Shown here in pieces: positions 1-64,000 of a stretch of DNA of 64,000 nt. Each line of letters begins with the position of its first letter. The first letter of the stretch is position 1. The DNA is from Oceanimonas aquatica. GTDB taxonomy: Bacteria; Pseudomonadota; Gammaproteobacteria; Enterobacterales; Aeromonadaceae. The notes beneath the pieces were generated by a model. That model was not told where the DNA came from, did no database searches, and saw only the letters and a program-made list of their open reading frames with translations. The stretch lies in contig NZ_JAVBHX010000006.1 of the NCBI RefSeq assembly GCF_030732065.1, forward strand, positions 62,001 to 126,000, written 5' to 3'. Made by a program: the position numbers and the translations under genes.

Positions 1-57
1 ATGGTGTCAGCCGCGGCCGGGAGTAGTCCGGTGAAGGCTTTTGTCAATCGCCGATTG

Positions 58-66
58 TGCTAGAAT
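58..66 (+). promoter_or_regulatory. Candidate extended -10 promoter before ribE
   Basis: TGCTAGAAT is an extended -10 element (TGn + TAGAAT) 30 bases before the ribE start codon. No good -35 hexamer is seen at 17 bp, which extended -10 promoters tolerate. It would drive ribE-nusB, but upstream genes outside the window may also read through. Confidence 0.4.
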
Positions 67-96
67 GTGCGCACTTTTCTGCAAACAAGGATTCCC

Positions 97-564
97 ATGA
101 AGGTAATCGAAGGGCTGATGGCCGCACCCGAGGCCAAAGTGGCCATCGTGGTCGCCCGCTTCAACAGCTTTATCAACGACAGCCTGGTGGCCGGTGCCCT
201 GGACGTGCTCAAGCGTCAGGGCCAGGTTAAGGACGACAACATCACTCTGGTACGGGTACCGGGCGCGGTGGAAATTGCGCTGGCCTGTAAAAAGCTGGCC
301 AAAACCGGCCAGTACGACGCCATTGTGGCTTTGGGCTGCGTGATCCGCGGCGGCACCTATCACTTTGATCTGGTGGCCAACGAAAACAGCAAAACCATGA
401 GCAGCGTGATGATGGACTATGAAATTCCCGTCGCGTTTGGCGTGCTGACCACCGAAAACATTGAACAAGCCATCGAGCGCGCCGGCACCAAGGCGGGTAA
501 CAAGGGCGCAGAAGCGGCCCTGAGCGCGCTGGAAATGATTAACGTCCTGCAGCAGCTGGACTGA
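97..564 (+). CDS. ribE: 6,7-dimethyl-8-ribityllumazine synthase
   Basis: Lumazine synthase condenses 5-amino-6-ribitylamino-uracil with dihydroxybutanone phosphate in the penultimate step of riboflavin synthesis and forms a cytoplasmic icosahedral or pentameric assembly. The 155-residue product begins MKVIEG like the E. coli enzyme. It carries the substrate-binding stretches [33 protein letters not shown] (the His is the catalytic base region) and [17 protein letters not shown]. An in-frame upstream start at 67 would add ten residues without family support; the ATG at 97 has AAGG six bases upstream. nusB follows after 13 bases, the classic ribE-nusB arrangement. The gene is also called ribH. 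Confidence 0.96.
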
Positions 565-577
565 GAGGAGTACTGCA

Positions 578-988
578 TTGAAACCGTCTGAACGCCGCAA
601 GGCCCGCCGACTCGCTATCCAGGCCATTTACCAGTGGCAAATGACCAAAGACAACGTGGCCGACATTGCCGAACAGTTCGCTCTGGAACAGGAAACCAAG
701 GGCGTGGACATGGATTATTTCCGTGATCTGCTGTTTGGTGTGTCGGTGCACGCTGCCGATCTGGATGGCGTCTTTTCCCCTTACCTGTCGCGGCCGCTGG
801 CCGAGCTCGACATGGTAGACAAGGCGGTGCTGAGGTTGGCCTGCTACGAGCTGACCCGGCGTGAAGATGTGCCTTATCGGGTCGTGATCAACGAAGCCAT
901 TGAGCTGGCCAAGGCGTTTGCCGCCGAAGACAGTCACAAGTTCGTGAATGGTGTGCTCGACAAGGTCGTCAAGCAGTTGAAAAAATAA
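578..988 (+). CDS. nusB: Transcription antitermination protein NusB
   Basis: NusB binds boxA RNA together with NusE (S10) and supports rRNA antitermination. The 136-residue all-alpha protein has the conserved N-terminal [18 protein letters not shown] basic helix, the [21 protein letters not shown] segment and [27 protein letters not shown] at the C-terminus, at normal family length. Translation starts at a TTG with GAGAGGAG seven to eight bases upstream. It is cotranscribed with ribE and followed at once by an intrinsic terminator. Confidence 0.96.
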
Positions 989-1004
989 TGAGAAGCATCG
1001 GGAA

Positions 1005-1030
1005 AAAAGCCAGCTGACGCTGGCTTTTCA
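1005..1030 (+). terminator. Intrinsic terminator between nusB and thiL
   Basis: A 10-bp perfect stem (AAAAGCCAGC, loop TGAC, GCTGGCTTTT) is followed by CATTTTC. It lies 17 bases after the nusB stop and ends only a few bases before the thiL ATG, so it may act as a partial attenuator between the two genes. Confidence 0.75.
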
Positions 1031-1036
1031 TTTTCT

Positions 1037-2005
1037 ATGAATGAATTTGAAATAATAAAACAATATTTTACCGGTCACAGTGGTCGCAAGGATGTGATCA
1101 TGGGCCCGGGTGACGACTGCGCCCTGCTGCAAATGCCGCCCAACACCACGCTGGCGGTGAGCACCGACACCCTGGTGGCAGACGTCCATTTCTTTGCCGA
1201 CATGGATCCCGTGGCCCTCGGCCACCGGGCCCTGGCGGTGAACCTGTCGGATCTGGCGGCCATGGGCGCCGATCCCTGCTGGGTGTCACTGGCACTGACA
1301 CTGCCGAAGGCCGACGAAACCTGGATCAGGGGCTTTTGCGAAGGCTTTTTTGAACTGGCGGAATATTACAACGTGGCCCTGGTGGGCGGCGACATGACCA
1401 GGGGGCCGCTGTCGATCACCGTGACCGTGCATGGCTCCCTGCCGGAAGGCAAGGGCCTGCGCCGTCATGGCGCCAGGGCCGGCGATGGCATTTACGTCAC
1501 CGGCACCCTGGGGGATGCGGCACTGGGGCTGCAGCAGCAGCTTGGCAACATTGCGGTCAGCGAGTCTCACCTGGCCTTTGTGCGCAACAAGTTCGAACAT
1601 CCGCACCCGCGTATTCTGGCGGGCCAGGCCCTGCGTGATATCGCCTCCAGCGCTCTGGATCTCTCCGACGGTCTGCTCGGCGATCTCGGTCATATTACCA
1701 GGGCATCGAACGTGCGCGCCGTGCTTGAAATGGAGCAACTGCCCCTGAGCCAGGCCATGACCGACACCGTTGAGCAGGAGCGGGCCTGGCAGCTTGCGCT
1801 GACCGGCGGTGACGATTACGAGCTGTGCTTTACCGTGCCCGAGGTGCACCGGGGCCAGCTGGAAACCGCGCTGGCTCACTGTGGCGTGAAGTTCACCCGC
1901 ATCGGCCGCATGGTGGCCGGCGAAGCCGGCGTTGAGCTGATGGCTGACGGCAAGCCCTACAAGCTTGAGGCCAAAAGCTGGGATCACTTTCGGAGTGGCG
2001 AATGA
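1037..2005 (+). CDS. thiL: Thiamine-monophosphate kinase
   Basis: ThiL phosphorylates thiamine monophosphate with ATP to thiamine diphosphate, the active cofactor. The 322-residue protein has the PurM/AIR-synthase-like fold signatures in order: MGPGDDCALL (metal and ATP binding), STDTLVADVHF, LSDLAAMGA, GGDMTRGP and ALDLSDGLLGDLGHI. The start at 1037 has no visible Shine-Dalgarno sequence; the terminator hairpin of nusB occupies that place. Its stop overlaps the pgpA start by four bases (ATGA), so the two are translationally coupled. Confidence 0.95.
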   Translation: MNEFEIIKQYFTGHSGRKDVIMGPGDDCALLQMPPNTTLAVSTDTLVADVHFFADMDPVALGHRALAVNLSDLAAMGADPCWVSLALTLPKADETWIRGFCEGFFELAEYYNVALVGGDMTRGPLSITVTVHGSLPEGKGLRRHGARAGDGIYVTGTLGDAALGLQQQLGNIAVSESHLAFVRNKFEHPHPRILAGQALRDIASSALDLSDGLLGDLGHITRASNVRAVLEMEQLPLSQAMTDTVEQERAWQLALTGGDDYELCFTVPEVHRGQLETALAHCGVKFTRIGRMVAGEAGVELMADGKPYKLEAKSWDHFRSGE

Positions 2006-2481
2006 GAAAGCCGGAGCTTGCAGCACTGAAGCTGTCCAACCCGCTGCACTTGCTGGCCCTGGGCTTTGGCTCTGGCTTAAGCCCCATCATGCCGGGCACC
2101 ATGGGCACACTGGCGGCCATTCCGTTCTACCTGCTGATGGTGAACCTGCCGCTGTGGCTGTATGTGGCGCTGCTGGTGATCGGCTTTGTGGCCGGCATTA
2201 AAATCTGCAACGCCGCCACCACCGCCATTGGCCGGCACGATCACGGCGCCATTGTGTGGGACGAGTTTATCGGCTTTGGCGTGACCATGCTGGCGGCCCC
2301 GGCGGGCTGGAAGTGGATAGCCATCGGCTTTGTGCTGTTCCGTTTCTTTGACATGGTCAAGCCCTGGCCCATCAGCTGGTTCGACCGCCGGGTGCACGGC
2401 GGATTCGGCATTATGCTCGACGATCTCATCGCCGGCCTGTTCGCCCTGGCCTGCCTGCAGGGGCTGGTGCTTTACCTCTGA
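2002..2481 (+). CDS. pgpA: Phosphatidylglycerophosphatase A
   Basis: PgpA dephosphorylates phosphatidylglycerol phosphate to phosphatidylglycerol at the inner membrane. The 159-residue protein shows the family's GFGSGLSPIMPGTMGTLA segment, the DHGAIVWDEFIGFG motif with acidic catalytic residues, FRFFDMVKPWPISWFD, and MLDDLIAG near the end. About four hydrophobic segments are visible. It overlaps thiL by four bases, the usual gammaproteobacterial gene pair. Confidence 0.94.
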   Translation: MRKPELAALKLSNPLHLLALGFGSGLSPIMPGTMGTLAAIPFYLLMVNLPLWLYVALLVIGFVAGIKICNAATTAIGRHDHGAIVWDEFIGFGVTMLAAPAGWKWIAIGFVLFRFFDMVKPWPISWFDRRVHGGFGIMLDDLIAGLFALACLQGLVLYL

Positions 2482-3043
2482 TATTCCCTTTCATGCCGTA
2501 AAGTACGTGACCCCACGAAGTCCTTCAAAATACGTCACCCCCGCGAAGGCGGGGGGCCATGTTTGGTCCGGCACGGTTTAACCGATCGGCGCCGTGTTCC
2601 CGGATTCCCATCCCCGCCTACGCGAGGATGACGTTCCTTCGTGGGAATGACGGCCAACAGCGCAAGCTTCCCCCGTCACCCCTGCATGCGGTAACAGACC
2701 GGCACGGGGGTTGTGGTCTCATTTTTACCGGCATAACGGCCTTTCCCTTCTTTAGAGCATTCCCCCTATTTTCTTTGCGACTACCACAATTTATCTTCGA
2801 GTAAAGATTCAGTCATAAATTCTGCATTATTTTTCAAGGGTGAAAAATTCTGCTAAAAAATTGACCTCAATCCTCCCAGTCAGTCTTTATTTTTGGCTCA
2901 ATACCAGATTAGAATGCGATCAAATGTTATTTTTTTGTTGCATTTGGCTTCGGTGATCCGTTGCCGATCGAAGCTATAGTAAAGGGCACTTCAAATCCCG
3001 GCTGCCAGCAGGTAACAACGGGGAGCCCCGTTTAAGGATGAGC
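2482..3043. other. 562-bp intergenic region before the ABC operon
   Basis: The first half (about 2506-2653) is one of two long direct repeats flanking the ABC operon and contains inverted GC-rich palindromes. The second half (about 2740-2990) is clearly AT-richer than its surroundings and probably carries the promoter and operator of the ABC operon. I could not fix a promoter there with confidence. No convincing gene is seen. Confidence 0.6.
2506..2653 (+). repeat. Long direct repeat, copy A (upstream of ABC operon)
   Basis: This stretch aligns almost end to end with 8381-8525 in the same orientation. Shared blocks include GTCACC-CCGCGAAGG-CCTTCA-AAT, CCGCGAAGGCGGGGG, CCATGT-TGGTCCGGCACGGT, GGCGCCG and GTGGGAATG. 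It contains inverted copies of the dispersed CGCGAAGGCG palindrome, so it may be a larger composite of that family. Confidence 0.8.
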
Positions 3044-4771
3044 ATGTCGCTACTGGAAGTAAAAAACCTGCGGATTGAATATCCGTCCCGTCACGGCGTG
3101 ATGGCCGCCGTGGAAGATCTCTCCTTCAATATCGAAAAGGGCGAAATACTGGGCGTGGTCGGTGAGTCCGGCGCCGGTAAGTCGACCATCGGCAATGCGG
3201 TGATCGACCTGCTCAGCCCTCCGGGGCGCATCGCCAGCGGCGAGGTGTATCTGGATGGGCAGAGAATCTCCGAGCTGTCGCCCACCGCCATGCGGGCGGT
3301 GCGGGGCAAGCGCATCGGCTTTATTTTTCAGGATCCCATGACTTCCCTGAACCCGCTGTTTACGGTGGAGTTTCAGATGGTGGAAACCCTGCTGGCCAAT
3401 ACCGATCTCAGCCGTGAAGCAGCCCGCAACAAGGCCATCTCCCTGCTTGATGCGGTGGGCATTCCTCAGCCGGAGCTGCGCATCAAGCAATATCCCCATC
3501 AGTTTTCCGGCGGCATGCGCCAGCGGGTGGTGATCGCCATCGCGCTGTCCTGCGATCCGGAGCTGATCATTGCCGACGAGCCCACCACGGCGCTGGATGT
3601 GTCGATCCAGGATCAGATCCTCAACCTGATCCGTGGCCTGTGCAAGGAGCGCAATGTGGGCTGCATGCTGGTGACTCACGACATGGGTGTGGTGTCGAAC
3701 GTCACCGATCGGGTGGCGGTCATGTACCGGGGCAAGCTGATGGAAATCGGCCCTACCGAACAGGTACTGGGGGATCCGGCCCACGCCTATACCCGCAGTC
3801 TGATCTCCGCCGTGCCCCGCTCCGACATCAAGCTGCGCCGCTTTCCTCTGGTGTCCTACATTGAAGACGCCAAGGAAAAAGTCAGCCTGGATCTGAAAAG
3901 TCACTGGCTGGGCCAGAGTCAGGATCAGCGCGACTACGACGGCGCCCTGCTCAGGGTGGAGCACTGCAACCTGCGCTTTGTGACCAGGGATTCAATCTTT
4001 CCGTCGCGCCGGGAGTACCTGCAGGCCACCAATGACGTGAGCTTTGAGATTAATGAAGGCGAAACCTTTGGCCTGGTGGGGGAGTCGGGCTCCGGCAAGT
4101 CCACCATTGCCCGGGCCATTACCGGCCTGTATCCGCCCGATACCGGCAAAATCTGGTTCGAGGGCATTGAGCTCACCGCCATCAAGACCGAGCAGGAGCG
4201 CCGCCCGCTACGCCGGCAAATGCAGATGGTGTTTCAGAACCCCTATTCGTCGCTCAATCCGCGCATGCGGGTGGACGACATTATCGCCGAGCCTATTCGC
4301 TTTCATCAGTTGGCGGAGAATGACGCACAAATTCGCGGCATTGTTGCTGACCTGCTCGACTACGTGGGCCTGGGCCGGGCCGCCGGGGTGAAGTTTCCCC
4401 ACGAATTTTCCGGCGGTCAGCGTCAGCGCATCTCCATTGCCCGGGCCCTGGCTACCCGGCCACGATTGTTGATCTGCGACGAGCCCACCTCGGCGCTGGA
4501 TGTGTCGGTGCAGGCGCAGATCCTCAACCTGCTCAAGGATCTGCAGGACGAGCTCAGGCTCACCATGCTGTTTATCAGTCATGATCTGCCGGTGATCCGG
4601 CAAATGTGCGACCGCATCGGGGTGATGAAAAAAGGCACCCTGGTGGAGGTGGCGCCCACCGAGCAACTCTTTACCAACGCCGCGGATCCCTACAGCCGCT
4701 CGCTGATCTCCCTGATGCCCGAGTTCAAGGGCATGTCGCGGGAAGGACTGGATATTTCGGAACAGGCCTGA
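3044..4771 (+). CDS. Peptide ABC transporter, fused double ATPase (DppD-DppF type)
   Basis: Two ATP-binding domains of the peptide/nickel importer family are fused in one 575-residue chain. The first half has Walker [10 protein letters not shown], signature SGGMRQR and Walker [14 protein letters not shown]. The second has [16 protein letters not shown] and [12 protein letters not shown]. Each domain ends in the family's oligopeptide C-terminal extension ([26 protein letters not shown]). It would power import through the two permeases encoded downstream. An in-frame ATG also exists at 3038; I prefer 3044 because AAGGA lies five bases before it. It is first in an ATPase, binding protein, permease, permease operon. 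Confidence 0.92.
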
Positions 4772-4805
4772 CGGCCAACATTAACTCAAGTAAATGGAGT
4801 GCTAC

Positions 4806-6362
4806 ATGAAAAAAGGACTCAACAAAATTGCCGCCGCCCTGGTGGCTGCGGGTTTCGCCATGAGTGTGCAGGCCGCCGACATCACCATCGCCTACGACGC
4901 CGATCCGGTGTCCATGGATCCCCACGAGCAGCTCTCCGGTGCGACCCTGGAAATGTCCCACCTGGTGTTCGATCCGCTGGTGCGCTGGACCAAGGACTTC
5001 AAATTCGAGCCTCGTCTGGCGGAAAAGTGGGAGCGGGTAGACGACAACACCATGCGCTTTCACCTGCGCCAGGGCGTGAAGTTTCACAGCGGCAACGACT
5101 TTACCGCCGACGACGTGGTGTGGACCTTTAACCGTCTGAAAACCTCGCCCGACTTCAAGGCCATTTTCGAGCCCTTTGCCGAAGCCAAAAAGGTGGATGA
5201 GCACACGGTAGATCTGGTCACCAAGGGCCCCTTCCCGCTGGTGCTGAATACCGTGACCTATCTGTTCCCCATGGACAGCCAGTTCTACAGCGGCACCACC
5301 GAAGACGGCAAAAACAAGAGTGAAGTGGTCAAGCACGGCAGCTCCTTTGCCTCCACCAACCCGTCCGGCACCGGCCCCTTCAAGCTGAAGTTCCGTCAGC
5401 AGGGGGTGAAGGTGGAGTATGAGCGCAATGCCGATTACTGGGACAAGAATTCCCCCGGCAACGTCGACAACATGACCCTGGTGCCCATCAAGGAAGACGC
5501 CACCCGGGTCGCCGCCCTGCTGGCCGGTGACGTGGACTTTATCAAGCCGGTGTCGCCCAACGATCACAAGCGGGTGCAGTCTGCCAGCGACGTCAAGCTG
5601 GTGACCGAGTCCGGTACCCGTATTATTACGTTTCAGTTGAATCAGGATCGTTTTGAGCCGTTCAGGGATGTGCGTGTGCGCCAGGCGGTGAACTACGCCA
5701 TTAACCAGGAAGGCATCGTCAAGCGAATCATGCGTGGCTTTGGTACCACTGCCGGCCAGCAGGCGCCCGCCGGTTATGTGGGCCACAACCCGGATCTGGT
5801 ACCCCGCTACGATCTGGACAAGGCCAAGGCGCTGATGGCGGAAGCCGGCTACGCCGATGGCTTCAAGCTCAGCATGATCGCCCCCAACAACCGCTACGTG
5901 AACGACTACCGCATTGCCGAAGCGGTTAAGGCCATGCTGGCGCGCATTAACATCGACGCCGAGCTCAAGACCCTGCCGGTAGCCCAGTACTGGCCGGAGT
6001 TCGACAAGTGCGCCGCCGACATGCTGATGATTGGCTGGCACTCCGACACCGAGGACACCGCCAACTTCTCGGAATTCCTCACCATGACCCGCAACGAGGA
6101 AACCGGCCGGGGCCAGTATAACTGTGGTCATTACGCCAACCCCGAGCTGGACAGGCTCATCGAAGACGCCAACGTCGAAACCGACGGTGCCAAGCGGGAA
6201 ACCATGCTGCAGCAGGCGGAGAAAATCCTGTATGACAATGCCGCCTTTGTGCCGCTGCACTGGCAGAACCTGGCCTGGGGGGCCCGCAACAAGGTGCAGG
6301 CCGAGCCCATCGTTAACGCCATGGACTTCCCCTACCTGGGTGACCTGGTGGTCGAAGAATAA
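4806..6362 (+). CDS. Peptide-type ABC transporter periplasmic binding protein (SBP family 5)
   Basis: This is a 518-residue extracytoplasmic solute-binding protein of the oligopeptide/dipeptide family. A Sec signal peptide (MKKGLNKIAAALVAAGFAMS, cleavage after VQA) is followed by the typical ITIAYDADPVSMDPHE start, the RFHLRQGVKFHSGNDFTADDVVWTF motif, YERNADYW and VRQAVNYAINQEGIVKR. A start at 4794 would add MECY before the signal peptide; the ATG at 4806 has GGAG six bases upstream. The ligand cannot be read from sequence; peptides are most likely. Confidence 0.92.
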   Translation: MKKGLNKIAAALVAAGFAMSVQAADITIAYDADPVSMDPHEQLSGATLEMSHLVFDPLVRWTKDFKFEPRLAEKWERVDDNTMRFHLRQGVKFHSGNDFTADDVVWTFNRLKTSPDFKAIFEPFAEAKKVDEHTVDLVTKGPFPLVLNTVTYLFPMDSQFYSGTTEDGKNKSEVVKHGSSFASTNPSGTGPFKLKFRQQGVKVEYERNADYWDKNSPGNVDNMTLVPIKEDATRVAALLAGDVDFIKPVSPNDHKRVQSASDVKLVTESGTRIITFQLNQDRFEPFRDVRVRQAVNYAINQEGIVKRIMRGFGTTAGQQAPAGYVGHNPDLVPRYDLDKAKALMAEAGYADGFKLSMIAPNNRYVNDYRIAEAVKAMLARINIDAELKTLPVAQYWPEFDKCAADMLMIGWHSDTEDTANFSEFLTMTRNEETGRGQYNCGHYANPELDRLIEDANVETDGAKRETMLQQAEKILYDNAAFVPLHWQNLAWGARNKVQAEPIVNAMDFPYLGDLVVEE

Positions 6363-6449
6363 GGGCCGGGAACAGGGACTGGGGACCAGGGACTAGAGTG
6401 GTTCCGGTCCCCGATCCCTGCTCCCCAATCCCGCAATTGGAATTCAAAC
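6363..6449. repeat. Imperfect inverted repeat between binding-protein and permease genes
   Basis: A purine-rich arm (GGGAACAGGGACTGGGGACC) is followed by a complementary arm (GGTCCCCGATCCCTGCTCCC) within 70 bases. The RNA could fold into a long hairpin inside the operon and so protect the binding-protein part of the transcript or reduce permease expression. This role is inferred. Confidence 0.6.
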
Positions 6450-7424
6450 ATGTTTACTTTTTTGCTTAAACGGGTGTTCCAGGCGCTGGTGGTGATGTTT
6501 GTCATCAGCCTGGTGGCCTTCTCGATTCAGGATAACCTGGGTGATCCCCTGCGTGAGTTGGTGGGACAGTCGGTATCGGAAGAAGTGCGCCAGCAGATGC
6601 GCGATGAAATGGGCCTGAACGACCCCTTTATGGTGAAATACGGCCGCTTTGTGGGCAATGCGCTGCAGGGGGACTTTGGTACTTCCTATTTCTTCAAGCA
6701 GCCCACTATCGAGGTGATTTTTGAAAAGCTGCCGGCCACTCTGGAGCTGGTGTTCTGTGCCAGCATTCTCATTATTGCCCTGAGCATACCGCTGGGGGTG
6801 TATTCGGCCATCAAGCCCCGGGCCGTGCTGTCCAAAGTCATCATGGGGGTCAGTATTGTGGGCATTTCGGTGCCGGTGTTCCTGACCGCCATTTTGCTGA
6901 TGTATGTGTTTTCCATCGAGCTCGGCTGGCTGCCCGCCTATGGCCGGGGCGAGCTCACCAGCCCGTTGGGCTGGGAGTCGGGGCTGTTTAACTGGCAGGG
7001 CTTTCGCAACCTGATTTTGCCGAGCATTGCGCTGTCATCCATTATGCTGCCGCTGTTTATTCGTCTGGTGCGCTCGGAAATGCTGGAGCAGCTCAGCTCC
7101 GAATACGTAAAATTCGCCTGGGCCAAGGGCCTGGACAAATACCGCATCTGGTTTATTCATGCGCTGAAGAACACCCTGCTGCCGCTGATCACCGTGGGCG
7201 GGGTGCAAATTGGCACCATGGTGGCCTACACCATTCTGACCGAAACCGTGTTTCAGTGGCCGGGCATCGGCCTGTTATTCCTCGAGGCCATTACCCGGGT
7301 GGATACGCCGCTGATCACCACTTACGTGATTTTTGTGGGCTTTATCTTCGTGGTCACCAATACCATCGTCGATCTGATCTACGGCCTGGTGAACCCCACC
7401 GTCAATCTGGCAGCAAAGGGATAA
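6450..7424 (+). CDS. Peptide ABC transporter permease (DppB type)
   Basis: This 324-residue inner membrane permease has an N-terminal transmembrane helix (residues about 9-27), a periplasmic segment rich in DPLRELVGQSVSEE and about five further helices. The EAA loop is visible near EYVKFAWAKGLDKYRIWFIH. The C-terminal TETVFQWPGIGLLFLEAI is typical of the DppB/OppB family. The next permease starts four bases after its stop. It lies in the same operon as the fused ATPase and the binding protein. Confidence 0.93.
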   Translation: MFTFLLKRVFQALVVMFVISLVAFSIQDNLGDPLRELVGQSVSEEVRQQMRDEMGLNDPFMVKYGRFVGNALQGDFGTSYFFKQPTIEVIFEKLPATLELVFCASILIIALSIPLGVYSAIKPRAVLSKVIMGVSIVGISVPVFLTAILLMYVFSIELGWLPAYGRGELTSPLGWESGLFNWQGFRNLILPSIALSSIMLPLFIRLVRSEMLEQLSSEYVKFAWAKGLDKYRIWFIHALKNTLLPLITVGGVQIGTMVAYTILTETVFQWPGIGLLFLEAITRVDTPLITTYVIFVGFIFVVTNTIVDLIYGLVNPTVNLAAKG

Positions 7425-7428
7425 GCCG

Positions 7429-8364
7429 ATGAGTACCGAACTTTCTCAAAGCCGCTGGGCCCGCTTTCGCCAGTCGGACTTTCTCTATCATTTTCTGCGC
7501 GACAAGGTCGCCATGGTCAGTTTTGCGGTGTTTGTGGCACTGGTGGCGGCGGCCTTTCTGTCGCCGGTTATAGCGCCCCACAACCCCTACGATCTGGCCA
7601 CCATCGACATTCTCGACTCCGAGCTGCCACCGAGCTGGCTGGACATGGGCGACGAACGTTTCACTCTGGGCACAGACGTGCAGGGCCGGGATATTCTCAG
7701 CACCATTCTTTATGGCTCCCGGGTGTCGCTGATCATCGGCCTGGGGGCAGTGGCGCTGCAGCTGGCCATTGGTATTGTGGTGGGCCTGAGTGCCGGCTAC
7801 TTTGGCGGTCGCATCGACAACTTTCTGATGCGCATTGCCGACGTACAGCTGTCCTTCTCCACCATGATGGTGGCGATCATAGTATCGGCGGTGTTCCAGG
7901 CCACGCTTGGGGCCGACTTCTACGCCCAGTATGCGGTGCTGATGCTGGTGGTGATCATCGGGCTTGCCGAATGGCCGCAATATGCCCGCACCATTCGCGC
8001 CACCGTGCTGGCGGAAAAGAAAAAGGAGTACGTGGAGGCGGCGCAGGTCATGGGGTTCAAATCCATGCGCATCATGTTCCGCCACATTCTGCCCAATTGC
8101 CTGTCGCCGATTCTGGTGATCTCCACGGTGCAGGTGGCCAACGCCATCATGAGTGAAGCGGCGCTGTCGTTCCTGGGCCTGGGCATGCCTGTAGACAAGC
8201 CCTCGCTGGGGTCGCTGATCAGCATGGGCTTCAGCTATATCTTCTCCGGCTCCTGGTGGATCACCGCCTTTCCCGGTATCTATCTGGTGGTGCTGGTGCT
8301 GGTGATCAACCTGCTCGGCGACTGGCTGCGGGATGTGTTCAACCCCAAGATCTACAAGGGGTAG
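7429..8364 (+). CDS. Peptide ABC transporter permease (DppC type)
   Basis: This 311-residue second permease has the OppC-N like start (FLYHFLRDKVAMVSFAVF), the LGTDVQGRDILSTILYGSRVSL signature of DppC proteins, and the EAA loop EYVEAAQVMGFKSMRIMFRH. It ends with GDWLRDVFNPK, the family's terminal motif. It forms the transmembrane pore with the DppB-type partner. It is the last gene of the operon; repeat copy B begins 16 bases downstream. Confidence 0.93.
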   Translation: MSTELSQSRWARFRQSDFLYHFLRDKVAMVSFAVFVALVAAAFLSPVIAPHNPYDLATIDILDSELPPSWLDMGDERFTLGTDVQGRDILSTILYGSRVSLIIGLGAVALQLAIGIVVGLSAGYFGGRIDNFLMRIADVQLSFSTMMVAIIVSAVFQATLGADFYAQYAVLMLVVIIGLAEWPQYARTIRATVLAEKKKEYVEAAQVMGFKSMRIMFRHILPNCLSPILVISTVQVANAIMSEAALSFLGLGMPVDKPSLGSLISMGFSYIFSGSWWITAFPGIYLVVLVLVINLLGDWLRDVFNPKIYKG

Positions 8365-8380
8365 GGGGCTTTCATAATAG

Positions 8381-8525
8381 GTCACCTCCGCGAAGGCCTT
8401 CATAATTCATCACTCACCGCGAAGGCGGGGGTCCATGTATGGTCCGGCACGGTGTTACAGGGCGGCGCCGGGTTTCTGGATTTCCGCCTTCGCGGAAATG
8501 ACGAGGAAGGTGTGGGAATGGCGTC
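8381..8525 (+). repeat. Long direct repeat, copy B (downstream of ABC operon)
   Basis: This is the second copy of the element at 2506-2653, in the same orientation. It contains an inverted pair of the CGCGAAGGCG palindrome (around 8418 and 8484). The two copies bracket the ABC operon exactly. Confidence 0.8.
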
Positions 8526-8611
8526 AATCAGATATGCAAATGACGGCCTTGTTTACCCTGCTCCACCGGTTATGATCTCCCTCTTGTTTATCGCTACGTC
8601 CGGAGCTCACC

Positions 8612-9952
8612 TTGCTCGCCACCCTGTATTCGCTGTTTCCACTTTCTTTGCGCCGGCAACTGGCCGGGGGCCTGATTCTGGCGGCCATGGTGATGATTGC
8701 CGCCGGCCTGCTGGGCTTGCCACTGGCACCGCACTGGGCGGGGCTGGCGTATTGGTGTGCGGCGGTGCTGTTGTGGCAGGGGCTGGCCAGACGCAACCGC
8801 ACCCAGGCGCTCGGGCTGCTGCTGGTGGGGGGCGGCTGTCTGGCCTGGAGCGCGGGGCAGGGGGCTGAAATCGATCCGCAGCGGCTGGTGGCCGGCAACA
8901 GCGGCCTGCTGTCGATGCTGGTGGCGGTGAGCTTTTTAAGCCTGGTGAGCCGGCCACAGACCGAGGATGACGAGCGGGCCCCCAAGGGTAAGCGGGCGCT
9001 GGCGTCTACCCTGGCGGCGGTGCACCTGTTTGGCTCGGTGATCAACCTGTCGTCGGTGTTTATTATCGGTGATCGCCTGGCCCGGCGCGGCAGCGTCACT
9101 CGGGAGCAGGCGCTGGTGCTGATCCGCGGCTTTACTGCCGCCGCCTTCTGGTCGCCGTTTTTTGCCGCCATGGCGGTGGCCCTGAGTCTGGCGCCCGAGG
9201 CCCGGCTGACCATTCTCTGGCTGGTGAGCATGCCCCTGGCCCTGTGCGCCCTGCTGCTGACCGGCTGGCAACTGTGTCGCCAGCAGGGAAATGAAGAGCA
9301 GGCTCCGGCTCGGGACTTTACCGGTTATCCGTTGCACGCCGGTGGCCTGCTGTTGCCGGGGCTGCTGGCCACGGCGGTGCTGGCATTGCACGAATTAAAG
9401 CCCGGGTTGTCCATTCTGGCGGTGATCACCCTGCTGGCGCCGGCCCTGACCCTGCTTATTCTCACCCTTAAGCGGCAATCACCACTGGCGGCGGTGGGCG
9501 GGCTGACCAAAGGCCGGCTGCCCCAAATGGGCAACGAGCTGGCGCTGTTCCTGGCCGCCGGGGTGCTGGGCTATGGCCTGGAAAGCCTGTTTTCAAGCCT
9601 GGGCGGCAGCCTGCCGCTGGCGCAGTTTGGCGCCCTCGAAGCCAGCGCTACCTATCTGGCGACGGTGGCGCTGTCATTGCTGGGCATTCACCCCATTATC
9701 TGCATTGCGCTGGCGGGCGCGGTGCTGGCACCGCTTGAGCCCAACCATACCCTGCTGGCATTGGTGTTTCTGTCGTCCTGGGCGGTAGGCACCTCCACCG
9801 GGCCGCTGTCGGGCATTAACCTGGCGTTTCAGGGCCGCTACGGGCTGGACTCGTTTTGCATCATGCGCTGGAACCTGGGCTATGCGGCGGTGATGTCGGT
9901 GCTGGTGGTGGCGGGTATTTTTGTGCTGGCCGCCCTGCTCGGGCTGGCGTAA
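8612..9952 (+). CDS. Polytopic inner membrane protein of unknown function
   Basis: The 446-residue protein is very hydrophobic, with roughly 10-12 transmembrane helices in two halves and a short charged loop after residue 110 (RPQTEDDERAPKGKR). Conserved-looking polar features inside the membrane part are INLSSVFIIGDRLARRG, FWSPFFAAM and SSWAVGTSTGPLSGINLAF. Hairpin-like GTSTGPLSG resembles loops seen in ion-transporter superfamily carriers, but I do not recognise the family. Translation starts at TTG 8612 with CGGAG six bases upstream. It stands alone between the ABC operon and the small gene at 9997. Confidence 0.75.
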   Translation: MLATLYSLFPLSLRRQLAGGLILAAMVMIAAGLLGLPLAPHWAGLAYWCAAVLLWQGLARRNRTQALGLLLVGGGCLAWSAGQGAEIDPQRLVAGNSGLLSMLVAVSFLSLVSRPQTEDDERAPKGKRALASTLAAVHLFGSVINLSSVFIIGDRLARRGSVTREQALVLIRGFTAAAFWSPFFAAMAVALSLAPEARLTILWLVSMPLALCALLLTGWQLCRQQGNEEQAPARDFTGYPLHAGGLLLPGLLATAVLALHELKPGLSILAVITLLAPALTLLILTLKRQSPLAAVGGLTKGRLPQMGNELALFLAAGVLGYGLESLFSSLGGSLPLAQFGALEASATYLATVALSLLGIHPIICIALAGAVLAPLEPNHTLLALVFLSSWAVGTSTGPLSGINLAFQGRYGLDSFCIMRWNLGYAAVMSVLVVAGIFVLAALLGLA

Positions 9953-9996
9953 TCTTGGTGGCGGTGTCACAATCCACCGCCCCACAGGAGACAAAT

Positions 9997-10092
9997 GTGA
10001 AATATATCTGGCTCAAGGTGTTGCTCACCGTGGTAATCTTTGCCGGTCTGTTTGGCTGGGTATACTACAAGGTGGCCAACGGCGGTATCTGA
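9997..10092 (+). CDS. Putative 31-residue single-pass membrane peptide
   Basis: A GTG-initiated frame with a strong CAGGAG ribosome site six bases upstream encodes 31 residues: a short basic start (MKYIWLK), one hydrophobic helix (VLLTVVIFAGLFGWVYY) and the tail KVANGGI. This is the layout of known small membrane proteins that bind larger complexes. It starts 44 bases after the preceding membrane protein gene and could be cotranscribed. I recognise no family. It could also be a chance frame, but the ribosome site and composition argue for a real gene. Confidence 0.55.
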   Translation: MKYIWLKVLLTVVIFAGLFGWVYYKVANGGI

Positions 10093-10218
10093 GCTTAGCA
10101 GTCTGGCCGCCTGCGTTGATAAACGCGCGGATTTGGCAAGGCAGAGCAGCAGAAAGTGCGGGGCTGGCGTCTTGAGCGGGGTCTGCACAAAAATTACACG
10201 CAAACCCGCTCGGGCCAT

Positions 10219-10247
10219 TTGCGCACGGCAGGGTTCTACTGCATAAT
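10219..10247 (+). promoter_or_regulatory. Sigma-70 promoter for fusA2
   Basis: TTGCGC (10219-10224) and CATAAT (10242-10247) are separated by 17 bases. Transcription would start near 10254, giving an untranslated leader of about 80 bases before the elongation factor gene. Confidence 0.65.
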
Positions 10248-10332
10248 GTGCGCCTCGAAATCTGAGGTGCGGTGTGCTGGTACTCTTCGCATGCTCCGTC
10301 TACTTCTTTAATCAACCATATAAAGTTGCATC

Positions 10333-12423
10333 ATGTCTGATTTATCACATTACAGAAACATCGGTATTTTTGCTCACGTTGACGCGGGCAAGACCACCAC
10401 TACCGAACGTATCCTCAAGCTGACCGGTAAAATCCACAAGGCGGGCGAGACCCACGACGGTGAGTCCACCACCGACTTCATGGAGCAGGAAGCCGAGCGT
10501 GGTATTACCATCCAGTCTGCAGCCGTAAGCTGCTTCTGGAAAGGTCACCGTTTCAACGTTATCGACACTCCCGGACACGTTGACTTCACCGTTGAAGTAT
10601 ACCGTTCACTGAAAGTACTGGACGGCGGTATCGGCGTATTCTGTGGTTCCGGCGGCGTTGAGCCCCAGTCCGAAACCAACTGGCGCTATGCCAACGAATC
10701 CGGCGTTGCCCGTATCATCTTCGTGAACAAGCTGGACCGTCTGGGCGCCGACTTCCTGCGCGTAGTACAGCAGACCCGCGACGTACTGGCCGCCAACCCG
10801 GTTGTTATGGTTCTGCCCATCGGCCGTGAAGACGAGTTCACCGGTGTAGTAGACCTGCTGACCCGCAAGGCCTACATCTGGGACGACTCCGGCGATGCCG
10901 AGAAGTACACCATTGAAGACGTACCGGCCGACATGGTTGATCAGGTTGAAGAATACCGCGAAATGCTGGTAGAAAGCGCCGTTGAGCAAGACGACGACCT
11001 GATGGAAGCCTACATGGAAGGTGAAGAGCCCTCCATTGAAGACATCAAGCGTTGTATCCGCAAGGGTACCCGCACCATGGCCCTGTTCCCGGCCTACTGT
11101 GGTTCTGCGTTCAAGAACAAGGGCATGCAGCTGGTGCTGGACGCCGTGAACGACTACCTGCCGAGCCCGACCGAAGTTGATCCGCAGCCGCTGACCGACG
11201 AAGAAGGCAACGAGACTGGCGAGCACGCCATCGTAGACGCCGACGCGCCGCTGAAAGCGCTGGCGTTCAAGATCATGGACGACCGTTTCGGCGCCCTGAC
11301 CTTCGTACGTATCTACTCCGGCCGCATCAAGAAGGGTGACACCATCCTCAACAGCGCCACCGGCAAGACCGAGCGTGTAGGCCGCATGGTAGAAATGCAG
11401 GCCGACGAGCGTACCGAGCTGGACTCTGCCCAGGCTGGTGACATCATCGCCATCATCGGCATGAAGAACGTGCAGACCGGTCACACCCTGTGTGACGTCA
11501 AGCACCCCTGCACCCTGGAAGCCATGGTATTCCCGGATCCGGTAATCTCCATCGCCGTTGCGCCGAAGGATAAGGGCGGTTCCGAGAAGATGGGCGTAGC
11601 CATCGGTAAAATGGTTGCCGAAGATCCGTCTTTCCGCGTTGAAACCGACGAAGATTCCGGTGAAACCATCCTGAAAGGCATGGGTGAACTGCACCTGGAC
11701 ATCAAGGTAGACATTCTTAAGCGTACCTACGGCGTTGACCTGATTGTAGGTGAGCCGCAGGTAGCCTACCGCGAAACCATCACCTCTCAGATTGAAGACA
11801 GCTACACCCACAAGAAGCAGTCTGGTGGTTCCGGTCAGTACGGTAAGATCGACTACATCATCCGTCCGGGCGAAGCCAACACCGGTCTGGTGTTCAAGTC
11901 CTCCGTAGTGGGTGGTAACGTACCGAAGGAATTCTGGCCGGCCATCGAAAAGGGTGTTGCCAGCATGATGAACACCGGTACCATCGCCGGCTTCCCGGTG
12001 CTGGACATCGAGTTCGAACTGGTTGACGGTGCCTACCACGCAGTTGACTCCTCTGCCATCGCGTTCGAAATCGCCGCCAAGGGCGCCTTCCGTCAGTCTC
12101 TGCCGAAGGCCAACCCGCAGCTGCTGGAGCCGATGATGAAGGTTGACGTGTTCACTCCGGAAGATCACGTGGGTGACGTTATCGGTGACCTGAACCGTCG
12201 TCGTGGCATGATCAAGGATCAGAACGCTGGCGTGACCGGCGTGCGCATCAAGGCAGACGTACCCCTGTCCGAAATGTTCGGCTACATCGGTTCTCTGCGT
12301 ACCATGACTTCTGGCCGTGGCCAGTTCTCCATGGAATTCTCTCACTACGCTCCCTGCCCGGCCAACGTGTCCGAGAAAGTGGTAGCTCAGGTGAAAGAGC
12401 GCAAGGCTGCTGAAAACAAGTAA
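10333..12423 (+). CDS. fusA2: Elongation factor G, second type (EF-G2)
   Basis: This ribosomal translocase GTPase has 696 residues. The G1 motif AHVDAGKTT, the switch region [11 protein letters not shown]3 DTPGH and G4 NKLD lie in the first 150 residues. Domains II-V follow, with the [10 protein letters not shown] motif near the end. It is not in a str operon (no rpsL, rpsG or tuf nearby), and its start [20 protein letters not shown] matches the separate EF-G 2 of Vibrio and Shewanella. Its sequence uses GTT, GTA, CGT and GGT far more than its GC-rich neighbours, a sign of selection for high expression. It has its own promoter and terminator. Confidence 0.93.
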
Positions 12424-12448
12424 GCTTGTTTAACGGCTGAGCCCGAAT

Positions 12449-12478
12449 AAAAACCGCTGCTTCGGCAGCGGTTTTTTT
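12449..12478 (+). terminator. Intrinsic terminator of fusA2
   Basis: A 10-bp stem AAACCGCTGC / GCAGCGGTTT with a TTCG tetraloop is followed by a run of T residues, 28 bases after the fusA2 stop. Confidence 0.9.
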
Positions 12479-12546
12479 ATGCCTGCAAGACGGGCCTGTT
12501 CGCCCAAATTGAATGTTTTGCTCCCCCTGTCCAGACTTGAAGGTAA

Positions 12547-14419
<1,873 letters not shown>

Positions 14420-14423
<4 letters not shown>

Positions 14424-14689
14424 ACGGTCACAAGGAGCTGCGCAAACGGGTGGAACGCCAGGCCAGGCGCATGAAACAGGCCGAACGCGACAAGCCCACC
14501 CTGCTGGGCCAGACCATTTACATGGGTACCCTTGGGCTGCTGATGGCCCTGCCGGTAGTGGCCGGGGCTTTTCTGGGGAACTGGCTCGATGGCCTGGCCG
14601 AGGGCTATTCGGTGCGCTGGACCGTGAGCCTGATCCTGCTGGGCGTGGTGATTGGCGCGGTGAACATTTATCTGTTTATCACAAGGTGA
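14420..14689 (+). CDS. atpQ: N-ATPase small membrane protein AtpQ (AtpI-like)
   Basis: GTG 14420 overlaps the atpC stop. The 89-residue protein has a strongly basic N-terminus (KELRKRVERQARRMKQAERDK) followed by two transmembrane helices (TIYMGTLGLLMALPVVAGAFLG and WTVSLILLGVVIGAVNIYLF), the plan of the F0F1-ATPase gene-1/AtpI family. It is probably an assembly factor or ion channel-like accessory. In most N-ATPase operons an atpR gene follows; here atpB starts five bases after this stop, so there is no room for it. Confidence 0.8.
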
Positions 14690-14693
14690 GTTT

Positions 14694-15374
14694 ATGGCAG
14701 CGAACGAACTTGCCATTGAAACGGTATTTACTCTGGGGCCAATAGCCATTACCGGCACCGTGATCACCACCTGGGTGATTATGGCGGTGCTGGCCCTGGC
14801 TGCCTGGCTGGTCACGCGCCGATTGCGGCTGGAACCCGGGCCGCTGCAAACCGCGCTGGAAGGTGTGGTGTCGGCCATGGAAGCAGCCATTACCGAGGTG
14901 GAGCCCTGGCATTACCGTTATTTACTGCCCTTTGTCGGCACCCTGTGGATCTTTCTGGTGGTGGCCAACCTGTGCAGCCTGATCCCCGGCGTGCATTCGC
15001 CCACCCGGGATCTGTCGGCCACCGCCGCCCTGGCGCTGCTGGTGTTCGTGTTCACCCACTGGGTGGCCATTCGCCTTGGCGGCCTGGGCTATCTGCGCCA
15101 TTACCTGGCCCCCAGCCCGATTTTGCTGCCGTTTCATATCATCAGTGAAATTACCCGCACCCTGGCCCTGGCGGTGCGCCTGTTTGGCAACATGATGAGC
15201 CTGGAAATGGCGGCGCTGCTGATCCTGATGGTGGCCGGCTTTCTGGCGCCGGTGCCGATACTGATGCTGCACGTGATTGAGGCGCTGGTGCAGGCCTATA
15301 TTTTTGGCATGCTGGCGCTGATCTACGTGGCCGGCAGCATTCAGTCCAAACCTTCCTTACACAGCGAGGAGTAG
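14694..15374 (+). CDS. atpB: N-type ATP synthase, a subunit
   Basis: The 226-residue a subunit forms the ion half-channels next to the c ring. The essential Arg is present in TLALAVRLFGNMMS, and the C-terminal helices PILMLHVIEALVQAYIFGMLALIYV are typical. About five membrane helices are visible. TAAGG-like ribosome signals are weak (AAGGTGAGTTT); translation is probably coupled to atpQ. Confidence 0.92.
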   Translation: MAANELAIETVFTLGPIAITGTVITTWVIMAVLALAAWLVTRRLRLEPGPLQTALEGVVSAMEAAITEVEPWHYRYLLPFVGTLWIFLVVANLCSLIPGVHSPTRDLSATAALALLVFVFTHWVAIRLGGLGYLRHYLAPSPILLPFHIISEITRTLALAVRLFGNMMSLEMAALLILMVAGFLAPVPILMLHVIEALVQAYIFGMLALIYVAGSIQSKPSLHSEE

Positions 15375-15647
<273 letters not shown>

Positions 15648-15676
15648 CAGGGCGACAACGAGCAGGAGGCGCGTGC

Positions 15677-16426
15677 ATGGAAGTCAGCTGGAGCACCTTT
15701 GTTCTCGAGATCATCAACTTTCTGGTGCTGGTGTGGATCCTCAAGCACTTTCTCTACCGGCCTGTGCTTGATGTGATTGCCCGTCGCCGCGCCGCCATAG
15801 ACCGCAGCCTGAGCGAGGCTGAAACCATGAAAACCGAGGCCGCCGACATGCGCCGCCAGTATGAGGGTCGGCTGGAAGCCTGGGAGCAGGAGCGCCAGGC
15901 CGCCCGGGAAACCCTGAACAGCGAGATGGAAACCAAACGCCGCGAGGGCCTGCAAAAGCTGGATGCGGAGCTGTCCACCGCCCGCCAGCGGGCCGAGGTT
16001 GCCGATGCCCGGCATCTGGCCGAGGCCGAGCGCAGCATGGAAGTGACCGCCCTGCAGCAGGGCGCCGCCTTTGCCGCCAGGCTGCTGCGCCAGGGCGCCG
16101 GCCCCGACACTCAAAAAAGGCTGGTGCAGTTGCTGATTGACGAACTCGGCAGCCTGCCCGCCAACACAGTGGCTGCCATTCGCCATCAGTACGGCGACAC
16201 CCCAGACGGCGCCGTGATCCACAGTGCCTTTATTCTGGAAGACGAGCAGCGGGCAGCACTGGAGCGGGCACTGCACGAAACCCTGCTGCCTGACGGCACC
16301 GCCCTGCACCATGAGCTGGATTCCTCGCTGCTGGCGGGCGTGCGCATTACCGTGGGCGACTGGCAACTGGGTGCCAATGTGCAGGATGAACTGCGCGGCT
16401 TTGCGGAGCTGGCCCGCCATGAATGA
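15677..16426 (+). CDS. atpF: N-type ATP synthase, b subunit with delta-like C-terminal domain
   Basis: This peripheral stalk subunit of 249 residues is much longer than a normal b (about 156). It starts with one membrane helix ([20 protein letters not shown]) and a long charged coiled coil (about residues 35-130). It ends with a segment resembling the delta subunit C-terminus ([20 protein letters not shown] and [12 protein letters not shown]). No separate atpH exists in the operon, so this fusion probably replaces delta, as known for N-ATPases. Its stop overlaps the atpA start by eight bases. Confidence 0.9.
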
Positions 16427-17897
16427 CAGGCCCGCGCATTCATTATTGGCGCGCCAGGCCCGCTGGCTGCGCCACTACCAGCCCGGACTGCGTGTTAACG
16501 AGCTGGGCCGGGTGGTGTCGGTGGGAGACGGCATTGCCTGGATTACCGGGCTGCCCTCGGCGGCCATTGATGAACTGCTGCTGTTTGCCGACGGCAGCAG
16601 GGGCATGGTGTTCGACATTACCGACAGCATGATAGGCGCCGTGCTGCTGAGTAACACGCCGGAGCTGACCGCCGGCGTTGGGGTGCGTGGCAGTGGCCGG
16701 ACCCTCAGCATGGTAGCAGGCGACGAGTTGCTGGGGCGCATTGTGGACCCATTGGGGGTACCGCTGGACGACAGGCCCCCGCCGGGCAATGCCCGGCGGC
16801 AGCCGCTGGAGCCGCCATCGCCGCCCATTATCGCCCGGGAGTTTGTGCATGAGCCACTGTATACCGGCATCAGGATCATCGACACCATGATCCCCATTGG
16901 CCGGGGCCAGCGCCAGCTGCTGATTGGCGACGAAGGCCTGGGGCGCAGCTCATTGGCGCTGGATACGGTGATCAATCAGCGGGGGCAGAAGGTGTATTGC
17001 GTGTATGTGCTGATCGGCCAGAAGCGTTCCACCGTGGTGAACACCATCGAGATTTTGCGCTCACAGGGCGCCCTCGACTACACGGTGGTGGTGGTGGCCG
17101 AGGCCAGCGCCTTGCCCGGGCTGCAACACCTGGCGCCCTTTGCCGGCTGCGCCCTGGCCGAATTCTGGATGCAGCAGGGGCGGGATGTGCTGGTGGTGTA
17201 TGACGATCTCTCCAGCCACGCCAAAACCTACCGGGAGCTGTCGTTGCTGCTGCGCCGGCCGCCGGGGCGGGAAGCCTTTCCGGGCGATATTTTCTCGGTA
17301 CATGCCCGGCTGCTGGAGCGGGCCACCTGCCTGAACGCCGCCTATGGCGGGGGAAGCATTACGGCGCTACCGATCATTGAAACCCACCTTGGCGAAATTG
17401 CCGCCTACATTCCCACCAATCTGATCTCCATTACCGACGGCCAAGTGTACCTGGACCACACCCTGTTTGCCGGCGGCTTTCGCCCGGCCATCGACATTGG
17501 TCGTTCGGTGTCTCGTATTGGCGGTCAGGCCCAGCATGCCTGCATCAAGCAGGAAGCCGGACGCATGAAGCTGGACTACCTGCAGTTTATGGAGCTGGAA
17601 GTGTTTACCCGTTTTGGCGCGCGGCTGGAGGCCTCGATGGAGGCGGCCATTCACCGTGGGCGGGTGCTCAGGGAAATTCTCAAGCAGGATCGGCTCTCGC
17701 CGCTGCCGGTGGAGGCCCAGATGGCCTGGCTGGTGGCCTTTAACGATGGCGCCTTTGACCACACCGAGCCGGAGCAGGCTCAGAGTCGGCTGGCCACCTT
17801 GTTGCAGGGGGTGGCAAGCAGTGGCCTCACTCTCGACAGCCCCCGCGAACAGTGGCAGGCGGCGGTGAAGGCGGCATTGAGAGAGCCTGACTCATGA
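16419..17897 (+). CDS. atpA: N-type ATP synthase, alpha subunit
   Basis: This is the non-catalytic alpha subunit of 492 residues. The beta-barrel domain contains [17 protein letters not shown], the P-loop region [18 protein letters not shown] lies near residues 161-178, and [10 protein letters not shown] carries the intersubunit Arg finger. The Walker A Lys is replaced by Arg176 (GDEGLGRSS instead of GDRQTGKT), an odd feature that may change nucleotide binding at the non-catalytic site. The longer open frame from 16224 is only the overlap with atpF; the ATG at 16419 fits the family start. Confidence 0.92.
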
Positions 17898-18739
17898 GCC
17901 GGCGCCGGGAGCTGGAGCATCATCGCCACAGCCTGGGGGAGATTCGTGAGATCATGAGCTCCATGAAAACCCTGGCCTACATGGAAACCCGCAAGCTGGC
18001 CCGGCTGATTGAGGCCCAGCAGGCGGTGATCACCAGCATGGCCGGGGCCACCGCCAGGGTGCTGGCCGGCTACCCCGGCGTGCTGCCCAAGGTGGAGCCT
18101 ACCACTTCGGTGATGCTGCTGGTGGGCAGCGAGCGCGGCTTTTGCGGTGACTTTAACCACGCCCTGCTGACGCGGCTTAAATTGCTGCTGGCCGAGCATA
18201 ACGGCGAGCCGCCCCGGCTGATGGCCATGGGGCACAAACTGAATATGCTGCTGGAGCAGGAGCGGTACGACTGCCTTTGCCTCGACGGTGCCAGCACCGC
18301 CGATGAAATTCCCGCCTCGCTGGCGCGGCTGGTCACCGAGCTGACCGGCCTTGAGCAAGAGGGCGTGCTGGCCCTGCATGCCCTGTATCACAACGCCGAC
18401 GGTGAGCTGGTGCAAACACAGCTGCTACCGCCCTTTACCGACATGACGCCGGCCGGCAGTAACGTATTGCCGCCGGTGATTAACCTGCCTGCCGCCGCCC
18501 TGCTGGCCAACCTCTCGGAGCACTACCTGTTTGCCCTGCTGCACGGCATGCTCTATGGCTCGCTCTATGCCGAAAACCACCAGCGCGTAACCCACATGGA
18601 AGGGGCGGTAACTCACCTGGACGAAGAAGCCGAACGGCTGAACCAGCGCTTTAACGCCCTGCGCCAGGAAGAGATCACCGAAGAAATAGAAGTGATCCTG
18701 CTGAACGCCACCAATCTGGAAGGGGGCAGTCACCTTTAA
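17894..18739 (+). CDS. atpG: N-type ATP synthase, gamma subunit
   Basis: The 281-residue central shaft has long N- and C-terminal helices ([40 protein letters not shown]) and the conserved [15 protein letters not shown] strand-turn. It is last in the operon and overlaps atpA by four bases. The divergence from household gamma subunits is typical of N-ATPases. No T-rich terminator follows; palindromic repeats begin within 30 bases. Confidence 0.9.
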
Positions 18740-18763
18740 ATTAGCCGCTGATATGTATTTATT

Positions 18764-18990
18764 GGTCATTCCCGCGGAGGCGGGAATCCACGAACAACAC
18801 ACCCAAACTCGCGGTTTCTTTCGTCATTCCCACTTAGGAACGTCATTCCCGCGAAGGAACCCCATTCACCGCGAAGGCGGGGACGGGAATCCACGAACAT
18901 CGCACCCAAATCAACAGACAGTGCTGCTGGAACGTAACTCCCGCTTAGGAACCTCATTCACCACGAAGACGGGCACGGGAGCCCATTCCC
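18764..18990. repeat. Cluster of degenerate palindromic repeats
   Basis: One near-perfect unit (TCATTCCCGCGGAGGCGGGA, followed by ATCCACGAACA) starts at 18766. At least three decayed units follow, with blocks CTTAGGAACGTCATTCCCGC, CACCGCGAAGGCGGGGACGG and ATCCACGAACATCGCACCCA. CTTAGGAAC and ATCCACGAACA each recur within the cluster, indicating local duplication. Confidence 0.75.
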
Positions 18991-19464
18991 CAGGCACCGC
19001 TGTTGCGTGAGATGAGCCCCAAACTGGCAGAACGCACCGCAATTAACCCTTTTTACAATTGAAACGACTCACCACTACGGCCAAAATGGACTCTTTCAGC
19101 TCTGTAGTTGCAGGGAATGACGGCCTGTAACGTTCGGGCGGTAGCGTGGCTGTTGGCCTTCAAGGTGAGCCGTTTTATGTATGTTTAGCCAGTTATAACT
19201 GCTCATGTGGCATGTTCCGGTCTCACTTTCGCTCATGAACGTCTCGATTGGCAGCCAGCGTGAAAATTAGAGACCTTAAAAATCAGTGAGTTGCAGCCAG
19301 TTCTCGAAAACATTCAGGACTGCAATGCGGAGTTATTGAGACGTCTCGATTTTATGCATGCAAGCAGCGTGCATAAGTCTATTTTATATTTTTAAATCAT
19401 AGGTTTAGTGTTGGTTTCTTGAAGAACTCGGCTGCTGGTTATTTAGCCGGGTCAATATACAAAT

Positions 19465-19471
19465 GTTATGC
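19465..19471 (+). other. Left junction of cassette 1 (R' box)
   Basis: GTTATGC, with the expected crossover between G19465 and T19466. It pairs with the GCATAAC box at the 3' end of the same cassette. The preceding TATACAAAT resembles the A-rich left part of an attI simple site, but this is not enough to call attI. Confidence 0.6.
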
Positions 19472-19482
19472 CCGAAGGTGCT

Positions 19483-20286
19483 ATGAGTAACTATTACGTC
19501 TACGTGTATATTGATCCCAGGAATTTCGAGGAGTTTTACTATGGAAAAGGTAAAGGCTCCCGGAAACATGCTCACCTGAATGACAACTCAGATAGCGAAA
19601 AATCCCGACGCATCAAGGCCATCAAGAAAGAAGGGTTGGAGCCAATCATCAGGGTTATTGCTCGCAATCTATCTGAACACGATGCGCTGCTGGTTGAGAA
19701 AACGCTACTCTGGAAGCTGGGTAAGCAGTTAACGAATATCTCCTCGGGCCACTATGCAGACAATTTTCGTCCGCATGACTCCCTGCATAAATATCTTTCG
19801 GGGTTCGATTTTCAAAATGGGCTGTATTACTACAACGTAGGGGAGGGAGTGCATCGCAACTGGGATGACTATGTTGCCCACGGGTTTATCTCCGCAGGTC
19901 AGGCACCAAGATTCCGGGATGCAATGCTAGGTTTGCAGACGGGGGATTTTGTCGCAGCATATCTTAAGCGCCACGGTTTTGTTGGGGTTGGCCAAATTAC
20001 TCAAAGCGCGCGGCCCGTGCGTGACGTTCTGGTAGGTGGTATCCCACTTTTGCAGAAAGAACTGGTATGCCCAAATATTGGGGAAAACTCGAACGATCTC
20101 GATAAGTCGGAGTATGTTGCACTTGTAGACTGGATTAGGGCTGTCCCGCGAAACGAGGCAAAATGGAAATCAAAGAGTGGGTTGTTTACCTCGCAGCTCA
20201 TCCGAGCCTCGCTGGACGGTCAGCCCGAAACTGTCAAGTTTTTGGAACAGGAGTTTGCCGTTGATTTCGCGGAACTTTTGGCATAA
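19483..20286 (+). CDS. Cassette 1: GIY-YIG nuclease domain with EVE/PUA-like domain
   Basis: The 267-residue protein has an N-terminal GIY-YIG domain of the LEM-3-like type: YVY at 5-7, YYGKG at 19-23, Arg27 and His31 in GSRKHAH, Glu72 in LVEKTLLWKLG and Asn85 in QLTNISSG, so all expected catalytic positions are filled. From about residue 112 a second domain reads like EVE/PUA-type modified-base readers (NVGEGVHRNWDDYVAHGFIS, then LQTGDFVAAYLKRHGFVGVG). A reader plus nuclease would fit a modification-dependent restriction enzyme, but that function is inferred. The start at 19483 has GAAGG upstream; an ATG at 19468 lies inside the attC junction and is less likely. Confidence 0.8.
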   Translation: MSNYYVYVYIDPRNFEEFYYGKGKGSRKHAHLNDNSDSEKSRRIKAIKKEGLEPIIRVIARNLSEHDALLVEKTLLWKLGKQLTNISSGHYADNFRPHDSLHKYLSGFDFQNGLYYYNVGEGVHRNWDDYVAHGFISAGQAPRFRDAMLGLQTGDFVAAYLKRHGFVGVGQITQSARPVRDVLVGGIPLLQKELVCPNIGENSNDLDKSEYVALVDWIRAVPRNEAKWKSKSGLFTSQLIRASLDGQPETVKFLEQEFAVDFAELLA

Positions 20287-20358
20287 CAATCGCCTGCACA
20301 GCGACCGATTTTCCGCCGCTTCGCGGCTCCAAACCGGCGCGTGAGCCGGGCGTTAAGC
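20281..20358 (+). other. attC site 1
   Basis: A 78-bp site runs from GCATAAC (overlapping the stop codon of cassette 1) to GTTAAGC. The centre contains TTCCGCCGCTTCGCGGC, the hairpin tip seen in many attC sites. R'' is the exact complement of the cassette's own left R' box. Confidence 0.85.
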
Positions 20359-20379
20359 ATCTAGGAGTAATGAGCACTA

Positions 20380-20895
20380 ATGAACGAGCAACGGCTCACA
20401 CAGGACTTAATAAATAGGATATCTAATGACTTTGAGATACTTCAGGAAGTTGAAGGATATCATCAACTTTACAATCAAAACGTGAGAATTGATTTGGTCT
20501 TGAGAGCAAAGCAGCATCTTATAGAACAAGGATTTACAAGTGAATGGTTCGGTATTGAATGTAAGTGGGTTCAAGGCGTTATTAAACAAACCTCAAAAAC
20601 CACTAGGCTTGTGTGGCAAAGTATTACTTATGCTCAAGCAGTGTTTAATGTACATGGTAACTGGGAAAAACTAAGGTTTGTTGCTGTATATACGCCACCT
20701 CAGCTTGAGCATTCAATAGAAGAGAATCTAAAAAGGTTACTAGAGGTTGGGCATTACGGCTGTGTTGGTAGGTTTCATTTCTACAAAAGTAACAGTGGCT
20801 GGTGTATTAGGTTTTCTAATGTTTATGCAAGTACAAATGGTGGCTTTCATATTAGCCATAATCAGTTACCAAAGCCCAGAGTTGGAAGTGTATAA
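20380..20895 (+). CDS. Cassette 2: putative PD-(D/E)XK-type nuclease, single domain
   Basis: The 171-residue protein shows a probable PD-(D/E)XK core: Asp38 in NVRIDLVLRA, then the Glu60-Cys-Lys62 triad in WFGIECKW, followed by a helix with Gln and Tyr (WQSITYAQ) as in that superfamily. No DNA-reader domain is apparent. The gene is AT-rich compared with the chromosome. AGGAG lies 12 bases before this ATG; a second ATG at 20370 opens a 15-codon overlapping frame. Assignment rests on motif spacing only. Confidence 0.65.
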   Translation: MNEQRLTQDLINRISNDFEILQEVEGYHQLYNQNVRIDLVLRAKQHLIEQGFTSEWFGIECKWVQGVIKQTSKTTRLVWQSITYAQAVFNVHGNWEKLRFVAVYTPPQLEHSIEENLKRLLEVGHYGCVGRFHFYKSNSGWCIRFSNVYASTNGGFHISHNQLPKPRVGSV

Positions 20896-20897
20896 GT

Positions 20898-20992
20898 GCT
20901 TAACAAGTCAAAGCACGCGGACTTGGTAAAGCTGTTACCTTTTTTCAAAAAAAGTAGCCTACTTCACCAATCCGGTGTTTGAGGCGTTATAA
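20898..20992 (+). other. attC site 2
   Basis: A 95-bp site runs from GCTTAAC to GTTATAA. R'' is the exact complement of the left R' box of cassette 2 (GTTAAGC). The AAGTCAAAGCACGCGGACTT left arm resembles attC sites of marine gammaproteobacteria. It begins two bases after the stop codon. Confidence 0.85.
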
Positions 20993-21008
20993 ATTATAAG
21001 GAGAGTAA

Positions 21009-21425
21009 ATGAGTTCCGTACACTATTTTGATTGCGAAGGACCAGATGTGCGGGCGATCGCTCTCGCGCTGAAGTTGGCGGCGGATTTAGCGACGAAAGG
21101 AACGAAAGAAATAACCATATTTTTACCTACTCTGCAGCAAGCCAAAGGTACGGTGCTTACAGACGTTATTGGCTTGGAAGCAGCCAAAAAGCTTTCGAAA
21201 GGCCAGCTTTACAAACTTGGAGGAGCGACTGTAAAAATGGTATCCGATAGAACTTACAGCGAATATGGATCCAATGGTGTTGTCGTTGCTCTGTGGCCAT
21301 CAACGAATATGAGAAAAAAGTTAGAGCGCCCATCTTACGAGGCATTGGTTATAGTGCCTTGGCTAAAAGAAGAAAATTATGACTGGGCTGAAAAGAGAGG
21401 AGCAAAAGTATTGTCGGTAGCGTAG
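21009..21425 (+). CDS. Cassette 3: unknown 138-residue alpha/beta protein
   Basis: I do not recognise the family. The chain alternates helices and strands: VHYFDCEG, a helix with AIALALKLAADLATKG, strand EITIFLP, a helix-rich centre (LEAAKKLSKGQLYKLGG), strand GVVVALWP and EALVIVPWL near the end. This suggests a Rossmann-like or similar soluble fold. No signal peptide or membrane helix is seen. It has an AAGGAG ribosome site five bases upstream and sits between two attC sites. Confidence 0.75.
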   Translation: MSSVHYFDCEGPDVRAIALALKLAADLATKGTKEITIFLPTLQQAKGTVLTDVIGLEAAKKLSKGQLYKLGGATVKMVSDRTYSEYGSNGVVVALWPSTNMRKKLERPSYEALVIVPWLKEENYDWAEKRGAKVLSVA

Positions 21426-21428
21426 AAT

Positions 21429-21548
21429 TCATAACTAGGCGTTGCAGCGGACCCCTTGCACACCGCTTGCTTTTGCGCAATTCGCTACGCTCATTTTATT
21501 GCGAAAAACCAAGATCCATTCCAGGGGGCGCTGAACTTGGCGTTATAC
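21429..21548 (+). other. attC site 3
   Basis: A 120-bp site runs from TCATAAC to GTTATAC, with CTAGGCGTTGCAGCGG in the left arm. R'' differs by one base from the complement of the cassette's left box (TTATAAC expected). It is the longest of the four sites. Confidence 0.8.
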
Positions 21549-21566
21549 AAAGTGAGAAATTAGAGA

Positions 21567-22427
21567 ATGGATCAAATATTCAATAATAGGGAAGTTGCAG
21601 TTTCGATTTGGGCTGGGTTACTTTTCATTTTTGGAATCTCTAAAGCAGGTGTTAGAGATGCAGCTAAGAATGTAGTTATTGCATTCTTTCATCCCAAAAT
21701 AGTATCCACTTTTTTATTCATGGGAATTTATACTTGGGGAGTTGTTAAGCTTTTACAAATTATTGATCTGTGGAATTTTGTTCAACTAAAGAATACTATT
21801 TTCTGGTTTATTTTCGTGGGAGTAGCAGAAATTTTCAAGGCTACTTCTGCACAAGGGAAAGAACATTATTTTAAAAACTCACTAAAGAGCCACTTTAAGA
21901 TATTAGTGATTTTAGAGTTTGTGGTCGCTTTCCAAAGCTTTAGCCTAATAGCTGAAATATTTATCGTTCCTATATCTGCATTTTTAGGCGCTCTTCTTGC
22001 GGTTTCTCAAAGTAAGGAGGAGTTTGAGCCTGTTGAAAAGATAATATCTTGGCTGCTTTCAATTTTTGGGATCATTTTTATTCTTTATGGTTGCTACTAT
22101 ATGTCAACCCATCTAGATAAGTTCTTACAAATAAAAACAATATTGGATTTTCTAACTCCAATATTGCTTTCTATATTCCTTCTACCATTCGTCTACGTCT
22201 TGTCTGTCTATATTCTATATGAGCGTATTCTGATACGTATTAATATTTATACAAGCAACAAAAAGAATCGCCTATTTGGTAAAGTAATGGCGCTAATACA
22301 CTTTAATCGAGATCATAAAAGCTTAGAAAAATGGCTAGCTTATTCGTGTATGGATGATTTTAGAACTAAGAAGTCGATAGAAGAATCGATAAAGAGTTTC
22401 AATCAATTAGATGAGAAAATGGTATAA
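21567..22427 (+). CDS. Cassette 4: AT-rich polytopic membrane protein of unknown function
   Basis: The 286-residue protein has about five or six hydrophobic segments (WAGLLFIFGIS, VSTFLFMGIYTWGVV, NTIFWFIFVGVAEIF, FIVPISAFLGALLA, ISWLLSIFGIIFILYG, FLTPILLSIFLLPFVYVLSV). A charged cytoplasmic C-terminus of about 60 residues follows (KNRLFGKV to the end). The start NNREVAVSIW with later VRDAAK recalls a widespread uncharacterised membrane family, but I cannot name it. Codon use is strongly AT-biased, unlike everything around it. No strong ribosome site is present (TTAGAGA). Confidence 0.75.
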   Translation: MDQIFNNREVAVSIWAGLLFIFGISKAGVRDAAKNVVIAFFHPKIVSTFLFMGIYTWGVVKLLQIIDLWNFVQLKNTIFWFIFVGVAEIFKATSAQGKEHYFKNSLKSHFKILVILEFVVAFQSFSLIAEIFIVPISAFLGALLAVSQSKEEFEPVEKIISWLLSIFGIIFILYGCYYMSTHLDKFLQIKTILDFLTPILLSIFLLPFVYVLSVYILYERILIRINIYTSNKKNRLFGKVMALIHFNRDHKSLEKWLAYSCMDDFRTKKSIEESIKSFNQLDEKMV

Positions 22428-22524
22428 CAAGGCGCTGCAACCGCCAGCCAAACTGTCACTCGTTTTGCCAAAAGACCGGCAAAACCAGCGCTATTTTTGT
22501 CTGCGGCTGAGCGCGGCGTTAAGG
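22422..22524 (+). other. attC site 4
   Basis: A 103-bp site runs from GTATAAC (overlapping the stop codon) to GTTAAGG. It has complementary arms around GGCGCTGCAACCGCC and GGCTGAGCGCGGC. R'' is the exact complement of the left box of cassette 4. Confidence 0.85.
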
Positions 22525-22541
22525 CAAAAGGAGGTTGACCG

Positions 22542-22949
22542 ATGAGCACTTCGGCTCAGGTACTTGGACTCTTCATCGCTTGGGCGCTTCTTCTTGTCGT
22601 GCTCATGGAGGCAAGTCGCTGTTATTTCCTTATCAAAGGTCGCATTCGTTCCAATGAGTTCAAGCCGGACAATTCAAACTTACCCCCCTTCATGCAGCGG
22701 CTGGCCAGAGCACACGCGAACTGCATTGAAGGCCTTCCTATTTTCGGTGGGCTGCTAATCCTGGCAATCGTGACCGGCCAAACCGGGATCACGGACGCCT
22801 TGGCACCATGGTTCTTGCTCGCGCGAGTGGCGCAGTCAAGTCTCCATGTCGCCTCGTTGAGCGTGGCCGCGGTAAATGCCAGGTTTGCCACCTTTGTCGT
22901 GCAAGTGAGCATCGCGGTCTATTGGGCATGGTCACTCATCCTAAACTAA
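22542..22949 (+). CDS. Cassette 5: MAPEG-family membrane protein
   Basis: The 135-residue protein has about four membrane helices and the MAPEG (eicosanoid/glutathione metabolism) pattern: a long first helix, then FMQRLARAHANCIEGLPIFG, with the family's RxxxNHxExxP-like motif present as RAHANCIEGLP. It ends in a C-terminal AVYWAWSLIL helix. MAPEG proteins bind lipophilic substrates or glutathione; the substrate here is unknown. A strong AAGGAGG ribosome site lies seven bases upstream. Composition is nearer to the chromosome than cassettes 2-4. Confidence 0.85.
   Translation: MSTSAQVLGLFIAWALLLVVLMEASRCYFLIKGRIRSNEFKPDNSNLPPFMQRLARAHANCIEGLPIFGGLLILAIVTGQTGITDALAPWFLLARVAQSSLHVASLSVAAVNARFATFVVQVSIAVYWAWSLILN
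22940..22946 (+). other. Probable degenerate R'' box at the right end of the array
   Basis: CCTAAAC overlaps the stop of cassette 5 and differs by one base from CCTTAAC, the complement expected from its left R' box. No matching R' box is found downstream, so the last attC is probably truncated or decayed. Confidence 0.45.
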
Positions 22950-22964
22950 ATCGTGCGTTCACGG

Positions 22965-22996
22965 ATGGTGCCCTGACAAGCGTAACAGGGCACCAT
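22965..22996. other. 11-bp perfect hairpin after the cassette array
   Basis: ATGGTGCCCTG and CAGGGCACCAT are separated by ten bases. No T-run follows, so it is not a typical intrinsic terminator. It may stabilise the transcript end or be part of a broken recombination site. Confidence 0.55.
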
Positions 22997-23113
22997 ACCG
23001 GCTGATCTGGATTCAAAGATGAAAGCCTGCCTACCGCTGGAAACGATTAACCTGAAGCCGGATCCGTCAGAGCTATAATCGACAGACATTTGCATGGAAA
23101 GGGAGGGCGTCAC

Positions 23114-24667
23114 ATGGCCACCAATACCGCATCAAACCAGTTTGATGCCATTGTGATCGGCTCCGGCATGGGCGGCATGACCACAGCCGCGGCGCTTTCC
23201 CGCCTGGATCACCGAGTGTTGCTGCTTGAGCAGGCTCAGGACATTGGCGGGCTGACCCACGCTTTCAGCCGAAATGGTTTCACCTGGGATGTGGGCCTGC
23301 ACTATTGCGGCACCTTTGGCCACGATCAGCGTGCCGGCAAAATCCTCGACTGGCTCAGTGGTGGCACCATTGAGTTTCACTCGGTCGGCACCGTCTACGA
23401 CACCCTGCATTTTCCCGATGGCTTTGAGATCGCCGTGGGCCGCCCGGCGGCCGCCTACAAGATGGAGCTGAAAGAATGCTTTCCCGATAATGCCGCCGAA
23501 ATAGAGGCCTACTTTGAGGCGCTGCTGTCGGCGGAAGAGGCTGCGCACATGGTGGCGGCCGAGCGGGCCATGCCCGAGCCATTTCGTTCCGCCCATCACT
23601 GGTGGAACCAAAACAAAATTCAGCGCTGGTGCAGCCGCACCACGGGTGAAGTGATTGACGAGTACATCAGCAACCCTCAGCTGGCCGCCGTGTTGTCGGC
23701 CCAGTGGGGCACCTATGGTGGCAAACCCACGGAGGCGAGTTTTGCCATTCATGCCACCATCATGGGCCACTACCTCGACGGCGCAGCCTATCCGGTTGGC
23801 GGGGCCGCGGCCATTGCCGAGGGCCTGGTGCCGGCTATTAAAGCGGCGGGAGGCCGTGCCCAAGCCGGCACCGCGGTGGACGAGATAATGCTTGAAGACG
23901 GCAAGGCCGTGGGTGTGCGCACCCACTCCGGTGAGGAATTCAGGGCGCCCTGTATCGTGTCGGCCATCGGCGCCGCTGAAACCGTGAAGCACCTGCTGCC
24001 AAAGGCAGTTCGCGAGCAGGACTGGGCACGGGAGATAGCGACATTCAGGCCGTCGCTCTGCCACTTTGATCTGTATCTTGGCTTTGAGGGGGACATCAGC
24101 CAGCACGGGGCCACGCGCTCAAACCACTGGTTTTATCAAAGCTGGAACACCAATAACGCCATCTGGAGTGGGACGGACGTCGAGCCCATTGCCATGATGT
24201 TTGTGTCGTTTTCGTCGCTCAAGGATCCCGCCCATGATCCCGGGCCGGCGAACAAGCACTGCGGCGATATGCTGGTCTGGGCCGACTGGTCGTTGGTAGC
24301 CGGGTTTGCAAATGGCGGAGCCGAGCAGCGGCCCGAAGAGTGGGCCTCGTTCAAACAGGGTATTGAGTCGATCATGCTGGATGCCTTCAGGCAGCAGTTT
24401 CCGGATCTGGCGCCGCTGATTGCCTACCATGAGCTGGGCACGCCGCTGGCCACCGTTGCCTTTACCGGCCATGAGCAGGGCGGCTTTTATGGCGTTGAAA
24501 CCACGCCGCGGCGCATGTTGTCGAGCGCCCTTAACGCCCGCACCCCGGTGCCCGGTTTGTTTCTGTCCGGTCAGGATGTGATGACGCCGGGCATTGCCGG
24601 CGCCCTGACCGGCGGTATACTGGGGGCGGCGGCCATCGATCCGCGGGTATTTCAGAAACTTAAATAA
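23114..24667 (+). CDS. FAD-dependent oxidoreductase, RetSat/CrtISO-like
   Basis: The 517-residue protein starts with the dinucleotide-binding motif VIGSGMGGMTTAAALSRL and a following LLLEQAQDIGGLTHAF, as in phytoene desaturases, carotenoid isomerases and retinol saturases. The C-terminus has the second FAD motif PGLFLSGQDVMTPGIAGALT. Similar bacterial enzymes act on polyene or lipid substrates, but the substrate here is unknown. Translation is best started at ATG 23114 with GGGAGGG upstream; a TTG at 23090 would add eight residues. It stands alone after the cassette array. Confidence 0.85.
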   Translation: MATNTASNQFDAIVIGSGMGGMTTAAALSRLDHRVLLLEQAQDIGGLTHAFSRNGFTWDVGLHYCGTFGHDQRAGKILDWLSGGTIEFHSVGTVYDTLHFPDGFEIAVGRPAAAYKMELKECFPDNAAEIEAYFEALLSAEEAAHMVAAERAMPEPFRSAHHWWNQNKIQRWCSRTTGEVIDEYISNPQLAAVLSAQWGTYGGKPTEASFAIHATIMGHYLDGAAYPVGGAAAIAEGLVPAIKAAGGRAQAGTAVDEIMLEDGKAVGVRTHSGEEFRAPCIVSAIGAAETVKHLLPKAVREQDWAREIATFRPSLCHFDLYLGFEGDISQHGATRSNHWFYQSWNTNNAIWSGTDVEPIAMMFVSFSSLKDPAHDPGPANKHCGDMLVWADWSLVAGFANGGAEQRPEEWASFKQGIESIMLDAFRQQFPDLAPLIAYHELGTPLATVAFTGHEQGGFYGVETTPRRMLSSALNARTPVPGLFLSGQDVMTPGIAGALTGGILGAAAIDPRVFQKLK

Positions 24668-24786
24668 GCCATGTGGAGCCCGGTGTTGGCCGGGTCGGGT
24701 AATAGATGAAGGATCCCGGCGCCGGATCCCGGTATGATTGCCGGTCACCTTAGTACTTTGATAACAAAGAGATAATTACCCGTTCC

Positions 24787-25389
24787 ATGTCCACCTTTCT
24801 TTCCGGCTTTGCCCTCAGCTTTTCCCTGATCCTGGCCATCGGCTCCCAGAATGCCTTTGTGCTCAAACAGGGCATTAAACGCCACCATGTGTTTGTGGTA
24901 TGCGCGGTGTGTGCCGTGTCCGATGCGCTGCTTATTTCTCTTGGGGTGGCGGGGTTTGGTGCCATTGTGCAGCAGTTTCCCGCCATCGAAACCCTGGCCC
25001 GTTACGGCGGCGCGGCCTTTCTGGCGGTGTATGCCGGCTTGAGTTTCAAATCGGCCTTCAGCACCACCCATGCCATGACGGCGGCGGGGGACTCGCAGCA
25101 ACCGGTGCTGAAAACCGTGGCCATCTGTCTGGCCTTTACCTGGCTTAACCCGCATGTGTATCTGGATACGGTGGTGCTGCTCGGCTCCATCTCCACCCAG
25201 TATCAGCCGGCCCAGGCGGTGTTTGCCCTGGGGGCCGTGTGTGCCTCGTTCCTGTTTTTCTTCGGCCTGGGATACGGCGCCCGGCTGCTGGCACCGGTGT
25301 TTCAGCGACCTCAGGCCTGGAAGGTGCTGGAGTTTGTGGTGGGGGTGATGATGGCGACCATTGCCATCACGCTGGTGGTAGGTGCGTGA
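24787..25389 (+). CDS. LysE/ArgO-type amino acid exporter
   Basis: The 200-residue protein has six membrane helices with the ArgO-like start FALSFSLILAIGSQNAFVLKQG, the SDALLISLG segment in helix 2 and TWLNPHVYLDTVVLLG in the second half. These are hallmarks of the LysE/ArgO branch rather than RhtB. It probably exports arginine or lysine. No adjacent LysR regulator (argP/lysG) is visible; that branch is often regulated by one. Confidence 0.88.
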   Translation: MSTFLSGFALSFSLILAIGSQNAFVLKQGIKRHHVFVVCAVCAVSDALLISLGVAGFGAIVQQFPAIETLARYGGAAFLAVYAGLSFKSAFSTTHAMTAAGDSQQPVLKTVAICLAFTWLNPHVYLDTVVLLGSISTQYQPAQAVFALGAVCASFLFFFGLGYGARLLAPVFQRPQAWKVLEFVVGVMMATIAITLVVGA

Positions 25390-25480
25390 AGGAAGTGGGT
25401 TGAGGCACGTTCAGGTGGCTGGCAGACCTTGGCATTTCTATGTGGTTACTCAGGTGAGGGCAGTTCGGTGGAATATGCCC

Positions 25481-25543
25481 TGGACTCCCGCCTTCGCGGG
25501 AGTGACAAGGGATGGATGTCATTCCCATGAAGGTGGGAATCCA
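25481..25543. repeat. Inverted doublet of the dispersed palindrome
   Basis: GACTCCCGCCTTCGCGGGAG and CATTCCCATGAAGGTGGGAA are opposite-facing copies of the same unit separated by about ten bases, in the gap between the ArgO-like gene and dxs. Confidence 0.75.
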
Positions 25544-25594
25544 GAACATAGCGCAGAATACTGATGACAAGGCAGCCTCTGCAGAGACACAAAT

Positions 25595-25626
25595 AAAAAA
25601 GCGAAGCCAATTGGCTTCGCTTTTTT
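25595..25626 (-). terminator. Terminator of the xseB-ispA-dxs operon
   Basis: A perfect palindrome of A-run, GCGAAGCCAA, TTGGCTTCGC and T-run works in both directions. It lies just downstream of dxs on the minus strand and could also stop read-through from the exporter side. Confidence 0.9.
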
Positions 25627-25642
25627 ATCAGATAGGCGTCGC

Positions 25643-27508
25643 TTAGCCCGCCTGATATTCCCTTACGGCCTTGGTAATACCCTCGGCGTCCAGGCCCAGC
25701 TTGGTCCAGATCTGCTGCTGGGTGCCCTGCTCCACAAAGTAGTCGGGCAACCCCAGGTTCAGCACTGGCACCGGCTTTTTGTGGCGCATCAGGCATTCGT
25801 TTACCGCCGAGCCGGCGCCGCCCATGATGGCGTTTTCTTCTACTGTGACCAGCAGTTCGTGGTCGGCCAGCAGTTCCAGCACCAGGGCTTCGTCCAGGGG
25901 TTTTACAAAGCGCATGTCCACCAGAGTGGCATCAAGGCGCTCGGCGGCGGCTTCAGCGGCGGGCAGCAGGGTGCCAAAGTTCAGCAGCGCTACCTTGCTG
26001 CCCTTGCGCAGGCGCTGGCCCTTGCCGATTTCCAGGGCGGTCATGGTGTTGTCAATTTCGGTGCCCCGGCCGCTGCCGCGGGGATAGCGCACGGCGGCAG
26101 GGCCGGTGTGCATATAGCCGGTGTAGAGCATTTGCCGGCATTCGTTTTCGTCCGCCGGGGTCATGATCACCATGTTGGGCACGGTGCGCATAAAGCTCAG
26201 GTCATAGGCGCCCTGGTGAGTGGGACCGTCGGCACCCACAATGCCGGCCCGGTCAATGGCAAACAGCACGTCCAGGTTTTGCAGCGCCACGTCGTGGATC
26301 AGCTGATCGTAGGCGCGCTGCAAGAAGGTGGAGTAAATGGCTACCACCGGCTTTTTACCTTCAATGGCCAGGCCCGCCGCCAGGGTCACGGCGTGCTGCT
26401 CGGCAATGGCCACATCAAAGTAGCGCTTGGGAAATTCCCGTGAAAAACGCACCAGGCCGGAGCCCTCGCGCATGGCCGGGGTAATGGCCATCAGCTGGTC
26501 GCAGTCTTTGGCCATGTCGCACAGCCAGTTGCCGAATATGCTGGAAAAACTGGGGCTGGCCGGAGTGCTCTTGGGCAGGGAATTTTCCGCCGGGTTGAAC
26601 TTGGGTACGCCATGGTAACCAATGGGGTCCTGCTCGGCGGGCAGGTAGCCCTTGCCCTTGCGGGTCATCACGTGCAGGAACTGCGGGCCCTTGAGCTTGC
26701 GCATGTTGCGCAGGGTGTCCACCAGGGTCTCGATGTCGTGGCCGTCAATGGGGCCCACGTAGTTGAAGCCGAATTCCTCAAACAGGGTACCGGGCACCAC
26801 CATGCCTTTCAGGTGCTCTTCGGTGCGCCGCGCCAGCTCTTTCAGCGGCGGCAGTATTTCCAGCGCCTTTTTGCCCCCCTCACGCAGGGTGCTGTAGAGC
26901 GAGCCCGACATGATGCGCGCCAGGTGGTTGTTAAGCGCGCCCACGTTTTCGGAAATGGACATTTCGTTGTCGTTCAGCACCACCAGCATGTCTTTGTGCA
27001 GATCGCCGGCGTGGTTCAGGGCCTCAAAGGCCATGCCGGCGGTGAGGGCCCCGTCGCCGATCACCGCCACTACCTTGCGGTTTTGCTGTTCCTGATCGGC
27101 GGCAATGGCCATGCCCAGCGCCGCGCCTATGCTGGTGCTGGAGTGACCCACCGACAGGGTGTCGTATTCGCTTTCTTCCCGCCAGGGAAAGGGGTGCAGG
27201 CCTTCATACTGACGAATGCTGCCCATGCGTTCGCGCCGGCCGGTGAGGATCTTGTGGGGGTAGGCCTGGTGGCCCACGTCCCATATCAGGCGGTCGAAGG
27301 GGGTTTTGTACACATAGTGCAGCGCCACCGTCAGCTCCACTACGCCCAGGCCCGAGGCCAGGTGGCCGCTGCTGCGGCTCACCGAGTGCAGCAAATAGGA
27401 TCTCAGCTCGTCACACAGGGCCGGCAAACGTTCCTGGGGCAGGCTGCGCAGCTCTTCCGGCAGGTTGGCCAGGGCCAGGGTGGGGTAATCGGCAATATTC
27501 AGACTCAT
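25643..27508 (-). CDS. dxs: 1-deoxy-D-xylulose-5-phosphate synthase
   Basis: Dxs condenses pyruvate and glyceraldehyde 3-phosphate with thiamine diphosphate in the first step of the MEP isoprenoid pathway. The 621-residue protein has the ThDP motif [33 protein letters not shown]-like segment and, in the second half, [20 protein letters not shown]. It is last in the xseB-ispA-dxs operon, with ispA ending 30 bases upstream. Its cofactor links it to thiL and thiI in the same window. Confidence 0.97.
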
Positions 27509-27538
27509 AGGCTTGGGCTTGTCGTTATTGTTGTCGCT

Positions 27539-28426
27539 TCAGTATTCGCGCTGCACTATGTAGTGGGCGAAGGCTTCCAGAGTGTCGGTGTTGCAGGGCA
27601 GACCGGCCAGGGCGGCGAGGGCGTCTCGATGCAGGCGGTTGGCCAGCTCACGGGCACCGTCCAGCCCCAGCAGCGCCGGATAGGTGCTTTTTTGCTGGGC
27701 CAGATCCTTCCCCTGAGTTTTGCCCAGGGTTTCGGTGCTGGCGGTAATGTCGAGAATGTCGTCCTGCACCTGAAACGCCAGGCCAATGGCCTCGGCATAG
27801 CGGCTGAGGGCGTCCAGCTCATCAGGCGACAGGGTGGGGGAACACAAGGCCCCCAGGCGCACGGCGGCACGGATCAGCGCCCCGGTCTTGTGGCGGTGAA
27901 TGGCCTCAAGGGTGGCGCGCTCTACCGGTCTGCCTTCGTGGTAGATGTCCAGGGCCTGACCGCCGCACATGCCGCCGTAGCCGCTGGCGGCGGCCAGCTC
28001 CTGCACCATGCGCAGACGGCGTTCGGCAGGCAGACTGCCGGTGGCGTCGCTCAGCAGTTCAAAGGCCAGGGTCTGCAGGGCGTCGCCGGCAAGAATGGCG
28101 GTGGCTTCGTCAAAGGCCTTGTGCACAGTGGGCTTGCCCCGGCGCAGGTCGTCGTTGTCCATGGCCGGCAGATCGTCGTGGATCAGGGAATAGGCGTGAA
28201 TGCATTCAATAGCGGCAGCGGCGGCGTCGGCGGCCTGATCGTCGGCATCTTTGGTCAGTCCGGCGGTGGCATACACCAGCATGGGGCGCACCCGCTTGCC
28301 GCCCTGCAGCAGGCCATACTCCATGGCATCGCGCAGAGTGGGGGCCAGGTCGTCCAGCCGGTCCAGGGCGCGGCGCAGGGCGGCGTTAATGCGTTCGCCG
28401 TATTGCTGTTGCCAGTGGGCGATCAC
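27539..28426 (-). CDS. ispA: Farnesyl diphosphate synthase
   Basis: IspA makes geranyl and farnesyl diphosphate from IPP and DMAPP. The 295-residue protein has the first Asp-rich motif in [15 protein letters not shown] and the second in [22 protein letters not shown] and [11 protein letters not shown] are other family marks. It overlaps the xseB stop by four bases and precedes dxs, so the operon supplies isoprenoid precursors. Confidence 0.96.
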
Positions 28427-28674
28427 GGCTGCTGCTCCTCATTGGCGCCAAAGTCGGCCAGGGTGTCGCCATCTTTCATCAGAATTTTGACCTGCTGTTC
28501 GGCCTGGCTCAGCCGCTGCTGGCCGGCGCGCACCAGCTGCACGCCCCGTTCAAACGATTTCAGTGCCTGCTCCAGACTCAGCTCTCCCTGCTCCAGCTGA
28601 CCCACCAGGCCTTCCAGCTCGGCGAGTGCGCTTTCAAAGTCCATGTTTTCCGGTTTTTTGGCAGCCACGGGCAT
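28423..28674 (-). CDS. xseB: Exodeoxyribonuclease VII small subunit
   Basis: This 83-residue helical-hairpin protein binds the large subunit XseA and supports single-strand DNA degradation. The core [20 protein letters not shown] and [20 protein letters not shown] are diagnostic. The start at 28674 (MPVAAKKPE) matches E. coli XseB length; AGAGG is adjacent to it, closer than ideal, and a TTG at 28695 in the same frame is an alternative. It is first of the operon on the minus strand. Confidence 0.93.
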
Positions 28675-28772
28675 CCTCTGTTCTATCGCATGCAAAATTG
28701 GGCCAATAGTAACACCGCTGCCCGGAATTTGGCGAAGGATTAGCGACTTTCAGCCGCCGGGCCTGCGGGCCG

Positions 28773-28799
28773 TTAAGCATTTTTGTGGGGTGCCGATAA
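28773..28799 (+). promoter_or_regulatory. Candidate sigma-28 (FliA) promoter for pomAB
   Basis: GCCGATAA (28792-28799) is a perfect match to the FliA -10 element. TTAAGCAT (28773-28780) lies 11 bases upstream and matches the -35 TAAAGTTT at five of eight positions. Flagellar stator genes are typical late sigma-28 targets. Confidence 0.6.
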
Positions 28800-28878
28800 T
28801 AACACCGGCGACAAAGCTGGCCCGCAAGGGGTAAGATTGAGTCGTTTTTGCCCGCGTTAACTGAAGAGGACTCCTGTT

Positions 28879-29634
28879 TTGGATCTGGCAACACTGCTCG
28901 GACTGATTGGCGGATTTGCGTTCGTCGCCATGGCGATGGTTCTGGGGGGCAGCATCACCATGTATGTGGATGTGCCTTCCATCTTCATTGTGTTTGTCGG
29001 CTCGCTGTTCGTGGTGATGATGAAGTTCAACCTGGGCCAGTTTCTGGGTGCGGCCAAGGTGGCCGGCAAGGCCTTTATGTTCAAGCTGGAAAAGCCCGAA
29101 GAGCTGATCGAACGGGTGGTGCAGCTGGCCGATGCGGCGCGCAAGGGCGGCTTTCTGGCCCTGGAAGAAGCGGAGATCACCAACCCCTTTCTGCAAAAGG
29201 CGGTCAACATGCTGGTGGACGGCCACGATCAGGCCGTGGTGAAGGCGGCGCTGGAAAAGGACATTGATCTTAATGCCGAGCGTCAGGAGGCGGGGGCCAG
29301 GATCTTTCGCTCTCTGGGGGATGTGGCCCCGGCCATGGGCATGATCGGTACCCTTATCGGCCTGGTGGCCATGCTGGCCAACATGGACGATCCCAAGGCC
29401 ATCGGCCCGGCCATGGCCATTGCTTTGCTCACCACGCTTTACGGCGCCATGCTGGCCAACATGGTGGCCCTGCCCATTGCCGACAAGCTCGACCTGCGCT
29501 CGGAAGAAGAGCGCCTTAACCGCACCCTTATCATGGACGCCGTGCTCGGCATTCAGGACGGCCAGAACCCTCGCGTGTTGCAGGGACTGCTGGAAAATTA
29601 CCTGGCCGAGAACAAGCGCTCCAAGGAGGACTAG
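28879..29634 (+). CDS. pomA: Na+-type flagellar motor stator protein PomA
   Basis: The 251-residue MotA/TolQ-type protein has four helices and matches Vibrio PomA closely (MDLATLLGLIGGFAFVAMAM start, DVAPAMGMIGTLIGLVAML, ALLTTLYGAMLANMVALPIADKL). With PomB it forms the ion channel that turns the flagellum. The TTG start has AGAGGA eight bases upstream, and the downstream gene is PomB, so assignment as a sodium-type stator is firm by similarity rather than by experiment. Confidence 0.95.
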   Translation: MDLATLLGLIGGFAFVAMAMVLGGSITMYVDVPSIFIVFVGSLFVVMMKFNLGQFLGAAKVAGKAFMFKLEKPEELIERVVQLADAARKGGFLALEEAEITNPFLQKAVNMLVDGHDQAVVKAALEKDIDLNAERQEAGARIFRSLGDVAPAMGMIGTLIGLVAMLANMDDPKAIGPAMAIALLTTLYGAMLANMVALPIADKLDLRSEEERLNRTLIMDAVLGIQDGQNPRVLQGLLENYLAENKRSKED

Positions 29635-30533
29635 TGGCCAAAAAGAACAAGCCGCAGCCGGCAGGAGCGCCCGCCTGGATGGCCACCTTTGCGGATCTGG
29701 CCACCATTCTGATGAGCTTTTTCGTGCTGCTGCTGGCCTTTGCAGAAATGGACGTGCTCAAGTTCAAGCAGATTGCCGGCAGCATGAAGTTTGCTTTTGG
29801 GGTGCAAAACCAGATAGAGGTGACCGAAATTCCCAAGGGGACGTCGGTCATCGCCCTGGAGTTCCGGCCCGGCCGGCCCGAGCCCACGCCCATTAACACC
29901 ATTATGCAGCACACCACCGACTCCACCCTCACCGAGCTGGACTTTCAGCCCGGCGAGTCGGACCGGGCCTCGGGCCAGAGCCGGGAAGACGGCAACATGA
30001 GTGGCAGCCAGCAGCCCGACATGCCGCAAACCAGCGCTCAGGCCATCAGCCTGGCCCAGGCCATGGCCGAGGAGCTGAGCAGTGCCATTGAGCAGGATGC
30101 CCTTGAAATTGAAGCCCTGGGCCAGCAGGTGGTGATCCGCATTCGCGAGAATGCCTCCTTCCCCGCCGGCTCGGCGTTTTTGCAGCCCCAGTTCTGGCCG
30201 GTGATTCGGCAGATTGGCCAGCTGGTAAAAGATGTGCCCGGCGAAATTCTGGTGTCGGGTCATTCCGACGATATCGGCAGCGGCTATGAGCTGTTCAGCT
30301 CCAACTGGGAACTCTCTACCCAGCGGGCGCTGGCGGTGGCGGATCAATTGCGCCGCACCGACGGCTTTGACGACAGCCGCATGGTGGTGATGGGGCTGGC
30401 CGACACCAAGCCATTGGTGGACAACGACACCCCGGAAAACCGCCGCCGTAACCGGCGGGTGGAGATCACCATTTCCCAGGGCAAGCCGGTGTATACCAAG
30501 CCCCTTGAGGCGGTACCGCCCAACAGCCCCTGA
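29634..30533 (+). CDS. pomB: Na+-type flagellar motor stator protein PomB
   Basis: The 299-residue MotB-family protein has an N-terminal helix with the ion-binding Asp21 (TFADLATILMSFFVLLLAF), a long periplasmic linker and an OmpA-like peptidoglycan-binding domain (SGHSDDIGSG near 203-212; ENRRRNRRVEITI). The GTG start overlaps the pomA stop by one base and has AAGGAGG upstream. It anchors the stator to the cell wall. Confidence 0.95.
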   Translation: MAKKNKPQPAGAPAWMATFADLATILMSFFVLLLAFAEMDVLKFKQIAGSMKFAFGVQNQIEVTEIPKGTSVIALEFRPGRPEPTPINTIMQHTTDSTLTELDFQPGESDRASGQSREDGNMSGSQQPDMPQTSAQAISLAQAMAEELSSAIEQDALEIEALGQQVVIRIRENASFPAGSAFLQPQFWPVIRQIGQLVKDVPGEILVSGHSDDIGSGYELFSSNWELSTQRALAVADQLRRTDGFDDSRMVVMGLADTKPLVDNDTPENRRRNRRVEITISQGKPVYTKPLEAVPPNSP

Positions 30534-30553
30534 TCTGCTTTTCTTTTAACCAT

Positions 30554-30590
30554 AAGCCCGGCACGTGTATAATGCCGGGCTTTCTTTTTT
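30554..30590 (+). terminator. Intrinsic terminator after pomB
   Basis: AAGCCCGGCA and TGCCGGGCTT form a 10-bp stem with a nine-base loop, followed by TCTTTTTT. A TATAAT overlaps its right arm and could seed transcription of thiI, but no good -35 accompanies it. Confidence 0.85.
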
Positions 30591-30622
30591 ATGTTTATGT
30601 GTTGTCCGAGCGTACCGAAATT

Positions 30623-32071
30623 ATGAAATTTATCATCAAGCTTCACCCAGAAATGACCATCAAGAGCAAGTCGGTGCGCCAGCGCATGAGCAAGATCCTC
30701 TCCGGCAACATTCGCAATACCCTCAGGCCGCTGGATGAAACCGTCAAGGTGCGGGTCGACTGGGACAAGCTGGTGGTGCGCAGCAACAACACCGATGAAG
30801 CCCACCGCCAGGTTCTGATTGACGCTCTTGGCTGCATTCCCGGCATTCAGTCGTTTCTGGAAGTGGTGGAATACAAGGTATCGTCTCTCGATGACATTCT
30901 GGAGCACACCCAGGCCATGTTTGGCGACCAGCTTGCCGGCAAAACCTTTTGCGTGCGCGCCAAGCGCCGGGGCAAGCAGGAGTTCAGCTCGCTGGATGTG
31001 GAGCGCTATGTGGGCGGCGGCCTGAACCAGCGTTGCGAGACCGGCGGCGTCAAGCTCAAGCAGCCCGATGTGCAGATCAACCTGGAGCTGGATGACGACC
31101 GGCTTTATCTGGTGAGCAAGCAGCACGCCGGCATGAGCGGTTATCCCATCGCCACTCAGGAGAGCGTGCTCAGCCTGATGTCCGGCGGTTACGACTCGGG
31201 CGTGTCGTCCTGGCAGTTCATCAAGCGTGGCAGCCGGGTGCATTACTGCTTCTTTAACCTGGGCGGCCGCGAGCACGAGGCCGGGGTGCGCGAGGTAGTA
31301 CACTTTTTGTGGAAGAAATACGGCTCTTCCCACCGGGTCAAGTTTATCTCTGTGCCCTTTGAGGGCGTGGTGAGCGAGATCCTCGAGAAGATCGACAAGG
31401 GCCACATGGGGGTGGTGCTCAAGCGTATGATGATGCGCGCCGGTGCCGAAGTGGCCGAGCGCCTGGCCATTAATGCCCTGGTGACCGGCGAGTCCATGGG
31501 CCAGGTGTCGAGCCAGACGGTGACCAACCTCAACGTTATCGACCGGGTGACCGACACCCTGATCCTGCGCCCGCTGATCGCCACCGATAAGCAGGACATC
31601 ATCGATCAGGCACGGGCCATCGGCACCGCCTCTTACGCGGAAAAAATGCCGGAATATTGCGGCGTGATTTCGCAAAAGCCCACCATCAAGGCGGTGCTGA
31701 GCAAGGTGGAAGAAGAAGAAGCCAACTTTGACTTTGGTGTGCTCGACACCGCGATACAGGCGTCGTTTGTGGAAGACGTGCGCGATCTCGGCAAGGTATG
31801 GGAGGTGCCGGAAGTGGAATTCAGCGAACAGGCCACCGAAGAAGAGGTGATCCTCGATATTCGTGCCCCCGAGGAAGAAGAGCTGTCGCCGCTGGAAGTG
31901 GACGGCCACAAGGTGGTGCACCTGCCGTTTTTCCGTCTGGCCCACCAGTTTGGCGAGCTGGATCAGAACAAGACCTACCTGCTGTACTGCGCCCGCGGTG
32001 TGATGAGCCGGTTGCAGGCCATTCATCTGAAAGAGCAGGGCTTTGAGAATGTGAAGGTGTACAAGCCGTAA
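30623..32071 (+). CDS. thiI: tRNA 4-thiouridine synthetase / thiamine sulfur donor ThiI
   Basis: ThiI makes s4U at tRNA position 8 and provides sulfur for the thiamine thiazole. The 482-residue protein has ferredoxin-like and THUMP parts (first 165 residues), a PP-loop MSGGYDSGVSS near 180-200, the conserved Cys in PEYCGVISQKP and a C-terminal rhodanese domain with the active Cys in YCARGVMSRLQ. A longer frame from 30572 starts inside the upstream terminator; the ATG at 30623 gives the E. coli length. A clear ribosome site is lacking. Confidence 0.95.
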   Translation: MKFIIKLHPEMTIKSKSVRQRMSKILSGNIRNTLRPLDETVKVRVDWDKLVVRSNNTDEAHRQVLIDALGCIPGIQSFLEVVEYKVSSLDDILEHTQAMFGDQLAGKTFCVRAKRRGKQEFSSLDVERYVGGGLNQRCETGGVKLKQPDVQINLELDDDRLYLVSKQHAGMSGYPIATQESVLSLMSGGYDSGVSSWQFIKRGSRVHYCFFNLGGREHEAGVREVVHFLWKKYGSSHRVKFISVPFEGVVSEILEKIDKGHMGVVLKRMMMRAGAEVAERLAINALVTGESMGQVSSQTVTNLNVIDRVTDTLILRPLIATDKQDIIDQARAIGTASYAEKMPEYCGVISQKPTIKAVLSKVEEEEANFDFGVLDTAIQASFVEDVRDLGKVWEVPEVEFSEQATEEEVILDIRAPEEEELSPLEVDGHKVVHLPFFRLAHQFGELDQNKTYLLYCARGVMSRLQAIHLKEQGFENVKVYKP

Positions 32072-32107
32072 TCCTGATCACCCGACAACGCCATAGCCCA
32101 AACCATT

Positions 32108-32189
32108 CGTCACTCCGGGCCTGACCCGGAGTCCAGGGCAGTTGCACTGTGGTTTACAGAAAGATGCCGGGTCGTTGCCCGGAATGACG
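32108..32189. repeat. Inverted doublet of a related palindrome after thiI
   Basis: CGTCACTCCGGGCCTGACCC begins at 32108 and GGTCGTTGCCCGGAATGACG ends at 32189 as opposite-facing units. The core differs (CCGGGCCTGACCCGG) from the CGCGAAGGCG units elsewhere, but the outer TCACTCC/GGAATGAC arms agree. It separates the convergent thiI and panE genes. Confidence 0.65.
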
Positions 32190-32217
32190 CTTGCCTGTCG
32201 GGCTTTTCCCCCTCCGC

Positions 32218-33108
32218 TTATCCTCCCAGCTTTTTCACTTCGTGATACAACTGCCGGCAGACCGGCACCGGCAGCTTGCCGGCGTGTTTCTGCACATAGC
32301 CGGTGATGTAATCGATCTCGGTGGGGCGGTGGTGGGCCAGATCCTGATGCATGGAAGAATAGTTGGTGGCAGTCAGCTCAATCACCGCATTCAGCCGGCG
32401 GCGAAACTGCTCCAGGGTCTCGGTCTCCCCCAGTGTTGCCAGCACGGCGTGGACTTCTTCACTGAGCTGAGTCAGCACGTCGGCAAAACGGGGTTCGTGC
32501 AACTGGCCGTTGCGAATACGGTGGCAGGCGGTCAGCGGGTTGATCACCGCATTAATGCCAAGCTTTCGGTGTTGCAGCGAGAGTATGTCCTCACTCCACT
32601 CGGCGTGGCCCAGGGCCCTGGCCAGCGGTGCCTGCAGGTGGGCAAAGGCTCTGCCGCCTTCGTTCACCGGGCCCAGCCAGGTTTCTCCCTTGCCGGTGTG
32701 ACGCACCTGCCAGGGGCCTTCCCTTAATGCGCCGTGGCTGGTGACCCCTGCCAGCAGCGGGTTGTGGGGAAAGGCACGGGCCACGTCGTCGGCCACGCCC
32801 ATGCCGTTGTGCAGCAGCAGTATGGGGGTGTCGGCGGACAGGTCGCGCAGGCCGGTGAGGGCGGGCAGCACCTGATAGGCCTTGGTCATCACCAGCAGGC
32901 ACTCCACTCCGGCAGCCTGCTCGGCAAAGCGACGGTGAGTGTTTACCAGCCGGCGACGCTCGTTAAGAGCGATAAATTCAAAGGCCGGATGAAAATGCCC
33001 CCGGTGGCGCTCGCTCAGCAGCAGCGAGACCGGCTGTTGTTGTTCGGTCAGCAGGGCGGCAAAGGTGCAGCCCAGGGCGCCGGCCCCCAGTATGGTCCAC
33101 TCATGCAT
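32218..33108 (-). CDS. panE: 2-dehydropantoate 2-reductase (ketopantoate reductase)
   Basis: PanE reduces ketopantoate with NADPH in pantothenate (CoA) synthesis. The 296-residue protein begins with the Rossmann motif ILGAGALGCTFAALL and contains MTKAYQVLPAL (Lys region), LLHNGMGV and the substrate-binding [21 protein letters not shown] precedes the ATG at 33108; a GTG one codon earlier is possible. It diverges from yajQ across about 105 bases, as in related genomes. Confidence 0.92.
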   Translation of the reverse strand: MHEWTILGAGALGCTFAALLTEQQQPVSLLLSERHRGHFHPAFEFIALNERRRLVNTHRRFAEQAAGVECLLVMTKAYQVLPALTGLRDLSADTPILLLHNGMGVADDVARAFPHNPLLAGVTSHGALREGPWQVRHTGKGETWLGPVNEGGRAFAHLQAPLARALGHAEWSEDILSLQHRKLGINAVINPLTACHRIRNGQLHEPRFADVLTQLSEEVHAVLATLGETETLEQFRRRLNAVIELTATNYSSMHQDLAHHRPTEIDYITGYVQKHAGKLPVPVCRQLYHEVKKLGG

Positions 33109-33213
33109 CACACTCTCCCTGAACTCTGATATTCTTCTGCTTTATTAAAATCATACGTTAGCCGCGAACCGTTGCCGTTGCCAGCGGTTTCGGCGCCGAG
33201 CCAAGGAGCCACC

Positions 33214-33696
33214 ATGCCCTCTTTTGACATTGTTTCCGAAGTGGAAATGAACGAAGTACGTAACGCCGTTGAAAACGCCAACCGCGAGCTGACCACCCGC
33301 TATGATTTTCGCGGCGTGGAGGCCAGCTTTGAACTCAACGACAACAAGGTAAAGCTGGCGGCCGATGCCGATCTGCAGCTGCAACAGATGCGTGACATGC
33401 TGCGAGGAGCGCTTATCAAGCGGGGCATAGACGTTCGCGTGCTGGATGCGGGAAGCATTGTACGTTCGGGCAAGCGCCATGTGCAGGAAATGAGCTTTCT
33501 GCAGGGCATTGACAGCGCGCTCGCCAAGAAGCTGGTCAAACTGATCAAGGACAGCAAAATCAAGGTGCAGGCGTCCATTCAGGGCGAGCAGTTACGGGTA
33601 ACCGGCAAGAAGCGGGACGATCTGCAACAGGTCATGGCCCTGCTGCGCGCCGAAGAGCAGGAGCAGCCGCTGCAGTTTAATAACTTCCGGGATTAA
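33214..33696 (+). CDS. yajQ: YajQ-family nucleotide-binding protein
   Basis: The 160-residue protein of the UPF0234 family has two ferredoxin-like halves, with the conserved [20 protein letters not shown] start, TRYDFRG, and [28 protein letters not shown]. Family members bind nucleotides, and some have been described as c-di-GMP effectors that act with a transcription factor. The start has AAGGAG six bases upstream. No operon partner is seen; a repeat doublet follows. Confidence 0.93.
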
Positions 33697-33708
33697 ACCT
33701 TCATTTGC

Positions 33709-33832
33709 GTCATTTCCGCGAAGGCGGAAATCCAGAACAGGGTGCACTTGCCTTAACCGTGGCCGAATACCTGCCGACACGTGTTGGCCCCGCCGCCGTC
33801 TGTCCTGGCCCCCCGCCTTCGCGGGGGTGACA
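33709..33832. repeat. Inverted doublet of the dispersed palindrome between yajQ and ampG
   Basis: CGTCATTTCCGCGAAGGCGG starts at 33709, and a facing copy CCCGCCTTCGCGGGGGTGAC ends near 33831, about 70 bases later. It lies between convergent genes, where paired hairpins could also act as terminators. Confidence 0.75.
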
Positions 33833-33836
33833 AATC

Positions 33837-35204
33837 TTATGCCTCACGTTTTAGCGGCACCCGCCGGGCGACCACCGCAATCAGTACCAGCACCGGCAGG
33901 CCGAGGGCAGCGGTGCCGGTAAAGAAACCGGCGTAGCCGATGGTATCCACCGCCAGCCCCGAGAAGCCGGCCACGAACTTGGGCAGCAGCAGCATCACCG
34001 AGCTGAACAGGGCGTATTGGGTGGCGGAAAACGCCACATTGGTCAGGCTCGACAGATAGGTTACAAAGGCGGCAGTGGCAATGCCGGCGCTCAGGTTGTC
34101 CAGCGAGATAATCACCGTCAGCAAACGCACATCCGGCCCCAGCTGGCTCATTAATGCAAACAGCAGGTTGGTACCGGCGGTGAGCAGGGCCCCCAGCATC
34201 AGAATGCGCAGAGTGCCAAAACGGCCCACCAGCACGCCCCCCAATGCCGCCCCGGCCAGGGTCATGATCACGCCATAGATCTTGGTCACGGTGGCAATTT
34301 CGGTCTTGGTAAAGCCCATGTCCACGTAAAAGGGGTTGGCCATTACGCCCATTACCACATCGGCAATGCGGTAGCTGGCGATCAGCCCCAGGATCAGCAG
34401 CGCCTGCCAGCCAAAGCGCTGAAAGAAGTCGGCAAAGGGAGCCACCACGGCGCTTTTGCCAAAGGCCGCCAGCCCCGCCAGCCAGGCCGGCCAGCCGCTG
34501 GCCACCAGGTGATCTCTGTGCTCCCGTTGTGAACGTTGCTGCTCCCCCAGATCCACCTTCGGCTCGTGCAGCAGCAGACAGGTAAGCACGCCCACCAGCA
34601 TGCAGCCGGCCATGGCAAGGTAAGCTACCTGCCAGCCACCCATGTCGTAGCCGGTGTCGGAGCCGGCCCAGGCGGCAATGGCCAGCGCCCCGGCGCCGGC
34701 CATGATCATCGCAAGGCGATAGCCGGTCATGTAGGCGGCGGCCAGTGCGCCCTGCAAGCGTTCCGGCGCCGACTCAATGCGATAGGCGTCGATCACGATA
34801 TCCTGGGTGGCGGACGCAAAGGCCACCGCCAGGGCGAACAGCGCCAGTTGCGAGAGATCGGCGGTGGGGTCGGAAAACGCCATGCCCGCCAGTGCCGCCA
34901 TAATGATGCCCTGGGAGAACAGCATCCAGCTGCGTCGTCGGCCCATCAGCCGGGACAGCAGCGGCAGCGGCAGCCTGTCCACCAGGGGAGACCACAGCCA
35001 CTTCACGCCGTAGGCCAGCGCCACCCAGCTGAAAAAGCCGATGCTGGTGCGGCTGACACCGGCTTCCCGCAGCCAGAACGACAATGTGCCAAACACCAGC
35101 AGCAGCGGCAGGCCGGAGGAAAACCCCAGCGCCAGCATGATCATTACCCGTCGCTCGGTATAAAGCGACAGGCTTTGTTGCCATTTCAGTGCCCGGGCTC
35201 TGAT
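33837..35204 (-). CDS. ampG: AmpG-type muropeptide permease (MFS)
   Basis: This 12-helix transporter imports anhydro-muropeptides for cell wall recycling. GFSSGLPLLLVFGTLSFWL, DRLPLPLLSRLMGRRRSWML, ATQDIVIDAYRIE, GYRLAMIMAGAGALAIA and SATQYALFSS match AmpG. The first ATG (35144) would delete the short segment before helix 1 that homologues have. The frame continues open to an ATC at 35204 with GAGGAG five bases before it, giving IRARALKWQQSLSLYTERRV before MIMLALG. I therefore place the likely start at this non-canonical ATC; 35144 is the conventional alternative. It is part of the yajG-ppi-ampG group. Confidence 0.87.
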   Translation of the reverse strand: MRARALKWQQSLSLYTERRVMIMLALGFSSGLPLLLVFGTLSFWLREAGVSRTSIGFFSWVALAYGVKWLWSPLVDRLPLPLLSRLMGRRRSWMLFSQGIIMAALAGMAFSDPTADLSQLALFALAVAFASATQDIVIDAYRIESAPERLQGALAAAYMTGYRLAMIMAGAGALAIAAWAGSDTGYDMGGWQVAYLAMAGCMLVGVLTCLLLHEPKVDLGEQQRSQREHRDHLVASGWPAWLAGLAAFGKSAVVAPFADFFQRFGWQALLILGLIASYRIADVVMGVMANPFYVDMGFTKTEIATVTKIYGVIMTLAGAALGGVLVGRFGTLRILMLGALLTAGTNLLFALMSQLGPDVRLLTVIISLDNLSAGIATAAFVTYLSSLTNVAFSATQYALFSSVMLLLPKFVAGFSGLAVDTIGYAGFFTGTAALGLPVLVLIAVVARRVPLKREA

Positions 35205-35206
35205 GG

Positions 35207-35761
35207 TTACTCCTCGGGCAGGCGACGAACCTGCTCCAGAATAATGGGCTGTTCGGGCACATCCCGGGCACGCAGTTGCAGGCTCATGCCGGTGGGCACG
35301 GCGGCCATGCGTGCCAGCACTTCTTCGCCTTTGACGACCTTGCCAAACACGGTGTATCCGGCGCGGCGGCCGCCGTCGAGTGAAAGGTTATCGGACAGGT
35401 TGATATAGAACTGGCGGGTGGCGCTGTGCGGGTCCTGGGTGCGGGCCATGGCGATGGTGCCGGTGGTGTTCGACAGGCCGTTGCCCGATTCGTTCTGCAC
35501 CGGATCATAGGTGGGCAGGCGCTCATAGTCGCTGGTAAAGCCGCCGCCCTGCACCACAAAGCCCGGGATCAGCCGGTGAAACAGGGAGCCGTCGTAGCTG
35601 CCGTCGTCCACGTAGCGCAGAAAGTTGGCCACGGTTTTGGGCGCGGCTTCTTCGTTCAGTTCCACTTCCAGGCTGCCCAAGCTGGTGACCAGCTCGACCC
35701 GGGGGCCGGCGAGGGCGGTGGCGGACCACAGGCCCGCCAGCAGGATTAACATTTTTTTCAT
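35207..35761 (-). CDS. Periplasmic cyclophilin-type peptidyl-prolyl isomerase
   Basis: The 184-residue protein has a signal peptide (MKKMLILLAGLWSATALAG) followed by a complete cyclophilin domain. Key motifs are SLFHRLIPGFVVQGGGF (catalytic Arg), GTIAMART, SATRQFYINLSDN and YTVFGKVVKGEEVLARM. It would help outer membrane or periplasmic protein folding, as PpiA does. Its ATG directly follows the yajG stop (TAAATG), and its stop lies two bases before the proposed ampG start. Confidence 0.92.
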   Translation of the reverse strand: MKKMLILLAGLWSATALAGPRVELVTSLGSLEVELNEEAAPKTVANFLRYVDDGSYDGSLFHRLIPGFVVQGGGFTSDYERLPTYDPVQNESGNGLSNTTGTIAMARTQDPHSATRQFYINLSDNLSLDGGRRAGYTVFGKVVKGEEVLARMAAVPTGMSLQLRARDVPEQPIILEQVRRLPEE

Positions 35762-36343
35762 TTAGTTACCGTTAATAAAGTTCTGTACGTCACGATCGGC
35801 GAGAATATCCTGCACCATCAGACTCAGCTGGCGGTCGAGGGCATCGGTGACCTTGTCCAGCTCGGGGTGCAGGCGGCCGGGGAATTCCTGTTGGGCGCTA
35901 CGGCGATACTGTTTGGTGACGCGGCGGCCGTCCCGCTCCAGCACCAGCTGCACCCGTACCTTTTGCACCACGTCATAGCTGATGTGGCCGCGGATCACCC
36001 GGGACAGCACTTCCTGCAGCTCCAGGGTGGCGCGGGTCGGGGCGCCCTGCTCGATAAAGGCCCCCTGGGTGCTGAAGCCCTGGGCCAGCGCCTGTTCCAT
36101 CTGCAGCCGCAGGTTGTTGGCGGCCCCCACCACCACCGGCGATTTGTCTTTCTGTTCAATCTGAATAATGAAATCACTGCTCCGGTTGTCGCTGCTCGAC
36201 AGCGCCAGGGGCTGGCCCCGGTACACGCCGCCGGTTACCTCGGCCGGCGCCGGATTGACGTCCACCGCGATGGGGTAATAGCTGGCACAGGCGGTCAGGC
36301 CAAGGGCCAGTAGAGAGGCGGTCAACCATTTGATGTGATTCAT
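35762..36343 (-). CDS. yajG: YajG-like lipoprotein
   Basis: The 193-residue protein begins with a lipoprotein signal peptide, lipobox LTAC with Cys19, followed by ASYYPIAVDVNP. It is the usual upstream neighbour of ampG in Enterobacterales and shows the YajG pattern (ATLELQEVLSRVIRGHISYD, KQYRRSAQQEFP). The function is unknown; an envelope role is inferred from neighbours. AAGGA precedes the ATG at 36343. Confidence 0.85.
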   Translation of the reverse strand: MNHIKWLTASLLALGLTACASYYPIAVDVNPAPAEVTGGVYRGQPLALSSSDNRSSDFIIQIEQKDKSPVVVGAANNLRLQMEQALAQGFSTQGAFIEQGAPTRATLELQEVLSRVIRGHISYDVVQKVRVQLVLERDGRRVTKQYRRSAQQEFPGRLHPELDKVTDALDRQLSLMVQDILADRDVQNFINGN

Positions 36344-36354
36344 GAATAGGTCCT

Positions 36355-37491
36355 TCAGGCGGTATGAATGGCTCTCAGAATAACGAATTTGCGGTTGGAT
36401 GCCACTACCCGCTGATTGCCAAACAGCCGTTTGAGTTTCTGGTGGTAGTCCAGATGGCGGTTGCCCACCAGCAGCAGCTCGCCGCCCCGGCGCAGCACCC
36501 GGCGGGCATCGGTCATCATCTGCCAGGCAATGTGATCGGTAATGGCCTGTTGCTGGTGAAAGGGCGGGTTGCACAACACCAGATCGGCACTGTCGGGCGC
36601 CATGCCGTCGAGACAGTTATTGACCATAAAGCGGGCCCGATCCATGGCCTCGGGCAGGTTGCGCTCCACATTAAGTCGGGCACTGGCCACGGCCATGTGG
36701 GATTCGTCCGCAAAGGTGACGGTGGCGTCGGGATTGCGGGCCAGGGTCATCAGCCCCAGTACGCCGTTGCCGCAACCGAGATCGATCACCCGGCCCGGCC
36801 GGTTGGCGGGCAGGTGCTCCAGCATAAAGCGGGCGCCAATGTCGAGGCTGGCGCGGGAGAACACAGCGGCGTGGTTATAAATGGTGAAGTCGCTGTTTTC
36901 CAGTTTCCAGGCCAGCGGCGCCGGCGTGGAGGCAGGGGCAATGCTCATATCCCGCTCGGCAAAGATCAGCCGGGCCTTTTTCCAGGCCAGGCTGGTGCGG
37001 GTGGGGCCCAGGTACTGCTCAAAAAGCTTGAGGGTCGAGGTATGCACGTCCCGGGCCTTGGCCCCGGCGATGATCAGGGTTTGCGGTCCGGCCACCCGGC
37101 TGATGGCGGCCAGCTGATGTTCCAGCAGGGCATTGGTTTTGGGCAGCTTGAGCAGCACCAGGCCGGGCGCGTCGGGCAGTTCGTCCAGGCTGGTGAGCGC
37201 CTGCCAGTCGGGGGCCAGCCGGTTGTCGGCGGCATTGGCGGCCAGCGCCAGCTCGGCCACGCGAGAGTCGGTGACGGTATAAGGCCGGTATTGGTGCAGG
37301 GCCAGCGTCAGAGCGCCAAAGGCATCGTTGAGAATCACCAGGGGCGCGCTCCGGTCCCAGTCCTGAGTGGCCAGCTCGTTCATGATATATTCGTCGGCCG
37401 CTTCCCAGGCCTGCAGGCCGTGCCGGGCCTGACGGGGGTAGCGGTGCAGCTCGAGCTCGCCGCCCTCGGCAAGAGGAAAGTGATGATTCAT
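36355..37491 (-). CDS. rlmG: 23S rRNA (guanine-N2-)-methyltransferase RlmG (G1835)
   Basis: RlmG methylates N2 of G1835 in 23S rRNA with SAM. The 378-residue protein equals the E. coli enzyme in length. An inactive N-terminal methyltransferase-like half (QAWEAADEYIMNEL, ILNDAFGALTLAL) is followed by the catalytic half with VIDLGCGNGVLGLMTL and the base-flipping motif LCNPPFHQQQAITD. RsmC shares this architecture, but the AWEAADEYI and KVPKT-like (KLPKTNALLEHQL) segments favour RlmG. An extended frame reaches 37713 but overlaps alkB. Confidence 0.92.
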   Translation of the reverse strand: MNHHFPLAEGGELELHRYPRQARHGLQAWEAADEYIMNELATQDWDRSAPLVILNDAFGALTLALHQYRPYTVTDSRVAELALAANAADNRLAPDWQALTSLDELPDAPGLVLLKLPKTNALLEHQLAAISRVAGPQTLIIAGAKARDVHTSTLKLFEQYLGPTRTSLAWKKARLIFAERDMSIAPASTPAPLAWKLENSDFTIYNHAAVFSRASLDIGARFMLEHLPANRPGRVIDLGCGNGVLGLMTLARNPDATVTFADESHMAVASARLNVERNLPEAMDRARFMVNNCLDGMAPDSADLVLCNPPFHQQQAITDHIAWQMMTDARRVLRRGGELLLVGNRHLDYHQKLKRLFGNQRVVASNRKFVILRAIHTA

Positions 37492-37552
37492 GGAGTTCAC
37501 GCCTGATGTTTGCAAAGGGCGGCATTTTACCAGTTTGAAGGGGAAAATCAGC

Positions 37553-38152
37553 ATGCAGCTATGGTCCGAGCCCGAGTGGCTCACGCTCAACCAGGGCCGC
37601 CTGTTGTGGTGGCCCGGAGCCTTTGCCGCCGAGGCCGACGCCTGGCAGGCCGAGCTTGAGCACGCCATTCCCTGGCAACAGCACCGGCTGATGATGTTTG
37701 GCCGGGAACTCAACGAGCCCCGGCTGTCCTGCTGGATGGGCGACTGGGCATATCGTTATTCGGGCCGGGAGCGGGTGCCGGTATCCTGGCACCCACTGGT
37801 GAAAGCCATGGCCGGAAGGCTTGAGACCATCTGCGGTCAGCCTTTTGACGGTGTGCTGCTTAATTTATACCGCAACGGCCACGACAGCATGGGCTGGCAT
37901 GCCGACGACGAGCCGGAACTGGGCTCCAACCCCATGATTGCCTCGGTCAGCCTGGGCGAGCGCCGGCGCTTTTTGCTGCGCCACGCCGGTGGCGAGCAGC
38001 GGGAGCTGTGGCTGGAGCACGGCAGCCTGCTGGTGATGGCCGGTGAAATGCAGCATCATTGGCGCCACGCCCTGCCCAGAATGGCCCGGGCCGGGGGCCC
38101 ACGAATCAACCTGACCTTTCGAAGGCTTGCCCGACCAAATGAAAGTGGGTAA
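37553..38152 (+). CDS. alkB: AlkB-family 2-oxoglutarate/Fe(II) dioxygenase (ALKBH2-like)
   Basis: AlkB-type enzymes repair alkylated bases by oxidative demethylation. The 199-residue protein has NLYRNGHDSMGWHADDEPELG with the HxD iron ligands, the third His in MQHHWRHALPR, and RINLTFR with the 2-oxoglutarate-binding Arg. SVSLGERRRFLLRH is typical of the ALKBH2-like branch. It diverges from rlmG across 61 bases and is followed by bolA. No Ada box is visible. Whether it repairs DNA or RNA is not known. Confidence 0.9.
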   Translation: MQLWSEPEWLTLNQGRLLWWPGAFAAEADAWQAELEHAIPWQQHRLMMFGRELNEPRLSCWMGDWAYRYSGRERVPVSWHPLVKAMAGRLETICGQPFDGVLLNLYRNGHDSMGWHADDEPELGSNPMIASVSLGERRRFLLRHAGGEQRELWLEHGSLLVMAGEMQHHWRHALPRMARAGGPRINLTFRRLARPNESG

Positions 38153-38196
38153 GGCTTGCGCCTGTCATCTGTCCTGTTAATCGCGAGGAGAACGCC

Positions 38197-38514
38197 ATGT
38201 CGATGCAAAGCACCATAGAGCACAAGGTAACGGAGGCGCTGTCGCCCGAGCACCTGGAGGTGGTGAACGAAAGCTATATGCACAGAGTCGAGCCCGGCTC
38301 GGAGACCCATTTCAAGCTGGTGGTGGTGAGTGCGGCCTTTGAAGGCCAGCGGCTGCTGGCCCGCCACCGCACCCTGAATACCCTGCTGGCCGACGAGCTC
38401 GCCGGCGGCGTGCACGCCCTGGCACTGCACACCCTGACCCCGGCCGAATGGCAACAGCGGGGAGGGGTGCCGGACAGCCCCAATTGCATGGGCAAGGGGG
38501 GCGTATCGGCCTGA
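38197..38514 (+). CDS. bolA: BolA family protein
   Basis: The 105-residue protein has the BolA fold signature VVNESYMHRVEPGSETHFKL and the helix-turn-helix-like RHRTLNTLLADELAGGVHAL, ending LHTLTPAEW. BolA proteins partner monothiol glutaredoxins in iron-sulfur handling and influence cell shape in stationary phase. GAGGAG lies eight bases before the ATG. It stands 44 bases after alkB and may be cotranscribed with it. Confidence 0.92.
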   Translation: MSMQSTIEHKVTEALSPEHLEVVNESYMHRVEPGSETHFKLVVVSAAFEGQRLLARHRTLNTLLADELAGGVHALALHTLTPAEWQQRGGVPDSPNCMGKGGVSA

Positions 38515-38879
38515 GCCGACTGTTATTTGTGGTTAGCGAAATTGTTATGGACCCGGTTGGCGTGGAAACCGCTTCCATTCCGGAGCCGCTTGCGACCAAA
38601 GCATGATTCCGCCTTGAAAATCATGGCCTTATTTTTGCTTGGTGAATTATCGAACAAGCCGATTTTGCTGACCATGGCGGTAATTTTTAGCAAATGCCAT
38701 GGCAGCCGTTGTCGTAAAAGTGCTAGAATTACGCGCCTTTTAAATCGGGCTGGATGTTACCGGAGTGTAGTCGTGCTGTTGTCAGGGCGATGCGAACATG
38801 CCGGTAGCGACTCATCAGCATGTTGTCATGTTCTGCATGGCAAGTACCTGTCTTCCCCTAACAAGTAGTGCAAGTGAGT
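38515..38879. other. 365-bp intergenic region upstream of the nqr operon
   Basis: It holds the likely nqr promoter near 38721-38729 and an untranslated leader of about 145 bases. The first 200 bases are AT-richer and contain no recognisable gene. I see no clear known riboswitch. Confidence 0.6.
38721..38729 (+). promoter_or_regulatory. Extended -10 promoter of the nqr operon
   Basis: TGCTAGAAT matches an extended -10 element, identical to the one before ribE. No good -35 hexamer is present at 17 bp. Transcription would start around 38736, leaving a long leader before nqrA. Confidence 0.5.
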
Positions 38880-40223
38880 ATGATTACAATTAAAAAAGGA
38901 CTGGACCTCCCAATTGCCGGGGCACCAGAGCAAGTAATCTACGATGGTCCCTCCATCAAGCGCGTTGCTACGCTGGGTGAGGAGTATGTGGGTATGCGCC
39001 CTACCATGCACGTCAAGGTAGAGGATCGCGTCAAGAAGGGTCAGGTTATCTTCGTCGACAAGAAGAATCCTGGCGTCAAGTTCACAGCTCCCGCCGCCGG
39101 TACAGTGGTTGAAATCAACCGTGGCGCCAAACGTGTTTTGCAATCCGTTGTTATTGCCGTTGATGACAGCGAAGAGCAGATTACTTTCAAAAGCTATAGC
39201 TCTGCCGAACTGGCCAAACTGGAACGTGAAACCGTACAGGAGCAGCTGGTTGAATCCGGCATGTGGACTGCCCTGCGCACCCGCCCTTACAGCAAGGTGC
39301 CGGCGCTGGACTCCACCCCGCGCTCCATCTTCGTGACCGCCATGGACACCAACCCGCTCAGCGTCAATGCCGAGCTGGTGATCAAGGAAAACGCCCAGGC
39401 GTTTACCGATGGCCTACAGGTGCTGAGCCGCCTGACCGATGGCCAGGTGCACGTGTGCAAGGGCGAAGGCAGCCTGCCTCAGGCCTCTGCCGGTAACGTC
39501 AAGGAACATGTGTTCGGTGGCGTACACCCGGCCGGCCTGCCCGGTACCCACATTCACTTTATCGATCCCATCGTGCCCGGCAAGGTAGTCTGGAACATCA
39601 ACTACCAGGACGTGATCGCCTTCGGCAAGCTGTTCACCACCGGTGAACTCTGCACCGATCGCGTGGTGGCCCTGGCTGGCCCCGTGGTGAACAAGCCCCG
39701 TCTGCTGCGTACCCGCATCGGCGCGTCTCTCGACGAGCTGACCGCCGGCGAACTGCAGGACGGCGAAAACCGCGTCATTTCCGGCTCCGTGCTGTCCGGT
39801 AACACCGCCGATGGTCCTCACGCCTACCTGGGTCGCTACCACCTGCAGGTCTCCGTACTGAAGGAAGGCCGCGAGAAGGAATTCATGGGCTGGCTGGCCC
39901 CGGGTTCCAACAAGTTCTCGGTTACCCGCGCCTACCTGGGCCACCTGGCCAAGGGCAAGCTGTTCGATCTGACCACCACCACCAACGGCTCTGCCCGTGC
40001 CATGGTGCCGATCGGCAACTACGAGCGCATTATGCCGCTGGACATTCTGCCGACCCTGCTGCTGCGTGATCTGCTGTCTGGCGACACCGATAGCGCCCAG
40101 AACCTGGGCTGCCTGGAGCTGGATGAAGAAGATCTGGCACTGTGCACCTATGTGTGCCCGGGCAAGTACGATTACGGCCAGGTGCTGCGTCAGTGCCTGA
40201 CCAAGATTGAGCTAGAGGGCTAA
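38880..40223 (+). CDS. nqrA: Na+-translocating NADH:quinone reductase subunit A
   Basis: NqrA is the peripheral quinone-side subunit of the respiratory sodium pump. The 447-residue protein begins [16 protein letters not shown] as in Vibrio. It carries [20 protein letters not shown] and [18 protein letters not shown] (barrel-sandwich domain) and ends with the [13 protein letters not shown] Cys region. A GTG at 38868 would add four residues (MQVS); ATG 38880 fits the family. It is first of the operon nqrABCDEF-apbE-nqrM. The codons here are biased towards highly expressed ones. Confidence 0.97.
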
Positions 40224-40228
40224 GAGAA

Positions 40229-41467
40229 ATGAGTTTGAAGCACACTCTGGAAAAAATGGAACACCATTTCGAACCGGGTGGTAAATACGAGAAGTTTTAC
40301 GCCCTGTACGAAGCGGTGGCCACCGTGCTCTATACCCCGGGCATGGTAACCAACAAATCCTCCCATGTTCGCGACAGCATCGATCTGAAGCGCATCATGA
40401 TCATGGTGTGGATGGCGACCTTCCCCGCCATGTTCTTCGGCATGTACAACGCCGGTGGTCAGGCCATTGCGGCCCTCACCAGCATGTACAGCCCGGCCGA
40501 TCTGGCCGGCGTGATCGACGGCAACTGGCGTTACGGCCTGGCCGACAGCCTGGGGGCAACCCTGGGTGACGGTGCCGGCTGGGGCAGCAAAATGCTGCTG
40601 GGTGCCACCTACTTCCTGCCCATCTACCTGACCGTGTTCATCGTCGGTGGTTTCTGGGAAGTGCTGTTCGCCTCCGTGCGCAAGCACGAAGTGAACGAAG
40701 GCTTCTTCGTGACCTCCGTGCTGTTCGCCCTGATCGTGCCCGCCACCCTGCCGCTGTGGCAGGCGGCCCTGGGCATCACCTTTGGTGTGGTCATGGCCAA
40801 GGAAATCTTTGGCGGTACCGGCAAGAACTTCCTCAACCCGGCACTGGCGGGTCGTGCGTTCCTGTTCTTTGCCTACCCGGCCGAGATCTCCGGTGACACC
40901 GTCTGGACCGCCGTTGACGGCTTCTCCGGCGCCACCGCCCTGGGTCAGTGGGCCGCCGGCGGCCAGGCTGCCCTGATGGACGCCAACACCGGCGCCGCCA
41001 TCAGCTGGATGGATGCCTTTATCGGCAACATTCAGGGTTCCATCGGTGAAGTGTCTACCCTGGCCATCCTGATTGGTGGTCTGTTCATCATCTACATGGG
41101 TATTGCCTCCTGGCGTATCGTGGGTGGCGTGATGCTCGGCATGGTGGCAACCGCGATGCTGTTCAACATGATCGGCTCCGACACCAACGCCATGTTCTCC
41201 ATGCCCTGGTACTGGCACCTGGTGCTGGGTGGCTTCGCCTTCGGCATGATGTTCATGGCGACCGACCCGGTATCCGCGTCCTTTACCAACAAGGGCAAGT
41301 GGTGGTACGGCGCGCTGATCGGCGTCATGGTGGTGCTGATCCGTGTGGTCAACCCGGCCTTCCCCGAAGGCATGATGCTGGCCATTCTGTTCGCCAACCT
41401 GTTCGCTCCCCTGTTCGATCACTTCGTGGTTCAGGCAAACATCAAACGGAGGCTGGCCCGTGGCTAA
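40229..41467 (+). CDS. nqrB: Na+-translocating NADH:quinone reductase subunit B
   Basis: This 412-residue membrane subunit has about ten helices and carries a covalently bound FMN, attached to the Thr of [10 protein letters not shown] (the flavinylation motif). It also contributes to riboflavin and quinone binding and to the Na+ path. [22 protein letters not shown] is the characteristic last part. RBS-like AAGAGA lies close to the ATG. The downstream nqrC start overlaps its stop by eight bases. Confidence 0.97.
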
Positions 41468-42230
41468 GAAAGAAACTATCGGCAGAACCTTTGCCGTTGT
41501 CGGCAGCCTCTGCCTGGTCTGCTCCATCATCGTATCCGGCGCCGCCGTGATACTGAAGCCGACTCAACAGCGCAACCAGGCGCTGGACGTGCAGACCAAC
41601 ATCGTGGATGTGGCCGGTCTGGGCCGCCAGGACGTGGCAGAAAACTACGAGCGTTTCATCGACGCCCGTCTGCTCGATCTGAGCACCGGTGAGCTCACCG
41701 ACCAGGCCGCTGCCGGCTACAACCAGCGTAATGCCTCCAAGGATCCCGCCACCAGCATCAAGCTGAGCCCGGAAGAAGATCCCGCCGGCATTCGCCGCCG
41801 TGCCAACCTGGCCCCGGTTTACCTGGCCAAGGATGAGAACGGCGAGCTGGACAGCATCATTCTGCCGGTACACGGTCAGGGCCTGTGGTCCACCATGTAC
41901 GCCTTCGTGGCGGTTGAGCCCGATGGCAACACCATCAAGGGCATCACCTATTACGAGCAGGGTGAAACTCCCGGACTCGGCGGTGAAGTGGAAAACCCGG
42001 CTTGGCGCGCCCAGTTCGTTGGCAAGAAGCTGTTTGATGAAAACGGCGAGCCTGCGCTGCGTATCGTCAAGGGCGGTGCTCCCGAAGGCGCGCCTTCCAG
42101 CGTAGACGGCCTGTCCGGTGCAACCCTGACCTCCGACGGTGTGCAAAAAACCTTTGAATTCTGGCTCGGTGAGAAAGGCTTCGGTCCTTTCCTGGCCAAG
42201 GTTCGTGAAGGAGAACTGAACAATGGCTGA
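41460..42230 (+). CDS. nqrC: Na+-translocating NADH:quinone reductase subunit C
   Basis: The 256-residue protein has one N-terminal membrane helix ([20 protein letters not shown]) and a periplasmic FMN-binding domain with the covalent FMN site [14 protein letters not shown], modified by Apb[14 protein letters not shown] and [14 protein letters not shown] are family marks. The GTG start overlaps nqrB; the end overlaps nqrD by eight bases, indicating tight translational coupling. Confidence 0.97.
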
Positions 42231-42855
42231 TAAAGCTGAAATGAAAAAGGTTCTGTTCGGTCCCATCATCGGCAACAACCCCATCGCCCTTCAGGTGCTG
42301 GGTATCTGTTCTGCCCTGGCGGTGACCTCGCAGATGCAGACGGCATTCGTTATGTCGCTGGCGGTAATTGCGGTAACAGCGTTCTCCAACCTGTTTATCT
42401 CGCTGATTCGCAACCAGATCCCCAACTCGGTACGGATTATTGCCCAGATGGCGATCATCGCTTCTCTGGTAATTGTGGTGGACCAGATCCTCAAGGCCTA
42501 TGCCTATGACATCTCCAAGCAGCTGTCGGTATTCGTGGGTCTGATCATCACCAACTGTATCGTTATGGGTCGCGCAGAAGCCTACGCCATGAAGAGCCCG
42601 CCCATGATGTCGTTCCTCGACGGCATCGGTAACGGTCTGGGCTACGGCCTGATCCTGCTGGTGGTGGCCACCATTCGTGAGCTGTTCGGCTCCGGTACCT
42701 GGTTCGGTATCGAAATCCTGCCGCTGATCAAAAACGGTGGCTGGTATCAGGCCAACGGTCTGCTGCTGCTGCCGCCGAGCGCCTTCTTTATCATCGGTGG
42801 TTTTATCTGGGTACTGCGTACCTTCCGCCCCGAGCAGGTGGAGGCCAAGGAGTAA
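42223..42855 (+). CDS. nqrD: Na+-translocating NADH:quinone reductase subunit D
   Basis: This 210-residue, six-helix subunit forms with NqrE an inverted-symmetry pair that holds an intramembrane iron centre. [20 protein letters not shown] and [17 protein letters not shown] (conserved Cys) match the RnfE/NqrD family. GAAGGAG lies nine bases before the ATG. Confidence 0.97.
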
Positions 42856-42858
42856 AAG

Positions 42859-43455
42859 ATGGAACATTATCTGAGTCTGTTTGTTCGTTCAGTGTTCATC
42901 GAGAACCTGGCGCTGGCCTTCTTCCTGGGCATGTGTACCTTCCTGGCGGTGTCCAAGAAGGTAAAGACCTCCTTTGGTCTGGGTGTGGCGGTTATCGTGG
43001 TACTGACCATTTCGGTACCGGTTAACAACCTCATCTACAACTTCATTCTGAAAGACGGCGCCATGGTCGAAGGCGTGGATCTGAGCTTCCTGAACTTCAT
43101 TACCTTTATCGGGGTAATTGCGGCACTGGTGCAGATCCTGGAAATGACCCTGGACAAGTTCTTCCCGGCGCTCTACAACGCCCTGGGCATCTTCCTGCCG
43201 CTGATCACCGTTAACTGCGCCATCTTTGGTGGTGTGTCGTTCATGGTGCAGCGGGACTACAACTTCGGCGAGTCCATCGTCTATGGTTTTGGTTCCGGTG
43301 TGGGCTGGATGCTGGCCATCGTACTGCTGGCCGGTTTGCGTGAGAAGATGAAGTATGCGGATGTGCCCGATGGTCTGCGCGGCCTGGGTATTACCTTTAT
43401 TTCCGCCGGCCTGATGGCCCTCGGCTTCATGTCTTTCTCTGGCATTTCTCTGTAA
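42859..43455 (+). CDS. nqrE: Na+-translocating NADH:quinone reductase subunit E
   Basis: This 198-residue, six-helix partner of NqrD has [20 protein letters not shown] (conserved Cys26 region in the first helix) and [17 protein letters not shown] with the second conserved Cys. It is an RnfA homologue. AAGGAG lies nine to ten bases before the ATG and overlaps the end of nqrD. Confidence 0.97.
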
Positions 43456-43481
43456 ACCCAGTGACGGAAAAGGAATAAACG

Positions 43482-44705
43482 ATGGAAATCATTCTAGGCG
43501 TGGTCATGTTCACCGTGATCGTGCTGGCCCTGGTAAGCATTATTCTGTTTGCCAAGTCCAAGCTCGTCGCGGAAGGGGATGTGACTATCAGCATCAATGA
43601 CGATCCCGACAAGGCGATCACTTCCGGTGCCGGTGTCAAGCTGCTGGGCGCCCTGGCGGCCAACGGTATCTTCGTATCTTCTGCCTGTGGTGGCGGTGGC
43701 TCCTGTGGCCAGTGCCGTGTACGGGTACTGGACGGTGGCGGTGAAATTCTGCCCACCGAGCTGGATCACATCTCCAAGCGCGAAGCCCGCGAAGGCGAAC
43801 GTCTGTCCTGTCAGGTGAACGTCAAGCAGGACATGAAGATCGAGCTGCCGGAAGAAGTGTTCGGTATCAAGAAGTGGGATTGTGAAGTTATCTCCAACGA
43901 TAACAAGGCCACCTTCATCAAGGAACTCAAGCTGAAGATCCCCAACGGCGAAAGCGTGCCTTTCCGTGCCGGTGGTTATATTCAGATTGAGGCGCCGCCT
44001 CATCACGTCAAGTACAAGGACTTCGACGTACCCGAGGAATACCGCGAAGACTGGGACAAGTTCAAGATCTTCGATCTGGAGTCCAAGGTAGACGAAGAAA
44101 CCATTCGCGCCTACTCCATGGCCAACTACCCGGAAGAAGAAGGCATCATCATGCTGAACGTGCGGATCGCAACGCCGCCGCCCAGCAACTGGACTGCCCC
44201 TCCCGGCAAGATGTCTTCCTACATCTGGTCCCTGAAGCCGGGTGACAAGGCCACCATCTCCGGTCCCTTCGGTGAGTTCTTTGCCAAGGAAACCGAGGCC
44301 GAAATGGTGTTCATTGGTGGTGGTGCCGGTATGGCCCCGATGCGTTCGCACATCTTTGACCAGCTCAAGCGCCTGAACTCCAAGCGCAAGATCAGCTTCT
44401 GGTACGGTGCCCGTTCCAAGCGCGAAATGTTCTACGTGGAAGATTTCGACGGTCTGCAGGAGCAGTGTGACAACTTCCAGTGGCATGTGGCCCTGAGCGA
44501 TCCTCAGCCCGATGACAACTGGGACGGTTACACCGGCTTCATTCACAACGTACTGTATGAAAACTACCTGCGCGATCACGAAGCGCCGGAAGATTGTGAG
44601 TACTACATGTGTGGACCGCCCGTGATGAACGCCGCCGTTATCAACATGCTCAAGAACCTGGGCGTGGAAGATGACAACATCCTGCTGGATGACTTTGGTG
44701 GTTAA
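43482..44705 (+). CDS. nqrF: Na+-translocating NADH:quinone reductase subunit F
   Basis: NqrF is the electron entry subunit. It takes electrons from NADH through FAD to a 2Fe-2S centre. The 407-residue protein has one N-terminal helix, a ferredoxin domain with [14 protein letters not shown] and a later Cys in RLSCQV, an FAD-binding part ([11 protein letters not shown]) and the NADH part [17 protein letters not shown] and [16 protein letters not shown]. It ends with the conserved DDFGG. Confidence 0.97.
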
Positions 44706-44711
44706 TCACTG

Positions 44712-45746
44712 ATGATCAATCGCGTAATCAACTGGCTGGCCCCATTGGGGCTGGCCTTTTTATTGGCGGCCTGCCAGCCAACCAGCGAACCCCGCCCGCA
44801 GCTGCATCTTACCGGCAACACCATGGGTACCTACTACTCCATCAAGATAGTGGGCGCCGATGACAGCCGGTCCGAGGCTCTGCAAGCGGAAATCGACCGG
44901 CGGCTGGAGCAGGTCAATGATCACATGTCCACCTACCGCGAGGATTCCGAGCTCAGCCGCTTTAACCGGCACGACGATGATACGCCGGTGGCGGTGTCGG
45001 CTGATACCGCCAAGGTGGTGACCGCCGCGCTGCAGCTGGGCCGGCTCACCGAGGGCGCCCTGGACGTAACGGTAGGGCCCCTGGTGAACCTGTGGGGGTT
45101 TGGCCCGGACGCCCGGCCCACCCACATTCCTAGCGACGAGCAGCTGGCCGAGGTCAAGGCCCGGACCGGGCTGGAACACCTCTCCGTGCACACCACGGCC
45201 GAAGGAGAGTTTCTGCAAAAGTCACTGCCCGGGCTCTATGTGGACTTGTCCTCCATTGCCAAGGGCTTTGGCGTGGATGCGGTATCGGAATACCTCAGTG
45301 AGCAGGGGCTCACCAACCATCTGGTGGAGATCGGGGGCGAGGTGAAAACCCGCGGCCTGAACGCTCACGGCCAGGACTGGCGCATCGCGGTGGAAAAACC
45401 CGGCCCGGGCACGGGCATGGTGCAGCAGGTGGTGGCGATTGCCGGCACCAGCGTGGCTACTTCCGGAGATTACCGTAATTACTATGAGCTGGACGGCAAG
45501 CGACTGTCCCACACCATGGATCCGGCTACCGGCAAGCCGATCACTCACCGGCTGGCATCGGTGACAGTGATTCACCCATCCTGTATGATCGCAGACGGCC
45601 TGGCTACGGCGCTGACGGTGATGGGAACGGAGCGGGCACTGGCGTTTGCCGAGCGGCGGGGGCTGGCGGTCTATCTGCTCACCAAGACGGATGACGGTTT
45701 CCGGGTGGATATGTCCAGCGCCTTTCAGAAGTATCTAAGAGGTTGA
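44712..45746 (+). CDS. apbE: FAD:protein FMN transferase (lipoprotein)
   Basis: ApbE attaches FMN covalently to NqrB and NqrC in the periplasm. The 344-residue protein has a lipoprotein signal (LLAAC, Cys21), then the GNTMGTYYSIKI start, NDHMSTYREDSELSRFN, LVEIGGEVKTRGLN and HTMDPATGKPI, all diagnostic. It follows nqrF after six bases, so the maturation factor is made with its targets. Confidence 0.96.
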   Translation: MINRVINWLAPLGLAFLLAACQPTSEPRPQLHLTGNTMGTYYSIKIVGADDSRSEALQAEIDRRLEQVNDHMSTYREDSELSRFNRHDDDTPVAVSADTAKVVTAALQLGRLTEGALDVTVGPLVNLWGFGPDARPTHIPSDEQLAEVKARTGLEHLSVHTTAEGEFLQKSLPGLYVDLSSIAKGFGVDAVSEYLSEQGLTNHLVEIGGEVKTRGLNAHGQDWRIAVEKPGPGTGMVQQVVAIAGTSVATSGDYRNYYELDGKRLSHTMDPATGKPITHRLASVTVIHPSCMIADGLATALTVMGTERALAFAERRGLAVYLLTKTDDGFRVDMSSAFQKYLRG

Positions 45747-45747
45747 T

Positions 45748-45972
45748 ATGCTGTATTTTCTGATTACCTTCGGAGTCTTTGCCCTGGTGATTGCGGCCAT
45801 GGCCATCGGCTACATTATTCAGCGCAAGACCATCTCCGGCTCCTGTGGAGGCCTGGGTGGCATTGGCGTGGAAAAAGCCTGTGACTGTCCCGATCCGTGC
45901 GACAACCGCAAGAAGAAAATGGCGAAAGAAGAAGCCCGCCGTAAAATGCTGGAAGAAAACCGCATTATCTGA
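45748..45972 (+). CDS. nqrM: Na+-NQR maturation protein NqrM
   Basis: The 74-residue protein (DUF539) has one membrane helix and a Cys-rich motif ISGSCGGLGGIGVEKACDCP ending in a charged tail. NqrM is required to assemble the iron centre between NqrD and NqrE in Vibrio. It starts one base after the apbE stop, with AAGAGG upstream. Confidence 0.94.
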   Translation: MLYFLITFGVFALVIAAMAIGYIIQRKTISGSCGGLGGIGVEKACDCPDPCDNRKKKMAKEEARRKMLEENRII

Positions 45973-45974
45973 TC

Positions 45975-46045
45975 GCCGGGGGGTGAGGAATAAGGTGTGA
46001 GGAGTTTACTTTCTCCTCATGTCCACCCCCTTGCCCCTTACTTTC
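45975..46045. repeat. GTGAGGA-type intergenic repeat
   Basis: A purine-rich arm (GGGGTGAGGAATAAGGTGTG) followed by AGGAGTTTACTTTCTCCT and a pyrimidine-rich arm forms an imperfect hairpin. A related arrangement (GTGTGAGGAGTGAGGGG) occurs at 62590-62656, so it is a second dispersed family in the window. Confidence 0.55.
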
Positions 46046-46182
46046 TCCTTCCTTGATCCAGGGCAAATCCACCGCAGCTTTTCCTGGCTATTCGTGCCCT
46101 TTACCCCCCTTTTGCTGTCATGTAACTGTGTTAATCTGATCCCTTCTTAAGACTCAATTGAATTGTGAAGGGAATCTCGTTC

Positions 46183-47811
46183 ATGAAGCTCGGTAATCTT
46201 TCCGTACGTGCCAAACTCTGGCTGCTGATCCTGGCCGCCGGTTTGCTGCTGACGACCCAGTCCGCCCTGTCAGTGCTGGATATGCGCGACTCGCTGCAAC
46301 AGGAACGCCGCCATCAGTTACACGCCCTGCTGGACAGCGCCGACGGCATGCTCACGTTGCAGCAGCAGCGGGTGGAGCGGGGTGAACTCAGCCAGCAGCA
46401 GGCACAGGAAACCGCCCGACAACTGCTGGAAAGCATGCGTTATGACGGTGACGAGTACTTTTTCGTGCTGGATGCCGATACCCGCATGCTGGCCCATGGC
46501 GGCAACCCCGATCTCAACGGTCGGGAGATGCGCTCGGTTAAAACCGAAGACGGTCAGCCGGTGTTTGTGGACATGGCGGCGCTGGTGGGCAGCAATACCG
46601 ATGTGGCGGAATTCAGCTACCTCTGGCCTCATGCGGGCAAGACCGAGCCTCAGCCCAAGATCACCCTGGCCAAGCCCTTCGAGCCCTGGGGCTGGGTGGT
46701 GGCGACCGGCGTGTACGTGGATGATCTGGACGCCGCCTTTCGCCATGATCTCATGCACATGGGCGGCCTGCTGCTGGGCGGCCTCTTGCTGCTGGTGGCG
46801 CTGGCCATTCCCCTCGGGCGCTCCATTACTCAGCCGCTGGATCGTATCAGCGAGATCATGAAGCAGGTGGCCGACGGCAATTTGCGTGTGCGTACCGGGC
46901 TCGACAGCCAGGACGAGCTGGGCAGGGTAGGGCGCCGCATCGACGACACCCTTGGTGTGTTTCAGGATCTGGTGCATCAGATAGCGGCGTCGGCGTCACA
47001 GGTGTCGGCCAGCGCCGAGGGGCTGGCCCGTCATGCCGAGGAAACCAGTACGGCGCTGGACACTCAGGCCCAGGAGGCGGAGCTGTTGTCGACCGCCATG
47101 AACCAGATGGCGGCCAGTGTGCGTGAAGTGGCGCGCAGTGCCAGTGAAACCGCCGAAGCCATTGAAAGCGCCGATCATGAAGCCGATGAGGGCAATCACG
47201 ACGTTGATGATACCGTGCATCGCATTCAGGCGCTGGCGCAGGAGCTGGAGCAGGCAGCCGAGGTGATCCTGGCCCTGGAAACCGACACGGTGCAGATCGG
47301 CAAGGTGCTGGAAGAAATTCAGGCCATTTCGGAGCAGACCAATTTGCTGGCGCTGAATGCCGCCATCGAGGCGGCGCGGGCGGGCGAGTCCGGCCGTGGC
47401 TTTGCCGTGGTGGCCGATGAAGTCCGCCATCTGGCGCAGCGTACCCAGGGCTCTACCGAAGAGATCCGCAGCATGAATGAACGGCTAAATTCGGTGGCAC
47501 GCAAGGCCGTGGAGGTGATGGGGCGTTCTCGTGAGCAAGCCGATGGCAGCGTGCAGACGGCCATGCATGCGGGCAAGGAGCTGGAGCGCATCGTCGAACA
47601 GATGTCCCGTATTCGCGACATGGGCGTGCAGGTGGCGGCCGCCGCCGAGCAGCAGAGCCAGGTGTCGGAAGAAATGAACAGCAACCTGATGCGTATCACC
47701 CAGGCCTCGGAAAGCACAGTGGTCACCGCCAGCTCGGTGGCCAGCAGCGGCGAAGAGCTGCAGCAGCTGGCCCACAGCCTGCGGGATCAGATCAACCGCT
47801 TCAGTACCTGA
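46183..47811 (+). CDS. Methyl-accepting chemotaxis protein, single Cache domain
   Basis: This 542-residue chemoreceptor has an N-terminal helix ([20 protein letters not shown]) and a periplasmic single Cache domain (about residues 38-190; [18 protein letters not shown] and [14 protein letters not shown]). A second helix is followed by HAMP ([14 protein letters not shown]) and a cytoplasmic signalling domain with the hairpin tip [20 protein letters not shown] and [15 protein letters not shown]. The ligand is unknown. An upstream GTG at 46165 is in frame; ATG 46183 fits better. No sigma-28 promoter is visible. Confidence 0.93.
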
Positions 47812-47823
47812 GGCGGCCGGCAA

Positions 47824-48045
47824 TTAACGCTGTCGGTAGGAAAAGCGAGCGCAGCGCTTTTGCCTGAACTCGGCTAGCCGTTGGTGATATTCCCGCCTCG
47901 TGGGGGCCAGGTTATCACCGGCGGCTATCTGTTTTTTCAGGTGCTGTATGCGATCCCAGGTCCATTGGCACTCGGCCGTGGGGTAGTTGCCCTGAGCCAG
48001 GGCGGCATGACTGGTGAACAGGACCATGCCGATGATGCGTTTCAT
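47824..48045 (-). CDS. Small secreted protein of unknown function
   Basis: The 73-residue product has a signal peptide (MKRIIGMVLFTSHAALA) and a short mature part rich in charged and aromatic residues, with two Cys (AECQWTW and KRCARF) that could form one disulfide. I recognise no family. GGAGAGAG lies a few bases before the ATG. It is transcribed against the chemoreceptor gene and diverges from dinB. Confidence 0.6.
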   Translation of the reverse strand: MKRIIGMVLFTSHAALAQGNYPTAECQWTWDRIQHLKKQIAAGDNLAPTRREYHQRLAEFRQKRCARFSYRQR

Positions 48046-48113
48046 GCGCTCTCTCCGATTGTTGTTGTGGTTGAGTCCGGTGCTCCCGGCCACAGTTTAG
48101 GTTAGTATTTCGC

Positions 48114-48133
48114 TACTGTTTATTTTTCCAGTG
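48114..48133 (+). promoter_or_regulatory. LexA (SOS) box upstream of dinB
   Basis: TACTGTTTATTTTTCCAGTG matches the LexA consensus TACTGTATATATATACAGTA, with the key CTGT-N8-CAG core and one change in the right half (CCAG for ACAG). dinB is a classical SOS gene. Confidence 0.75.
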
Positions 48134-48167
48134 CGTTGGAGCGGCTTTCGGCTCACTCTCTTGTGTT

Positions 48168-49211
48168 ATGCGCAAAATCATTCATGTGGACATGGACTGC
48201 TTCTTTGCCGCGGTGGAGATGCGGGCTCACCCTGAGTGGCGGGACATTCCCCTGGCTATTGGCGGCAGTGCCAGCCGGCGCGGGGTGATTGCCACCTGCA
48301 ACTACCCGGCCCGACAATATGGCGTGCGCTCGGCCATGCCCAGCCACCAAGCCCTGCGGCTGTGTCCCGGCCTGCTGCTGATCCCCGGCAACATGGCCGA
48401 ATACAAGCGGATCTCCCAGCAAATCCGTGCCATTTTTCACCGCTATACCGAGCTGGTGGAGCCCCTCTCCCTCGATGAGGCTTACCTGGATGTGACCGGC
48501 AGCCCGCTGTTTGGCGGCAGCGCCACCCTGATTGCCGAGGACATTCGCCGGGCCATTCGCGACGAGCTGCAACTCACCGCCTCGGCGGGAGTGGCCCCCA
48601 ACAAGTTTCTGGCCAAAATCGCTTCTGAAGAAAACAAGCCCGATGGTCTGTTTGTGCTGCCACCGGCGGCAGTGGCGGATTATGTCAGCGGACTGGCATT
48701 GGCCAAGATCCCGGGAGTGGGCCAAAAAACTGCAGAAAAGCTGGCGGCCATGGGCCTGGAAACCTGTGCCCAGGCGGTGGCCGCGGGAGAAGAAACGCTG
48801 GTGCACCGCTTTGGCAAATTTGGCCGCTTGCTGTGGCAACGAGCGCAAGGCAGGGACGAACGGCCGGTGCAGGTGGACCGGGTGCGCAAGTCGGTGGGGG
48901 TGGAAACTACCCTGGCGGCAGACATTTATTCTGCACCGCAGGGCCGGGAAATATTACAGCGGCTCTGGCCTGAGCTGGTGCGCCGGCTCAATGGCCGGGC
49001 CATTTGCGGCCTGTGCATCAAGCTCAAGTTCGAGGATTTTGAGCAGACCACGCTGTCACGGCGCACCACTGTGCTCGAACTGGACTCGGCCCTGAAGCTG
49101 TGTGAGCAGGCCTGGGTGCGGGCCGGGGACAGGGGCGTGCGGCTGGTGGGGGTAAGCGTGGAGCTTGCCGAAGAAGGGCAGGGGGCTCAGCTCGGGTTTG
49201 AATGGGACTGA
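48168..49211 (+). CDS. dinB: DNA polymerase IV
   Basis: This Y-family translesion polymerase has 347 residues. The catalytic carboxylates lie in IIHVDMDCFFAAVEM and PLSLDEAYLDVT. YPARQYGVRSAMPS is the finger motif, and LAKIPGVGQKTAEKLAAMGL forms the helix-hairpin-helix thumb. The little-finger domain follows. The C-terminal sequence QLGFEWD resembles the usual beta-clamp binding end QLxLxF. It is likely controlled by the LexA box upstream. Confidence 0.96.
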   Translation: MRKIIHVDMDCFFAAVEMRAHPEWRDIPLAIGGSASRRGVIATCNYPARQYGVRSAMPSHQALRLCPGLLLIPGNMAEYKRISQQIRAIFHRYTELVEPLSLDEAYLDVTGSPLFGGSATLIAEDIRRAIRDELQLTASAGVAPNKFLAKIASEENKPDGLFVLPPAAVADYVSGLALAKIPGVGQKTAEKLAAMGLETCAQAVAAGEETLVHRFGKFGRLLWQRAQGRDERPVQVDRVRKSVGVETTLAADIYSAPQGREILQRLWPELVRRLNGRAICGLCIKLKFEDFEQTTLSRRTTVLELDSALKLCEQAWVRAGDRGVRLVGVSVELAEEGQGAQLGFEWD

Positions 49212-49220
49212 TAACCCCCT

Positions 49221-49565
49221 TTACTTCAGATGATCCTCTTCCACAAACCAGCCCTGGTTGTTTTGGGGCGCCGCCGGGGCGGCGGGCTGGCCGCTGCCCA
49301 CCACGGCGGTGGGGCCGGCGGTGGTCGTCCGGTTGCCGGCCGACGCCACGCCCGTGTCGAGGGCCGGGGCGTCGCGGCCGTCGTCCGGATGGGCGCTGGC
49401 CTGGCGGGATGGCACGGCACTGTGATCCTGCTGAATGCCGGGAGCCAGCTTGCGGGTTTCGTCGAGCAGCTCGCGGCCAAAATCGACCGCCCGGCTGAGA
49501 ATGTTGTCGGCCAGGGCCGGTGTGGCGACCAGCGCCAGCATCAGTAACAGAGCTTTTGATTTCAT
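49221..49565 (-). CDS. Putative periplasmic protein with low-complexity region
   Basis: The 114-residue product has a signal peptide (MKSKALLLMLALVATPALAD) and a short helix (SRAVDFGRELLDETRKL). The rest is an Ala/Pro/Gly/Thr-rich tail that probably is disordered. No family is recognised. It is convergent with dinB and lies upstream of pepD on the same strand direction, with a GGAGGCG ribosome-like site before the ATG. Confidence 0.65.
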   Translation of the reverse strand: MKSKALLLMLALVATPALADNILSRAVDFGRELLDETRKLAPGIQQDHSAVPSRQASAHPDDGRDAPALDTGVASAGNRTTTAGPTAVVGSGQPAAPAAPQNNQGWFVEEDHLK

Positions 49566-49646
49566 GACGCCTCCTGAGCATTGAACTGCTCAAAGCATAA
49601 GCGAAAACGCACGGGCTGAATACGCCCGCCTGATGGCGGTTTGTCG

Positions 49647-51107
49647 TTAGCTGACGCGCGCAGGAATGCGCTCCAGCACTTGTACCAGCAACTGCCAGAA
49701 GCGAGCCACCGCGTCTATGCTGACCCGCTCGTCCGGAGAGTGGGCGCCCTGGATGGTGGGGCCGAAAGACACCATGTCCCAGTGGGGATAGACGCTTTTC
49801 AGCAGGCCGCATTCCAGCCCGGCATGGATCACCTTGACCGCCGGCAGATGACCAAACACCTGCTTGTGGGTGTCGAGCACCAGCTGCATCACCGGCGAGT
49901 CCGGATCGGGCTGCCAGCCCGGATAGGCGCCGTCAAACTGTACCTTGGCCCCGGCCAGCTCAAAGGCCGCCGCCGTCATGGCTGCCACTCGCTGACGACC
50001 GGCGTCGTTCAGGGAGCGGATCAGACATTGCACATGCACGTGATCAGCGTGGGTTTCAATGACGCCCAGGTTGGTGGAGGTCTGGGGTACGTCCGCCATG
50101 GTGCGGCTCATGGCCATCACCCCGTGAGGGCAGGCCAGCAGGGCGCGGGTCAGCCGCTGCTGCATGGCCTTGCTCATGACGCGGGCGGGCGGCTCGGCCG
50201 GGTTCAGTTCAAGGCGAATAAAATCATCCACGCCGGCAAACTCGGCGGCGTATTGCTGCCGGCAGGCTTCAAGCAGGAAGGGCAGACGTTCGCATTCGGC
50301 TTCGGGCACCAGCAGCAGGGCCGAGGCTTCCCGGGCGATGGCATTGCGCAGGGTGCCGCCGCTGAGGCTGGCCAGGCGCACGCCGTGCTCTGCCGTGACG
50401 GCGTGCAGCAGCTCGGCCAGCAGCTTGGTGGCGCTGGCCCGGCCTTCATGAATGTTGATGCCGGAATGGCCGCCGCGCAGACCGGTGATGGCGAGCCGGA
50501 AGGCCTGATAACCGGCGGGCACCGGCTCGGCCTCATAGGGCAGGGTGATATTGGCATCCACGCCACCGGCGCAGCCCATGTACACATCGCCGTCCTGCTC
50601 CGAGTCGGTGTTCAGCAATATCTCTCCCGTCAGCAGTTCTGGTTTCAGGCCAAAGGCGCCGGTCATGCCGCTTTCCTCATCCACCGTCAGCAGCACTTCC
50701 AGCGGGCCGTGCTTGAGCTGGTTGGCGGCCAGCACCGCCAGACAGGCGGCCATGCCGATGCCGTTGTCGGCACCCAGGGTGGTACCGGTGGCATACACCC
50801 AGTCGCCGTCGATACGCGGACGAATGGGATGCTGAGTAAAGTCGTGCCCGGTGTCGGCATTGGCCTGGGGCACCATGTCGAGATGGGCCTGCAGCACCAC
50901 GCCCTTGCGGTTTTCCATGCCGGGACTGGCAGATTTTTTAATGATGAGGTTGCCGATGTCGTCCTGATGCACAACCAGACCCCGCTCGCGGGCCCAGTCG
51001 GCTATCCAGCGGCGCAGCGCCGCTTCGTGGCCGGAAGGGTGGGGAATGCTGCAGATGGTGTCGAAAAAGCCCCACAGGCTGGTGGGGGACAGGCTACGAA
51101 TGGACAT
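49647..51107 (-). CDS. pepD: Aminoacyl-histidine dipeptidase (peptidase D)
   Basis: PepD is an M20-family zinc dipeptidase for Xaa-His dipeptides such as carnosine. The 486-residue protein has the metal-binding motifs QAHLDMVPQ, GTTLGADNGIGMAACLAVL and TVDEESGMTGAFGL. The lid domain is typified by GLRGGHSGINIHEGRA, and the C-terminal HAGLECGLL carries another metal ligand. In E. coli it also neighbours gpt. An in-frame start one codon earlier (51110) is possible. Confidence 0.95.
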   Translation of the reverse strand: MSIRSLSPTSLWGFFDTICSIPHPSGHEAALRRWIADWARERGLVVHQDDIGNLIIKKSASPGMENRKGVVLQAHLDMVPQANADTGHDFTQHPIRPRIDGDWVYATGTTLGADNGIGMAACLAVLAANQLKHGPLEVLLTVDEESGMTGAFGLKPELLTGEILLNTDSEQDGDVYMGCAGGVDANITLPYEAEPVPAGYQAFRLAITGLRGGHSGINIHEGRASATKLLAELLHAVTAEHGVRLASLSGGTLRNAIAREASALLLVPEAECERLPFLLEACRQQYAAEFAGVDDFIRLELNPAEPPARVMSKAMQQRLTRALLACPHGVMAMSRTMADVPQTSTNLGVIETHADHVHVQCLIRSLNDAGRQRVAAMTAAAFELAGAKVQFDGAYPGWQPDPDSPVMQLVLDTHKQVFGHLPAVKVIHAGLECGLLKSVYPHWDMVSFGPTIQGAHSPDERVSIDAVARFWQLLVQVLERIPARVS

Positions 51108-51188
51108 CATGGGATCACCGGCAAGAAAACGAATGCGGTAAGCTTACCTCGCTCTTGCCGGTGTTCGCCATGGTTATCACTGTGGTGG

Positions 51189-52829
51189 TCAGGCCTTGAA
51201 GCCGTTTACCTCGTCGGTCAGGCGCTGGCCCAGGCTGAACAGGGCCTCACCGGCGCTGTCGGTTTCCTGGGTCTTGCTGCGTACCTCTTCCGCCAGCTCG
51301 CTCAGGCGCGTGAGGTTGCGGCTCATTTCCTCGGTGGTCTGGCGCTGCTGCTCGGCGGCGGTGGCAATCTGGTTGTTCATGTCGTTGATCAGCCCCATGC
51401 GCTGGGTGATGGTGGCCAGGGCCTCGCCCGCCTGCACCGCGCTGCCCTGGGTCTCCTCGGCCCGCTGCATCAGGGTGTTCATGCGGCTGACAGTGTCATC
51501 CGATTCCTTTTGCAGTCCGAGAATGATCTGCTCGATTTCGTTGGTGGAGCTTTGGGTGCGGGTGGCCAGCTCACGTACCTCGTCGGCCACCACCGCAAAG
51601 CCCCGGCCCTGCTCGCCGGCCCGGGCCGCCTCGATGGCGGCGTTCAGGGCCAGCAGGTTGGTCTGCTCGGCAATGGTGCGAATGACTTCCAGCACTGTGC
51701 CAATGGTCTGGGTACGCTCGGCAAGAGCCCCCAGCCGCTGCTGGGCCTGCCCCAGCTCCTCCACCAGCGCCGAGGAATATTCACAGGTGTCGGCCACCCG
51801 TTGCGAGCCCTGCTCGGCCGCCTGGGCCGATTCCTCGCTGGCGCTGGCGGCCTGCTCGGCGGAGCGGGCCACCTCGCTGCTGGTGGCCAGCATTTCCTGC
51901 ATGGCGGTGGCCACCTGCTCGGTTTCTTCCGACTGCTGCTCCGACACGCTGCGGTTGTGGCGCACTATGTCCGACAGCCGGCTCGAGGCCTGGTTGACCT
52001 CCTGACTGATGGGGGAAAGCCGGCGAATGGTGTCACTCAGACGAGAGCAGAACTGGTTGAAGCTTTGGCTGAGCTGGGTGATCTCGTCCCGCCCGCTTTC
52101 ATCCAGCCGGCGGCGCAGATCCGCCTCACCGTGGGAAATATCGCGCAGGGCGCTGACGGTCTGGCCCACCGGGTTCAGTATGCTGCGGATCAGCACCACG
52201 GCCACCAGCACCGCCAGAGTCCCCAGGCCCAGCATCAAGGTCATCACCTTGCCGGCCAGGGCCATCAGCTGGGTTTCCACGTCGTCGATATAAATGCCGG
52301 TGCCGATGATCCAGCCCCAGGGCTTGAACAGCTGCACGTAGGAGACCTTTTCTACCGGCGCCTCATGGCCGGGCTTGGGCCAGAGATAATGCACAAAGCC
52401 CTGGCCGGCCTCGTCGACCCGGCGCACCATTTCCACAAACAGCTTTTTGCCGTCGGGATCCGCAAAGCCGCTCAGGTCGCCGCCATTGAGCTCCGGTTTC
52501 ATGGGATGCAGTATCATGCGCGGCTGATGATCGTTGATCCAGAAGTAGTCGTTGTCGCCGTAGCGCAGGCCGGCAATGGCTGCCATGGCCTGCTCCTGAG
52601 CCTGGGCCGCGGACAGCTGACCGCCCTGCTGCAGTTCATGGTAGTGGCCGGCGAGGCTCACCACCGACTGCACCTGGCGCATGGCCTGCACGCGTTTTTC
52701 TTCCACCAGGCCCTGGTAAAAGAACCACAGCATCAGCAGGGTGACCCCGAGAATGCCGGCGGAAAGCAGTATCAGATTGAGGTAAAGCCGTTTTGCGATG
52801 GTCAGAGAGCGTAGCCAGTTCACATTCAT
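51189..52829 (-). CDS. Methyl-accepting chemotaxis protein, single Cache domain
   Basis: This 546-residue receptor has a first helix near residues 16-38, a periplasmic Cache domain ([37 protein letters not shown]), a second helix, HAMP and a signalling domain with the tip [20 protein letters not shown]. The periplasmic part is similar to that of the receptor at 46183, so the two may be paralogues sensing related ligands. The first ATG is 12 codons upstream (52865); 52829 has AAGGAAG close by and a cleaner N-terminus. Confidence 0.93.
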
Positions 52830-53147
52830 CTTCCTTGATTGAGTCCGGGAATGCCGCATGTTCACGCATTTTAGACAGCCGCGAGAGGGAGGGATGTAAG
52901 CAAAATGTAAAAACGGGATCTGGTCGTCTGAGACTTTGGTCTAACCTATAAGCGTTGTGGCCCGCCGGCAAAAAAAGCTGTTTAGCTGGTCAAGAATGGG
53001 CGTGATCTCTATAATGCGCCCATTGTTTGCTCGCTGCTTTCAATGGCAGGCGTTTCTTCGTTCGTGAAGGGGTGTCGGCTGGCGCCATTTTGCGTGAGGC
53101 GGCAAGCGGCCATTCTGTTTTAAAGCCAACACCCAAAGGTTCTCTCT
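52830..53147. other. 318-bp divergent intergenic region, receptor gene and gpt
   Basis: It contains the gpt promoter at 52987-53015 and an unusually long gpt leader of about 125 bases with GC-rich segments. The receptor's promoter side is AT-rich (about 52895-52915) but I see no sigma-28 consensus. No gene or known riboswitch was identified. Confidence 0.55.
52987..53015 (+). promoter_or_regulatory. Sigma-70 promoter for gpt
   Basis: TGGTCA (52987-52992) and a perfect TATAAT (53010-53015) are separated by 17 bases. Confidence 0.65.
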
Positions 53148-53618
53148 ATGTCCAACAAATTCGTCGTCACCTGGGACTCATTTCAGCGCGAAGCGCGTAA
53201 GCTGGCCGCCCGTCAGCTGCCCGCCAGCCAGTGGAAAGGCATTATTGCCGTCAGCCGCGGTGGTCTGGTACCTGCCGCCATTCTGGCCCGTGAGCTGGGC
53301 ATTCGCCACGTCGACACCCTGTGCATCTCCAGCTACGACCACAAGCAGCAGCGTGATGATCTGCAGGTGCTGAAGCAGGTAAAGGGTGACGGTGAAGGCT
53401 TCCTGATCGTTGACGATCTGGTGGACACCGGCAACACCGCCCGGGTGATCCGCGAGCTTTACCCCAAGGCCAAGTTCATTACCGTGTTTGCCAAGCCCAA
53501 GGGTGAGCCGCTGGTGGATGACTTTGAAGTGCGCGTGGGTCAGGACACCTGGATTGAACAGCCCTGGGACATGAGCGTGACTTTCTTACCGCCCCTGTGC
53601 GAGCAGGACGAGGCGTGA
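53148..53618 (+). CDS. gpt: Xanthine (guanine) phosphoribosyltransferase
   Basis: Gpt salvages xanthine and guanine with PRPP at the inner membrane face. The 156-residue protein has the PRPP-binding motif [17 protein letters not shown], the [15 protein letters not shown] loop and the C-terminal WIEQPWDM purine-binding segment. It is followed by its own terminator and by frsA, as in E. coli. Confidence 0.95.
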
Positions 53619-53619
53619 T

Positions 53620-53645
53620 AAAAAGGCTCTTCGGAGCCTTTTTTA
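53620..53645 (+). terminator. Intrinsic terminator of gpt
   Basis: The stem AAAAGGCTC / GAGCCTTTT with a TTCG loop is followed by a T-run, two bases after the gpt stop. Confidence 0.9.
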
Positions 53646-53666
53646 CGTTTTAACGCCGGAGTCTTC

Positions 53667-54914
53667 ATGACAAGCCAGCAGAGCAACCTGAGCGAGCGGC
53701 TGTTTTCCACCGTGCAGCACGCCCCGGAAACCTCCACCATCGCCTTTGTCGGCCGCCGGCCGCATACGCAGCAGGAGCCGGCGCCCTACGTGGATGGTGC
53801 CGACCTGCCCGGTTTTTACCGCTTGCAAAAGCGGGCTTTCTGGCACTGGCTGGGGTTCGACAGCATCGAAGTCGAGGCGACCCTGGCCCGCATGGCGGCC
53901 GCTCCCGGGCCCCGCTCCGTGGATGGCTGGCTCGACACAGTGAATGAATACCGGCCCGGCAACTGGGTGTTTGAGTGGAGCCGGCTGGGCGCGGAGGCGC
54001 AACAGCGCGCCCGCGAGGCCGACACCCCCGAACAGACCCGGCGAGAGTGTCTGGCGGCGGCCCGTTATTTTTCCCTCGCCAGCTACCCGCACCTGAAGGG
54101 CGATCGGCTGGCGCTGCAGGCCCAGTTGCTGGCCAATCAGGCCTACCGGGAAGCGGGCCGGCTGCTGCCGGTGCCACTGAAGGAGTTGCGCATTCCCTTT
54201 AACGGCAAGGAGGTACAGGGCTACCTGCACCTGCCGGCCAACGACCGGCCGCTGCCATTGGTGATCGTCAGCGGCAGCCTCGACAGCCTGCAGCTCGACT
54301 TCTGGCGCTTTTACGAGCGTTACCTGGCGCCCGCCGGCATTGCCATGCTCACCGTTGACATGCCCGGGGTGGGGTATTCGTCCCACTGGCCGCTGGTGCA
54401 GGACAGCAGCCGGCTGCATCAGGCGGTGCTGCATCATGTACCCAACATTCCCTGGGTGGACGAGCGCCGGGTGGCCATGCTGGGGGTGCGCATGGGCGGC
54501 AATGTGGCCGCCCGGCTGGCCAGCCTGGAGCCGTTTCGGCTGCGGGCCGTGGTCAGCATTGCCGGCGCCGCCAACCTGTTCTTTACCGAGCGGGACCGCT
54601 TTATGCGGGCCCCGGCCATGCTGCGGGACAGCATCGCCAATCGTATGGGCATGAAAAGCAACGACTGGGAAGGGGTCTATCAGCACTGTCGCGGCCTGTC
54701 TCTCAAGACCCAGGGGCTGATGGGGCGTTCCTCACCGGTGCCCCTGCTCAGCATTGGTCATCGCCACGACTTTCTTTGCCCCGAGCCCGAGATCCAGGCC
54801 CTGGCCGCCGCCAGTCGCTGCGGTGAAGCGCTGGTGCTCGACAAGCTGCCCCTGCTTCAGGTGTATGAAACCTCGCTGGCCCGTACCCGGGATTGGCTGT
54901 TAGCCCACCTTTAA
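53667..54914 (+). CDS. frsA: FrsA-like alpha/beta hydrolase fold protein
   Basis: The 415-residue protein has a helical N-terminal part (first 150 residues) and an alpha/beta hydrolase-fold domain (PLVIVSGSLDSLQLDF, LTVDMPGVGYSSHWP, SPVPLLSIGHRHDFLCP). In E. coli frsA is also next to gpt and crl, and its product binds the glucose phosphotransferase protein IIAGlc. The nucleophile elbow reads GVRMGGN instead of GxSxG, so a serine-hydrolase mechanism is not supported. The biochemical role of this family is debated. Confidence 0.88.
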   Translation: MTSQQSNLSERLFSTVQHAPETSTIAFVGRRPHTQQEPAPYVDGADLPGFYRLQKRAFWHWLGFDSIEVEATLARMAAAPGPRSVDGWLDTVNEYRPGNWVFEWSRLGAEAQQRAREADTPEQTRRECLAAARYFSLASYPHLKGDRLALQAQLLANQAYREAGRLLPVPLKELRIPFNGKEVQGYLHLPANDRPLPLVIVSGSLDSLQLDFWRFYERYLAPAGIAMLTVDMPGVGYSSHWPLVQDSSRLHQAVLHHVPNIPWVDERRVAMLGVRMGGNVAARLASLEPFRLRAVVSIAGAANLFFTERDRFMRAPAMLRDSIANRMGMKSNDWEGVYQHCRGLSLKTQGLMGRSSPVPLLSIGHRHDFLCPEPEIQALAAASRCGEALVLDKLPLLQVYETSLARTRDWLLAHL

Positions 54915-55020
54915 CCCCTGCACAAGCCATGGCTGCGGCTTTTTTGGCCACCAAGGGCGGCCAACCTTTATTATTGGGTGAAAAAGCGTTACATATAGGC
55001 CAGTTACCAGGGAGGTGGTT

Positions 55021-55419
55021 ATGAGTACTGAAACGGTGAGTCATCAGAAACTGTTGCGCGTGTTTACGGCCATTGGTCCTTACCTGCGCAGTGAGCAGTC
55101 TACGGAAAACAGCTATTTCTTTGATTGCCTGGCGGTGTGCGCCAGTGCCAAGGCCGCGCCGGAAAAACGCGAGTTCTGGGGCTGGTGGCTGAAACTGTCG
55201 CCCAAGAGCGAGCAACACTTTGAATTCCACTACCGGCTGGGCTATTACGACGTCGATGGCCAGTGGCGGGATCGGGCGATTCCCCGCAAGCACGAAGACG
55301 AAGTGGCGCGCACGTTGCGCGATTTTTACGACAAGCTGGCCACCTGCCTTGATGAACTCTCCCTCAGTGCCGGCCCGGCGCCGGAGCTTGGCGACAAGCA
55401 CCTGCTGAGCCCCGCCTGA
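55021..55419 (+). CDS. crl: Sigma factor-binding protein Crl
   Basis: Crl binds the stationary-phase sigma factor RpoS and helps it to capture core RNA polymerase. The 132-residue protein has FDCLAVCASAKAAPEKREFW, GWWLKLSPKSEQHFEFHYRLG and the RDRAIPRKHEDEVARTL part. A strong GGAGG lies five bases before the ATG. Crl is limited to Enterobacterales, Vibrionales, Aeromonadales and relatives, which helps place the organism. Confidence 0.93.
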   Translation: MSTETVSHQKLLRVFTAIGPYLRSEQSTENSYFFDCLAVCASAKAAPEKREFWGWWLKLSPKSEQHFEFHYRLGYYDVDGQWRDRAIPRKHEDEVARTLRDFYDKLATCLDELSLSAGPAPELGDKHLLSPA

Positions 55420-55521
55420 TGGCCCGGCGGCCGAGCGCCGCGAGGGCCGTATTCTGTCCATCTTGATTCTGCCGGCATCATGCCGGCATTGCTGTGTTGT
55501 AAAGGAGCCGCAGGGCGTTCC

Positions 55522-56625
55522 ATGAAAGGCAAAACCATTGTTGTAAAACTGGGTACCAGTGTGCTCACCGGCGGCACCCGCCATCTCGACAAGGCACACA
55601 TGGTGGAGCTGGTGCGCCAGTGCGCCAGTCTGCACCGGGCTGGCCACCGCATTATTGTGGTGACCTCGGCGGCCATTGCCGCCGGGCGCGAGCATCTGGG
55701 CTTTCCCGAGGTGGCCGGCACCATGGCCAACAAGCAGATGCTGGCGGCGGTGGGGCAGACCCAGCTGATCCAGACCTGGCAGTCGCTGTTTAATATTTAT
55801 GGCCTGCACGTGGGCCAGCTGCTGCTGACCCGGGCCGATCTGGAAGACCGGGAGCGCTACCTCAACGCCCGGGACAGCCTGCGCGCCCTGCTCGATCACC
55901 GTATTATTCCGGTGATCAACGAAAACGACGCCGTCGCCACCAACGAGATCAAGGTGGGCGACAACGACAACCTGTCGGCCCGGGCCGCCATTCTGGCCGA
56001 GGCCGATCTGCTGATCCTGCTTACCGATCAGCGTGGCCTGTTTACCGCCGATCCGCGCAACAACCCCGACGCCCAGCTGATCGAGGAAGTACAGACCATC
56101 GACGATACCCTGCGCAAACTGGCCGGCGGCAGCGTCAGTGGCCTGGGCACCGGCGGCATGGCCACCAAGCTGCAGGCCGCCGACGTGGCCCGTCGCGCCG
56201 GGGTGGACGTGGTGATCGCCACCGGCCAGATCCCGGAAGTGGTGGGCCGGCTGGCCGCCGGTGACCGGGTGGGCACCCGCTTTCCGGCCCTGGCCACACC
56301 GCTGGAAAGCCGCAAGCGCTGGATCCTGGCGGGGCCGCCCCCTCACGGCGAAATTCATATCGACGCCGGTGCGGTCAGGGCGGTGATGGACAAGGGCTCC
56401 AGCCTGCTGCCCAAGGGCATAGTACAGGTGGAAGGACGCTTTCGCCGGGGTGAGGCGGTGCGCATCGTCAACCCCGACGGCCGCGAGCTGGCCCGGGGCA
56501 TCTGCCGCTACGACGCTCAGGATCTGGAGCGCATCAAAGGACAACACTCAGACCAGATTGAAACCCTGTTGGGCTATGGCTACGGCAGCGTCGCCATTCA
56601 CCGCGACGATCTGGTGCTTTTGTAG
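55522..56625 (+). CDS. proB: Glutamate 5-kinase
   Basis: ProB phosphorylates glutamate in the first step of proline synthesis and is feedback-inhibited by proline. The 367-residue protein has an amino-acid kinase domain ([52 protein letters not shown]) and a C-terminal PUA domain ([20 protein letters not shown]). The frame extends upstream to 55480; ATG 55522 fits the family. proA begins eight bases downstream. Confidence 0.95.
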
Positions 56626-56633
56626 GAGATACC

Positions 56634-57890
56634 ATGGATTTGCAACACATGGGCCGAGCGGCCCGCGACGCCTCGTACCTGCTGGCCGAAGCCAGCACTC
56701 AAACCAAGAACGCCGCCCTGGTGGCCATGGCCGACGCCCTGGAAACTCATGCCGAGGCCATTCTGGCGGCCAACGCCAGAGATCTGGATGCCGCCCGGGC
56801 CAATGGCACCGGTGACGCCATGCTCGACCGGCTGATGCTGAACTCACAGCGGCTCACCGCCATTGCCGATGATGTGCGCAACGTGGTGCGGCTGCCGGAT
56901 CCGGTGGGCGCCGAGCTGGAGTCCCGGGTGCTGGAAAACGGCATGCGCCTGTCCCGCCGTCGGGTGCCCCTGGGCGTGGTGGGGGTGATCTACGAGGCCC
57001 GTCCCAATGTCACCATCGACATTGCCGCCCTCTGCCTGAAAACCGGCAATGCCAGCATTCTGCGCGGTGGCCGGGAAACCTTTCACACCAATCAGGAGCT
57101 GGTGAAGGTCATTCGTCAGGCGCTGGCGGCCTGTGAGCTGCCCGAGTCCTGCGTCCAGTACATCGGCGAGCCGGGCCGGGAATGGGTGAGCGGTCTGCTG
57201 AAACTGGATCAGTACGTGGACATGATCATTCCTCGTGGCGGCCCCGGTCTGCACCAGCTCTGCAAGGAGCAGGCCACCATACCGGTCATTATCGGTGGCT
57301 TTGGTATCGGCCACATCTTCGTGGACCAAAGCGCCGATCTGACACGGGCTGTGGACGTAATCGACAACGCCAAGACCCAGCGCCCCAGTGTGTGCAACGC
57401 CATCGATACTCTGCTGGTGCATGAGCAGGCCGCCGCCGAGCTGCTGCCGGCCCTGAGTGCGCGCATGGCCGACAAGGGCGTGACCCTGGTGGCCGAGCCC
57501 AGGGCGCTGGCGCTGCTGAAGGACGGTCCGGCGACCGTGCGCGCCGCCGAAGACGGCGATTTTGATACCGAGTGGCTGGGCCTGACCCTGGGGGTCAAGC
57601 TGGTCAGCGACGTGAACGCGGCACTGGCACACCTGCGGGCGCACAATGCGGCGCATTCCGATGCCATTCTCACCAACTGCCTGACCAGCGCCGAGCGCTT
57701 TGTAAACGGTGCCCCGTCGGCGGCGGTGTATGTGAACGCATCCACCCGCTTTACCGACGGTGCCCAGTTCGGCCTGGGCGCCGAGGTGGCGGTCTCCACC
57801 CAGAAGCTGCACGCCCGGGGCCCCATGGGGCTGGAAGAGCTGACCAGCTATAAATGGGTGGGTCAGGCGGATTACCTGATCCGCCAGTAA
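56634..57890 (+). CDS. proA: Glutamate-5-semialdehyde dehydrogenase (gamma-glutamyl phosphate reductase)
   Basis: ProA reduces glutamyl phosphate to glutamate semialdehyde with NADPH, the second step of proline synthesis. The 418-residue protein has [25 protein letters not shown]-like [15 protein letters not shown], the catalytic Cys in [15 protein letters not shown] and the conserved C-terminal [14 protein letters not shown]. It forms an operon with proB and ends at an intrinsic terminator. Confidence 0.96.
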
Positions 57891-57893
57891 GAG

Positions 57894-57920
57894 CCAGGGG
57901 TCGGCAGACCCCGGTTTTTT
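57894..57920 (+). terminator. Intrinsic terminator of proBA
   Basis: The stem GGGGTC / GACCCC with a GGCA loop, extended by CC/GG pairs, is followed by TTTTTT. It begins four bases after the proA stop. Confidence 0.85.
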
Positions 57921-57942
57921 GTTGCGAGGGGAGAGGAGTATT

Positions 57943-58371
57943 ATGCCGTCCAAGTTGCTGGATGCCCTGTTGCTGGCGATGCCCTTGTCGCCCACGCTGG
58001 AGTCCTGGCGTCAGCACCTGATCAACCATCTTAATTACCCGGTCCAGGGCGCCCAGAGTCTGTTTATCGGTGACCCTGTGCTGGTGATAGTGTCGTTTCA
58101 GCAGGACAGGGCCGAGGTACTGTTGCCGTCCATGGAATGGCGCCATCACGACATGCAGACCACCAAACCCAGCTCACGGGGCGTGGTGGATGAGCACAGC
58201 GGCAGCCTGGAGCAGTTGCTGGCGCTGGTGGAGGAATGCATTGCGTTGCGGCTGAAGTCGTTTCATGAATGCAGCCGCTGCGGCAAGCGCTGCGCCCCCG
58301 AAGCGCTGGGATCCTTGATGGGCGAGCCCACCTGCCGGGACTGCCTCAAGGGCCGGCGAGTATTGTTCTGA
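57943..58371 (+). CDS. Conserved-looking protein with C-terminal zinc ribbon
   Basis: The 142-residue protein has a helical N-terminus (SKLLDALLLAMPLSPTLESW) and a mixed middle. A C-terminal metal-binding pattern is made of CSRCGKRC and TCRDC, compatible with one zinc ion. I recognise no named family. GAGAGGAG gives a strong ribosome site for ATG 57943, and its own terminator follows, so it is a real gene. Nucleic acid or protein binding is a guess. Confidence 0.7.
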   Translation: MPSKLLDALLLAMPLSPTLESWRQHLINHLNYPVQGAQSLFIGDPVLVIVSFQQDRAEVLLPSMEWRHHDMQTTKPSSRGVVDEHSGSLEQLLALVEECIALRLKSFHECSRCGKRCAPEALGSLMGEPTCRDCLKGRRVLF

Positions 58372-58373
58372 TC

Positions 58374-58401
58374 AAAAAGGGAGCCTGAGGCTCCCTTTTT
58401 T
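58374..58401. terminator. Bidirectional terminator between 57943 gene and scsD
   Basis: The 12-bp perfect stem AAAAAGGGAGCC / GGCTCCCTTTTT with a TGA loop starts just after the stop of the plus-strand gene. It ends five bases from the stop of the minus-strand scsD, serving both. Confidence 0.9.
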
Positions 58402-58405
58402 GATC

Positions 58406-58891
58406 CTACAGCCAGCTTATCAGCCAGCGTCTGAGCAGCATGCCCGGCAATGTGGTGAAACCGGTGGTGGCCAATTTCAGCTCGCCCTGGTGCACCACCA
58501 TCAGGGTGGGGGTGACGCCAATGCTCAAGCTGCGCGCCAGCCGGTTGTCGGCGTCGTTAATCACCGCAAAGTCATACCCTTTTCCGCGCATATACGCCGT
58601 GACCCTGGCATCGCTGCCCGAGGCGATGGCAATGCTCATGACCGGGCCGGGCACCAGGTTCACCATGGGGGAAACCAGCCGGCAGATGCCGCACCAGCTG
58701 GCCCACACATAGAGCAGCACGGGCTCACTGTGGCTTTGGGCGGCCAGATCCACCGCCTGGCCTTTCAGGGTGATCTGTTCGCCCAGTATGCCGGCCGAGG
58801 CAGGCAGATCCCGGCTGCGCCACAGATCCACCGCCGTCATGAGCACCAGCCCCACCAGGCCATAGCCCAGCCACCGTGTCAGTGACCTCAT
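58406..58891 (-). CDS. scsD: Membrane-anchored thioredoxin-like protein (ScsD type)
   Basis: The 161-residue protein has one N-terminal membrane helix (WLGYGLVGLVLMTAVDLW) and a periplasmic TlpA/thioredoxin-like domain with the redox motif WASWCGICRLVSP and the cis-Pro GVTPTLMVV. It would receive electrons from ScsB. It overlaps the scsB stop by four bases. In Salmonella scs genes confer copper and peroxide tolerance. Confidence 0.85.
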   Translation of the reverse strand: MRSLTRWLGYGLVGLVLMTAVDLWRSRDLPASAGILGEQITLKGQAVDLAAQSHSEPVLLYVWASWCGICRLVSPMVNLVPGPVMSIAIASGSDARVTAYMRGKGYDFAVINDADNRLARSLSIGVTPTLMVVHQGELKLATTGFTTLPGMLLRRWLISWL

Positions 58892-60927
58892 TGGGCGGCA
58901 TCCAGCGCCGACAGCACCCGCTCCGTGGTCAGCAATACCTCCAGCTCCCGGCCGTCGGGCAAACCCGGGCCAAACACCTGATTAAAGGGAATGCCGGCCC
59001 GGCCGTGAGCGCGCAGGTAGTCGGTGATCACCGGATCGGGACGAGTCCAGTCGCCGCGCATCAGCACCACATTGGGCTGTTGCAGGGCGCTGTACACCGG
59101 ATCCCGCTGGATCACGCCAATCTTGTTGGCCTGGCAGGTAATGCACCAGTCGGCGGTAATGTCCACGAATACCCGGTTGCCGGCGGCCACTTCCCGTTCG
59201 ATGCGGGGAATGTCCAGGGGCTGCCAGGCCAGCTCCGGCTTGGCCGGGCTGACCCAGCGCTCCTGAGTCAGCAGTGCCACGCCGCCGAGCACGGCACCGG
59301 CCAGGCTGAGCCCGGCCAGGCCAAACACCAGCGCCTGGGCGCCGTGGCGACGCAGCAGTGACCACAGCGGCAGCACCACCAGCAGAGTGCCCAGTAACAG
59401 GCTCAAGGTAGAGCCCAGGGTGGAAGAAAGCAGCGACAGCAACCACAGGCTGGTGGCCAGCAACATGAGGCCAAACAGCCACTTGACCTTCACCATCCAG
59501 GGGCCGGGGGTGGGCATAAAGCGCACAAAGCCCGGAAAGGCCGCCAGCAGCAGCCAGGGCAGGGCCATGCCCAGCCCCAGACCGGTAAAGATGGCAATCA
59601 ATATTAACGGTGAGGACGCCAGCGCCGCGGCCACTGCCGTGCCCAGAAAGGGCGCACTGCAGGGCGTGGCCAGCAGGGTGGCGAACATGCCCTGCATCAG
59701 ATGGCTGCCGCCGCCGCCGGGGCCCGTGGCCAGCCAGGTGCTAAGCCGGCTGGGCAGGTGAATTTCAAACAGGCCAAACAGGTTGAGGGAAAACAGTGCG
59801 GTGACCGCCAGCATAAAGCCGATAAAGCCCGGCTGCTGAAACTGGATGCCCCAGCCCAGTTGCGCGCCGGACCAGGTCAGCGCCAGCATAAAGGCGGCCA
59901 GTCCCCAGAACGACAGCAGAATGCCGGCGGCCGAAAGCAGCAGCGGCCGGCGCACCTCGGCGCGGCTGCGATGGCCCAGCAGCAGGCTGTTGAGCTTGAG
60001 CCCCAGCACCGGCAACACGCAGGGCATGATGTTGAGAACAAGGCCACCCAGCAGGGCATAGCCGAGCGCCAGCCACAGCCCGGGCTGCGTGCTGCTGTTC
60101 GGCAGGGCGCCCCTGGCCAGGGTCACGCTCAGCTCTTCGGCCAGGTTGGTGTCGGCCACGGTCACGGTGAGGGACTCGCCGTCAAGGTTGAGCCCGGGAT
60201 CCCAGCTGCTGACCAGAAAGCGGGCGTCCAGCCGGTCGCCGTCCACGCTGAGATCGGGCTGACTGAACACCGAGGTGTCGGTGTCGTCGATAAACACCAC
60301 CGGCTCATTCCAGCCGGCGGGGTTCTCAAGGATCACCGAGACCCGTTCCTGGCTGGCATCCCAGCGGCCGTCGGTCGCCTGTATGCGGCTGGCCGGGCGC
60401 GGCACTCGGGACAGGGCCTGCTGAAACGCGTGGTTGGTGGTTTCATTCAGGGCAAGACCGGGATCGAGCGGCAGCGACAGGGAATACTCGGTGAGCACGC
60501 AGATGGTGGTACAGCTCGGCAGGGTCAGGGTGGCGTTCAGCATCGCCGGCTGGCCGGCATTCGCCGGCGTGATCAGCAGCGGAAAGTTTACATCGTGCTG
60601 ATAGCCCTGGGTTTCTATGCCCAGCAGGTGAAAGCGGTCGGGCAGGGGCCAGCGCCAGTCCAGCCCGGCAATGTTTTGCGAGTCCTGCCACTCCAGCCGG
60701 GGCGCAATGCCACCTTCACCGGGGGAGCGCCAGTAGGTTTTCCAGTCGTCGGCCAGTTTTACCTGCAGCAGGGCGGCATATTGTCCGCTGGTATCATTCA
60801 GCGGGCCGTTTTGCACCAGCCGCACCTGCACCGGTGGATGGTCGGGGGACTGCAGCCAGCCGGTGTCGGCGGCGTGCGCGGTCAGGCTGGCAAGCAGCAG
60901 TAAGCACAGTGAAAAAAGTCGGTACAC
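58888..60927 (-). CDS. scsB: Transmembrane thiol-disulfide interchange protein ScsB (DsbD-like)
   Basis: This 679-residue reductant conduit across the inner membrane has a signal peptide and a periplasmic alpha domain (CysXXXCys in LPSCTTICVLT), then about eight helices with the membrane Cys pair (NIMPCVLPVLGLK and ATPCSAPFLGT). A C-terminal thioredoxin domain has VDITADWCITCQ. The GTG start at 60927 (VYRLFSLCLLLL) has GGAGA upstream; an earlier in-frame start is less likely. No scsC, its usual soluble partner, is seen here. Confidence 0.88.
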   Translation of the reverse strand: MYRLFSLCLLLLASLTAHAADTGWLQSPDHPPVQVRLVQNGPLNDTSGQYAALLQVKLADDWKTYWRSPGEGGIAPRLEWQDSQNIAGLDWRWPLPDRFHLLGIETQGYQHDVNFPLLITPANAGQPAMLNATLTLPSCTTICVLTEYSLSLPLDPGLALNETTNHAFQQALSRVPRPASRIQATDGRWDASQERVSVILENPAGWNEPVVFIDDTDTSVFSQPDLSVDGDRLDARFLVSSWDPGLNLDGESLTVTVADTNLAEELSVTLARGALPNSSTQPGLWLALGYALLGGLVLNIMPCVLPVLGLKLNSLLLGHRSRAEVRRPLLLSAAGILLSFWGLAAFMLALTWSGAQLGWGIQFQQPGFIGFMLAVTALFSLNLFGLFEIHLPSRLSTWLATGPGGGGSHLMQGMFATLLATPCSAPFLGTAVAAALASSPLILIAIFTGLGLGMALPWLLLAAFPGFVRFMPTPGPWMVKVKWLFGLMLLATSLWLLSLLSSTLGSTLSLLLGTLLVVLPLWSLLRRHGAQALVFGLAGLSLAGAVLGGVALLTQERWVSPAKPELAWQPLDIPRIEREVAAGNRVFVDITADWCITCQANKIGVIQRDPVYSALQQPNVVLMRGDWTRPDPVITDYLRAHGRAGIPFNQVFGPGLPDGRELEVLLTTERVLSALDAAQ

Positions 60928-60979
60928 GTTAAATTCTCCGGTCGTCAACGCCAAGCATAAGATGAGAGGGCCTTGACTG

Positions 60980-61327
60980 TCATTCCCGGAATACGCAAAG
61001 CACCAGATGGCGCCGCTGTTCGGGCACCGGCTCGGGAGGCGGCACGGGCCGGCGGCCAGGGCGGCCGGCCGGAGCCAGCCACCAGCAGAGCAGGGCGATC
61101 AGGCCCAGCAACAGACTGTCGGCGTGATCCCAGAACTTGGTGAGCAACTGCTCCGACAGCGAGCAGCCTTCACTGTCGGCCGTGCCGGCAGTGTCATGGG
61201 GTTGTTCTACCTGGGCCTGCTGGCCACAGTGGTCCATGAGGCCGATGCGCTGGCCCAGGCAGAGCACGCCCACCAGCAGTACCAGTGCAATGGCCACACG
61301 GCCACGGTTCAGCCCAGTGCCAGCCAC
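60980..61327 (-). CDS. Small ScsA-like membrane protein (tentative)
   Basis: The 115-residue product has two hydrophobic segments (VAIALVLLVGVLCLGQRIG and SLLLGLIALLCWWLAPAG). A Cys-containing loop lies between them (DHCGQQ and SEGCSLSEQL), and an arginine/proline-rich tail ends RRHLVLCVFRE. Location ahead of scsB and the tail shape suggest an ScsA-like copper-tolerance protein. The GTG start overlaps the upstream exporter gene by 19 bases with GGGAG upstream. Confidence in the family name is low. Confidence 0.6.
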   Translation of the reverse strand: MAGTGLNRGRVAIALVLLVGVLCLGQRIGLMDHCGQQAQVEQPHDTAGTADSEGCSLSEQLLTKFWDHADSLLLGLIALLCWWLAPAGRPGRRPVPPPEPVPEQRRHLVLCVFRE

Positions 61328-61911
61328 AGAGCGACTCCCAGCATCAGGCTGCCGGCAATGCGGTTCATCAGCTGAACCTTGCCTTTTTGCTGCAGCACCC
61401 GGCTGAGGGTGCGGCCGCCGCTGGCGTACAGCAGCAGGCAGATAAATTCCAGGGTCAGAATGATCGACACCAGGGTGGCCAGCTGGCCGGCCAGGGGCGC
61501 CTGGTTATTGATAAAGGGGGGCAGCAGGGCGATAAAAAAGGCCCAGCCCTTGGGGTTGGCAATGGCGGTCACAAAGCCCTGGCTGATCAGGGTGGCGGCG
61601 GGAATATGGCGCGGGCCGGCGTCCATCGGACTCAGGGCCAGCTTGCCCCGGGAGCGCCACAACTGAATGCCGAGCCAGGCCAGGTACAGGCCGCCGCCGT
61701 ACTTGAGCAGCAGAAACAGCTCGGGGTATTGCAGCATCAGCGCGGCCACACCGATCACCGCCAGGCAGGCCACCAGGCCCACACCGGCGAGCTCGCCCAG
61801 CATCATCCACAGGGCGCGCTTCACCCCGACCGTCATGCCCAGAGACAGGGCCAGGGTCATGCACATGCCGGGGGTGATCGACACAAAGAAAAAGGTGGGA
61901 ACAAACACCAT
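61309..61911 (-). CDS. LysE/RhtB-family exporter
   Basis: The 200-residue protein has six helices with the family start TFFFVSITPGMCMTLALSLG, KYGGGLYLAWLGIQLWRS and ANPKGWAFFIALLPPFI. These fit the RhtB branch (homoserine, threonine or leucine exporters). The substrate is unknown. It is first of a probable operon with the ScsA-like gene, scsB and scsD, an unusual partner for redox genes. Confidence 0.85.
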   Translation of the reverse strand: MVFVPTFFFVSITPGMCMTLALSLGMTVGVKRALWMMLGELAGVGLVACLAVIGVAALMLQYPELFLLLKYGGGLYLAWLGIQLWRSRGKLALSPMDAGPRHIPAATLISQGFVTAIANPKGWAFFIALLPPFINNQAPLAGQLATLVSIILTLEFICLLLYASGGRTLSRVLQQKGKVQLMNRIAGSLMLGVALWLALG

Positions 61912-62027
61912 TAAAACTGTCGCGTTAATAGGTCACCTGCCTGACAATATCGCTGAAGTTAAACACAATCTGCGCCATTGTAGGTCAGGTGCCGTATATT
62001 AAGCCAGCCTTGATAGTGGGGATTGCA

Positions 62028-62573
62028 TCAGTCGCTGAAGCGGGGGCTGAACACCAGCCGGCCGGGGGCGATGTCCATGGCCACAGGCACATTTTTCAGC
62101 CAGCTGTAGCGGCCGTCGTCGAGCCGGTACACCGGCTGGTTTTCCAGTACGGCGCGCACCAGCTGCATCATGCCCGCCGAGGCGGCTCCCACATCGCCCT
62201 GATAGCCAAAGGCGTTGACCCGGCTTTGCAGCAGGTCGAGATCCCGAATAAAGATGGCGTTTTTCTGCCGGTCGTACACCGGGCGGCCTTCAATCTGCAG
62301 ATCCAGGGCGGCGGGAAAGCGGGCAATCAGGGCATTGATGGCGGTTTCGCCACGAATGTCAAGGCGCACTACCTGACGGTTGTCGGGCCCGATGGTGAGG
62401 TCGAGTTCGTCGATGCGGGTTTCCACCAGCCCCTGGGTAAAGCGGGGCGCCTGCTCTTCCAGTTGGGTGTAGAGCGCCTTTTCCAGCTCGGTTTCGGAGA
62501 CACTGTACTGGCTGAAACTGGCGCAGGCGCTCAGTAGCAGCGCACTCAGGGCAAGGGTAAGAGTTCTGAACAT
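62028..62573 (-). CDS. YceB-like lipoprotein (DUF1439)
   Basis: The 181-residue protein has a lipoprotein signal with LSAC (Cys17) and a mature part matching DUF1439 lipoproteins: SVSETELEKALYTQLE, TRIDELDLTIGPD, VRLDIRGETAINAL and GRPVYDRQKNAIFIRDLDL. The fold resembles lipid-binding tubular proteins, and the role is unknown. AGAGGTAA lies a few bases before the ATG. Confidence 0.82.
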   Translation of the reverse strand: MFRTLTLALSALLLSACASFSQYSVSETELEKALYTQLEEQAPRFTQGLVETRIDELDLTIGPDNRQVVRLDIRGETAINALIARFPAALDLQIEGRPVYDRQKNAIFIRDLDLLQSRVNAFGYQGDVGAASAGMMQLVRAVLENQPVYRLDDGRYSWLKNVPVAMDIAPGRLVFSPRFSD

Positions 62574-62589
62574 GGTGTTACCTCTTTAA

Positions 62590-62656
62590 AAAGTGTGAGG
62601 AGTGAGGGGAAGGGGTGAGAAGACCCCATTTATCCCTCACACTTTACTCCTCACCG
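62590..62656. repeat. GTGAGGAGTGAGG-type intergenic repeat
   Basis: AAGTGTGAGGAGTGAGGGG and the opposing CCCTCACACTTTACTCCTCA form an imperfect hairpin with shuffled arms. It relates to 45975-46045 and lies between yaiI and the YceB-like gene. Confidence 0.6.
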
Positions 62657-62659
62657 TCG

Positions 62660-63097
62660 TTAACGCAGCAGCCGATCGAGCTGGTTGGCAAAGACCTGGC
62701 GGTCGGCCTGGCTCAGGGTGGGCGGGCCGCCGGTCTGCACGCCGCTGGCGCGCAGGGTATCCATAAAGTCGCGCATGGTCAGCTTGGCGCGAATGGTACC
62801 TCTGTCAAAGCGCTCACCCCGGGGGCTCAGTACCTCGGCGCCCTTGTCCAGGGCCTCGGCCGCCAGGGGAATATCGGCGGTGATCAGCAGATCGCCGGGC
62901 TCAATACGTTGCACTATCTCGTTATCGGCTACGTCAAAGCCTTTCGCGACCTGCAGCTGGCGCACCAGTTTTGACGCCGGCACCGGCAGCGCATGGTTGG
63001 CCACCAGGATCATTGGTGTGCCGGTACGCTCGGCGGCGCGCAGCAAAATCTCCCGAATGACCTTGGGACAGGCGTCCGCATCCACCCAGATCTGCAT
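62660..63097 (-). CDS. yaiI: UPF0178 family protein YaiI
   Basis: The 145-residue DUF188 protein starts [21 protein letters not shown], followed by [27 protein letters not shown] and [18 protein letters not shown], all conserved. The PIN-like fold suggests a nuclease, but activity is not established. Its ATG shares one base with the stop of the upstream DUF2750 gene. Confidence 0.92.
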
Positions 63098-63498
63098 CAG
63101 TTACGCCGCCCCAGTGACTTTTTGCGATCCAGGGCGTCTTTCAGTTCATAAGGGTCTACCACCACGCCGGTTTCGTTGGGGGTGGGGAACACCGCCACCA
63201 GCAGTTCGTCGTCGGTCATGCCCGGCACCCAGCGCTTGAGCCACACATTCAGGCTGATGGCCTCGGGGATGCAGTGTTGCCAGTCACCCTCTGCCCAGTC
63301 CCGCGCGAAGTCGGCATGGGGCCACACCGGAATGCAGTCTTCGTCATCGTCTGTGGTCAGCATCATGCAGCCGTGCTCGTCGGTCAGGATCCAGATTTCA
63401 TCCTGCTCGCACACCCGGTTGACGAAATGGTTGAAACGCTCGTCATCGCGCAGGGCGAGCACGGCGGCCTTGTCTTGTTCGGTGAGGGAATAACTCAT
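63097..63498 (-). CDS. DUF2750 family protein
   Basis: The 133-residue acidic protein has [37 protein letters not shown], and [20 protein letters not shown], matching DUF2750. The function is unknown. It is translationally coupled to yaiI (TGATG), suggesting a shared transcript. Confidence 0.88.
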
Positions 63499-63531
63499 GC
63501 AACTTCTCGCTAAGGGATATGTGACGCATGT

Positions 63532-63732
63532 TCACATTGCCGCCCCGGTCTTGTCCAGCTTCGCCTTGTCAAAGCGGCGCCAGGCCTGCTCGTGAAAGAA
63601 ATAGGCCACGGTGTTGATCATGGGCTCCACCAGGGCGATAAGACCGCCTACCAGCAGGCTGCCGGACAGCAGCCAGGCCACACTGAAGGCCACGGTAAAA
63701 TGCACCAGGGCAAAGGTCAGGGTCTTGTACAT
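63532..63732 (-). CDS. DUF2061 small membrane protein
   Basis: The 66-residue protein has two hydrophobic helices (ALVHFTVAFSVAWLLSG and LVGGLIALVEPMINTVAYFF) and the HEQAWRRFDK end typical of DUF2061. The ATG at 63732 has AAGGAG seven bases upstream. A Fur-box-like site is 33 bases upstream, so it may be iron-regulated. Confidence 0.88.
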   Translation of the reverse strand: MYKTLTFALVHFTVAFSVAWLLSGSLLVGGLIALVEPMINTVAYFFHEQAWRRFDKAKLDKTGAAM

Positions 63733-63765
63733 GACACACTCCTTATGCGTCGAAGTTATGGTATA

Positions 63766-63781
63766 GATAATAATGATTATC
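63766..63781. promoter_or_regulatory. Probable Fur box
   Basis: GATAATAATGATTATC is a near-perfect inverted repeat that fits the Fur consensus (GATAATGATAATCATTATC family). It lies just upstream of the DUF2061 gene and may also affect the diverging DAHP synthase gene at 63946. Confidence 0.65.
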
Positions 63782-63945
63782 ACTTAATTCGCTAATCGTT
63801 CTTTTTTATCGGGCCCATTGGTGTTTCCTGTCAAACAAATGGCGTGCGGCGGCAATCCAGCGTTTACAGCCGGTCCCCGCTCGGGATAGATTGAAAACAG
63901 TTTTTAATACGGGCCAGGGGCTCATCAGTACAAGCAGGGTTGCTC

Positions 63946-64000
63946 ATGCATTTTCAGACCGACGATATCCGCATTAACGAAATCAAAGAATTACTGCCAC
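63946..64000 (+). CDS. aroG: DAHP synthase (3-deoxy-7-phosphoheptulonate synthase), 5' fragment
   Basis: Only the first 18 codons are in the window (MHFQTDDIRINEIKELLP). They match the start of AroG/AroF-type DAHP synthases (E. coli AroG: MNYQNDDLRIKEIKELLPP). The enzyme starts the shikimate pathway and is usually feedback-regulated by an aromatic amino acid; which one cannot be told from this fragment. CAGGG lies about five bases before the ATG. Weak TyrR-box-like sequence occurs near 63892. Confidence 0.8.
   Translation, partial: MHFQTDDIRINEIKELLP

Follow-up and report, generated by a model that had tools for sequence, protein, structure and literature searches.

A cassette array of Oceanimonas aquatica in an attI platform that has probably lost its integrase gene

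Introduction

In integrons, the integrase IntI inserts cassette circles at the attI site, with the newest cassette next to attI. The origin of attC clusters without an integron-integrase, the CALINs of the IntegronFinder classification, is unsettled: they could stem from integrons that have decayed or from cassettes left at stray positions. The stretch of Oceanimonas aquatica DNA analyzed here (the window, 64,000 nucleotides of contig C21) contains such a cluster, which an earlier note had described from the sequence as a detached array of five genes. How did these cassettes come to lie where no integrase gene adjoins them?

Results

Four attC sites with boxes complementary to their own cassette edges

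The window was searched on both strands, using default filters, with a covariance model of 18 attC sites, all from outside the window. Exactly four matches were obtained at E ≤ 10, all on the plus strand and all where the earlier note had placed an attC site: attC 1 (20281-20358, 78 bp, 56.6 bits, E 2.1e-12), attC 2 (20898-20992, 95 bp, 36.7 bits), attC 3 (21429-21548, 120 bp, 33.0 bits) and attC 4, the last of the array (22422-22524, 103 bp, 37.6 bits, E 2.3e-7). When the filters were switched off for 19300-24000, the best remaining match reached 8.9 bits (E 0.66). In the attC set from outside the window, 9 of 13 stem pairs showed compensatory change, and model positions 1-72 were matched by all four window sites, which have R and L stems with an unpaired base, an R'' box ending in AAC, an R' box starting with GTT and a variable middle. 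As an attC cluster (four sites, where two suffice) with no intI in the vicinity, the array is a CALIN by definition. Rfam at gathering scores gave no match in the window, a result uninformative on attC. Loose regular expressions for the boxes, applied to the window and to contig C18, returned almost nothing or mostly chance matches and were abandoned in favor of the model. A sedentary superintegron of the Vibrio type was dropped as a candidate, the attC sites being few and unlike one another.

Each R'' box is complementary to the 5' edge of its own cassette, as a circle would leave it. Three pairs are exact (GTTATGC/GCATAAC, GTTAAGC/GCTTAAC and GTTATAC/GTATAAC, edge/R'') and one has a single mismatch (GTTATAA/TCATAAC), as previously claimed. 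Recomputed over all 24 possible pairings, and including the edge between attI and cassette 1, the own-edge order was the best, with 1 mismatch in 16 variable letters against 3-7 for the other 23 orders. Across the genus, 51 attC sites were listed (4 in the window and 47 others), of which 46 have a preceding edge within 2.6 kb. Among these, 37/46 match their own edge exactly, compared to 4/46 for a match within the same attC site, and none of 20,000 shuffles reached the own-edge value; as some outside sites were first picked by the own-edge rule, the 46 are not a blind test, while the four of the window are.

Cassette genes and the right border

Cassette 1 (19466-20352) carries a gene (19468-20286) for a GIY-YIG protein similar to PDC-S11 and PD-T4-3, which are candidate phage-defence families. 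For the genes of cassette 2 (20353-20986; gene 20380-20895), cassette 3 (20987-21542; gene 21009-21425) and cassette 4 (21543-22518; gene 21567-22427) no family was found, the last being membrane-protein-like by eye; all four cassettes are on the plus strand. The fifth gene of the proposed array, a MAPEG-family gene (22542-22949, plus strand), has a GC content of 0.55, between cassettes and host genes, and no credible attC at its 3' end (covariance model, filters off, 19300-24000). We therefore take the array proper to be four cassettes and the MAPEG gene to be at most a possible cassette gene. It had no match in 22 genus mates. Since the stretch 22530-23110, the MAPEG protein and a desaturase each match the own genome only (1/23), the right border of the array cannot be set by synteny. 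Relatives of the MAPEG protein at E 1e-15 were present in 16 of 394 genomes of the order, the own one included; the attC model gave one match at 11 such loci (23.6 bits), located upstream of the gene and not behind it.

The cassettes are not a conserved run of genes shared by all relatives. A DNA search with 19466-22945 in 74 other genomes of the family, with at most four candidates scored per genome, yielded attC pieces but no cassette gene, and Oceanimonas baumannii has other cassettes at the corresponding place. No transposase was noticed among the listed open reading frames of the window by eye; an array of O. baumannii (genome G003) and the own-genome array on contig C1 are interrupted by DNA that we take to be IS3-like.

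An attI platform precedes the first cassette

The 430 non-coding bp before cassette 1 correspond to an integron platform (19050-19467), which the earlier note had missed and which we recognized by homology to type-2 attI platforms. It starts with module A (19050-19147, plus strand), a conserved flank of ~100 bp with 29 copies in the genus, which lies at the intI 3' end in intI-bearing platforms. Between 19148 and 19176 follows the putative scar of a missing intI gene of about 1 kb on the minus strand, as judged from locus G022C1, where intI stands between module A and leader. Next to it, ATG-N10-CAG (19177-19192) is presumably a decayed LexA-like box, one letter off the CTG-N10-CAG that precedes attI by 281 bp in C18 and by 286 bp in G022C1, nearly the same distance as here. 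The leader (19193-19449, plus strand) has conserved blocks at 19229-19255 and 19331-19350 and ends in a predicted type-2 attI core (19450-19467, plus strand; GGTCAATATACAAATG^TT), of which the genus has 11 sites, with the crossover between 19465 and 19466.

The identification of this site as attI beside the first cassette rests on homology, including that to G022C1, and on the crossover position. The leader is homologous to those of ten other type-2 attI sites, homology to relatives stops at or within a few bases of GTT, and the DNA beyond varies from copy to copy. In nine type-2 copies, all lacking intI and including pairs from one locus, mean pairwise identity peaked in the attI core (0.85), followed by the two leader blocks (0.80 and 0.73); it was 0.55-0.57 between blocks, 0.33 just before and 0.31 beyond GTT. 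Thus, the core is the best-kept part of these leaders. A terminator-like hairpin is present inside the leader (19351-19377). A promoter scan returned 4 sites compared to 6.8 in shuffles, and no Pc promoter could be named.

The integrase gene and stages of its loss

As the earlier note had stated, no intI gene is present within the 64-kb window. A search of the whole genome identified a full-length intI on contig C18 (405.6 bits), the only one above the cut-off. "Detached" was hence correct as to an adjoining integrase gene; the array is not detached from its platform, however, as module A and attI are kept upstream and intI has presumably gone from between them, and the genome encodes an integrase elsewhere.

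By tBLASTn, no credible IntI remnant was found in the window leader, so that the proposed deletion rests on the flanks and on twelve bases of coding end: the end of module A, GGGCGGTAGCGT (19136-19147), is complementary to the final four codons (TLPP) of the G022 type-2 intI. Several stages of loss can be seen in relatives. G022C1 has an intact intI between homologues of module A and leader. At that locus, the intI of G006C1 is frameshifted and lies in two frames, and G004C148 and G007C27, assigned to the locus by left flank, have none. Contig C7 of G005 shows a weak N-terminal IntI match directly behind module A (E 0.064, tBLASTn), and on contig C30 of G004 the start of intI seems to be kept, as judged by eye. 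Contig C5 of O. baumannii aligns through the window scar with single-base gaps only. On C18, a diverged copy of module A adjoins intI, and the type-1 intI stops before that copy; module A could therefore be a separate element that intI came to adjoin.

Integrase-less platforms are common in Zobellella/Oceanimonas

Exact type-1 attI sites (attI1) number 25, distributed over 14 of 23 genus genomes; none of 52 other genomes of the family has one. Their fetched surroundings contain intI in five cases and lack it in 20; those of nine of the 11 type-2 sites lack it as well. The own genome has four stations, with intI on C18 and without on C12, C21 (window) and C1. Platforms of module A and attI were found in roughly ten or more left-flank groups, merged by hand; a second clustering yielded 18 groups, although it separated sets that are known to occupy one locus. 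A pattern scan for the type-2 core over 84,980 species returned 17 stretches: 10 belong to Zobellella/Oceanimonas, and the 7 from unrelated taxa are about what chance would give (about 7, an estimate). Platforms without intI are common in the genus. CALINs and intI loss are already known; a genus-wide set of integrase-less attI platforms was not found in the literature searched.

In a tree of type-1 leaders, eight intI-bearing leaders form one clade, and seven intI-less leaders from several left-flank groups form its sister. A spread of intI-less platforms would fit the intI-bearing clade as well as separate deletions would, and the tree favors neither.

Discussion

The array is very probably the remnant of a chromosomal integron that lost intI by an almost exact deletion, with attI and the cassettes staying behind. 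The ancestral order, derived from comparison with relatives, would have been module A, intI on the minus strand, LexA-like box and leader, attI and cassettes. Box complementarity, together with established integron biology, suggests that an IntI inserted the cassettes as circles at G^TT of attI, the most recent one adjoining attI, and their genes would be transcribed from a putative promoter in the leader. Once intI was lost, only an IntI encoded elsewhere could have acted on the site, as may have happened at this platform.

Continued service in trans, with an IntI encoded elsewhere (here on C18) still loading and reshuffling the platform so that one integrase has several attI stations, is in our view slightly less likely than not. 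The four stations and single intI of the own genome are in line with it, and so is the good preservation of the attI core in intI-less leaders. O. baumannii carries the same scar beside the same N-ATPase genes with a different first cassette; a change of cassettes may therefore have followed the loss of intI, perhaps through an integrase in trans. Moreover, a G003 contig end with LysE has a cassette, presumably csaA, that matches the first cassette of the C18 station, which bears intI, at 84% identity over 373 bp (G^TT to R''). On the other hand, the sole full IntI of the own genome stands beside a type-1 attI while the window site is type 2, and genome G018, with three intI-less attI sites, yielded no intI at E 1e-40. 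A longer ancestral array could also have produced the cassette differences by deletions, the link between the separate G003 contigs C5 and C11 is our inference, and the comparison includes one genome per species.

The opposite scenario, an array that only decays once intI is lost, is possible. It would account for the decayed LexA-like box; CALINs have been proposed to be degraded integrons (available part of PMC9024848), and intI loss in Xanthomonas accompanies stable arrays (available part of PMC12444791). However, exact box pairs are kept in three of four cassettes, and the O. baumannii scar is followed by another first cassette. A wider proposal, in which one intI serves scattered non-autonomous stations throughout Zobellella/Oceanimonas and intI-less stations themselves multiply, builds on the 25 attI1 places with only five intI genes nearby, the seven-leader intI-less clade and the four own-genome stations; we regard it as rather doubtful.

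Insertion of the cassettes by the remote IntI at a non-integron target (attG) is very improbable. Such insertion is a known process, reportedly covered by Loot 2024. It is also mentioned in PMC12444791 and PMC12901181, as far as their accessible text goes, and a remote intI does exist on C18, but the left edge of the array is a conserved attI leader common to intI-bearing platforms rather than a random target. A neighboring intI on a piece missing from the draft assembly (24 contigs), or accidental repeats, can practically be dismissed, as the array lies ~81 kb inside C21 with module A and attI contiguous, and the covariance-model matches and own-edge box pairing exclude chance.

The remnant integron proposed here differs from a plain CALIN by its attI with leader and intI 3' flank. 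According to the available part of PMC9024848, IntegronFinder detects no attI outside class 1, so it would report such platforms as ordinary CALINs. Xanthomonas shows a similar repeated inactivation of intI with arrays kept, in ilvD integrons and in CALINs at seven further loci, some with intI elsewhere; the accessible portion of PMC12444791 describes one ilvD platform and no attI leaders at other loci, whereas platforms here recur in many left-flank groups. In Shewanella, CALINs and SALINs are likewise attC clusters scattered over the genome, whether or not it has an intI, and the portion of PMC9229058 at hand reports no attI at them. Delta-attI gene cassettes of class 1 and 2 integrons also have attI sequence apart from intI. 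There, by the available text of PMC12901181, attI pieces, most of them 14-18 bp and some longer, take the place of attC at the cassette 3' end, while the window has a whole platform at the array 5' end.

Here the origin of a CALIN can be traced, since attI and the intI flank are visible together with stages of intI loss at one locus; a search blind to attI outside class 1 would miss it. If service in trans is true, an integron need not be confined to one locus, and a single integrase regulated in a LexA-like manner could supply several expression sites, which is testable with the natural attI1 and attI2 sites described here. The many integrase-less docking stations across the genus suggest that several of them may share one integrase encoded elsewhere in the genome.

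A probable integron platform upstream of cassette 1

The 456 bp preceding cassette 1 (19020-19475) have matches in 15 of 75 family genomes, the window's own included, all within this genus. The stretch comprises module A, a conserved flank at about 19050-19147, and the attI leader at about 19227-19468, where homology halts at GTT. A terminator-like hairpin with a T-rich tail lies inside the leader (19351-19377), an odd feature between leader and cassettes. Allowing up to 3 mismatches, a search of the loci examined for the type-2 attI core yielded 12 contexts, one of which, with 3 mismatches, was discarded as chance. At the remaining 11 attI2 sites the DNA beyond each site differs. A and the leader are separated by an intact intI in genome G022 (locus L104), and in Z. 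endophytica 59N8 (G006, locus L092) intI is in place, split into two frames; no IntI match was found at the other nine attI2 loci.

The G022 integrase ends in ...SPLDTLPP-stop, and its TLPP codons are the complement of GGGCGGTAGCGT at window positions 19136-19147. In O. baumannii ATCC 700832 (G003), intI adjoins A at the end of contig C7, and on contig C18 of the window's own genome (G000) a diverged A follows immediately past the intI stop. A CTG-N10-CAG box, which we take to be LexA-like, lies 281 bp (C18) and 286 bp (G022 C1) upstream of attI; among 17 intI-less platforms it is kept in five, one letter off in six (including the window and G003 C5) and absent there in six. From the leader and module-A homology, the position of the G022 intI, the TLPP complement and the LexA-like box, we conclude that the window probably carries an integron platform from which intI was deleted between 19147 and 19177. 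By homology, the leader would act as attI, and the cassettes would have entered there by the action of IntI.

The absence of an integrase described in the earlier note holds for the window and fails for the genome: C18 carries a full-length intI (C18:187795-188733; 405.6 bits, above the family cut-off), and five additional matches in the genome fall under that cut-off.

attC sites and cassette content

The reported arrangement of five same-strand genes with four spacers was borne out at 19468-22949. A covariance model trained on 18 attC sites from other arrays in the genus, none from the window, independently recovered all four sites (20281-20358, 20898-20992, 21429-21548 and 22422-22524). Its consensus fold consists of the two attC stems and the unpaired base, with both-side changes in 9 of 13 pairs. 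No further attC was found in the window up to E = 10, and with filters off over 19300-24000 the runner-up reached just 8.9 bits. Genome-wide there are at least seven sites, four in the window, one on C1 and two on C18, a lower bound because 150 of 1392 candidates were scored; a separate model search added one more on C18. An isolated attC-like match (26.9 bits) lies at C18:325201-325274, distant from the C18 integron. Across 36 genus loci the model gave 47 matches at E 0.01, part of them model members.

Each R'' box was compared with the 5' edge of its own cassette (for cassette 1, the attI edge). The complementarity noted before was confirmed, with 0, 0, 1 and 0 mismatches over four variable letters each, the best of 24 orders. 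Genus-wide, 46 of the 51 attC listed had an edge within 2.6 kb upstream, a set that is not blind because some outside attC were chosen by the own-edge rule; the window's four form the blind test. Exact matches were seen to the own edge in 37/46 versus 4/46 within the same attC site (mean mismatches 0.33 versus 1.93), and 0 of 20,000 shuffles equalled the own-edge agreement.

Cassette 1 encodes a GIY-YIG protein (PF22945, 1.3e-9) matching PDC-S11 (2.4e-33) and PD-T4-3 (5.5e-14) of a defence library; searches of Pfam, NCBIfam and PADLOC assigned cassettes 2-4 to no family. Gene GC of the four is 0.49, 0.38, 0.45 and 0.33, versus 0.60 for the window. A DNA-level search of 74 other family genomes, with at most four candidates per genome scored, returned attC pieces alone: attC 1 at 84-97% in Z. 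denitrificans ZD1 (G004), G016, G006 and G014, shorter or weaker in G006 C3 and G022; attC 2 in Z. iuensis CGMCC 1.18722 (G007; two locations, 88%) and in G002 (82%); and attC 4 at 88% in G031. The fifth gene, MAPEG (22542-22949), lies past the last attC with none of its own, is unmatched in 22 genus mates, and has relatives in 15 other genomes among 394 sampled in the order. The carotenoid isomerase/desaturase-like gene at 23114-24667 is likewise unmatched in the 22 genus mates.

Module A, attI and intI across the genus

Module A is retained in intI-less platforms; its 29 copies are confined to this genus among 75 family genomes. Left-flank clustering, which G004C30 entered with 231 bp alone, placed them in 13 groups, a division that is approximate. 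Two singles, G003C67 and G018C1a, join the C18-type locus in a second clustering, and the pair that includes the window shares the EF-G to LysE interval with the G005C7 set; after merging by hand, about 11 groups remain. One group, all with type-2 attI, contains an intact intI (G022C1), an intI in two frames (G006C1_2) and two copies without intI (G004C148_2, G007C27_2). Of the 29 copies, 23 have an attI-type core beyond A, with GTT damaged in two of these (G008C39, G007C27_2). At the former (L062) the attI1 core is disrupted at GTT and followed by an apparent gene that is presumably IS110-type. The six copies lacking a core are G017C12, G015C44, the first copies of G004C148 and G006C1, G010C1, and G003C7, where the contig end truncates the region; the edges of G015C44 and G006C1 look cassette-like by eye.

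The C18 attI terminates in ATGCTCACTATTAAAATG^TT (type 1). An exact pattern search turned up this ending at 25 sites, spread over 14 of the 23 genomes of the genus, and at none in 52 other family genomes; the reversed pattern had no matches. For these exact sites, to which the ratio of 5 to 20 is restricted, an IntI match lay within the fetched locus in five (A-attI distance 1073-1324 bp), one of them, on G001 C3, containing a stop and falling under the family cut-off. The other 20 had no such match; A lies 97-528 bp away in 16 and was not found in four (L151, L154, L155, L156). Mismatched type-1 sites accompany three further intI loci (L106, L110 and L113, the last with a stop in intI), and mismatched sites without intI likewise occur (G017C17, G015C23). 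Within G000, the C18 station has intI, and those on C12, C21 (the window) and C1 do not. On C1 (L087, 4333-5882), A and attI2 are 1.5 kb apart, with a 212-aa ORF between them and no IntI match.

Thirty loci were tried for a type-1 leader tree; one was unmatched and one too short, leaving 28 leaders. The eight intI-bearing leaders, broken copies included, form one clade (89/91), and its sister clade (99/98) unites seven intI-less leaders from several left-flank groups, with long-branch warnings. The tree fits the spread of an intI-less unit, short of proof.

The EF-G to LysE interval and possible supply in trans

Gene names at this locus (EF-G, LysE, N-ATPase) are our assignments by eye. Up to EF-G, and again from LysE onward, the window's sequence is collinear in L049, L052, L053 and L055 and partially in L051; the interval between is variable, and <90 bp in G013. 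In G005 and G018 it holds A, a type-1 attI and cassettes with no IntI match; the left flank of G017 C17 clusters with these two. In the window an N-ATPase-like operon (12613-18739) lies between EF-G and the platform. A close relative of its last gene (80%) was found in a single genome, G003, where it too adjoins this platform; six other genus genomes give weak matches (≤36%).

A remote IntI may have supplied the platform later in trans. On G003 C5, N-ATPase genes accompany the same A-attI2 scar with a different first cassette, as supply in trans would allow, although deletions within a longer array would likewise yield different cassettes. If the loss of intI predates the split between G000 and G003, the cassettes have changed since. 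The LysE contig of G003, C11, ends in further cassettes, and a csaA-like one matches the first cassette of the C18 station, which has intI (84% identity across 373 bp, spanning G^TT to R''), a sharing that also favours supply in trans. C5 and C11 both terminate in IS3-like DNA, and we infer that they adjoin in the genome. The attI core is moreover the best-kept leader part (0.85, versus blocks of 0.80 and 0.73, and 0.55-0.57 between) in an identity profile of intI-less copies only. Against supply in trans, the G000 IntI is type-1 and the window attI type-2, and G018 has no intI at 1e-40.

Relation to known integrons

In a search with most subscription papers outside its scope, eight papers mention both Oceanimonas and integrons, and none of them, judged by title or start of abstract, concerns Oceanimonas integrons; within the same scope none was found mentioning Zobellella together with integrons, and nothing among the matches listed fitted orphan or solo attI, multiple integrons, in-trans CALINs or dispersed arrays. 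In an excerpt of PMC10609294, Oceanimonas serves as an outgroup. Excerpts of PMC12444791, PMC9024848 and PMC9229058 describe CALINs, their derivation from inactivated integrons and in-trans mobilisation. CALINs and intI loss being known already, we regard the window's platform as a variation on these.
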